Positions 1 to 33,134 of a DNA stretch of 33,134 nt are shown here, in pieces (the first letter of the stretch is position 1; each line of letters starts with the position of its first letter). Source of the DNA: Desulfobacterales bacterium. GTDB lineage: Bacteria > Desulfobacterota > Desulfobacteria > Desulfobacterales > UBA2156. Where the stretch lies: assembly GCA_027025555.1 (NCBI GenBank), contig JALVQN010000131.1:1-33134 (forward strand), given 5' to 3'. Both the position numbers and the translations under genes were made by a program. A model generated the notes under the pieces. The model saw only the letters and a list, made by a program, of their open reading frames with translations. It had not been told where the DNA came from and searched no databases.

Positions 1-1161
1 CTCCCGGTTGTCCAGGCGGAGCCTGCAGCACATGGAACGGGCATCTTCCGGCGACATGTCCGAATTGATGAAATTGGAGAAGTAGGGGATGCCGTACTTT
101 CCGGTCATCTTCCAAATCCCCTCAAGGCGCGGGTTCTCCCAGTCGAAGTCTTTGGTGATGTTATAGGTGGGGATGGGAAAGGTGAAGACCCGTCCCTTGG
201 CGTCCCCTTCCATCATGATTTCGGCAAAGGCCTGATTGAAAAGGTCCATCTCGCCTTGAAATTCGGCGTAGGTCTCGGAATGAAAACGTCCGCCGGTGAT
301 GACCGGCTGGTCCTTGAGGGTGGCCGGTACGTGGAGGTCCATGGTGATGTTGGTGAAGGGCGTCTGAAATCCCACGCGGGTGGGGATATTGATGTTGAAG
401 ACGAACTCCTGGAGGGCCTGCTTGATTTCGGCATATTCCAGGCCGTCAAAACGGATGAAAGGGGCCAAAAGGGTGTCGAAATTGGAGATGGCCTGCGCTC
501 CGGCGGCTTCCCCCTGAAGGGTATAGAAGAAATTGACGATCTGACCCAGGGCCGACCGGAGGTGTTTGGGCGGCGCACTCTCCACCTTTCCCGGCACCCC
601 CCTGAATCCCTGCATGAGAAGATCCTGAAGGTCCCACCCCACACAGTAAACCGACAGGAGGCTCAGGTCATGGATGTGAAAATCCCCGTTCGTGTGGGCC
701 CTTCGGATATTGGGCGGATAGATCTTGTGAAGCCAGTAGTCCGAGGTGATATCAGAGGAAATATAGTTGTTCAACCCCTGGAGGGAATAGCACATGTTGC
801 TGTTTTCTTTGATCTTCCAGTCTTTCCTCTGGATATAATGGTCCACGAGATCCACATGGCTCCGGGTGGCCATGCGCCGGATCTGGGCATGCTGCTCCCG
901 ATAGAGGATATAGGCCTTGGCGGTTTTATAGTAAGGGGAATCCAAAAGGACGCGCTCCACGATGTCCTGGATTTCCTCCACTTCGGGCACGGGCCCGATG
1001 CGCAACTCATGGGCCAGGGTCAGGACGCGAAGCGTGAGCTTCTTGGCTTCCCGCTCATCGAATTCACCGGTGGCGTGGCCGGCCTTGGCGATGGCCGCCG
1101 TGATCTTCAACGCGTCAAACTCTACCCTGCGCCCGTTTCGTTTCCGGATCTCTTCAAACAT
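1..1161 (-). CDS. nrdD: Anaerobic (class III) ribonucleoside-triphosphate reductase, N-terminal part, cut by window edge
   Basis: Reduces ribonucleoside triphosphates to deoxy forms without oxygen by a glycyl/thiyl radical mechanism; cytoplasmic. I translated the minus strand by hand because the ORF track omits this edge-truncated frame: 387 codons stay open from an ATG at 1161 to base 1. Residues 1-90 (start MFEEIRKRNGRRVEFD) look like an ATP-cone. The class III core follows with NSNMCYSLQGLNNY, HTNGDFHIHDL and YCVGWDL, whose Cys173 is at the expected thiyl-radical position (close to Cys175 in E. coli). FDWENP and MCCRLRLDN (Cys378/379) come near the edge. The zinc-binding and glycyl-radical C-terminus, and any nrdG, would lie left of the window. 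An AGAGGTG ribosome binding site precedes the ATG. A promoter with NrdR-like boxes lies about 200 bases upstream. Family identity is secure. Confidence 0.95.
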   Translation of the reverse strand, partial: MFEEIRKRNGRRVEFDALKITAAIAKAGHATGEFDEREAKKLTLRVLTLAHELRIGPVPEVEEIQDIVERVLLDSPYYKTAKAYILYREQHAQIRRMATRSHVDLVDHYIQRKDWKIKENSNMCYSLQGLNNYISSDITSDYWLHKIYPPNIRRAHTNGDFHIHDLSLLSVYCVGWDLQDLLMQGFRGVPGKVESAPPKHLRSALGQIVNFFYTLQGEAAGAQAISNFDTLLAPFIRFDGLEYAEIKQALQEFVFNINIPTRVGFQTPFTNITMDLHVPATLKDQPVITGGRFHSETYAEFQGEMDLFNQAFAEIMMEGDAKGRVFTFPIPTYNITKDFDWENPRLEGIWKMTGKYGIPYFSNFINSDMSPEDARSMCCRLRLDNRE

Positions 1162-1204
1162 CGCGACACCTCTTCGTCTGTGGTTTGCCAGAATCGATTG
1201 AACG

Positions 1205-1250
1205 AAACAACAAACCCCCGGGGAAAGCAATTTTCAGAGCGTTGTTGTTT
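1205..1250 (-). other. Stem-loop in the nrdD 5' leader
   Basis: AAACAACAA (1205-1213) and TTGTTGTTT (1242-1250) are exact reverse complements separated by 28 bases, giving a 9-bp A/U-rich stem in the untranslated leader of nrdD. The loop holds a CCCCCGGGG self-complementary patch. I recognise no riboswitch class. Function unknown. Confidence 0.3.
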
Positions 1251-1351
1251 TGGTTTTAAACTGTTGTGGTGAGAACCGGACGGCACTCAATACAAAAGAT
1301 ATGATGGATTCGTGATCCCAGTCCCAGGCCGTCGCTGTAACGTGAGAATGC

Positions 1352-1380
1352 TGAATATCACAATATATTGTGCCTGTCAA
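1352..1380 (-). promoter_or_regulatory. Sigma-70-type promoter of nrdD
   Basis: On the minus strand TTGACA (1380-1375), a 17-base spacer and TATTCA (1357-1352) form a near-consensus promoter pointing at nrdD. Transcription should begin near 1345, giving a leader of about 185 nt. The spacer is almost filled by a palindrome resembling an NrdR box, so repressor binding would block polymerase. Based on consensus matching only. Confidence 0.7.
1359..1372. promoter_or_regulatory. NrdR-box-like perfect palindrome (proximal box)
   Basis: CACAATATATTGTG is a perfect 14-base palindrome matching the known NrdR-box pattern (acaCwAtATaTwGtgt). NrdR is the ATP/dATP-sensing repressor of ribonucleotide reductase genes. 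The box lies between the -35 and -10 elements of the nrdD promoter. No nrdR gene is in the window. Confidence 0.75.
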
Positions 1381-1388
1381 ACAAAAAG

Positions 1389-1402
1389 TTCAACATATTG
1401 GG
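1389..1402. promoter_or_regulatory. Second, weaker NrdR-box-like site (distal box)
   Basis: TTCAACATATTGGG matches the proximal palindrome at 10 of 14 positions. It is centred 30 bases away, close to the roughly three helical turns usual for tandem NrdR boxes. It lies just upstream of the -35 element. Spacing and context support it more than its sequence does. Confidence 0.5.
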
Positions 1403-1410
1403 TATGAGAT

Positions 1411-1433
1411 GAAAAACAGGGGGATTCCCCTGT
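1411..1433 (-). terminator. Rho-independent terminator after the chaN-like gene
   Basis: Reading the minus strand, ACAGGGG and CCCCTGT form a 7-bp stem with a 4-base loop (1433-1416), followed directly by a run of T. It begins about 20 bases past the stop of the ChaN-like gene and separates it from the nrdD promoter. Confidence 0.7.
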
Positions 1434-1455
1434 CTTGGAAGCTTTTTATTTTTTC

Positions 1456-2424
1456 CTAAGGGGTTATCCAGAGAAAGTCTGCAAAGGAGAGTTCCGCCCG
1501 GGAGGGGACCGCCACCGGACAGAGGGTTCGGAATGGAAGGCGGGTCCTTCTGAAGGCCCGGTCCGGGATGCCGAATTTCTTGATGATGTGTCCGTTTCCG
1601 GCCAAAACCACCATGGGATGGCCGTTCAGGTTCGAAGCGATGCGTTCGGCCATGGCCTCTTCCCAGACGCATTGGGCCGTGTAAAAATATTCGAAGTTCT
1701 CCCTTCCCGGGATTCGATGGCTTTTGAAAACTTTTTCCACATAGGCCCGGTGCGCCGGATTGGTGGTGTCGATCTTACGGGGGAGATGGCGTTTTTCCTC
1801 CGGGCTCAGGCTGTCAATGCCGCCGATGGCGATCTTTGCCGGCAGGTGAAAAGGGATGTTCAAACCGTAAAGCGGGATCCGGTTGTCCCGGATAAAAAGG
1901 AGGATATCCCGGTAAAGGTCAAAATCATACCTCCAGTTGGCGTACCAGTGGGTCTTTTCAAGGAAGGCGTCTTCTTCGAGGGCGCCTGCAGACCACAAAT
2001 TGAGGACCTCCTGATAGGTATGGTCGAACATTTCCATCCCCACCCGCAGGTCGGGGTGTCGCTGGAAGAGGGCCTTGAGGATTTTCAGCTGGATCCCGTG
2101 GTGCACGGGGTCCGTGTGCGCCTCCCCCACGTAGACGATCCGGACGCGCGCCAGATCCGCCACGAGGGTCTCAAAGTCCACGGGTCGGCCCGTCCGGCCG
2201 GATAAAATGGTGCCTGCCGGAAATCGCATGTTCAGATCCATGATGTAAAGCCCCTTGGACGACAGGGCGCATCCCAAAAGCCCCAGGGCCACCATGAAAC
2301 AAAGCCCCGCTGTAAATAGGCGGCCCTTGCCCCCTATTTCCGGTTTCTGACCTTTCTTCACAGACGCTGCACTTTCATCAGTGTTGCTTTTTTGCGGCAT
2401 TGCGCGTAAAAAGGGGGCATCCAC
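1456..2424 (-). CDS. ChaN-like haem-binding lipoprotein (DUF399 family)
   Basis: A 322-residue protein of the ChaN family, whose characterised members are surface or periplasmic haem-binding proteins tied to iron uptake. The motif IVYVGEAHTDPVHH near residue 95 and GNGHIIKKFGIP near the C-terminus are family hallmarks. A hydrophobic segment at 37-51 ends in a lipobox (LLGC, Cys52), so the mature protein should be lipid-anchored. The polar stretch before the hydrophobic core is unusually long at about 36 residues. The start at 2424 has a modest AAAGGT ribosome site; an in-frame ATG at 2400 would shorten the leader. No haem ABC transporter or TonB receptor is adjacent, so the haem role rests on family knowledge alone. 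A terminator follows the stop. Confidence 0.8.
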   Translation of the reverse strand: MDAPFLRAMPQKSNTDESAASVKKGQKPEIGGKGRLFTAGLCFMVALGLLGCALSSKGLYIMDLNMRFPAGTILSGRTGRPVDFETLVADLARVRIVYVGEAHTDPVHHGIQLKILKALFQRHPDLRVGMEMFDHTYQEVLNLWSAGALEEDAFLEKTHWYANWRYDFDLYRDILLFIRDNRIPLYGLNIPFHLPAKIAIGGIDSLSPEEKRHLPRKIDTTNPAHRAYVEKVFKSHRIPGRENFEYFYTAQCVWEEAMAERIASNLNGHPMVVLAGNGHIIKKFGIPDRAFRRTRLPFRTLCPVAVPSRAELSFADFLWITP

Positions 2425-2480
2425 TGTTGACCTTTAACAGGCCCTGCCATCGGGGCCAACGATGGGGAGCTTGGCTGCCC

Positions 2481-2738
2481 GTGGGTCTGGAAAAGAGCCC
2501 GGTCTTCAGACGGGCCATCATTCCCTGGTATGACCGGACACCGCTGTGCCTGATTCTCATGGCGGCCATGGCGGGCGTGTTTTTATTCGCCCTTGCCGGC
2601 ATCGGGGTTTCCCTTGAAGCAGAGCCTTCCAGAGGCGTCCTCTGGGTCCCGGTGGTGCTTTTGCTGTTGAGCGCGACCGTCATGGTGTCCCTCTTTTTTC
2701 GCCTCCTTCGGCGGTATCTCAGGCGTCTTCCCGAATGA
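2481..2738 (+). CDS. Small two-TM conserved membrane protein, function unknown
   Basis: A roughly 85-residue inner-membrane protein. After a short basic N-terminus with FRRAIIPWYD come two hydrophobic segments (about residues 22-43 and 52-74) and an arginine-rich tail (RLLRRYLRRLPE) that should lie in the cytoplasm. The RAIIPWYD motif resembles short hypothetical proteins I associate with deltaproteobacterial genomes, but I cannot name a function. The ORF track begins at a TTG at 2400, inside the divergent chaN-like gene. I prefer the GTG at 2481, which has GGGGAG about 10 bases upstream. The 3' end overlaps the convergent Nudix gene by 20 bases. Confidence 0.6.
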   Translation: MGLEKSPVFRRAIIPWYDRTPLCLILMAAMAGVFLFALAGIGVSLEAEPSRGVLWVPVVLLLLSATVMVSLFFRLLRRYLRRLPE

Positions 2739-3354
2739 GGCGTTTGTCTGGTTGAGCCCGAGCCGGACCCGATGGAAAGGCCGGGTAGAGCCGTTCGAGG
2801 AAAAAGTGAAGGATCTTGCCGGTCACGCCCCAGATCCGCACCCCCTGGATGGGATAGACCAACTCCTGAACATCCGGCAAACGGTCATGGTATCCCCGGG
2901 CCAGGTGGATCTGAAACAAGGCGAAAAGGGGAAGTTGAAGGACCCGCGCAATTTCGGCCTTGTCGAAGCTTAAGATGTTCCGGCCCTTCCAGATCCCCGC
3001 AAAGACCTCGATGTCCTTGTTGTTGATGGTTTGAAAGTGCCCCAGGGAACCGATATACCGGATCTCCTTTCTGGGGATACCCAACTCTTCTTCCACCTCC
3101 CGGAAAGCGGCCTCCAAGGGGGTGGCGTCCCTTTCGTCCACGTGACCTCCCGGAAGGGCCACCTGGTTGCGCCAGGGGTACCCTTTGGTGTCGGTTTTCA
3201 GTACCGCCAACAGGTGCGGATTCAAGGGGTTGAACAGGAGGAGGAAGACGGCCGTGGCGTCAAAACCCTTCCCCCCGGGCCGAAGGCGCGGTCGTGTCTT
3301 TCGGAGGATGCGCTCCACCGTGGAAAGCGCCACGGCCGCCTTCTCTGCGTCCAT
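2719..3354 (-). CDS. Nudix hydrolase, CoA-pyrophosphatase-like
   Basis: A 211-residue Nudix protein likely to split CoA or a related nucleotide into 4'-phosphopantetheine and 3',5'-ADP. LPGGHVDERD followed by FREVEEELGI (about residues 67-93) carries the Nudix catalytic helix with REVEEELG. The spacing and the upstream LLAVLKT...RNQVALPGG segment resemble the CoA-specific NuCoA subgroup (NudL/YeaB-like), so the substrate is inferred. It is third in a minus-strand group behind ccdA and a thioredoxin, 18 bases from the thioredoxin stop. The ATG at 3354 has no clear ribosome site; a GTG seven codons in has AAGG a few bases upstream. Its tail overlaps the convergent membrane-protein gene. Confidence 0.82.
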   Translation of the reverse strand: MDAEKAAVALSTVERILRKTRPRLRPGGKGFDATAVFLLLFNPLNPHLLAVLKTDTKGYPWRNQVALPGGHVDERDATPLEAAFREVEEELGIPRKEIRYIGSLGHFQTINNKDIEVFAGIWKGRNILSFDKAEIARVLQLPLFALFQIHLARGYHDRLPDVQELVYPIQGVRIWGVTGKILHFFLERLYPAFPSGPARAQPDKRLIREDA

Positions 3355-3372
3355 GGGAGGGAGGCCCCGGCT

Positions 3373-3849
3373 TCACCGGCCTTTGAGAAAGGTCTTCAGG
3401 CTCATGGTCTTGTAACTGTCGCTTTGGATATATTGCAGGGTGGCAATGAGATCCTTGGCCGAGATGAACCCCGGCCTTTGCCCGATGGGGTCTCCTGTTT
3501 CAGCAATGAAAAAGGCCGTGGGAAGCCCCCGCACACCGTATCGGGAGGCCACCCGGGGTTCCCGGTCATAATCGATCTTGATGCTGATGAAACGGCTGTT
3601 CAGGTAATCAATGACCTGGGGGTCCACAAAGGTCTCTTTGGCCATCTTGGTACAGTAGCCGCACCATTTGGCCCAGAAATATAAAAAGACCTTTTTCCCC
3701 TGTTCCTTGCTCAACGCCATGCCCTCCGAATAATCGTGCCAGAGGATGGACGAAGCGCTTTTCGATTCCGTAGAAAATGCGGGTGCAAAGCACAAGAAAA
3801 TGAAAGGCAGGATGAAAAAGACCGTCCATTTCTTTTTTTTCTGGAACAT
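3373..3849 (-). CDS. Periplasmic thioredoxin-fold protein (CGYC)
   Basis: A 158-residue exported thiol-disulfide protein. A basic start (KKKKW) and hydrophobic stretch (about residues 9-25, ending near APAFS) form a signal peptide or anchor. The thioredoxin domain contains WAKWCGYC, with active cysteines at about 63 and 66, and the cis-proline loop GLPT near 108-111. It resembles the secreted thioredoxin_7 / DsbD-C-like group. It starts two bases after the ccdA stop, and the CcdA product could supply its electrons. The track uses an upstream GTG (3855); I prefer the ATG at 3849, with GAGG six bases upstream overlapping the ccdA stop. Likely roles are periplasmic disulfide reduction or cytochrome c maturation, but no cytochrome gene is adjacent. 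Confidence 0.85.
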   Translation of the reverse strand: MFQKKKKWTVFFILPFIFLCFAPAFSTESKSASSILWHDYSEGMALSKEQGKKVFLYFWAKWCGYCTKMAKETFVDPQVIDYLNSRFISIKIDYDREPRVASRYGVRGLPTAFFIAETGDPIGQRPGFISAKDLIATLQYIQSDSYKTMSLKTFLKGR

Positions 3850-3851
3850 GG

Positions 3852-4553
3852 TCACCTCGAAAAGTCTAACAGACTCAGTTTGTTGGTTATCAGAAGCAGT
3901 CCCATACCGATCAGAAGCACCCCGGCGGCCGGGTTGATGTATCGCATGGCCTTTTGTGTCTTCCGGAGCATCGATAAAAAGACAGGGATGAACGCCGAAA
4001 GGATTAAAAAAGGGATGGCCATCCCGGCCGCGTAAACCCCGAGAAGGAGGATCCCTTCCAACACCGTGTTCTGGTTTCCCGCCAGAATCAATATGGACCC
4101 GAGCAAAGGGCCGATGCAGGGACTCCAGCCCGTTCCGAAGGCCATCCCCACCACCATGGTCCCCAGGGCATGGGCGGGTTTCGTTTTGAGGTGGGCCCGC
4201 TTTTCGAACTCAAGCAATGGTATTCGAAAGAGCCCGGCAAGGTGGATCCCGAAAAGAAGGATCAAGACACCCCCGATGATCCGGACCAGGTCCTTGTGCG
4301 CAAAGAGAAGCCCCCCAAGAAAGGAGGCGGAAGCGCCCATGAGGATGAAGACCAGGGAAAAGCCGGAGACGAAAGCGAGCGTGGCCGTCAACACCCGCCG
4401 ACGGACGGCCTTTTCGTGGTCCGTGAGTTCTTCCAGGGACAAGCCGGTGATGAACGTGAAGTACGCCGGCACCAGAGGCAGAACACAAGGCGATATAAAG
4501 GATAACAGCCCTGCAAAAAGGGCGGCGGGGTAGGAAACGGTTTCAGTCAGCAT
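3852..4553 (-). CDS. ccdA: CcdA/DsbD-type cytochrome c biogenesis transmembrane protein
   Basis: A 233-residue inner-membrane protein with about six hydrophobic segments, which in this family carries reducing equivalents from cytoplasmic thioredoxin to periplasmic acceptors. The paired membrane cysteines appear as SPCVLPLVPAYF near residue 24 and TGWSPCIGP near 147, the standard CcdA arrangement. Length matches CcdA rather than full DsbD. The track starts at a TTG (4556); I use the adjacent ATG at 4553. No strong ribosome site is seen. A good promoter lies about 130 bases upstream, and a periplasmic thioredoxin follows immediately, so the pair likely acts as a two-part DsbD-like system. Confidence 0.9.
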   Translation of the reverse strand: MLTETVSYPAALFAGLLSFISPCVLPLVPAYFTFITGLSLEELTDHEKAVRRRVLTATLAFVSGFSLVFILMGASASFLGGLLFAHKDLVRIIGGVLILLFGIHLAGLFRIPLLEFEKRAHLKTKPAHALGTMVVGMAFGTGWSPCIGPLLGSILILAGNQNTVLEGILLLGVYAAGMAIPFLILSAFIPVFLSMLRKTQKAMRYINPAAGVLLIGMGLLLITNKLSLLDFSR

Positions 4554-4605
4554 CAAAGGGCGCTTTCAAGAAAACGGGCATGGTCCTTGGTGCATTCTTT
4601 TTGTG

Positions 4606-4630
4606 GGGCGCCGGGTCCTCAGCGGCGCCC
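4606..4630 (-). other. GC-rich hairpin in the ccdA 5' leader
   Basis: GGGCGCC (4606-4612) and GGCGCCC (4624-4630) pair exactly around an 11-base loop within the transcribed leader of ccdA. There is no adjacent T-run on the minus strand, so it is not a standard terminator. It may be an mRNA-stability or attenuation element; function unknown. Confidence 0.3.
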
Positions 4631-4687
4631 TCCAAGGCAAAGGGCCCATACCAGACATAAATTGTTAAATCCGACTCAATCAAAAGG

Positions 4688-4715
4688 AATATATATAGTC
4701 TAGCGTTTTTGTCAA
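4688..4715 (-). promoter_or_regulatory. Sigma-70-type promoter of the ccdA-thioredoxin-Nudix group
   Basis: On the minus strand TTGACA (4715-4710), a 16-base spacer and TATATT (4693-4688) form a near-consensus promoter in the otherwise empty interval between proC and ccdA. Expected start is near 4681, giving a leader of about 125 nt. Confidence 0.65.
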
Positions 4716-4799
4716 TTTAAACCCCCTGGGGAGGCACGCTTGAGGCGGCCCCCTTTGATGTCGATGGGGAATGCTTTGCTCGGGCGGGTCAGGCCCGGT

Positions 4800-5663
4800 T
4801 CACCGGCTGAGGGCTTGGGCACGCCGTCTTGCCGCCCCGATGGCTTTGATGATAAAATGGCCCACGCGGCCTTGCTCCATGACCTCAAGGGCCGCTTCCG
4901 TGGTCCCGCCGGGAGAGGTGACGCGCCTTCGGAGTTCCTCCGGGGAGGCCGCCTGCTCATCAAGGAGCGCCAGGGCCCCGCGAAACGTTTCCAGGGTCAA
5001 TCGTCTGGCAGCCTGTTTGCCCAGGCCGATCCGGGTGCCTCCTTCGATCATGGCCTCGATGAAGTAGAAGACGTAGGCAGGCCCCGACCCGGAGAGAGCG
5101 GTGACCGCATCCAGGTCCTTTTCGGCAAATTCCATGACGCACCCGATGGAAGAAAGGATCTTCCGGGTGGTTACGATGTCGTTTCGGGTGGCGTACCGGT
5201 TGGGGCTCATGCCGCTGATCCCTTTGAGGACCTGGGCAGGGGTATTGGGCATCACCCGGATGATGGGGAGACGCTTTTTACCGGTTTCGGACAACGGGGC
5301 ATAGAGGCGACGCTCCAGGGTGTTGAGGGGGATCCCCGCCGCAATGGAGATGAGCAGCTTTTTTTGCCGGTGTGTGGGCCCCAGCCCCTCAGCGATTTCG
5401 GAAAGCACGGCATCCATTTGCTGGGGTTTCACCGCAAAAAGGATCACACGGCACTCCGAAAAGATTCTCAAATTCTTGGTTGTCGTCTCGATGGAATAGA
5501 TTTTTTTCAGTTTTTTCAGGCGTTTTGTGTCCACATCGGAAACGAGGAGGGCCGAAGGATCCACGGCCTCCGACCGGATCAGGGCCCCGATGAAGGCTTC
5601 CGCCATGTTTCCTCCACCGATGAATCCCATGCGCTGCGCGGGCTTGAGAATCTTTAACGTCAT
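4800..5663 (-). CDS. proC: Pyrroline-5-carboxylate reductase
   Basis: Catalyses the last step of proline synthesis, NAD(P)H-dependent reduction of 1-pyrroline-5-carboxylate; cytoplasmic. The 287-residue length is normal. The N-terminal Rossmann motif GFIGGGNMAEAFIGAL (about 13-28), ILFAVKPQQ (about 75), RVMPNTPAQV (about 136-145) and the C-terminal DAVTALSGSGPAYVF and VTSPGGTTEAAL signatures are all present. The ATG at 5663 has an AAAAGG site about nine bases upstream. It stands alone: ccdA begins 246 bases downstream behind its own promoter, and yggT is divergent upstream. Confidence 0.95.
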   Translation of the reverse strand: MTLKILKPAQRMGFIGGGNMAEAFIGALIRSEAVDPSALLVSDVDTKRLKKLKKIYSIETTTKNLRIFSECRVILFAVKPQQMDAVLSEIAEGLGPTHRQKKLLISIAAGIPLNTLERRLYAPLSETGKKRLPIIRVMPNTPAQVLKGISGMSPNRYATRNDIVTTRKILSSIGCVMEFAEKDLDAVTALSGSGPAYVFYFIEAMIEGGTRIGLGKQAARRLTLETFRGALALLDEQAASPEELRRRVTSPGGTTEAALEVMEQGRVGHFIIKAIGAARRRAQALSR

Positions 5664-5700
5664 GATTGCATTGCCTTTTCGAGATAGGGTTGCGGAGTCT

Positions 5701-5730
5701 CTTTTACGATGCGGCCGCCCCCTGTGTCAA
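5701..5730 (-). promoter_or_regulatory. Possible promoter of proC
   Basis: On the minus strand TTGACA (5730-5725) is followed after 18 bases by TAAAAG (5706-5701). The -35 is perfect but the -10 is weak. It sits about 40 bases upstream of the proC start. Tentative. Confidence 0.4.
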
Positions 5731-5761
5731 CGGCCCCGGAGCCGGGTATGAATGAAAGATC

Positions 5762-5789
5762 TTGACTTATTCCCCATAGTATACATAAT
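5762..5789 (+). promoter_or_regulatory. Sigma-70-type promoter of the yggT-divIVA-pilT group
   Basis: TTGACT (5762-5767), a 16-base spacer and CATAAT (5784-5789) form a good promoter directed at yggT, divergent from proC. The expected start, near 5796, falls inside an inverted repeat (ATGGCGG 5792-5798, CCGCCAT 5809-5815), which could be an operator or a 5' hairpin. Confidence 0.55.
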
Positions 5790-5989
5790 CGATGGCGGGT
5801 CTGTCTTTCCGCCATAAAGAAGAATTTATAGACATCAAAGCGTTGAATCGGGCAAAAAGCGAAGAAGATCCCTCCTTGCTGCGGCTTCCGATGAGGGCAA
5901 GGGAAAAGCGGCCATGGGATTGGGATCCGCCTTAACCGCCCAGGCGCGGGTTTGAAAGAACACCAAAGATAAAGGATATCTCAAAAAAG
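5790..5989 (+). other. Leader region of yggT with two small inverted repeats
   Basis: The 326-base proC-yggT gap holds no convincing ORF. After the promoter there is an inverted repeat at 5792-5815, and a second hairpin (CCTTGC 5874-5879, GCAAGG 5897-5902) in what should be an untranslated leader of about 190 nt. I recognise no riboswitch family. Confidence 0.3.
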
Positions 5990-6289
5990 ATGTATATTTT
6001 CGGGTACTTGTTGATGGGGATCGCCAAGGTCATGGATATTGTGCTCCTTTTGTTCATGTGGATCGTTATCATACGGGCCGTGCTGTCCTGGGTCAACCCC
6101 GATCCCTTCAACCCCATTGTTCGGTTCATCCATAACATCACCGAGCCGATATTGTATCCGATCCGCTCCAGGCTGCCGGTGGGTTTCGGGGGCTTCGACC
6201 TGTCCCCCGTGGTGGTATTTTTGGCCGTGATATTCCTTCGAACCTTTCTTGTCAGCTCCCTGATGCGGCTTTCTGCTGGCCTGTTGTGA
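5990..6289 (+). CDS. YggT-family integral membrane protein
   Basis: A 99-residue inner-membrane protein of the YggT family. Two hydrophobic regions (about residues 3-32 and 72-97) flank the signature IRAVLSWVNPDPFNPIVRF and TEPILYPIRSRLP. Homologues are linked to osmotic stress, membrane organisation and, near ftsZ/divIVA in Gram-positives and cyanobacteria, to division or nucleoid distribution; the molecular function is not settled. AAAGGAT lies about 12 bases before the ATG. It is followed after 30 bases by divIVA, a conserved neighbourhood (yggT next to divIVA) that supports both calls. Confidence 0.88.
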   Translation: MYIFGYLLMGIAKVMDIVLLLFMWIVIIRAVLSWVNPDPFNPIVRFIHNITEPILYPIRSRLPVGFGGFDLSPVVVFLAVIFLRTFLVSSLMRLSAGLL

Positions 6290-6319
6290 CGCCAATCGGT
6301 TGACGAAAAGGAGGCACCC

Positions 6320-6829
6320 ATGGGAATCACCCCCGCCGACATCCAGGCAAAACAGTTTCGAGTCCGGTTCAGGGGTTTCGATGTCCGGGAAGTGGACGCC
6401 TTCCTGGAAGAGATGGCCCAGGCCTTTCAAGCCCTGATTCAGGCCAATGAGAAGCTGAAAAAAGAGCTTCAAATCTTCAAAGGGGAAATCGCCCGCCAAA
6501 AGGAACGGGAAAAGACCTACGAGAAGGCGCTGGCCACTTCCCAGAAGCTCCTGGATCAGATGAAGGAAAACGCCCGGAAGTCGGCGGAACTCATCATTTC
6601 CGACGCAGAGGTCAAGGCCGAGAAGATGCTCAATCGCGCCCACAACCGCCTGGCTCAGCTCCATGAGGATATCGCCGAATTGAAGCGGCAACGGATGCAG
6701 ATCGAAGTCCAGATCCGGTCCATCCTGGAAGCCCATGCCAAGCTTTTGGATATGGAGCGGGAAGGGATGCAGGCCATGGACGAGGAAGACGACAAATTGA
6801 AAGTGCTCAAGCCGTCCAAGGGCGCCTAA
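6320..6829 (+). CDS. divIVA: DivIVA-domain coiled-coil protein
   Basis: A 169-residue DivIVA-family protein. Family members sense negative membrane curvature at poles and septa and recruit partners. The N-terminal GITPADIQAKQFRVRFRGFD (about 2-21) matches the membrane-binding DivIVA domain, followed by DVREVDAFLEEMAQAF and a long charged coiled coil to about residue 150. The tail is acidic (MDEEDDKLK). A textbook AGGAGG site is present seven bases before the ATG. The gene sits between yggT and pilT, so polar placement of the pilus machinery is an attractive but unproven role. DivIVA proteins are best studied in Gram-positives but also occur in deltaproteobacteria. Confidence 0.9.
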   Translation: MGITPADIQAKQFRVRFRGFDVREVDAFLEEMAQAFQALIQANEKLKKELQIFKGEIARQKEREKTYEKALATSQKLLDQMKENARKSAELIISDAEVKAEKMLNRAHNRLAQLHEDIAELKRQRMQIEVQIRSILEAHAKLLDMEREGMQAMDEEDDKLKVLKPSKGA

Positions 6830-6895
6830 GGCACCTGCGGACGGCCCCCGTGTTCCGGCGTCAACGAAGAAACGCATGGACAAAGGAAAGATTCG

Positions 6896-7978
6896 ATGGC
6901 AAAGATCGACGCATTCTTCAAACTGATGCACGAGCAAGGCGCTTCGGACTTGCATCTGGTGGCCGGTCAACAACCTGTCATCCGGATCCGGGGGGACATG
7001 GAACGGATCAAGTTCAAGGTCCTCGACAGCGACGATCTCCGGGCCATGCTCTACGAAATCACGCCCGAAGAAAAGATCAAGGCCTTCGAGGAGGCGGGCG
7101 ATGTGGATTTTGCCTATGAAATTCCCGGGCTGGCCCGGTACCGGGCCAACTTTTTCATGCAAAAAAACGGGATCGCCGCCGTGTTCCGGGAAATCCCCAG
7201 CATCATCATGACCCCTGAACAACTCGGGCTGCCGCCGGTCATCTCCAAGCTGGCCATGTTGCCAAGGGGTCTGGTCCTGGTTACCGGCCCCACGGGGAGC
7301 GGCAAATCGACGACCCTGGCCGCCATCATTGATACGGCCAACCAGCAGCGCAAGGATCACATCATCACCATCGAGGATCCCCTCGAATTCGTCCATACCA
7401 GCCAGAACTGCATCGTGAATCACCGGGAGGTGGGGACGCATACCCGTTCTTTCAGCGCCGCCTTGAGGGGGGCGCTCCGGGAGGATCCGGACATCATCAT
7501 GGTGGGGGAAATGCGGGACCTGGAAACCATCAGCCTGGCCCTGGAAGCAGCCGCCACCGGGCATCTGGTCTTTTCCACCGTACATACCACCAGTGCAGCC
7601 AAGACGGTGGACCGGATCATCGAAGTCTTCCCCTCGCACCAGCAGCCCCAGATCCGGTCCACCCTGGCCGACGGGATCCGCGCCATCATTGCTCAGGTGC
7701 TTTTTAAACGGATCGACATCAAGGGACGTTGTGTGGCCCTGGAAGTCTGTATCGCAACCCCGGCCGTGCGCAACCTCATACGGGAATCCAAGACCTATCA
7801 GATTCCTTCCGCCATGCAGACCGGGAAAAAATACGGGATGCAGCTTTTGGACGACGCCATCATGGACCTGTATACCAGGGGGCGGATCAGCGCAGATGAT
7901 GCCTATCTCAAGTCCAACGAGAAGTCCCGTTTCAGGCCCCTCCTCAAAGGGCCGCCATCGGATTTCACCGAAGTGTAG
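6896..7978 (+). CDS. pilT: Type IV pilus retraction ATPase PilT
   Basis: Hexameric ATPase that depolymerises type IV pili at the inner-membrane base, powering twitching. The 360-residue protein has the N-terminal PAS-like domain (ASDLHLVAGQQPVIRIRG), Walker A GPTGSGKST (131-139), the Asp box ITIEDPLEF, Walker B-like DIIMVGEMRD (199-208), the His-box GHLVFSTVHTTSA, and AVRNLIRE (290-297). The last matches the AIRNLIRE motif required for retraction and separates PilT from PilB. AAAGGAAAG precedes the ATG. A second PilT-like ATPase follows after 27 bases, and divIVA lies 66 bases upstream. No pilus structural gene is in view. Confidence 0.94.
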   Translation: MAKIDAFFKLMHEQGASDLHLVAGQQPVIRIRGDMERIKFKVLDSDDLRAMLYEITPEEKIKAFEEAGDVDFAYEIPGLARYRANFFMQKNGIAAVFREIPSIIMTPEQLGLPPVISKLAMLPRGLVLVTGPTGSGKSTTLAAIIDTANQQRKDHIITIEDPLEFVHTSQNCIVNHREVGTHTRSFSAALRGALREDPDIIMVGEMRDLETISLALEAAATGHLVFSTVHTTSAAKTVDRIIEVFPSHQQPQIRSTLADGIRAIIAQVLFKRIDIKGRCVALEVCIATPAVRNLIRESKTYQIPSAMQTGKKYGMQLLDDAIMDLYTRGRISADDAYLKSNEKSRFRPLLKGPPSDFTEV

Positions 7979-8005
7979 CCCCTCTTAACCCAAAGGGAGA
8001 TTCGG

Positions 8006-9172
8006 ATGCGAAGACAGGAAATCGATTATCTCTTTTCCCATATGCTCCAGTCGCACGAGGGTGTTTCAGACTTGAATTTCACGGTGGGAAAGCCGCCCCA
8101 GGTGGAGGCCTATGGAGAACTGCTGCCGGTCACCACCCAACCGCCCATCAAAAAGCTCACCCCCTATCAGACCGAAACCCTGGCTCTCAGCCTCATCAAT
8201 GCCAACCGCCGTCTCACCGAACACCTGCTGACCATGGGCTCTTGCGACCTTTCCTATTTCCTGGGCACCAAGGCCCGGTTCAGGGTCAACATCTTCTCCC
8301 AGTCCGGGAACTATTCCATTGTCATGCGGAAACTGGAATCGAAGGTGCCCACCATCCAAGAGCTCGATTTGCCGAAGGTCTTCTTCGATATCGCCATGGA
8401 AAGAAACGGTATCGTATTCTTCACCGGCGCCACCGGAACCGGGAAAACAACCTCTTTGGCAGCCATTCTGGAAGAAGTCAATGAGAAGAAGCCGGTCCAT
8501 GTGATCACGCTGGAAGACCCCATCGAATACCAACACACCCACAAACGCGCCACCTTCAACCAGAGGGAACTCGGAGCGGATTTCGACACGTTTGCCCACG
8601 GCCTGAGGGCCGCCCTCCGCCAGGCCCCCAAGGTGATCCTGGTGGGCGAAATGCGGGACCGGGAGAGTGTTGAAATCGGGCTGACCGCGGCGGAGACCGG
8701 GCATCTGGTCCTCACCACCCTTCACACCGTGGATGCCGGACAGACCATCGCCCGGTTGCTGGGGATGTTCACCACCGAGGAGGAACGGCAGATCCGGATC
8801 CGACTGGCCGACACCCTGCGATGGGTGGTGTGCCAGCGGCTCCTCCCCAAGAGGGGGGGCGGACGGGTGGCCGCCTTTGAAATCCTAAGGACCAACCTGA
8901 GGGTGAAGGACGCCGTCTTGCACGGAGAATCCGAAGGGAAGACCTTTTATGAAATCATGCAGGCCGGCAGGGCTTTTGGAATGACCACTTTCGACGAGTC
9001 CATCGTGGGACTGTACGAGGCCGGGCTCGTCACCGAGGAGACGGCCCTGGCCTATGCCTCCCGGAAAGCCATGGTGGGCCGGGGCATCGACGCGGTGAAG
9101 AGCGCGCGGGGGGAGGCCACCACGGATATCGAGAAACTCGAACTGGACAGATCCTACAACAAATCCCGCTAG
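8006..9172 (+). CDS. PilT/PilU-family accessory retraction ATPase
   Basis: A second PilT-superfamily ATPase, 388 residues, close in length to PilU. It has Walker A GATGTGKTT (141-149), Asp box ITLEDPIEY, Walker B-like VILVGEMRD and His-box GHLVLTTLHTVDA. The AIRNLIRE retraction motif is not conserved (the equivalent region reads TNLRVKDAVLHGES) and the C-terminal tail is longer, which fits a PilU-type partner working with PilT. The order pilT-pilU and an AAAGGGAGA ribosome site support co-expression. Whether it hydrolyses ATP on its own cannot be judged from sequence. Confidence 0.87.
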   Translation: MRRQEIDYLFSHMLQSHEGVSDLNFTVGKPPQVEAYGELLPVTTQPPIKKLTPYQTETLALSLINANRRLTEHLLTMGSCDLSYFLGTKARFRVNIFSQSGNYSIVMRKLESKVPTIQELDLPKVFFDIAMERNGIVFFTGATGTGKTTSLAAILEEVNEKKPVHVITLEDPIEYQHTHKRATFNQRELGADFDTFAHGLRAALRQAPKVILVGEMRDRESVEIGLTAAETGHLVLTTLHTVDAGQTIARLLGMFTTEEERQIRIRLADTLRWVVCQRLLPKRGGGRVAAFEILRTNLRVKDAVLHGESEGKTFYEIMQAGRAFGMTTFDESIVGLYEAGLVTEETALAYASRKAMVGRGIDAVKSARGEATTDIEKLELDRSYNKSR

Positions 9173-9204
9173 AAGGACCCGCCGCTTAAAGGAGAACCTT
9201 TTCG

Positions 9205-9846
9205 ATGACTATCAGGTGTCAGGCGTGCAAGAGCGTGTTCAAGATTCCCGATGAGAAGATTGAAAAAATGAAAGGCACGGTCTTGGCGTGCCCCAAGTGC
9301 GGCGGGAAGGTCCCCGTCCACGGATCCGGGGCGCACGCCGCCGGTGGGGAGTCGAACCCGGAGAAGCCCCTCACCTACGATGCATCCAAGAAGCCTTTCG
9401 ATTTCCTTGATGCCGGAAGCCGGACCGCCATCGTCTGCGCCACGGATCCCCCCGTGAAGGCGGCCATGCTCAGGGCCCTGGAGGAGATGGGCTACCATGT
9501 GACCCGGGTCCAGAATTCCAGGGAAGCCTTGAGGAATATGTGGTACCACACCTATAACCTCGTTTTGCTGGATGAACTGTTCGACACGGACCACCCGGAC
9601 CGCAACCGGGTGCTGGCCTACCTGCAGGGGCTGGGCATGGCCATGCGCCGGGAGATGGTGGCGGTCCTGTTCAGCCGGAGCCTCAACACCATGGACGAGA
9701 TGGGGGCCTTTCAAAAAAGCGTCAATCAGATCATTAACGTCAAGCATCTTCCGGAGACCTCCCGGATCCTCCGGATGACGCTTAAGGCCCATGAGACTTT
9801 TTACCGGATTTACCGTGATGTGGCGCAAAAGGAGACCACCTTATAA
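9205..9846 (+). CDS. MJ0042-type zinc-ribbon protein with degenerate receiver-like domain
   Basis: A 213-residue cytoplasmic protein. The N-terminus is a zinc ribbon of the MJ0042/zinc_ribbon_5 type, with Cys5, Cys8, Cys29 and Cys32 (IRCQACKSVF; LACPKCGGK). After a linker, residues about 72-200 resemble a response-regulator receiver fold: RTAIVCATDPPVK, LEEMGYHVTRVQNSREAL and NLVLLDELFD. The phosphoacceptor-like Asp in LLDE is kept, but the usual acidic pair after strand 1 is absent, so phosphorylation is doubtful. It directly follows the two pilus ATPase genes with an AAAGGAGA site, suggesting a role in regulating or localising retraction. I know of no assigned function for this architecture. 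Confidence 0.75.
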   Translation: MTIRCQACKSVFKIPDEKIEKMKGTVLACPKCGGKVPVHGSGAHAAGGESNPEKPLTYDASKKPFDFLDAGSRTAIVCATDPPVKAAMLRALEEMGYHVTRVQNSREALRNMWYHTYNLVLLDELFDTDHPDRNRVLAYLQGLGMAMRREMVAVLFSRSLNTMDEMGAFQKSVNQIINVKHLPETSRILRMTLKAHETFYRIYRDVAQKETTL

Positions 9847-9857
9847 AGGAAAACCCT

Positions 9858-10805
9858 TTGCATAAAGCGCCCCCTCCTTTACGGCGACCCCCGGGAGCCG
9901 AAATCCAGCGGGTTTTTCAGGGACTCTATCATATCACCCTTCCCGGTCCACTTCCCGGATTCCATCGTTTCATCAATGTATGGCTGTACCGGAACCGGGA
10001 GACCTTTCTGGTGGATGTGGGGCCGGCGTCCACGGCGCCTGCCCTGGTGGACGCCCTCAGGCGGCTGGATATCAAGCGCCTGGACTGGATCCTCTTGACC
10101 CACATCCACCTGGACCATGCCGGCGCCGTCGGGAGGGTGGCCCGCCGCTTTCCGGAGAGCCGGGTGGCCTGCCATGCCTCGGCCATTGACCATCTTGCGG
10201 CACCGGAGCGTTTGTGGGAAGGCACCCTGAAGACCCTGGGGAGACTCGCCGAGGCTTACGGCCCGCCGGAGGCCCTTTCCCGGGCCCGCCTGGTGGAGGC
10301 CGCAGGCCTTGATCTTCCCGGAGTGCGCGCCGTCCTCACCCCGGGCCATGCCGCGCATCACGTGAGCTATCTCATGGGGAAGACGCTCTTCGCGGGTGAG
10401 GCCTCCGGCGTGATCCTCCCCGGAGGGTCGCCTTTGCCCTACATCCGTCCGGCCACGCCGCCCAAACTCTTCCTGGAGACCTTCCTCGAGAGTCTTGACC
10501 GGTTGATGGGCCTCAACCCCGAGAGTCTTTGCTGCGGCCACTTCGGGATCCATCCGGAGGCTGTTTCCCTCATGCGCGCCCACAGGGACCAGCTGCTCTT
10601 GTGGCGGCGATGCATCCTTGAGACCTTGGACCGAACCCGGGGAGAAGATCCGGCGACGGCCTGTCTGGAGGCCCTCCTGGAAGCGGATCCGAGGATCCGG
10701 GGACTTTTTCGCATGGATGGGGCGACCCGGGAGCGGGAGCGCTTCTTCATGAAAAACAGCGTCCGGGGCTTCCTGGAGGCCCTTGGGAGGGAAAAAAGGC
10801 CGTGA
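9858..10805 (+). CDS. Metallo-beta-lactamase-fold hydrolase
   Basis: A 315-residue MBL-fold enzyme, probably a thioesterase or glyoxalase-II-like hydrolase. The metal motif THIHLDHAGAVG (81-92) supplies two His, Asp and His. TPGHAAHH supplies the next His (164), and CCGHFG (His228) the last. The bridging-Asp position, normally in a TGD-type motif, reads FAGEASG with Glu181. The N-terminal GLYHITLP is typical of the family. A C-terminal helical extension (about 235-315) may form a lid. The start codon is TTG, chosen because AAAGGA lies eight bases upstream and no nearby ATG exists. It begins 11 bases after the zinc-ribbon gene and its stop overlaps a tiny downstream ORF. Substrate unknown. Confidence 0.82.
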   Translation: MHKAPPPLRRPPGAEIQRVFQGLYHITLPGPLPGFHRFINVWLYRNRETFLVDVGPASTAPALVDALRRLDIKRLDWILLTHIHLDHAGAVGRVARRFPESRVACHASAIDHLAAPERLWEGTLKTLGRLAEAYGPPEALSRARLVEAAGLDLPGVRAVLTPGHAAHHVSYLMGKTLFAGEASGVILPGGSPLPYIRPATPPKLFLETFLESLDRLMGLNPESLCCGHFGIHPEAVSLMRAHRDQLLLWRRCILETLDRTRGEDPATACLEALLEADPRIRGLFRMDGATRERERFFMKNSVRGFLEALGREKRP

Positions 10806-10897
10806 AAGGCTTCCGGCCGGACCAGATCAGGGTGGCCCTGGGGATTGCGCTTGTGGCCCTGGCCCTTTTTGTCTACCGATGGCTTCGACCCCGGTGA
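10802..10897 (+). CDS. Putative 31-residue single-TM microprotein, translationally coupled
   Basis: A GTG start overlaps the TGA stop of the MBL gene (GTGA), a classic reinitiation arrangement. The 31-codon frame encodes a short polar start (KGFRPDQIR), a hydrophobic helix of about 16 residues (VALGIALVALALFVYRW) and a basic end (RWLRPR), the plan of a small inner-membrane protein with its C-terminus inside. It is below the ORF-track cutoff. Its last 25 bases overlap the convergent end of pyrF. Without homologues this could be chance, so confidence is limited. Confidence 0.38.
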   Translation: MKGFRPDQIRVALGIALVALALFVYRWLRPR

Positions 10898-11667
10898 GAT
10901 GCAACGGGGGCTCGCCCTGACGCCGGTTCTCCCGTCTTTTCCAGGGCCTTTTGGATGGCGTTTGCGATGCCCATGGCGGCTTGCCTGGGGTCTTCGGCGT
11001 CCCGGATGGGGCGACCGATCACCAGGTAGTCGGCTCCCTCCCGGATGGCCTTCGCCGGGGTGACCACACGCGCCTGGTCGTCTGCGGCAGGGACCTCCCC
11101 GGCCGGTCGGATCCCGGGCACCACGGCAATAAAGTCCTTGCCGAGGGCCTCTTTGATCCGTTTCACTTCAAGACCGGAGCAGACCACGCCGGCGCATCCG
11201 GCGTCTTTGGCCATGGCCGCCCTTTTCAGGACCAGGCGGCCGGGGTCCTCCCAATAGGGACCGCCGTATCCGGCCTCTTTGAGATCTTCTCCAGAGATGC
11301 TCGTCAAAAGCGTAACCCCCAAAAGACGCACCCTTTGCCGGCTTCCCGTCACCGCCGAGGCGAGCATGGCCCTGGAATCGCCGCAATGGAGGGTGGCAAA
11401 TGCCACATCCAGTTCGGAAAGGGCGCGGGTGGCCCGGGATACCGTCTCGGGGATGTCGTGGAGCTTGAGATCCAGAAATATCTTGGCCGACCCCATGGCG
11501 GATACCGAGCGAACAATGGCCGGGCCGCAGCGGATGAAAAGCTCCAGGCCGATCTTGAAAAGCCCCACGGCGCCCGAGAGCATCCGGGCATAAGCGAGGG
11601 CCTCTTTTTCGGAAGACACGTCCAGGGCGAAAACGATGCGGTCTTCGGGCCGGCGGGGCGTTATCAT
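10873..11667 (-). CDS. pyrF: Orotidine-5'-phosphate decarboxylase
   Basis: Converts OMP to UMP, the final step of de novo pyrimidine synthesis. The 264-residue TIM barrel has RIVFALDVSS (first Asp), KIFLDLKLHDIPET (catalytic Asp66, Lys68, Asp71), VVCSGLEV, VVPGIRP and DYLVIGRPI near the phosphate-binding end. AAAGGAGG six bases before the ATG fixes the start. The last 20 or so residues (after AIQKALEK) exceed the usual length, are rich in Gly, Ser and Arg, and overlap the convergent microprotein ORF, so they are probably an unstructured tail. Immediately upstream is the remnant of a lipid-kinase gene whose stop abuts the pyrF ribosome site. Confidence 0.95.
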   Translation of the reverse strand: MITPRRPEDRIVFALDVSSEKEALAYARMLSGAVGLFKIGLELFIRCGPAIVRSVSAMGSAKIFLDLKLHDIPETVSRATRALSELDVAFATLHCGDSRAMLASAVTGSRQRVRLLGVTLLTSISGEDLKEAGYGGPYWEDPGRLVLKRAAMAKDAGCAGVVCSGLEVKRIKEALGKDFIAVVPGIRPAGEVPAADDQARVVTPAKAIREGADYLVIGRPIRDAEDPRQAAMGIANAIQKALEKTGEPASGRAPVASHRGRSHR

Positions 11668-11679
11668 GGAAGGCCTCCT

Positions 11680-11865
11680 TTACTTGACGGCCCCCGGCGC
11701 GGCGCCGGCGGCCAGCGATCCGGCGTCTCCGGGGATCCGGGTGACAGAAGTTTTGAATCCTCCGAGGATCCTTTGGGCCCGGGCGGCAACGCGGGGCCCT
11801 TGGGTGGCGGTCGTCCCTCCCCTGGATTGGGGGTTCACGATGAAGACCGTATCGGGTGAAGCCAT
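11680..11865 (-). pseudogene. Truncated diacylglycerol-kinase-family N-terminal fragment
   Basis: A 61-codon frame begins at an ATG with a strong AAGGAGA site four bases upstream. TVFIVNPQSRGG, then ARAQRILGGFKTSVTRIPGDA and LAAGAA match the opening of the DAGK catalytic fold (VNPxSGGG...LG-F...T..PGDA..LA..A). The frame stops before the GGDGT catalytic loop, so it cannot be an active kinase. The stop (TAA) sits directly at the pyrF ribosome site, as though most of the gene was deleted and its upstream signals now serve pyrF. The longer track ORF (from 12045) adds only non-homologous residues. It could alternatively be expressed as a short coupled peptide. Confidence 0.55.
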
Positions 11866-12133
11866 GGGTTCTCCTTGCCACCATCCGGGACCGTGTATTC
11901 CCGGGGCATCCGTGCGTTCCCGGGTCCCTTCATAGGACAAAACGCCCCATGCGAAAAGCTTTTTTGCCGGAAAAGGGCGATGAAAAATCTGTTGAAGGCA
12001 TCGGGGGGATGATGATATGGGCTTTTCGAGTCGGGTTGCGACCACGCTTCAGAAAAAGCACGCCCGGACCGGATGGAGCGGCCCCGGGCCACAGGAATTC
12101 TGAAAAGACGGGAGAGGGAGGCCCTTGAAGATC
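11866..12133. other. Divergent intergenic region between the DAGK fragment and selA
   Basis: No convincing gene. An imperfect repeat-rich hairpin (GGGACC 11887-11892 with GGTCCC 11923-11928, flanking two copies of TTCCCGGG) lies in what would be the leader of the DAGK-fragment/pyrF transcript. I looked for a tRNA-Sec next to selA and saw none. No strong sigma-70 promoter stands out in either direction. Confidence 0.35.
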
Positions 12134-13558
12134 ATGGAGCAGGGAAATGGAAAACAGGCGCTGTTGCGGGCGCTTCCGGGTGTGGACCGGGTGATCGCTT
12201 CCGCCAGGCAGGATGCCTTTTTCGATCCGGTTCCCCACACCCTTTTGACCCAGGGGGTGCGGGAGGTCCTCTCCTTGTTACGCCAAGCGATCCTGGCCGG
12301 AAAAGAGGGCCTCGAGGCAAAAGACCTGGCCATGGAGACGATATTGGCGCGCGTCCGGGAGCGCGTGGGGCGACGCCTCTCACCCCGGCTCAAGCGGGTG
12401 GTCAACGGAACCGGTGTGGTGGTCCATACCAACCTCGGGCGTTCCCTTCTTCCCGAGAATGCGGTGGACAATCTTGTTGCGCTGGGGTCCGGCTATTCCA
12501 ACCTGGAGTTTGATCTTTCCAAAGGGGTCCGGGGCTCCCGGTATGCGATCGTGGAGGCGCTCTTGTGCGAGATCTCCGGCGGTGAGGCGGCCATGGCGGT
12601 GAACAACAATGCCGGCGCCGTCCTCCTCTGCCTGGAGACACTGGCCAGGGGGAAGAAAGTCATCGTTTCCCGGGGAGAGCTGGTGGAAATCGGCGGGTCC
12701 TTCAGGATCCCGGATGTGATGACCAAAAGCGGCGCCTTCCTGAAGGAGGTGGGCACGACCAACCGGACCCATCTTTTTGACTACGAGAATGCCATCGAGG
12801 AGCAGACGGCGCTTCTGCTCAAGGTGCACCGGAGCAATTACAGCGTGGTGGGATTTACGGCCAGCGTCTCCTTGAAGGCCCTCGTGGAACTGGGCCGAAC
12901 CTATCACCTTCCCGTCATGGAAGACCTGGGCAGCGGGACCTTCATCGATTTTTCCGGGTACGGACTCACCAAAGAACCCACGGTGCAGGAGTCCATCGCC
13001 TCCGGTGCCGACGTGGTCACCTTCAGCGGGGATAAGTTGCTCGGCGGTCCCCAAGCCGGGATCATCATCGGCAAGAGGGAGATTTTGGAAAAAATCAAAA
13101 AAAACCCCTTGACCCGGGCCCTGAGAATCGACAAGCTGACACTTGCGGCCCTGGAAAGCACCCTGGCCCTGTACCGGGACGAGAACAGGGCCGTTGCGGC
13201 GATCCCCACCCTGAAGATGATCCTGGCGCCTTTTGCCGAGATCGAAAAGCGTGCCCGGCGCCTGCAGCGGATGTTGAAATCCCTGGGCTCCAGGCGTCTT
13301 CGGATTGTTTTGATGGATCTTCCTTCCCGGGTGGGGGGCGGCGCCTTGCCCCTGCAGGATCTGCCCTCCAAGTGTCTCGGTATCCAGGTGGAGGGGATGT
13401 CGGCCAATGCCGTGGAACGGTTCATGCGGGAAGAGGCCGAGACGCCGGTCATCGGCCGGATCGAAGCGGATCGCTTTGTTCTGGATCCACGGACCATTCA
13501 AGAAAAGGAGATGCCTCTCATCAAAAGCGTTTTTTCCGAGTTGCTCCAAAGGGGCTGA
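12134..13558 (+). CDS. selA: L-seryl-tRNA(Sec) selenium transferase (selenocysteine synthase)
   Basis: PLP enzyme converting seryl-tRNA(Sec) to selenocysteinyl-tRNA(Sec) using selenophosphate. About 474 residues, normal for SelA. Hallmarks are VNGTGVVVHTNLGRSLL (start of the catalytic domain), VNNNAGAVLL, KEVGTTNRTHLFDYE, KVHRSNYSVVGF, and the PLP lysine in FSGDKLLGGPQAG (Lys301). The track begins at a TTG at 12125; the ATG at 12134 is close to typical SelA N-termini. The GGGAGAGGGAGG ribosome site is oddly placed for either (3 or 12 bases away). It heads a long plus-strand run; the next gene starts two bases after its stop. selB, selD and tRNA-Sec are not in the window. Confidence 0.96.
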   Translation: MEQGNGKQALLRALPGVDRVIASARQDAFFDPVPHTLLTQGVREVLSLLRQAILAGKEGLEAKDLAMETILARVRERVGRRLSPRLKRVVNGTGVVVHTNLGRSLLPENAVDNLVALGSGYSNLEFDLSKGVRGSRYAIVEALLCEISGGEAAMAVNNNAGAVLLCLETLARGKKVIVSRGELVEIGGSFRIPDVMTKSGAFLKEVGTTNRTHLFDYENAIEEQTALLLKVHRSNYSVVGFTASVSLKALVELGRTYHLPVMEDLGSGTFIDFSGYGLTKEPTVQESIASGADVVTFSGDKLLGGPQAGIIIGKREILEKIKKNPLTRALRIDKLTLAALESTLALYRDENRAVAAIPTLKMILAPFAEIEKRARRLQRMLKSLGSRRLRIVLMDLPSRVGGGALPLQDLPSKCLGIQVEGMSANAVERFMREEAETPVIGRIEADRFVLDPRTIQEKEMPLIKSVFSELLQRG

Positions 13559-13560
13559 AG

Positions 13561-14916
13561 ATGTCTGACGGCAGGACGATCCCCTTCAAAGACAAGACCG
13601 CCTCCGGCGCCGTTCTCTTTTCCAGAAGCGATTTTCAGCACTTAAAAAGCCGGACCGCGCCGCAGGATGGCGCCTCCTTCGCTTTTTTGCAAAAGGCCTT
13701 TCCGCAGGGGGCGTCCGAAGAACCCTTCATCGCGTATGCCCTCGGATGCTTAAAGGATTTTTCACGATTCGGCGTCCTCATGATCCGGCTGGATCCTTTG
13801 AATGCGGATTCGGCGGACACCGGCCAAGAAGGGGAAAGCCGGGGGAAGGCACTCGTTCAAGTCCTTGGGGCCTTGTGCAGCGGGAACGGGTCCGGATGGG
13901 GCCCGTATGCGCCGGACCTCTTGTGTTGTTTTTTCCCCAACAAGAGCGATCAGGAGTGCCTGGAGACGGGGAGGAGGCTTCAGGAGCGCCTGAGCCGGCA
14001 CCGGGGGGGCACCGTGAGCGTGGGCTGCGCCCGGTATCCCATGGTCCATTTTTCCAGGATCCAGACCTTTGAGAATGCCCGGAAAACCCTTGATCATGCC
14101 GCCTTTTTCGGACCCGGAAGCCGGGTTGCCTTCGATGCCGTCACTCTCAACATCAGCGGGGATAAACGGTACCAGGAAGGGGATATTCCCGGAGCCATCC
14201 GGGAGTACCAGGCGGCCTTGAAAATCGACCCCACCAATGTCAATGTGCTCAACAGCCTGGGGGTTTGCCACGCGGTGACCGGAAACTGGAAGGAGGCGGT
14301 GGCGCTTTTTGAGACCGCCCTTTGGATCGATCCCGGTGAAGTCATGGCCCGGTACAATCTGGCCCTTGCCGATGAGGCCGACGGGGATACGGACCGCGCC
14401 CTTGGAAGGTACCATGAAATCCTTGGGATTCAGGAGGACCACTTCGAGACCCTGTTTCAGATCGGCCGCCTCTGTTTCGAAAAAGGCCTGCCGGAAAAGG
14501 GCAGGGCGTACCTTGAAAGGGCGGTCTCCGCCAGACCGGGTTCGGGTCCTGCCCACCGATATCTGGGGGAGTGCCTCCTGGCGGCGGGCAACATCGATGA
14601 GGCCCTCAAGGCCTTCAAACAGGCCGTCAAGATCAACCCCAACGATGCGGCGGCCCTTTCCGCACTGGGATACCTTTTCAGCGAGATTGGGGAAAATCCC
14701 GAGGTGGCCCTGGCCTTTTGCAGACAAAGCGTCACCATCGCCCCAAAAGAAGGGCGTTTCTGGTATCGACTGGCCCTGCTTTACCATCGTCAAGGACAGA
14801 CGCGAAATGCCCAAAGGGCCCTTTCGGAAGCCGTCCGGCTGGGGCATCCGGAAACCGACTTGATGGATAAGATCAAACACGACCAAAAGGACCTTCCCGA
14901 TGAAGGCCGACCTTGA
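13561..14916 (+). CDS. TPR protein with degenerate GGDEF-like N-terminal domain
   Basis: A 451-residue cytoplasmic protein. Residues about 35-190 look like a worn diguanylate-cyclase fold: FGVLMIRLDPLN, a long middle segment, and TVSVGCARYP near residue 150, which resembles the S[IV]G.A.Y motif after GGDEF. No GGDEF or EGEF signature is present, so it should not make cyclic di-GMP. From about 198 to the end there are roughly seven TPR units (GDIPGAIREYQAALKIDPTN; GNIDEALKAFKQAVKINPND), a protein-interaction scaffold. The track start (13372) is inside selA; the ATG at 13561 has AAAGGGG upstream and lies two bases after the selA stop. It overlaps gmhA by 17 bases. Function unknown. Confidence 0.78.
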   Translation: MSDGRTIPFKDKTASGAVLFSRSDFQHLKSRTAPQDGASFAFLQKAFPQGASEEPFIAYALGCLKDFSRFGVLMIRLDPLNADSADTGQEGESRGKALVQVLGALCSGNGSGWGPYAPDLLCCFFPNKSDQECLETGRRLQERLSRHRGGTVSVGCARYPMVHFSRIQTFENARKTLDHAAFFGPGSRVAFDAVTLNISGDKRYQEGDIPGAIREYQAALKIDPTNVNVLNSLGVCHAVTGNWKEAVALFETALWIDPGEVMARYNLALADEADGDTDRALGRYHEILGIQEDHFETLFQIGRLCFEKGLPEKGRAYLERAVSARPGSGPAHRYLGECLLAAGNIDEALKAFKQAVKINPNDAAALSALGYLFSEIGENPEVALAFCRQSVTIAPKEGRFWYRLALLYHRQGQTRNAQRALSEAVRLGHPETDLMDKIKHDQKDLPDEGRP

Positions 14917-15487
14917 AAATCATGTCCTGCAGGCGCTTGAAGACAGCCTCCATGTGAAACGCCGGGCCGTCCGGGAGAATCTTTCCGATCTCGTCCGGTG
15001 CGCCGACCTCATGGCCGCCTGTCTTTCCAGCGGCCACAAGATCCTGATTTTCGGAAACGGCGGCAGCGCGGCAGACGCCCAGCATATCGCGGCGGAATTC
15101 GTGAATCGCTTCCGGACCGAACGCCCCCCCTTGGCTGCCGTGGCCCTGACCACCGATACCTCCATCTTAACGTCTGTGGGAAACGATTTCACCTTCCATG
15201 AGATCTTTTCCAAGCAGATCCAGGCCCTGGGCAAGAAAGACGACATGGCTTGGGGGATCAGCACCAGCGGCAACTCCCCCAACGTGCTCAAGGCCCTGGA
15301 GACGGCCCGAAACATGGATCTGATTCCCATTGCCATGAGCGGGGAAGGCGGAAAACTGCCCCGGTACGCAGACCTGTGCCTGCGTGTGCCCGCCGCCAGC
15401 ACCGCCAGGGTCCAGGAGACCCATATCACCATGGCCCATATCCTGTGCGACCTGGTGGATCGACTCCTTTTCCCCGAACGGTTTTAG
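14900..15487 (+). CDS. gmhA: Sedoheptulose-7-phosphate isomerase (GmhA)
   Basis: Isomerises D-sedoheptulose 7-phosphate to D-glycero-D-manno-heptose 7-phosphate, the first step toward LPS core heptose. The 195-residue SIS-domain protein has KILIFGNGGSAADAQHIAAEF, where His62 and Glu66 match the E. coli catalytic His61/Glu65, plus ISTSGNSPNVLKAL (phosphate binding) and RVQETHITMAH, where Gln172 and His180 match the E. coli positions. Length is normal. The start overlaps the TPR gene by 17 bases with AAAAGGA upstream. Its neighbours (a deoxyhypusine-synthase-like protein and a sugar-isomerase-like barrel) are not the usual heptose genes, so a related sugar phosphate is also possible. Confidence 0.92.
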   Translation: MKADLENHVLQALEDSLHVKRRAVRENLSDLVRCADLMAACLSSGHKILIFGNGGSAADAQHIAAEFVNRFRTERPPLAAVALTTDTSILTSVGNDFTFHEIFSKQIQALGKKDDMAWGISTSGNSPNVLKALETARNMDLIPIAMSGEGGKLPRYADLCLRVPAASTARVQETHITMAHILCDLVDRLLFPERF

Positions 15488-15502
15488 CAAGAAGGAACGC
15501 CC

Positions 15503-16444
15503 ATGGCCCGCGCTTTCAACCCTCTCGATTTCAAACGGATCAAAACCTATCCCCTCAAAAAAAGGCCCAGCAAGGTGGAAGCGGCCCAGTTTTGCCGCAC
15601 GCATCACATGGGGAGTTCCTTTGCCGATTTCTTGTCGAGCCTGCCTGACGTATTGGCCGGAAAACAACTCAAAGAAGTGATCGCCGCCACTGCCGCCGCC
15701 GCCGAAAGGGGGAAAACGGTGCTGTTCGGCATGGGCGCCCATGTCATCAAGGTGGGCCTGAGCCCCCTGGTGATCGACCTCATGGAACGGGGCGTCCTCT
15801 CGGCGGTGGCCATGAACGGGGCCGGCATGATCCACGACGTGGAGGTGGCCCTGGCCGGGAAGACTTCCGAGGAGGTGGGCCCGTCCCTGGAGGACGGCAC
15901 CTTCGGCATGGCCGAAGAGACCGGCGCGTTCCTCAACCGTGCCCTGTCTTCAGAGAGCGGAGGACTGGGCGCCCGCGTGGGCAGGGCGATTTTGGCCGGG
16001 AACATGGCGCATCCGGAGCTTTCCATCCTGGCCGCAGGGGCCCGCCTGGGAATCCCCGTGACGGTCCATGTGGCCTTTGGGACCGATATCATTCATATGC
16101 ATCCGGGCTTTGACCCGCAACGCACGGGACAGGCCACCTTCGCCGATTTCGAGACCTTTGCCGCCGTGGTGGCCACCCTGGAGGAAGGGATCTACTTCAA
16201 TGTGGGCTCGGCGGTGATTCTGCCCGAAGTTTTTCTCAAGGCCCTGGCCGTGGTGCGCAATCTGGGCCATCCCGTGAAACATCTCACCACCGTGAACATG
16301 GACTTCATCCGCCACTACCGCCCCATGACCAACGTGGTCTCCCGTCCCACGGCCCGGGGCGGCAGGGGGTATGCGCTGGTGGGGCACCATGAAATCATGG
16401 TGCCCCTTTTGGCCGCAGGGCTCATCGAAGCCCTGCAGCCCTGA
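15503..16444 (+). CDS. Deoxyhypusine-synthase-like conserved protein lacking the catalytic lysine
   Basis: A 313-residue protein I cannot name. Its plan follows the deoxyhypusine/homospermidine synthase fold: an N-terminal helix region, a Rossmann-like stretch (MGAHVIKVGLSPLVIDLME, then AVAMNGAGMIHDVEVAL, comparable to the DHS TTAGG.EED segment), HPELSILAAGARLGIPVTVH with GTDIIHMHP (comparable to SI..WA...IPVF and GD), and FNVGSAVILPEVF (comparable to the GGG region). In the C-terminal segment where DHS has the reactive lysine (SWGK), this protein reads YALVGHHEIM (His295-His296). It is therefore probably not a hypusine enzyme, though NAD binding is plausible. An AAGGAAC site precedes the ATG. 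It lies 15 bases after gmhA. The fold assignment is my pattern match, not a search result. Confidence 0.6.
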   Translation: MARAFNPLDFKRIKTYPLKKRPSKVEAAQFCRTHHMGSSFADFLSSLPDVLAGKQLKEVIAATAAAAERGKTVLFGMGAHVIKVGLSPLVIDLMERGVLSAVAMNGAGMIHDVEVALAGKTSEEVGPSLEDGTFGMAEETGAFLNRALSSESGGLGARVGRAILAGNMAHPELSILAAGARLGIPVTVHVAFGTDIIHMHPGFDPQRTGQATFADFETFAAVVATLEEGIYFNVGSAVILPEVFLKALAVVRNLGHPVKHLTTVNMDFIRHYRPMTNVVSRPTARGGRGYALVGHHEIMVPLLAAGLIEALQP

Positions 16445-16461
16445 TCCGCGGCCTGTTTCCG

Positions 16462-17388
16462 ATGGAAATCTACCTGATCACCGGAAGCATCCGGGACCTC
16501 ATCCGCCGGTACCGGTTACCGTTGACGGATCTTCCCGGTTTGGCACGCAGGCATGGATTCGAAGGCATCGAAATTTCCGATCGGCAGGTCGGCGGTGTCA
16601 ACGAGGCGGTGCTGGCCCGCCTGAAAGGCGAGTGCGTCCGCAGGAACCTGGGGATCATTTTGGATGTGGGCTGTGATTTAACCCTTCCTTCGGGGCGTCT
16701 CCTGAAAGACCAGATCGCCCATGCCGCTGCCATGACCCGGGCGGCAAAGACCCTGGGCGCCCGCGGGATTCGCATCTGGCTGGGGGGCCAGATGCTCAGC
16801 ATCCAACGGCTTGTGGGCGGCTCCAGGGGCCCGGCGTTGGGTGCGGAAGGATCCCGAACCCCCGGGAAAGGCTTCCGAGCCCGTGTGAAGCGGCTCTTGA
16901 CCGCCAGAGCCGTCACGGGCACGGCCCATGAAATCCGGGCGCATCTGCCGCAGCCGCGCTTCGGCGTCCAAGAAAAAAAACGCCGGGCCGCGGCGGCATT
17001 GAAACAGATTGTTGAGGATCCGGCGGCGGAAGGCCTTTTTTTCGCCGTGGAAAATCACTGGGGCATCAGCGCCAGGCCGGAAACGCTGATGGCCGTCATC
17101 GACGCGGTGGGGTCTGACCGGCTGGGCACCTGTCCGGATTTTGCCAATTTCCCGAAAGGGGTGAACCGGTACGAGGCGTTGAGACGATTGGCCTCCCGGG
17201 CCTTTGTGGCCCACGCCAAGTTCATGACCCGGGGGCCGGTCCGCCAGAGGGAGGTTGACTTTCGTCGATGCCTGGCGGTATTGAAGGAAAGCGCCTTTGA
17301 CGGGATTTTGGCCGTGGAACACGACGGCCCGGGAGACGGATTGGAACGGTGCCTGACCCTGCAGCGCATGATCCGCGAGTTCTGGTGA
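16462..17388 (+). CDS. Sugar-phosphate isomerase/epimerase-like TIM barrel with insertion
   Basis: A 308-residue protein of the xylose-isomerase-like TIM-barrel superfamily (AP endonuclease family 2). Seen: LARRHGFEGIEISDRQ (strand 2 with Glu), LGIILDVGCDLTL, ARGIRIWLGGQ, LFFAVENHWGIS (strand with metal-binding Glu), LGTCPDFANFP (Asp), AFVAHAKFMT (His) and GILAVEHDGPGD (Glu/His). These supply the usual divalent-metal ligands. Between GIRIWLGGQ and the ALKQIVEDP helix there is an insertion of about 60 residues, rich in Gly, Arg and Ser, longer than family norms. No strong ribosome site precedes the ATG. It is 17 bases after the deoxyhypusine-synthase-like gene. Substrate unknown; context suggests a sugar phosphate. 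Confidence 0.75.
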   Translation: MEIYLITGSIRDLIRRYRLPLTDLPGLARRHGFEGIEISDRQVGGVNEAVLARLKGECVRRNLGIILDVGCDLTLPSGRLLKDQIAHAAAMTRAAKTLGARGIRIWLGGQMLSIQRLVGGSRGPALGAEGSRTPGKGFRARVKRLLTARAVTGTAHEIRAHLPQPRFGVQEKKRRAAAALKQIVEDPAAEGLFFAVENHWGISARPETLMAVIDAVGSDRLGTCPDFANFPKGVNRYEALRRLASRAFVAHAKFMTRGPVRQREVDFRRCLAVLKESAFDGILAVEHDGPGDGLERCLTLQRMIREFW

Positions 17389-17504
17389 AAAAGCGGTCTT
17401 TTTGGAGTTGAAAAGGATCTGCCACTGATTATGTTTGAAGGACAAAGGGCCCGGGACCCCGACAAGGGACAAGGCCCTGAAAAGACGATCCACAAGGAGC
17501 ACCC

Positions 17505-17732
17505 ATGCCGATTTATGAATATCAATGCAAGGCCTGCAACACGTGTTTTGAGTTCCTGGTCCTGGGGAACAAGGAACCTGACTGCTGTCCCTCATGCCGG
17601 AGCAAGAAGGTTTCCCGCCTCATGTCCGCCTGCGGTTTCGTGAGCAAAGGCAAGGGCGGCGAGACCGTCTCCAAGTCCGCGGGGTCCTCGTGCACCGGCT
17701 GTTCCGCCACCAGTTGTGCAGGCTGCGGATAG
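17505..17732 (+). CDS. FmdB-family zinc-ribbon protein
   Basis: A 75-residue putative regulatory protein of the FmdB/CxxC_CxxC_SSSS family. It opens MPIYEYQCKACNTCFE and has a second pair in DCCPSCRSKKVSRL, giving a four-cysteine zinc site, then a Ser/Cys-rich tail (SSCTGCSATSCAGCG). A strong AAGGAGC site lies four bases before the ATG. The family name comes from an operon for amidase/formamidase expression, and the true role of most members is unknown. It is preceded by a 116-base gap and followed after two bases by hemC, so co-translation with haem synthesis is likely. Confidence 0.88.
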   Translation: MPIYEYQCKACNTCFEFLVLGNKEPDCCPSCRSKKVSRLMSACGFVSKGKGGETVSKSAGSSCTGCSATSCAGCG

Positions 17733-17734
17733 CC

Positions 17735-18682
17735 GTGCCCGGGTCCATCAAGATCGGCACCCGGGGCAGTCCGTTGGCCCTGTGGCAGGCCCGCTGGGTC
17801 AAGGACGCCCTCCACCGTGCAAATCCCGGCGTGCATGTGGAGATCGTGCCCATCAAGACCACCGGCGACAAGATTCGGGATGTGCCCCTGGCCCGCGTGG
17901 GGGGAAAAGGGCTCTTTGTGAAGGAGATCGAAGAGGCCCTCCTCAAAGGACGCATCGATCTCGCCGTGCACAGCATGAAGGATATGCCGGCCCGGCTCCC
18001 CGAAGGCCTGAAAATCGGGGCGGTCCCGGAACGGGAGAGCGTCCAGGACGTCCTCATCTCCAGGTCCGGCAAGACACTGGCCCGGTTGGCCCGGGGTGCG
18101 CGCATCGGCACCAGCAGCCTCCGCCGCACCGTCCAGCTGAAGCACCGCCGGCCGGATTTCCGGATCCTTCCTTTGAGGGGAAACCTCGATACCCGCATCC
18201 GAAAACTTCAAACCGAAGCCCTCGATGCCATTGTGGTGGCCGCCGCCGGCGTGAAGCGGATGAACCTGGAGGCGCATATCGATGAATACCTGGATGTCTC
18301 GGTGATGCTGCCCGCCGTGGGGCAGGGCGCCCTATGCATTGAGATCCGGGAAGCCGATGCCGACATCACCGCCCTGGTGGGAGGGTTGAACCATCCCTCC
18401 ACGACACTTGCCGTAAGCGCGGAACGCGCCTTTTTGAAGCGCCTGGAGGGAAGCTGCCAGGTCCCCGTCGCGGCCCTCGGCACGGTGGCGGGGGACACCG
18501 TTTCCCTTCGGGGGCTCATCGCCGACCTGGAGGGGAGACGCCTGCTCCAGGGGGACCTTTCAGGGGACCGGGATGCCCCGGAACAGGTGGGGATCGATCT
18601 GGCCGACCGGCTCCTGGCGACAGGGGGCCGGGAGATCCTTGAAACCGTCTTTGCACAGATGAATGGGGAAAATGAAGGGTAG
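17735..18682 (+). CDS. hemC: Hydroxymethylbilane synthase (porphobilinogen deaminase)
   Basis: Polymerises four porphobilinogens to hydroxymethylbilane. Starting at the GTG at 17735 it has 315 residues, the normal length. The motifs are IKIGTRGSPLALWQA (N-terminus), KTTGDKIRD, GGKGLFVKEIEEALL, DLAVHSMKDMPA, GTSSLRR, LRGNLDTRIRKL, LPAVGQGALCIE and LEGSCQVPVAA, whose Cys241 carries the dipyrromethane cofactor (Cys242 in E. coli). The track start (17594) lies within the FmdB gene and would add 47 non-homologous residues. The GTG start lies two bases past the FmdB stop without a strong ribosome site of its own, implying coupling. It overlaps cobA-hemD by 20 bases. Confidence 0.96.
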   Translation: MPGSIKIGTRGSPLALWQARWVKDALHRANPGVHVEIVPIKTTGDKIRDVPLARVGGKGLFVKEIEEALLKGRIDLAVHSMKDMPARLPEGLKIGAVPERESVQDVLISRSGKTLARLARGARIGTSSLRRTVQLKHRRPDFRILPLRGNLDTRIRKLQTEALDAIVVAAAGVKRMNLEAHIDEYLDVSVMLPAVGQGALCIEIREADADITALVGGLNHPSTTLAVSAERAFLKRLEGSCQVPVAALGTVAGDTVSLRGLIADLEGRRLLQGDLSGDRDAPEQVGIDLADRLLATGGREILETVFAQMNGENEG

Positions 18683-20189
18683 CGTCTATCTGGTGGGTGC
18701 GGGCCCGGGGGATCCGGAGCTGATCACCGTGAAGGGGCTCGAATGCATCCGAAAGGCCGACGTTGTCATCTACGACTTTTTGGCCGCCCCCGGCCTCCTG
18801 GCCCATGCCCCGAAGGAAGCGGAGATCCTCTACGTGGGAAAGAAAGGCGGGGACCATACCCTGTCCCAGGAAGCCATCAATGCGCTGATCGTGGAAAAGG
18901 CCTCTCAGGGCCTTAAGGTCGTCCGCTTGAAGGGGGGCGATCCGTACATCTTCGGCCGGGGCGGGGAGGAGGCCGAGGTCCTGGTGGATGCGGGCATCCC
19001 CTATGAAGTGGTCCCGGGAGTGACCTCCGCCATCGCGGCGCCCGCCTATGCAGGCATCCCCTTGACCCATCGGGCCTTCACCTCCACGGTGGGGTTCATC
19101 ACCGGGCACGAGGACCCCACCAAGACGGCATCCGGGATTCACTGGGACGCCCTTGCCCGGGGCATGGGCACCCTCGTCTTTCTCATGGGCATGAAAAACC
19201 TCGAAAACCTTGTTTTGCGGCTCAAGGCCGCGGGTCTTTCCGGAAGCACGCCCGTTGCCCTGGTCCGGTGGGGCACCACGCCCGATCAGGTGACGGTGAC
19301 CGGCACCCTGGATACCGTCGTGGAAGCGGCCGGGGAAGCCGGACTGAAGCCCCCCGTGGTGATCGTGGTGGGAGACGTGGTGCGCCTGCGGGAGAAGCTG
19401 GGCTGGTTTGAAAAGAAGCCGCTTTTTGGAAAACGCATCGTGGTGACCCGGGCCCGGGCCCAGGCCAGCGATCTGGTACAGGCCCTTTCCGGCCTGGGCG
19501 CCCGCTGCCTGGAATATCCCACCATCCGCATCGTTGCGCCTGACGACTTTGCACCCCTGGATACGGCCATTGAGCGCCTGGATACCTATGACTGGCTGGT
19601 GTTCACCAGTGTCAACGGGGTGGCGTTCTTTTTTGAGCGTCTCTTTCACAAGGGAAAGGATGTGCGGGCCCTGGGGCACATAAAGACCGCTGTGATCGGG
19701 CCGGCGACGCGGAAAAGGCTCCTTGAATTCGGGCTCAAAAGCGACCTCGTGCCGGAAAGCTATCGGGCGGAATCCGTGGTGGCGGCCTTTTCCCGGGAAC
19801 CCCTCCAAGGGGCCGCCGTCCTCCTGCCGCGAGCCGGAAAGGCACGCCCCGTCCTTCCGGAAGCCTTGAAAAAAAGGGGGGCAATCGTGGACGAGGTGGT
19901 GGCCTACCGCACGGAGGCGGTCACCGACGGGGCCGAATCCCTCCTGCAGTTGCTGGAAGAAAAGCGGGTGGACCTGATCACCTTCACCAGTTCTTCCACG
20001 GTGAAACATTTCAAGGCCCTGTTGCCGGACCACCGCTTCCCCGCCCTCATGGAGGGGATCCGGGTGGCCAGCATCGGCCCCATCACCAGCGACACGGCCC
20101 GCCGATTGGGGTTCACCGTCCATATCACGGCCGAGACCTTTACCGTCCCGGGCCTGGTGGAAGCCATCCTCCGGCACCTGAATCCTTGA
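18663..20189 (+). CDS. cobA-hemD: Uroporphyrinogen-III C-methyltransferase / uroporphyrinogen-III synthase fusion
   Basis: A 508-residue bifunctional protein. Residues about 5-250 form the SAM-dependent CobA/SUMT methylase: VYLVGAGPGDPELIT, KADVVIYDFL, VVRLKGGDPYIFGRGGEE, VVPGVTSAIAAPAYAGIPLTHR and TLVFLMGMKNLE. It makes precorrin-2 for sirohaem and cobalamin. From about 255 the HemD domain (FGKRIVVTRARAQASDL, WLVFTSVNGV, AVIGPATRKRL, LLPRAGKARPVLPEAL, ITFTSSSTVKHF) closes hydroxymethylbilane to uroporphyrinogen III. The fusion is common in anaerobes and channels the product of HemC next door. ATGs at 18663 and 18672 are both possible; both overlap the hemC end. The run ends at a hairpin just past the stop. 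Confidence 0.95.
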   Translation: MGKMKGSVYLVGAGPGDPELITVKGLECIRKADVVIYDFLAAPGLLAHAPKEAEILYVGKKGGDHTLSQEAINALIVEKASQGLKVVRLKGGDPYIFGRGGEEAEVLVDAGIPYEVVPGVTSAIAAPAYAGIPLTHRAFTSTVGFITGHEDPTKTASGIHWDALARGMGTLVFLMGMKNLENLVLRLKAAGLSGSTPVALVRWGTTPDQVTVTGTLDTVVEAAGEAGLKPPVVIVVGDVVRLREKLGWFEKKPLFGKRIVVTRARAQASDLVQALSGLGARCLEYPTIRIVAPDDFAPLDTAIERLDTYDWLVFTSVNGVAFFFERLFHKGKDVRALGHIKTAVIGPATRKRLLEFGLKSDLVPESYRAESVVAAFSREPLQGAAVLLPRAGKARPVLPEALKKRGAIVDEVVAYRTEAVTDGAESLLQLLEEKRVDLITFTSSSTVKHFKALLPDHRFPALMEGIRVASIGPITSDTARRLGFTVHITAETFTVPGLVEAILRHLNP

Positions 20190-20190
20190 C

Positions 20191-20213
20191 CCGGGCGCCT
20201 TTTTGGCACCCGG
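20191..20213. terminator. Hairpin between convergent cobA-hemD and the FKBP gene
   Basis: CCGGGCGCC and GGCACCCGG pair with one C/A mismatch around a TTTTT loop, immediately past the hemD stop and upstream of the convergent FKBP stop. There is no T-run after the stem on either strand, so a factor-independent terminator is only possible; it may act bidirectionally or stabilise 3' ends. Confidence 0.45.
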
Positions 20214-20231
20214 CCCTTCCTTTCAGGGGGC

Positions 20232-20963
20232 TCACTTTTCCACAGAGATCAATTCCACTTCGAAGATCAGCGTGGCATTGGGACCGATGGGGCCGCCCGG
20301 GGTTCCCCGCTGGCCGTAAGCCAGCTGGGGCGGGATGACAAGCTGCCACTTGGCCCCTTCTTTCATGAGCTGGAGGGCTTCTGTCCAGCCCTTGATGACG
20401 CCGTTGACCGGAAACGTGGCGGGCTGGCCCCGTTTGTAGGAGCTGTCAAACTCGGTGCCGTCGATGAACATGCCCCTGTAGTGGACGGTGACCTTGTCCG
20501 TGCTTTTGGGGGAGGCGCCTTTTCCTTCCCGGAGGACGCGGTACTGCAGACCGCTGGGAAGCGTTTTGACGCCCTTTTTGGTTTTGTTTTTGGCAAGAAA
20601 CGTTTCGCCTTCAATCCTGTTTTTTTCTCCCATGCTTTTCCTTGCTTTCTCCTTTTCGGCATCGGCCTTCCGTTGCTTTTCGGTCAACTCTTTCTGAAGG
20701 GCCGCCAGGACGCCCTCGATCTCTTTTTCGGACAGCAGCGTCTTTTTCCCGGTAAATCCGTCTTTCAAGCCCTTTTCGATGAGGGCCGTATCCAGGTCCA
20801 GGCCGTGGGTTTCAATAAAGCGTTTCATGTTTTTTGCCGTGCGGACCCCCAGGGCATAGCTGAGCTTGTCTTTTTTCGTTTTTAACGGGGACGCTTCTTG
20901 TGCCGAAACAGGAAGCGCGGCGGCGGCCAGAAAGACCAAAGCGATAAAAATGCGGCAAATCAT
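20232..20963 (-). CDS. Secreted FKBP-type peptidyl-prolyl isomerase (FkpA/Mip-like)
   Basis: A 243-residue periplasmic or surface folding catalyst. A signal peptide (MICRIFIALVFLAAAALPVSAQ) is followed by the helical dimerisation domain of FkpA/Mip proteins (KDKLSYALGVRTAKNMKRF, then KELTEKQRKADAEKEKARK). The FKBP domain runs from about 150: LPSGLQYRVLREG, KVTVHYRGMFIDGTEFDSSY, VIKGWTEALQLMKEG, IPPQLAYGQRG and ATLIFEVELISV. The track starts 24 codons upstream at 21035; the ATG at 20963 is preferred because AAAGGAAC lies four bases upstream and the signal peptide follows directly. It has its own promoter in the short gap after the upstream MBL gene. Confidence 0.93.
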   Translation of the reverse strand: MICRIFIALVFLAAAALPVSAQEASPLKTKKDKLSYALGVRTAKNMKRFIETHGLDLDTALIEKGLKDGFTGKKTLLSEKEIEGVLAALQKELTEKQRKADAEKEKARKSMGEKNRIEGETFLAKNKTKKGVKTLPSGLQYRVLREGKGASPKSTDKVTVHYRGMFIDGTEFDSSYKRGQPATFPVNGVIKGWTEALQLMKEGAKWQLVIPPQLAYGQRGTPGGPIGPNATLIFEVELISVEK

Positions 20964-21006
20964 GGTGTTCCTTTCAGAGGATGGGGTTAATGATTCGAAT
21001 GCATCG

Positions 21007-21035
21007 AACCTATCGGCCGGGGGAAAGGATGTCAA
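21007..21035 (-). promoter_or_regulatory. Sigma-70-type promoter of the FKBP gene
   Basis: On the minus strand TTGACA (21035-21030), a 17-base spacer and TAGGTT (21012-21007) point at the FKBP gene about 45 bases downstream. The -35 is perfect and the -10 moderate. Confidence 0.55.
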
Positions 21036-21079
21036 TGCATTGTTCGGGCGCGCCTTTCAGGATGTCCACGGACAATGTT

Positions 21080-21814
21080 TCACGCCATCTTCCGGATGCG
21101 CACGTCGATGTCTCCCGCATCTTTCAACAGCGTCACCAGGCGCATGGGATCGGTTTGATCGAAGTGATACGGATATAAGATCTTCGGCCTGAAGGCTTTG
21201 GCCGCATCGGCCACCATTTCCGGGGTCATGGTGTAGGGAAGGTTCATGGGCAAAAAGGCCACGTGGATGTCTTTGAGCGCTTTCATCTCAGGTGTATTCT
21301 CAGTGTCTCCCGCCACATAGACGCGCGAGTCCCCGAAGGTCATCACGTAGCCGTTGCCGTTTCCCTTGGGATGGTAGAGCCTTCCCTTTTCGTTTTTATG
21401 AATCAGATTGTAGGCCGGAACCGCCTCGATCAAAATCCCCAACAGTGTTTTGGTGTCCCCGTTTTCCATGCAGATGCCCGCTTTGAGACGTCCGGCGCAT
21501 TCTCGGGCAAAGACGGGCACGGTGTTTTCCCCGGAAACTGCCGCCATGGCCTCCGGGTCGAGATGGTCGGCGTGCGCGTGGGTGATCAGGAGCAAATCCG
21601 CCTTGGGAAGGGTCGTATAATCGGCCAGCTTGCTGTAAGGGTCCACGTGGATGACCTTGCCTTGAAAGGTGAACATGAGCGTTCCGTGGCCGATGAAGGT
21701 CATCTCCAGGGCTCCGGCGGACGTGGGGATCCGGTCCGTTTCAAAGGCGGATCCGCGGCTTTTCGGGCGGTCCAACGTCAAAGAAAGCAGGGTGAAAAGC
21801 GCCGAGAGGGGCAT
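21080..21814 (-). CDS. UlaG-like metallo-beta-lactamase-fold hydrolase
   Basis: A 244-residue MBL-fold protein of the UlaG/RomA-like group (beta-lactamase superfamily domain 2). Seen are MTFIGHGTLMFTFQGKVIHVDPY, the metal motif ITHAHADHLDPE (about 77-88), VPAYNL, YVMTFGDSRVYVAGDTENTPEM (Asp ligand) and KILYPYHFDQT (final His). The first 20 residues are mildly hydrophobic (MPLSALFTLLSLTL) and could be a weak signal or anchor. The ATG at 21814 has AGGAGG eight bases upstream, better than the track start at 21841. It is probably a phosphodiesterase or lactonase; the substrate is unknown. Transcribed divergently from the ABC-F gene. Confidence 0.85.
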   Translation of the reverse strand: MPLSALFTLLSLTLDRPKSRGSAFETDRIPTSAGALEMTFIGHGTLMFTFQGKVIHVDPYSKLADYTTLPKADLLLITHAHADHLDPEAMAAVSGENTVPVFARECAGRLKAGICMENGDTKTLLGILIEAVPAYNLIHKNEKGRLYHPKGNGNGYVMTFGDSRVYVAGDTENTPEMKALKDIHVAFLPMNLPYTMTPEMVADAAKAFRPKILYPYHFDQTDPMRLVTLLKDAGDIDVRIRKMA

Positions 21815-22018
21815 GGGGGAATCCTCCTGGATTGTTTTCAAATCAGGACCTTTTTCAAAAAGGCCCTTGGAAACGGTTCGATACCTTGTAAAAACGATGA
21901 AGAATTAGTATGAAAAACCCATTGTTGGCAAGGGAAAATCGAGGGGATGCCTTAAAAGACACGGAAAACGGGAAGAAAGGGATTTGAAACCGCGTGGAGG
22001 GCGCGACCTTCATGAGCC

Positions 22019-23890
22019 ATGATCGCTGTTGAGAATCTGAGCAAAAGCTACGGGTCCAGATGCCTGTTTGATCGAATCACTTTTAAGATCAATCCCAAAG
22101 AAAGGGTGGGGCTGGTGGGCAGAAACGGACACGGGAAGAGCACCTTGTTCAAGATCCTTTTGGGCCGGGAAGATTACGATGATGGCGCCCTTTTTGTCCC
22201 CAAATACTACCGCATGGGCCATGTCTCCCAACGGCTCGATTTTACGGAAGATTCAGTCCTCAAAGAGGCCATGCGCAGGCTTCCGGCCAACGAAAGGGAT
22301 CACCACTGGAAGGTGGAAAAGGCCCTGGCCGGTCTCGGCTTTTCAAACCGTCAGATGGAGCGTCCGCCGGGACGGCTTTCCGGGGGGTTTCAGGTGCGCC
22401 TGAACCTGGCCAAAACCCTGGTCTCGGAGCCGGATCTGCTCCTTTTGGATGAGCCCACCAATTATTTGGACATCACCGCCATTCGGTGGGTCCGGCGCTT
22501 TTTGGCGGCCTGGCCCCGGGAGCTGATCCTCATCACCCATGACCGCAGCTTCATGGACGCCGTCGTGACCCACACCATGGGAATCCATCGCAAGAAGATC
22601 CGAAAGATCGCCGGCGATACAGGCAAGTATTACGCCCAGGTTGCCCGGGACGAAGAAGTCTATGAAAAAGCGCGGATCAAGGACGCCCGGAGAAGACAGG
22701 AAATGGAGCGGTTCATCGCCCGTTTCCGCGCCAAGGCCCGCCTGGCCGGTCTGGTCCAAAGCCGCATCAAGACCCTTTCCAAAATAGAAAAAAAGGAGAG
22801 GCTGGAAAAGCTCCGCAACCTGGAATTCGCTTTCACCCACCGGCCTTTTAAGGGAAAACAGCTCCTTCGCGTCAATGACCTGACCTTCGGGTATCCCGGG
22901 CAGGGCCCCCTGATTCAGGAGCTGGATTTTTCCCTTCACCCAAAAGATCGGATCGGTGTCATCGGCCCCAATGGGAAGGGGAAGACGACCCTTTTGAAAC
23001 TGTTGGCCGGTGTGTTGACCCCGGACTCCGGTACCATCGCCTACCATTCCGATGCCGCCGTCGGTTTCTATGAGCAGACGAACATCGAACACTTGCGGAA
23101 TTCCCTCACCGTGCTTGAGGAGATCCAGGCCGCCGTTGAAAACGGGGGGCTTCAGAAGGCCCGGGATATCTGCGGTGCCATGCTTTTTGAAGGCGATGAT
23201 GCCCTCAAGAAGGTGGGTGTATTGTCCGGCGGTGAAAAGGCGCGCGTGCTCCTTGGGAAGATCCTCGCGGCGCCGGCGAACCTTCTCCTTCTGGACGAAC
23301 CCACCAACCACCTGGACATGGAATCCGCCGACGCCCTGTTGGAGGCCATGGACGCCTTTGAAGGCGCGGTGATCCTCGTGACCCACAATGAGATGTTTCT
23401 CCACGCCCTGGCCAATCGTCTCGTGGTCTTTCTCGAGGATCGCATTGTCTTTTATGAAGGCACCTATCAGGAATTCCTGGAGGCCGGAGGCTGGGACGAG
23501 GAAGGCGCGGCGCCGCCTGCACGCTCCGGTTCCGGCGCCGGTTCGGGGGAGGGCGTGCATCCGGGAAAAAGGAATAAAAAGAGTCTCCGGAAGATGCGCT
23601 CCAAGATCATCGCCGAGCGTTCCAGGCATCTCAAGCCCCTGGTGCAGAGAATCGACGAGACGGAAGCCTCCATCGAGAATCTTGAACGGCGGCTGAAAGA
23701 GACCCAGGCGGCCCTGATCGCAGCCTCTCAGGAACAAAGAAGCCGTCGTATCGCCGAGCTCTCCACGGCGTCCAAAGGCTTCCAGCAGGAGATCGAGCGA
23801 CAGTTTCACGTCCTGGAGAGGTTGTATTTGCAAAAGGAGACCCTGGAGGCCGAATATGGAGAAAAACTGGAATCCCTCGGACATGCGTGA
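22019..23890 (+). CDS. ABC-F family ATPase (Uup/YheS-like)
   Basis: A 623-residue soluble ATPase with two ABC cassettes and no membrane domain. Cassette 1 has Walker A GRNGHGKST (34-42), signature LSGGFQVRLNLAKTL and Walker B LLLLDEPTNYLD. The interdomain linker (about 210-270, rich in Arg, Lys and Glu) matches the P-site extension that reaches the peptidyl-tRNA in ABC-F proteins. Cassette 2 has GPNGKGKTT, LSGGEKARVLLGKIL and LLLLDEPTNHLD. A Gly/Ser-rich hinge (about 500-520) leads to a C-terminal coiled coil (about 540-620) like that of Uup. A role on the ribosome or in DNA-linked processes is likely; an antibiotic-resistance role is not indicated. The ribosome site is weak. It lies 15 bases before the binding-protein gene. 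Confidence 0.92.
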   Translation: MIAVENLSKSYGSRCLFDRITFKINPKERVGLVGRNGHGKSTLFKILLGREDYDDGALFVPKYYRMGHVSQRLDFTEDSVLKEAMRRLPANERDHHWKVEKALAGLGFSNRQMERPPGRLSGGFQVRLNLAKTLVSEPDLLLLDEPTNYLDITAIRWVRRFLAAWPRELILITHDRSFMDAVVTHTMGIHRKKIRKIAGDTGKYYAQVARDEEVYEKARIKDARRRQEMERFIARFRAKARLAGLVQSRIKTLSKIEKKERLEKLRNLEFAFTHRPFKGKQLLRVNDLTFGYPGQGPLIQELDFSLHPKDRIGVIGPNGKGKTTLLKLLAGVLTPDSGTIAYHSDAAVGFYEQTNIEHLRNSLTVLEEIQAAVENGGLQKARDICGAMLFEGDDALKKVGVLSGGEKARVLLGKILAAPANLLLLDEPTNHLDMESADALLEAMDAFEGAVILVTHNEMFLHALANRLVVFLEDRIVFYEGTYQEFLEAGGWDEEGAAPPARSGSGAGSGEGVHPGKRNKKSLRKMRSKIIAERSRHLKPLVQRIDETEASIENLERRLKETQAALIAASQEQRSRRIAELSTASKGFQQEIERQFHVLERLYLQKETLEAEYGEKLESLGHA

Positions 23891-23905
23891 AAGGGGGGGG
23901 AGCCC

Positions 23906-25543
23906 ATGAAGAGAAGGCCCCTGTTCGGCTGTCTTGTCGGCATCTGCCTGGGAATTTCTTTTGCGGTTCCACAACCGTCGGCCCGGGAAGGGCCGGGTCC
24001 GTCCGAGGAGCGGCCCGTCTTGCGTTACGGGGCCCATGTAAGCCGTATCGGGACCCTGGATCCGCACCGGGCGTCGGCTTCATCCGATCGCGCCATCGCC
24101 GACATGCTCTTCAACGGGCTCCTCAGGTACCGTCCCGGCCAGGCGCCTGCCATCGAACCGGACCTGGCGTTGAAGATGCCCGACATGCAGATTCTCAACG
24201 GAAGGCAGGTCTGGACCTTTAAGCTGAAAAAAGGCGTGATGTTCCATCCCGGACCCGGGATTGCCCCTTATCCGCTCACCGCCGATGATGTGGTCTTTTC
24301 TTTCAAGAAAGCCGCGGATCCGGCTTTTTCCGCCTATGCCGGCGAGTATGCCGGAATGACCTTTGAAAAGGTGGACCGGGATACCGTGCGCATCGTCCTG
24401 GAAAAGCCCCTGTCTTCCATCCTCTTTCTGCCCAAGGTGGCCGACTATGCCGGCGGATTCATCATCAGCAAGCGGGCCGTTGAAGCCCGGGGATACGCCT
24501 GCTTCAAGAACCGTCCCGTGGGGACGGGGCCGTTCATGTTTCAGCGCCACATCCCCGGTAAAAAAGTCCTCCTCAGGGCCAACGACGCCTATTTCCGGGG
24601 ACGGCCGCGGTTGGCCGGCGTCGAGATCCGCCTGATCCCCCGCATTGAAAAACGGGAGGCGGCCCTGAAGGCCGGGAGGCTCGATGTGATGACGGGCTCG
24701 GGGAACCCCGCTTGGCTCAAGCGGATGCGGAAGGACCCGGAAGTGGTCGTGGACCTGCACGGCGTGGGGGAGGTCATGACGGTCCATCTCAATACATCCA
24801 AAAAACCCCTCGATGACATCCGGGTGCGAAAAGCCATTCTTTACGCCATCGATCGGGAGGAATTCATCCAAAAGGCCAGCCCCCTCATGGTGAAGAAGGT
24901 CTTTTCGCCGGTACCGGCGCAAGCCATGCCCGGGGGCATCCGGGAAGCAGAAGCCAAGAAGCTGGGACTCGATTACCCCGTCGACATTGCCAGGGCCAAG
25001 CGCCTGCTTGCCGAAGCCGGGCTTCCCCGAGGCTTTTCCCTCAAGGCCATCGCTTCAGAAAAACGGATCTACCGCTTTGTCTATGATTTGCTGTCCAAAC
25101 AGCTGGCGAGAATCGGTGTGCGGTGCCGGGTGGAAACGGTTCCCCATGCCCAGATGCACCGGCGGATCCGGGCCGATGAAGCGGACATCGTCATTTACGA
25201 CGCCTGGCGCCCCAATGCCGACGTGTACCTGACGCGCTTCTTTCATTCCGATTCCATTGTGGTCTCAGGACGGACGCCGGATACCAACTTCTCCCATTAC
25301 ACCCGGGCCGACGCCCTCATCGAAGCCGCCCGGGCCGAGATCGATCCGCAAAGACAGGTCCGGCTTTGGGTCCATGCCCAGATTCAGATATTAAGTGATG
25401 CCGCGGCCTATCCCTTGTTTTACGGCATCCAGTGTCAGCTGCGGCGCCCCGAGGTGGATTATGGACACCCCATAAGGGCGAGCATGGCGCTGTATCCCCA
25501 GTTCACGGAAAGGACGCGCATCCGAAGGGATGGGGTCCCATGA
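23906..25543 (+). CDS. Oligopeptide/dipeptide-type substrate-binding protein (SBP family 5)
   Basis: A 545-residue periplasmic solute-binding protein. A signal peptide (KRRPLFGCLVGICLGISFAVPQPSA) is followed by the family 5 pattern: IGTLDPHRASASSDRAIADMLF, VWTFKLKKGVMFHPG, LTADDVVFSFKKAADP, RPVGTGPFMFQ, DDIRVRKAILYAIDREEFI and AKRLLAEAGLPRGFSLKAI. Ligands of this family include peptides, nickel chelates and sugars; the ligand here is unknown. No permease or ATPase subunits are nearby. Instead, the stop overlaps the start of a hybrid histidine kinase (ATGA), so the pair is translated together and the protein may act as the kinase's ligand sensor. Confidence 0.92.
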   Translation: MKRRPLFGCLVGICLGISFAVPQPSAREGPGPSEERPVLRYGAHVSRIGTLDPHRASASSDRAIADMLFNGLLRYRPGQAPAIEPDLALKMPDMQILNGRQVWTFKLKKGVMFHPGPGIAPYPLTADDVVFSFKKAADPAFSAYAGEYAGMTFEKVDRDTVRIVLEKPLSSILFLPKVADYAGGFIISKRAVEARGYACFKNRPVGTGPFMFQRHIPGKKVLLRANDAYFRGRPRLAGVEIRLIPRIEKREAALKAGRLDVMTGSGNPAWLKRMRKDPEVVVDLHGVGEVMTVHLNTSKKPLDDIRVRKAILYAIDREEFIQKASPLMVKKVFSPVPAQAMPGGIREAEAKKLGLDYPVDIARAKRLLAEAGLPRGFSLKAIASEKRIYRFVYDLLSKQLARIGVRCRVETVPHAQMHRRIRADEADIVIYDAWRPNADVYLTRFFHSDSIVVSGRTPDTNFSHYTRADALIEAARAEIDPQRQVRLWVHAQIQILSDAAAYPLFYGIQCQLRRPEVDYGHPIRASMALYPQFTERTRIRRDGVP

Positions 25544-28500
25544 GTGTATACCTGAAGATCCTGTTTTCCATCCTTCCCGTTTTACTCTTTTCCCTGGTGG
25601 GGGCCCTCGGAACCACCTACTATTTCTGCCGGGGGGCCCTTCGGGACCTGGCGGTCCACTGGCTCGAGATCCGTCTCGAGGAGGCGTATCAGCAGGCCGT
25701 GATTCAAGAAAAGATGCTCGAGCAGTTCAACCTGGAAGAAATTGTGGCCAGTGCCCGGAAAGCCCAGATGGATGCCGGGAAGATGATCGCCTCGGTGAAG
25801 GTGGGGGGAAACGGCTATGCCTTTGCCGTCAACCGAAGGGGTATGATCGCAGCACATCCGGATCCCGCCAAGATCCAAAAGCCCATGGCGGATTCCCGTT
25901 GGTTCGAAGCCCTTCACGGCGCCGAGCGGGGACGTGTCACCTTTGTCGAGAAAGGGCGCCGGTATTTTGCCGTCTTTAAACACTTTTCACCCTGGAACTG
26001 GTATATCCTGGTGGCCACGCCCGAAAAGGAACTGCTCGGTGCGCTGACCCGAACCCATCCCTATGTGGTGACCTTCGTCTTTTCCGGCGGAATCGGAGTG
26101 GCCATGGTACTCATCTTGATCTGCCGCCGGCTCACCGCCCCCTTGCTGGAAATTACAAGGGCCGCCGAACGCATCGGTGAGGGGGATTTGGAGGTGCGCA
26201 TCGCCGTCAAGAGGAAGGACGAACTGGGGAAACTGGTGGCAGTGTTTAATCAAATGGCCGACCGGCTATCGGAGAGCATGGCCGCCCTGAAACGGAGCGA
26301 AAAGCATTTCCGGCGCCTCATCGAAAACGCCTCGGATATCATCCTTCTTTTGGACAAAAAGGGGATCATGATTTATGCGACGCCTTCCCTGGAACGTGTC
26401 ATGGGGTATCCACCGGAGCAACTCATCGGCCGGTCCATTTTTGACTATGTGCATCCCGAGGACCTTGATGCGGTACGCGGGCGGTTTGCTGCCTTGGTAC
26501 AACGGCCGGGGATCACAATGGGAGGGGCATACCGTTTTCGACGAAGGGACGGTTCCTGGCGTTACATGGAAGGGGTGTCCAACAACATGCTGGAAGACCC
26601 GGCCGTATCCGGCATCATCGTGAATGCCCGGGATGTCACGGAAAAAAAGCATATGGAGGCCCTCCGGGAGGCCAAGCGGGCCGCAGAGTCGGCCAGTCGC
26701 GCCAAAAGCGAATTTTTAGCCAACATGAGCCATGAAATCCGGACCCCCCTGAATGCCGTGGTGGGGCTGATCAACTTGATGCAAAAGACGGATCTCACCC
26801 CCAAGCAGCGGGATTACCTCGCCACCATGCATCGGTCTGCAGGCGTGCTTTTGGCAATCATCAACGATGTCCTGGATTACGCCAAAATCGAAGCAGGCGA
26901 AATGATCCTGGAAGAGAAGGTCTTCGAACCGGGAGCTGTGGTGGACCATGTGGTGGGCCTCTTTTCAGAGCAGGTTTCGGAAAAAGGCCTGGAACTGATG
27001 ACCTTTATTTCCCCCCAGGTGCCTGAAGCCGTCAGGGGCGATCCCACCAGGCTGGAACAGGTGCTGATGAACCTTGTGAGCAACGCCGTCAAATTCACCG
27101 CAGCCGGGGAGATCGTCATCCGGGTTTTGCTGGAAAGCCGCGATTCAGATGCCGTCCGCCTCCGATTCTCCGTGAAAGATACCGGAATCGGGATTGCCGA
27201 AGAAAAGCGTTCCCAACTGTTCTATCCGTTTACCCAGGGCGATGCGTCTTTTACCAGGAAATACGGGGGGACCGGCCTTGGTTTGACCATTTCCAAGCGC
27301 ATCGTCACCGCCATGAACGGGGATATACGGGTGGAAAGCCGGGAAGGCGTCGGCTCAGACTTTATCTTTACGGTAAATTTGAAACCCGTCCCCGGAACGG
27401 GTTTGTGGTTCACCGAGCGACGCGGACCCTGGACCGGAAAACGGGCCCTGGTCCTCCATCCCAATGCCACATTCCAGGAGATGATGCGTCATTTGATGCG
27501 TTCCTTTCAGATCGATACGGTTTCGGTTGCAAGTCTTCGGGAAGCCGTGGGGCTTTTCGATGCCCCGGGCGGCCGGGCCGACGCCGTGGACATGGCCTTT
27601 GTCAACGCCACATTGGCCGATGCCCCGGGGATCGAGGCGGCAAAAAAGATCAGGGCACAGGGCGTGGATTGTGAAATCAAAACAATTTTGATGGTCCCAT
27701 ACGGCTCTCAACACGGAATAGAATCCAAAGCAGCCGGTGCCGTGGATGCGCACCTGGAAAAGCCGGTCCGCATGGGCGCATTTCAGGAAGTGTTGAAGCA
27801 TCTCTTCCGGCGCCCCCAAGGGGCTCCGGAGATCCCGGAACCCGGGAAGATGCAGGGGGTGCACCCCCTGGGGAGGCTCCGCCTTCTGCTGGTGGAAGAC
27901 AACCCCATCAACCAGGAGGTCCAGCGCGAGATCCTATTAATGTCGGGGATGGCGGTGGATGTGGTCCAAAACGGGAAACAGGCCGTATCCGCTGTCCGGA
28001 AGTCAGCATACGACCTGGTCCTGATGGACATCCAGATGCCCGTCATGGACGGGATCGAAGCCACACGGGTCATCCGAACGGATGCAAAATTCCGGGATCT
28101 CCCCATTGTGGCCATGACGGCCCATGTCTTTTCAGGGGAACGCAAACGGTGCATGGCCGCGGGCATGAATGATTACCTGGCAAAGCCCGTGGATCCGGAG
28201 CTCTTGTTGAAGGTGATCGCCAAGTGGACCAAGAGGTCCCGGGCCGATGTCACCCGTGGCGTTTCCAACCGGGATGTCCGGCATCCGGAAACCCCTTCCC
28301 CGGTGGTGGATCTGTCCGAGGCCCTTTCAAGGATCAGTGGCAGGCGGGTCCTCCTGGATAAGATGATGCACATGTTTGCCGATTCCTACAAAAACGCCGC
28401 GGAAAGGATCCGGCAAATGGTTGCCGCAAGGCATCGACAGGAGGCCGCCGAGTTTTGCCATTCCATGAAAGGTGCGGCCGGGAGCATCTCCGCCAAAAGG

Positions 28501-28665
28501 GTCTATGATGCGGCCGCTGACCTGGAGAAGGCCCTCGCGGAAGGCGGCTTTGGCCCCGTAGCCGAACTTATCGAGCGTTTGGATGCGGAACTCCAGCAGG
28601 CCATCCGGTTCATCCAAGACCATGAGGCGGCCGGGCATTCATCTGAAAAGAACCGCGCCTTGTGA
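25540..28665 (+). CDS. Hybrid sensor histidine kinase (Cache-HAMP-PAS-HisKA-HATPase-REC-REC-Hpt)
   Basis: A 1041-residue inner-membrane phosphorelay kinase of BarA-like layout. TM1 (about 5-28) and TM2 (about 175-198) bracket a periplasmic Cache-type sensor (GGNGYAFAVNRRGMIAAHPDP; YFAVFKHFSPWNWYILVATP). HAMP (about 200-255) and PAS (about 262-370; YRFRRRDGSWRYMEGV) follow, then HisKA with His398 in MSHEIRTPLN and a HATPase with NLVSNAVKF, DTGIGIAEE and GGTGLGLTIS. REC1 (about 645-755) lacks the usual acidic residues and phospho-Asp (MAFVNATLADAPG). REC2 has Asp830 in LVLMDIQMPVMDG, and Hpt has His974 in CHSMKGAAGSI. The ATG at 25540 overlaps the binding-protein stop; the track start (25432) lies inside that gene. 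No response regulator is adjacent. Confidence 0.95.
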   Translation: MSVYLKILFSILPVLLFSLVGALGTTYYFCRGALRDLAVHWLEIRLEEAYQQAVIQEKMLEQFNLEEIVASARKAQMDAGKMIASVKVGGNGYAFAVNRRGMIAAHPDPAKIQKPMADSRWFEALHGAERGRVTFVEKGRRYFAVFKHFSPWNWYILVATPEKELLGALTRTHPYVVTFVFSGGIGVAMVLILICRRLTAPLLEITRAAERIGEGDLEVRIAVKRKDELGKLVAVFNQMADRLSESMAALKRSEKHFRRLIENASDIILLLDKKGIMIYATPSLERVMGYPPEQLIGRSIFDYVHPEDLDAVRGRFAALVQRPGITMGGAYRFRRRDGSWRYMEGVSNNMLEDPAVSGIIVNARDVTEKKHMEALREAKRAAESASRAKSEFLANMSHEIRTPLNAVVGLINLMQKTDLTPKQRDYLATMHRSAGVLLAIINDVLDYAKIEAGEMILEEKVFEPGAVVDHVVGLFSEQVSEKGLELMTFISPQVPEAVRGDPTRLEQVLMNLVSNAVKFTAAGEIVIRVLLESRDSDAVRLRFSVKDTGIGIAEEKRSQLFYPFTQGDASFTRKYGGTGLGLTISKRIVTAMNGDIRVESREGVGSDFIFTVNLKPVPGTGLWFTERRGPWTGKRALVLHPNATFQEMMRHLMRSFQIDTVSVASLREAVGLFDAPGGRADAVDMAFVNATLADAPGIEAAKKIRAQGVDCEIKTILMVPYGSQHGIESKAAGAVDAHLEKPVRMGAFQEVLKHLFRRPQGAPEIPEPGKMQGVHPLGRLRLLLVEDNPINQEVQREILLMSGMAVDVVQNGKQAVSAVRKSAYDLVLMDIQMPVMDGIEATRVIRTDAKFRDLPIVAMTAHVFSGERKRCMAAGMNDYLAKPVDPELLLKVIAKWTKRSRADVTRGVSNRDVRHPETPSPVVDLSEALSRISGRRVLLDKMMHMFADSYKNAAERIRQMVAARHRQEAAEFCHSMKGAAGSISAKRVYDAAADLEKALAEGGFGPVAELIERLDAELQQAIRFIQDHEAAGHSSEKNRAL

Positions 28666-28951
28666 CTTTTATGCGGTTGCCGATCTCTTTGCAGCATATG
28701 AAAAGGAGGCTTCTTCCGGGGTGCCCGCTTTGTCCTTTTTCCGGGGGCTTTATTCAACGGCTTTCAAAGAAACAAGGCAAAAGCCCCTCCATAAGGTCAA
28801 AGGCGCCCAAAAGGGGGGTTTGGGTCAAGTTGACATCCCCCGTAAAGTTCATTATTTTGTATGCCTTAATGCACATGAAAGTTCCAAACTGCCATCTTTC
28901 GGGAAAAACGGTCGAGATTTTCGAATGTATAAAACAAGGGCGTTGACGAAA
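28666..28951 (+). other. Intergenic region between the kinase and the efflux operon
   Basis: No convincing gene. A short inverted repeat (AACCGC/GCGGTT) straddles the kinase stop, without a T-run. The efflux promoter lies at 28830-28858. The track's 94-residue plus ORF (28662) and the extended N-terminus of the 28583 ORF run through this gap but show no family features. Confidence 0.4.
28830..28858 (+). promoter_or_regulatory. Sigma-70-type promoter of the efflux operon
   Basis: TTGACA (28830-28835), a 17-base spacer and TATTTT (28853-28858) form a strong-looking promoter about 95 bases upstream of the TolC-like start. It places the start of the efflux transcript after the kinase gene, so the pump need not be co-transcribed with it. 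No operator palindrome is obvious. Confidence 0.65.
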
Positions 28952-30325
28952 ATGAAAGCAAAGGGGTTTGCCCCGGGAGTGTGGGGGGTCTTATTCGTTT
29001 TATTCGGGGCATTGCACGGGACGGTTGGAAACGCAAAGGATGCCCCCGGGATGCCTTTAACCCTTGAAGAGGCCGTGCAAAAGGCCCTTTCCCGGCACCC
29101 GCAGATCAAGGCCGTCATGTATCAGATCGAGGGTGAAGATGCGGGCCTCAAAGGCGCGCGCGCCCCCCTGTATCCCCAGTTGCACCTGGCAGAGAAATTT
29201 AACCGCACCAACAATCCCATGTGGGCCTTCGGGACCCGGCTCAACCAGGAGCGGATTACCCGGGAGGATTTCGATCCCGACCGGTTGAACGATCCGGACG
29301 CCATCAACAATTTCAATACTTCTTTTTCCGTTTCCTGGCAGCTTTTCACCGGCGGGCGCACACGTGCCGGGATCGAACAGGCCGAGCAAAGGCAACAACT
29401 GGCCTTGGTATTGCTCCAAAAAACCCGCCAGGAGGTCATCGCCCACACCGCCAAGGCGTATATGGGGCTTGTTTTGGCAAGGGAGAACCTGGATGTGATG
29501 GGGCAGGCCCTGGATACCGCACGGTCTCATGTGGCGTTCATAGAATCCCGGTACCGGGGGGGATTCGTGGTCAAGAGCGACCTTCTCCGGGCCCGGGTCC
29601 GCGTGGCCGAGTTGGAGCAAAAGCACCTTAACGCCCAAAGCCAAGTGGCGGTGGCCCAGGCCGCGCTGAACGCGGCCATGGGGAACGCGGACAACCCTTC
29701 GATCCGAACGACCCCGCCGTTTAAGAGATCTTTCGAAAAGGACGCGCCCCTTGAGGTGTGGCTTGAAAAGGCCCTTTCCAGCCATCCGGATCTCGGGCGG
29801 TTGGATCTCATGCGGAAAATTGCCGAAAAGGAAATCCAAAAGGCCAAGGCGGGCCATTGGCCTTCGTTGCATCTGGTGGGGTCCTACGACCTGAACACCG
29901 AAGATTTCGGCGATATGGGAGACAGCTATGCCGTCGGCGCCATGGCCCGATTGGAGCTGTTCGGGGGAGGGCGCACAAAGGCCGGGATCCTCGCGGCAAC
30001 AGCGGCCCTGAAACGGGTCGAGGCACTTAAAAAGGCGATGCGATTGAAAATCGCACTTCAGACACGGCAAGCCTATTATGACGCCCAAAGCGCCCGAAAG
30101 CGGATTGAAGTGGCCCAAAGCGCCCTGGAACAGGCCGAAGAGGGCCTCCGCATCGTTGAAAACCGGTATCGCAACGGGATGCTTACCCTCGTCTCGTTGC
30201 TGGATGCCGAGACGGCCCGCCGGGAAGCCCAGCTCCTTCACTTCAAGGCGCTCCACGATTACAAAGTGGCCCAAATCGATCTCGCGCTTGCCGTGGGGAT
30301 CATCGACAGCGAATGGGTGAAATAG
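28952..30325 (+). CDS. TolC-family outer-membrane efflux protein
   Basis: A 457-residue outer-membrane channel for a tripartite pump. The signal peptide (GVWGVLFVLFGALHGTVGNA) is followed by two outer-membrane efflux (OEP) repeats: LTLEEAVQKALSRHPQIKAV, WQLFTGGRTRAGIEQAEQR and YMGLVLARENLDVM in the first; VWLEKALSSHPDLGRLD, RLELFGGGRTKAGI, RQAYYDAQSARKRIEVA and YRNGMLTLVSLLDAE in the second. Both have the heptad-rich helices of TolC. The track ORF starts 123 codons earlier in non-homologous sequence; the ATG at 28952 sits directly before the signal peptide, with AAGGG about 11 bases upstream. The adaptor gene follows after 10 bases. Confidence 0.92.
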   Translation: MKAKGFAPGVWGVLFVLFGALHGTVGNAKDAPGMPLTLEEAVQKALSRHPQIKAVMYQIEGEDAGLKGARAPLYPQLHLAEKFNRTNNPMWAFGTRLNQERITREDFDPDRLNDPDAINNFNTSFSVSWQLFTGGRTRAGIEQAEQRQQLALVLLQKTRQEVIAHTAKAYMGLVLARENLDVMGQALDTARSHVAFIESRYRGGFVVKSDLLRARVRVAELEQKHLNAQSQVAVAQAALNAAMGNADNPSIRTTPPFKRSFEKDAPLEVWLEKALSSHPDLGRLDLMRKIAEKEIQKAKAGHWPSLHLVGSYDLNTEDFGDMGDSYAVGAMARLELFGGGRTKAGILAATAALKRVEALKKAMRLKIALQTRQAYYDAQSARKRIEVAQSALEQAEEGLRIVENRYRNGMLTLVSLLDAETARREAQLLHFKALHDYKVAQIDLALAVGIIDSEWVK

Positions 30326-30335
30326 GGGGAGACAG

Positions 30336-31505
30336 ATGAAACATTTCAAAAGCCCGGTCTGCCTGGGTGCCCTTCTTATGATGCTGGTCTTGTCGGGTTG
30401 CAACGGGAAGATCGAACCCGGCCATACCCCGGCCAAAGAAGGCCGTCTCATCCGGGCGCCGATAGCCGTTGTCAAGACCTTCAGCCTTACCGAGCCCTAT
30501 GAAGCGGTGGCAACGGTGACGGCCAGGGTCCATGCCACCGTTTCAAGCAAGATCATGGGGACTGTGCTGGAAGTCCGCGTGGAAGAGGGGGACCGGGTCA
30601 AGAAGGGGGATGTGCTGGTGCGCATCGACGACCGCCAGGTCACCGCCCGCCTGGAACAGGCCCGGGCCGCCCTTGATGAAGCCAGGCGCGGTGTGGCCTC
30701 GGCCGAATCGGCGAGGGATGCGGCGAGGGTCGCCGCGGAACTGGCCGAAACCACCTATCACCGTTATGAGCGCCTTCTCAAGGAGCAATCGGCCACGCAA
30801 CAGGAGTTCGATGAGGTGGAGGCCCGTCACCGCCGGGCCCAGGCCGCCCTTGCCCAGGCCGAAGCCGGATTGGCCGGGGTTAAAAACCGGGTGAAACAGG
30901 CCGAAGCCGCCGTGAAGGCCGCCGCCGTCTCGAAAAAGGATGCCGTCGTCCGAGCGCCCTACGACGGCCGTATTACCCGGAAATGGATCCATGCGGGGGA
31001 TCTCGCCGCCCCGGGATTGCCCTTGATCACCCTGGAAAAGGAAGGACGCTACCGGGCGGAGCTGCGCCTCCCGGAAAGGCACATGAGGGACATCCATCCG
31101 GGGCAGCGGGTCACGGTGTCGGTCCCCGCCCTTGGGGCCGTCTCCCTCAAGGGCGTCATCGGTCGCATCACGCCCAGCGCCGATGCAAGGAGCCGATCCT
31201 TTCTCGTGAAGGTGGACCTCCCGGAAGAGGCGGCGTTGCGTTCCGGGATGTTTGCCCGCGTTTTGATTCCCCTGAAGGGCTCCGGAAGGGTGGTCATCCC
31301 CCAAAAAGCCCTGGTGAGGCAGGGCCAGCTTTCGGGGGTCTATGTCCTGGAGGAAGGAAATGTGGCCCGGTTCCGGCTGATTCGAACCGGGAAGACCCTG
31401 GACGACCGCATCGAAATTCTTTCCGGCCTCAAACCCGGGATGCGGTATGTCGCTGTCCCGCCTCCCACCCTTGAAGACGGCATGAAAGTGGAGAACGTTT
31501 CATGA
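30336..31505 (+). CDS. RND efflux periplasmic adaptor (membrane fusion) lipoprotein
   Basis: A 389-residue adaptor bridging an inner-membrane RND pump and the TolC-like channel. The signal sequence ends in a lipobox (LSGC, Cys22), so it is lipid-anchored in the periplasm. It has the split biotinyl-lipoyl domain ([32 protein letters not shown]; later [20 protein letters not shown]), a long alpha-hairpin rich in Ala, Arg and Glu (about 95-190), a beta-barrel ([34 protein letters not shown]) and a membrane-proximal end ([12 protein letters not shown]). A GGGGGAGA site precedes the ATG. Its stop overlaps the permease start (ATGA), implying coupled translation. Substrate not predictable. Confidence 0.93.
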
Positions 31506-33134
31506 AGTCCAGGATCGGACCTTCCGGGAAAATCGCTTCCTTTTTCATCGACTCCAAGCTGACCCCGCTGGTGATCGTTGCATCCATACTCCTGGGCATC
31601 GCGGCGGTGGTGGCCCTGCCTCGTGAGGAGGAGCCCCAGATCATCGTTCCCATGATCGATATTTTCGTGAAGATGCCCGGCGCCAGCGCCGAGGAGGTGG
31701 AACAGCGCATCACCTATCCCATGGAGAAGCTCTTGTGGGAGATTCCGGGGGTGGAATACGTCTATTCCACTTCAAGCCCCGGCATGTCCATGGCCGTGGT
31801 GCGGTTTTATGTGGGGCAAGACGAGGAAAAATCCATCGTCCGGCTCCAGTCCAAACTCATGGCCAACTATGACCGCATCCCCTGGGCGGCCTCGCCCCCC
31901 CTCATCAAGCCCCGGTACATCGACGATGTTCCCATCCTGGCACTGACTTTCTGGAGCGATGATGCGGATCACTACCTGTTGCGCCGGGTGGCCGCGGAGG
32001 TGGAGACGGTCATCAAGCGGGAAACCAACGTCTCCATCACCACGCTCATCGGCGGAACACCCCGGCAGATCCGTGTCCAGCTCGATCCGGCCCGGCTGGC
32101 GGCCCGGGGACTCTCCGTGGCGGCGGTGGCCATGAGGATCCAGGGGGCCAACCAGGAATCGGATTCCGGACAATACCCCTCCCCCCGGGGACAGGTCCTG
32201 ATCCATACCGGGGCCTTTTTAAAGACCGTAACCGATGTCAAGCGCCTGGTGGTGGGGGTGCATCAGGGCAGGCCCGTCTATCTGGAAGATGTGGCCCAGG
32301 TGGTGGACGGCCCCGGTGAAATCGATCAGTACGTCTTTTTCGGCATGGGGCCCGCGGCGGAACCGGAAGCGGCGTCCCCGTCGTCGTCAGCCCCGGTTTT
32401 TCCCGCCGTGACGCTGACCGTGGCCAAGCGGAAAGGGACCAACGCCATCGATGTGGCCCATAAGATCCTCAAGAGGATCGAAACCGTCCGCGGAAGTCTC
32501 CTGCCGCACAACATCCACATGACCGTCACGCGCAACTACGGGGAAACGGCCAAGGAAAAATCCGACGAACTCTTGTTCCACATGATGATCGCCGTGGTCT
32601 CGGTGACCTTCTTGATCGGGTTGACCCTGGGGCGCCGGGAATCGGGCGTCGTGGCCTTTGCCATCCCCGTCACCCTGGCCCTCACCATGGCCATTTTTTA
32701 CCTCTACGGATACACCCTCAACCGCATTACCCTCTTTGCCCTCATCTTTTCCATCGGCATATTGGTGGACGACGCCATTGTGGTGGTGGAGAACATCGTC
32801 CGGCATTACCATTTGCCTGAAAATCAGGGCCGGTCCCGTTTCACCGTGGCCATAGAGGCCGTGGACGAGGTGGGGAACCCCACCATCCTGGCCACACTCA
32901 CCGTGATTGCCGCCATCCTGCCCATGGCCTTCGTGGGCGGGCTCATGGGTCCCTACATGCGCCCCATCCCGGTGGGGGCGTCGGCGGCCATGGTCTTTTC
33001 CCTCTTGGTGGCGTTCATCGTCACCCCCTGGGCGTCCACGCGCCTGCTTGGAAGGGAAGGCCCTTCCACTTCGAAAGAGGCCCACGGCCGGGAGGACTGG
33101 AGTACGCGCCTGTACCGCCGGGTCATGTCCCCCT
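31502..33134 (+). CDS. RND-family efflux permease, N-terminal part, cut by window edge
   Basis: The inner-membrane proton-driven pump subunit; 544 codons are present and the frame is open at the window end, which is why the track omits it. I translated it by hand. TM1 is followed by [29 protein letters not shown], a typical RND start. Porter-domain segments such as [19 protein letters not shown] and [14 protein letters not shown] come next. TM4 carries the proton-relay acids in [17 protein letters not shown] (the Asp-Asp pair). A low-complexity Ala/Pro/Ser stretch ([17 protein letters not shown], about residue 285-300) interrupts the porter domain. The ATG overlaps the adaptor stop. Resembles the AcrB/HAE-like class rather than the heavy-metal CusA class; substrate unknown. 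Confidence 0.93.

Follow-up and report, generated by a model that had tools for sequence, protein, structure and literature searches.

A protein with a deoxyhypusine synthase-like fold encoded beside gmhA as a candidate replacement for the ADP-heptose epimerase HldD

Gene neighborhood and family membership

The window studied here, a 33,134-nucleotide stretch of a contig from a Desulfobacterales bacterium, contains a gmhA-like gene, a gene for a 313-aa protein and a gene for a TIM barrel protein in consecutive order (Table 1). The open reading frame of the middle gene is intact and represents a real gene; its coordinates, and the gaps of 15 bases from gmhA and 17 bases to the barrel gene, agree with those given by an earlier sequence-only reading of the window. 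The encoded protein matches the NCBIfam model NF052581 (GSU2086 family protein) with 413.3 bits against a cut-off of 250, covering positions 1-300 of the 301-position profile. This model carries a family name only, without an assigned function, and the function assignment proposed for it in this work is new. When genome contigs of GTDB were scanned with a pattern, relatives were found at no fewer than 579 loci, and this conservation is strong and far above chance; among the matches listed, the named relatives belong to Desulfobacterales, Nitrospirota, Binatia and Methylomirabilota. A PDB sequence search with the single window protein as the query returned nothing useful.

Table 1. Features of the window and related loci of the survey
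Feature	Position	Strand	Evidence or remark
selA (selenocysteine synthase), frequent upstream neighbor in Desulfobacterales, without proposed functional link	12125..13558	+	PF03841 515 bits; 39/101 loci
gmhA-like phosphoheptose isomerase with a SIS domain; opens the conserved gene pair	14900..15487	+	SIS_2 95 bits; TIGR00441 191 bits
GSU2086-family protein of 313 aa with DHS-like fold; proposed to act as ADP-heptose 6-epimerase in place of HldD	15503..16444	+	NF052581, AlphaFold, Foldseek, HldD exclusion
H111-D-x-E114 codons	15833..15844	+	H111, D112 and E114 each 119/119
R281-P282 codons, near the position of the DHS catalytic lysine	16343..16348	+	119/119; alignment here uncertain by a few residues
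G294-H-H-E-I298 codons	16382..16396	+	aligned with DHS Y-A/G-D-A, not with the catalytic lysine
Xylose isomerase-like TIM barrel, local neighbor outside the conserved unit	16462..17388	+	PF01261 65.8 bits
PF01916 DHS-like protein with TWGK	L001:536-2478 (G000:C203)	-	adjoins arginase/agmatinase-family gene
GSU2086-type domain fused in-frame to HldE-type nucleotidyltransferase domain, 535 aa	L141:2944-4548 (G097:C13)	+	

The association with gmhA is conserved: at 85 of 101 loci a gmhA gene is adjacent to the family gene, on the same strand and upstream of it, with a median distance of -5 bases among 69 measured pairs, for which the gene starts are longest-ORF choices. The gmhA-like gene of the window scores slightly below the equivalog cut-off of TIGR00441 (209 bits), a cut-off that only 3 of 58 relatives exceed. 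Fusions with gmhA, hinted at by open frames of 490-880 aa, were rejected, as gmhA lies there in a different, overlapping frame. The barrel gene adjoins the family gene only in the window and in the genomes G002 (65% identity) and G004 (47%), and is absent beside it in G001, which is of the same genus as the window. A conserved trio of gmhA, this gene and the barrel, for which a survey of co-occurrence had been suggested, was therefore rejected: the gmhA link held at most of the loci, and the barrel link was confined to three genomes.

Other neighbors were recorded as well. The selA gene and a gene for a TPR protein lie directly upstream of gmhA (positions 12125-14916) and are kept in more than a third of the relatives' loci (TPR genes in 37 of 101), with no obvious functional link. 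Between the barrel gene and hemC, a short zinc ribbon-like ORF is found (positions 17505-17732, 75 aa, MPIYEYQCKACNTCFEFLVLG...), and similar short ORFs lie downstream of the family gene at 32 of the 101 loci.

The founding locus of NF052581 is GSU2086 of Geobacter sulfurreducens, located between hldE and gmhA and annotated as a "hypothetical cytoplasmic protein in sugar biosynthesis operon" (PMC5585712). Linkage to hldE was also observed in the surveyed genomes. With DHSL standing for the GSU2086 family (NF052581), the operons have the orders DHSL-GmhA-HldE (L169, L170), GmhA-HldE-DHSL (L168) and GmhA-DHSL-HldE (L166), and the operons of HldD-containing genomes have the orders HldD-GmhA-HldE (L161, L162) and GmhA-HldE-HldD (L160). 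In two of these arrangements, the GSU2086 family stands in the operon position otherwise held by HldD.

Fold and conserved residues

HldD is a short-chain dehydrogenase/reductase (SDR) unrelated in sequence to the window protein; its model (TIGR02197) was absent from the NCBIfam matches of this protein, the fold of which is instead similar to that of deoxyhypusine synthase (DHS). Direct comparison with the Pfam DHS family (DS, PF01916) gave 18 bits (E=0.0018) for residues 53-122 only, below the gathering score of 27. An AlphaFold model built from 46 family members has a mean pLDDT of 90.5 and a pTM of 0.88, and a Foldseek search of the PDB with this model placed DHS structures at the top (E from 5e-8 to 2e-7, probability 1.00), including 7cmc (E 5.1e-8, TM 0.63-0.67) and human DHS in complex with NAD, 1dhs (E 2.0e-7; TM of 0.6-0.67 across the two). 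When about 80 family rows were compared profile to profile with four DHS sequences, the probabilities were 97% (global) and 95% (local); the match of a single-sequence profile to the DHS of the same genome was weak (44%), and the similarity became clear only with richer alignments. The DHS-like fold claimed by the sequence-only reading is confirmed at the level of the predicted structure, both checks suggested for it, structure prediction and profile-profile search, having been run. The second-best Foldseek group consists of LOR/SDH proteins and AgrE/ArgZ domains (3c2q, E 8.9e-8; 6lrh, 6juy). The LOR/SDH proteins and the C-terminal domain of AgrE/ArgZ resemble the window protein in fold only, whereas their substrates and domain architecture differ, and the score with the ArgZ-like Pfam family PF21570 is below the cut-off (13 bits against 27).

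The window protein shares with DHS and DHS-type homospermidine synthases (PF01916) the best PDB fold match, profile similarity and the order of motifs, but its identity to DHS is about 12%, the W-G-K catalytic lysine region is lost, and the gene context is that of heptose rather than of polyamines or eIF5A. In DHS the lysine lies in a W-G/N-K motif, about 12 residues ahead of a Y-A/G-D-A motif, as is visible in the alignment; we take these to be K329 and A341-D342 in human numbering. The VGHHEI segment noticed earlier is present at residues 293-298, and it had been read as a replacement of the catalytic lysine by His-His. Half of that reading stood. In an alignment of 119 family sequences, no conserved lysine was found between residues 262 and 298, so a conserved lysine is missing at the DHS site. 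The His-His pair, however, aligns elsewhere: profile alignments place GHHEI at the Y-A/G-D-A motif (YGDAT, VWGDAT or YADAS), about 12 residues past the lysine, and its role as a stand-in for the lysine was rejected. The region corresponding to the DHS lysine reads VVSRPTARGG in the window protein, with a variable residue 280 followed by the invariant pair R281-P282.

Within GHHEI, H295 and H296 are each kept in 113 of 119 sequences and E297 in 118. H80 is likewise kept in 118 of 119 sequences, and further invariant polar residues are K83, H189, D195, H198, H200, E242, K246, D267, Y272, R273 and N277. Judged from the alignment, these residues would fit an active enzyme with a chemistry unlike that of DHS.

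Distribution relative to HldD

The GSU2086 family and HldD are nearly mutually exclusive in two phyla. Among 58 genomes of the order of the window, HldD was found over cut-off in 7, and the family is present in just one of these 7. Across 247 genomes of its phylum, 147 encode the family and 54 encode HldD, and both co-occur in 11 against 32 expected (p=4.6e-11, a value that, like the other genome-level ones below, treats genomes as independent, so that relatedness inflates its significance). HldE is present in 227 of these 247 genomes and is uninformative as a discriminating control. When the 197 genomes with both HldE- and GmhB-type genes are considered, 116 have the family only, 40 have HldD only, 10 have both and 31 have neither (p=1.4e-13). 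The effect of relatedness is reduced in a test at the rank of taxonomic families (89 families), which gave p=2.1e-5. Swaps between the two proteins were observed inside single taxonomic families, for example in f72 (six against one), and also in f113 and f82. In a second phylum, centered on a Nitrospira genome, 102 of 148 genomes have the family and 25 have HldD, with one genome containing both against 17 expected (p=6e-14), and HldD was found in none of 20 further family-bearing genomes reached via named loci. The exclusion pattern thus recurs in two phyla and persists at family rank.

Two sets of genomes were counted as evidence against a replacement of HldD: the 31 of 197 with neither enzyme and the 10 with both. 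In two genomes with both (G097, G158), the copy examined is a divergent paralog. Some of the genomes with neither protein belong to taxonomic families whose other members have the GSU2086 protein, and these genomes may be incomplete. Other taxonomic families, among them f69, f89 and f109, are mostly without both enzymes, which suggests that a third solution may exist.

In the genome of the window, GmhA is encoded in the window itself, GmhB at C193 (over cut-off) and HldE domain II at C196, and no HldD over cut-off was found. The ORF with the HldE adenylyltransferase domain is 302 aa long (L174:7213-8118, reverse strand; G000:C196), and the domain makes up its C-terminal half; the first ~150 aa are without a family match and may be a start-codon artifact.

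Proposed function and alternatives

Although the biosynthesis of LPS heptose is textbook knowledge, many of the surveyed genomes have gmhA, gmhB and hldE-type genes without hldD. With GmhA, GmhB and HldE domain II present and no HldD over cut-off in the genome of the window, the missing step is the epimerization of C6''. HldD epimerizes C6'' by first oxidizing and then re-reducing it with the help of a bound nicotinamide cofactor, and relatives of the DHS fold use NAD. The simplest model casts the GSU2086-family protein as an ADP-heptose 6-epimerase that depends on NAD and acts in place of HldD without being homologous to it. We assign this reading a probability of about 0.5; that the protein belongs to the ADP-heptose pathway at all is very probable. 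In the proposed scheme, GmhA would convert sedoheptulose-7-phosphate to D,D-heptose-7-phosphate, from which an HldE-type kinase, GmhB and an HldE-type adenylyltransferase would produce ADP-D-glycero-D-manno-heptose. The DHS-fold protein, probably NAD-bound, would then oxidize C6'' and re-reduce it from the opposite face, and the product, ADP-L-glycero-D-manno-heptose, would enter the LPS inner core. For the window protein itself, we infer NAD binding, the substrate and the epimerization of C6'' as its step.

Mutant data are consistent with a role in this pathway. In a Tn-Seq study of G. sulfurreducens on electrodes, the log2 ratios were -3.1 for hldE (GSU2085), -3.2 for GSU2086 and -3.7 for gmhA (GSU2087), and the authors argued that polar effects are small since the transposon cassette reads through (PMC5585712). 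Our literature search found neither a report linking DHS-like proteins to heptose or gmhA nor an LPS sugar analysis of G. sulfurreducens. The earlier suggestion of a re-purposed NAD-binding or sugar-modifying enzyme is well supported by the fold, the linkage to gmhA and hldE and the Tn-Seq data, with NAD binding itself being only probable. The accompanying idea of an undescribed carbohydrate-phosphate pathway that includes the barrel did not survive: the evidence points to the known ADP-heptose pathway at the HldD step, and the barrel is merely a local neighbor.

A tentative alternative, which we consider rather unlikely, is that the protein depends on NAD and acts in the heptose pathway but makes a product other than that of HldD: a different epimer, a keto- or deoxy-heptose, or the result of an epimerization of the heptose phosphate. 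Two types of core heptose would then be open to bacteria, which would use one or the other. The pathway linkage and the exclusion data are also compatible with this alternative, since a family making a different heptose would produce the same exclusion of HldD; the invariant residues, wholly unlike those of DHS, and the presence of paralogs in surface-sugar clusters with SDR and transketolase-like genes also speak for it. However, the family occurs in the exact operon slot of HldD, in both gene orders, and the swaps within single taxonomic families suggest an interchangeable function. Improbable in our view is a non-catalytic helper of GmhA and HldE; it might sense NAD as a regulator or serve as a scaffold, and flux through the heptose pathway would require it. 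A helper would agree with the adjacency to gmhA, often with overlapping genes, and with a mutant phenotype the same as that of gmhA and hldE, but it leaves the exclusion of HldD unexplained, and the many invariant His, Asp, Glu, Lys and Arg residues look catalytic.

Very unlikely is a bacterial polyamine enzyme of the deoxyhypusine/homospermidine synthase type placed beside gmhA by chance. The DHS-like fold and the remote profile similarity would favor it, whereas the catalytic region lacks a conserved lysine, and linkage and phenotype indicate heptose genes. Moreover, the same genome encodes a separate full-length PF01916 protein with TWGK (C203, 199 bits) beside an arginase/agmatinase-family gene, probably a bacterial polyamine pair of this genome, so that the polyamine role appears to be already filled. 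Replacement of the phosphatase GmhB instead of HldD, although it would act in the same pathway and gmhB lies outside the operon, was rejected because the association between the family and GmhB-type genes is positive (odds ratio 3.2), the genome of the window has a GmhB over cut-off, and the DHS-type fold is not that of a phosphatase.

If the epimerase reading is true, the family, present in most genomes of the two surveyed phyla, fills the hldD gap with an unrelated fold, an unassigned NCBI family gains a function, the defect of GSU2086 in the electrode growth of Geobacter is explained, and sugar-nucleotide chemistry becomes a new role for the DHS fold. The chances are about even for the wider proposal that such an epimerase serves much of the phylum of the window, the phylum of Nitrospira and others, with a paralogous branch devoted to a second heptose-like sugar. 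The divergent branch of the family (~34-39% identity to the window protein) adjoins genes for HldE-like nucleotidyltransferase-kinase proteins, joined at some of its loci by SIS, SDR and transketolase-like genes; the recurrence of SIS, HldE-like and GSU2086-like genes in a second diverged set supports their joint function, and the SDR in these clusters argues against a simple replacement of any SDR there. In the fusion protein at L141, which belongs to this branch, NF052581 matches residues 21-331 (362 bits) and rfaE_dom_II residues 382-485 (97 bits). The fusion is a further link between the family and nucleotide-heptose-type chemistry, and it hints at more than one sugar served.

Three clusters (L152, L153 and L156; G049:C55, G022:C68 and G264:C34) combine a divergent paralog with an HldE-like protein and transketolase-like genes, to which some of the clusters add SIS and SDR genes, and are probably involved with a second heptose-like surface sugar. 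The HldE-like protein in these clusters has a reversed domain order, with the nucleotidyltransferase preceding the kinase.
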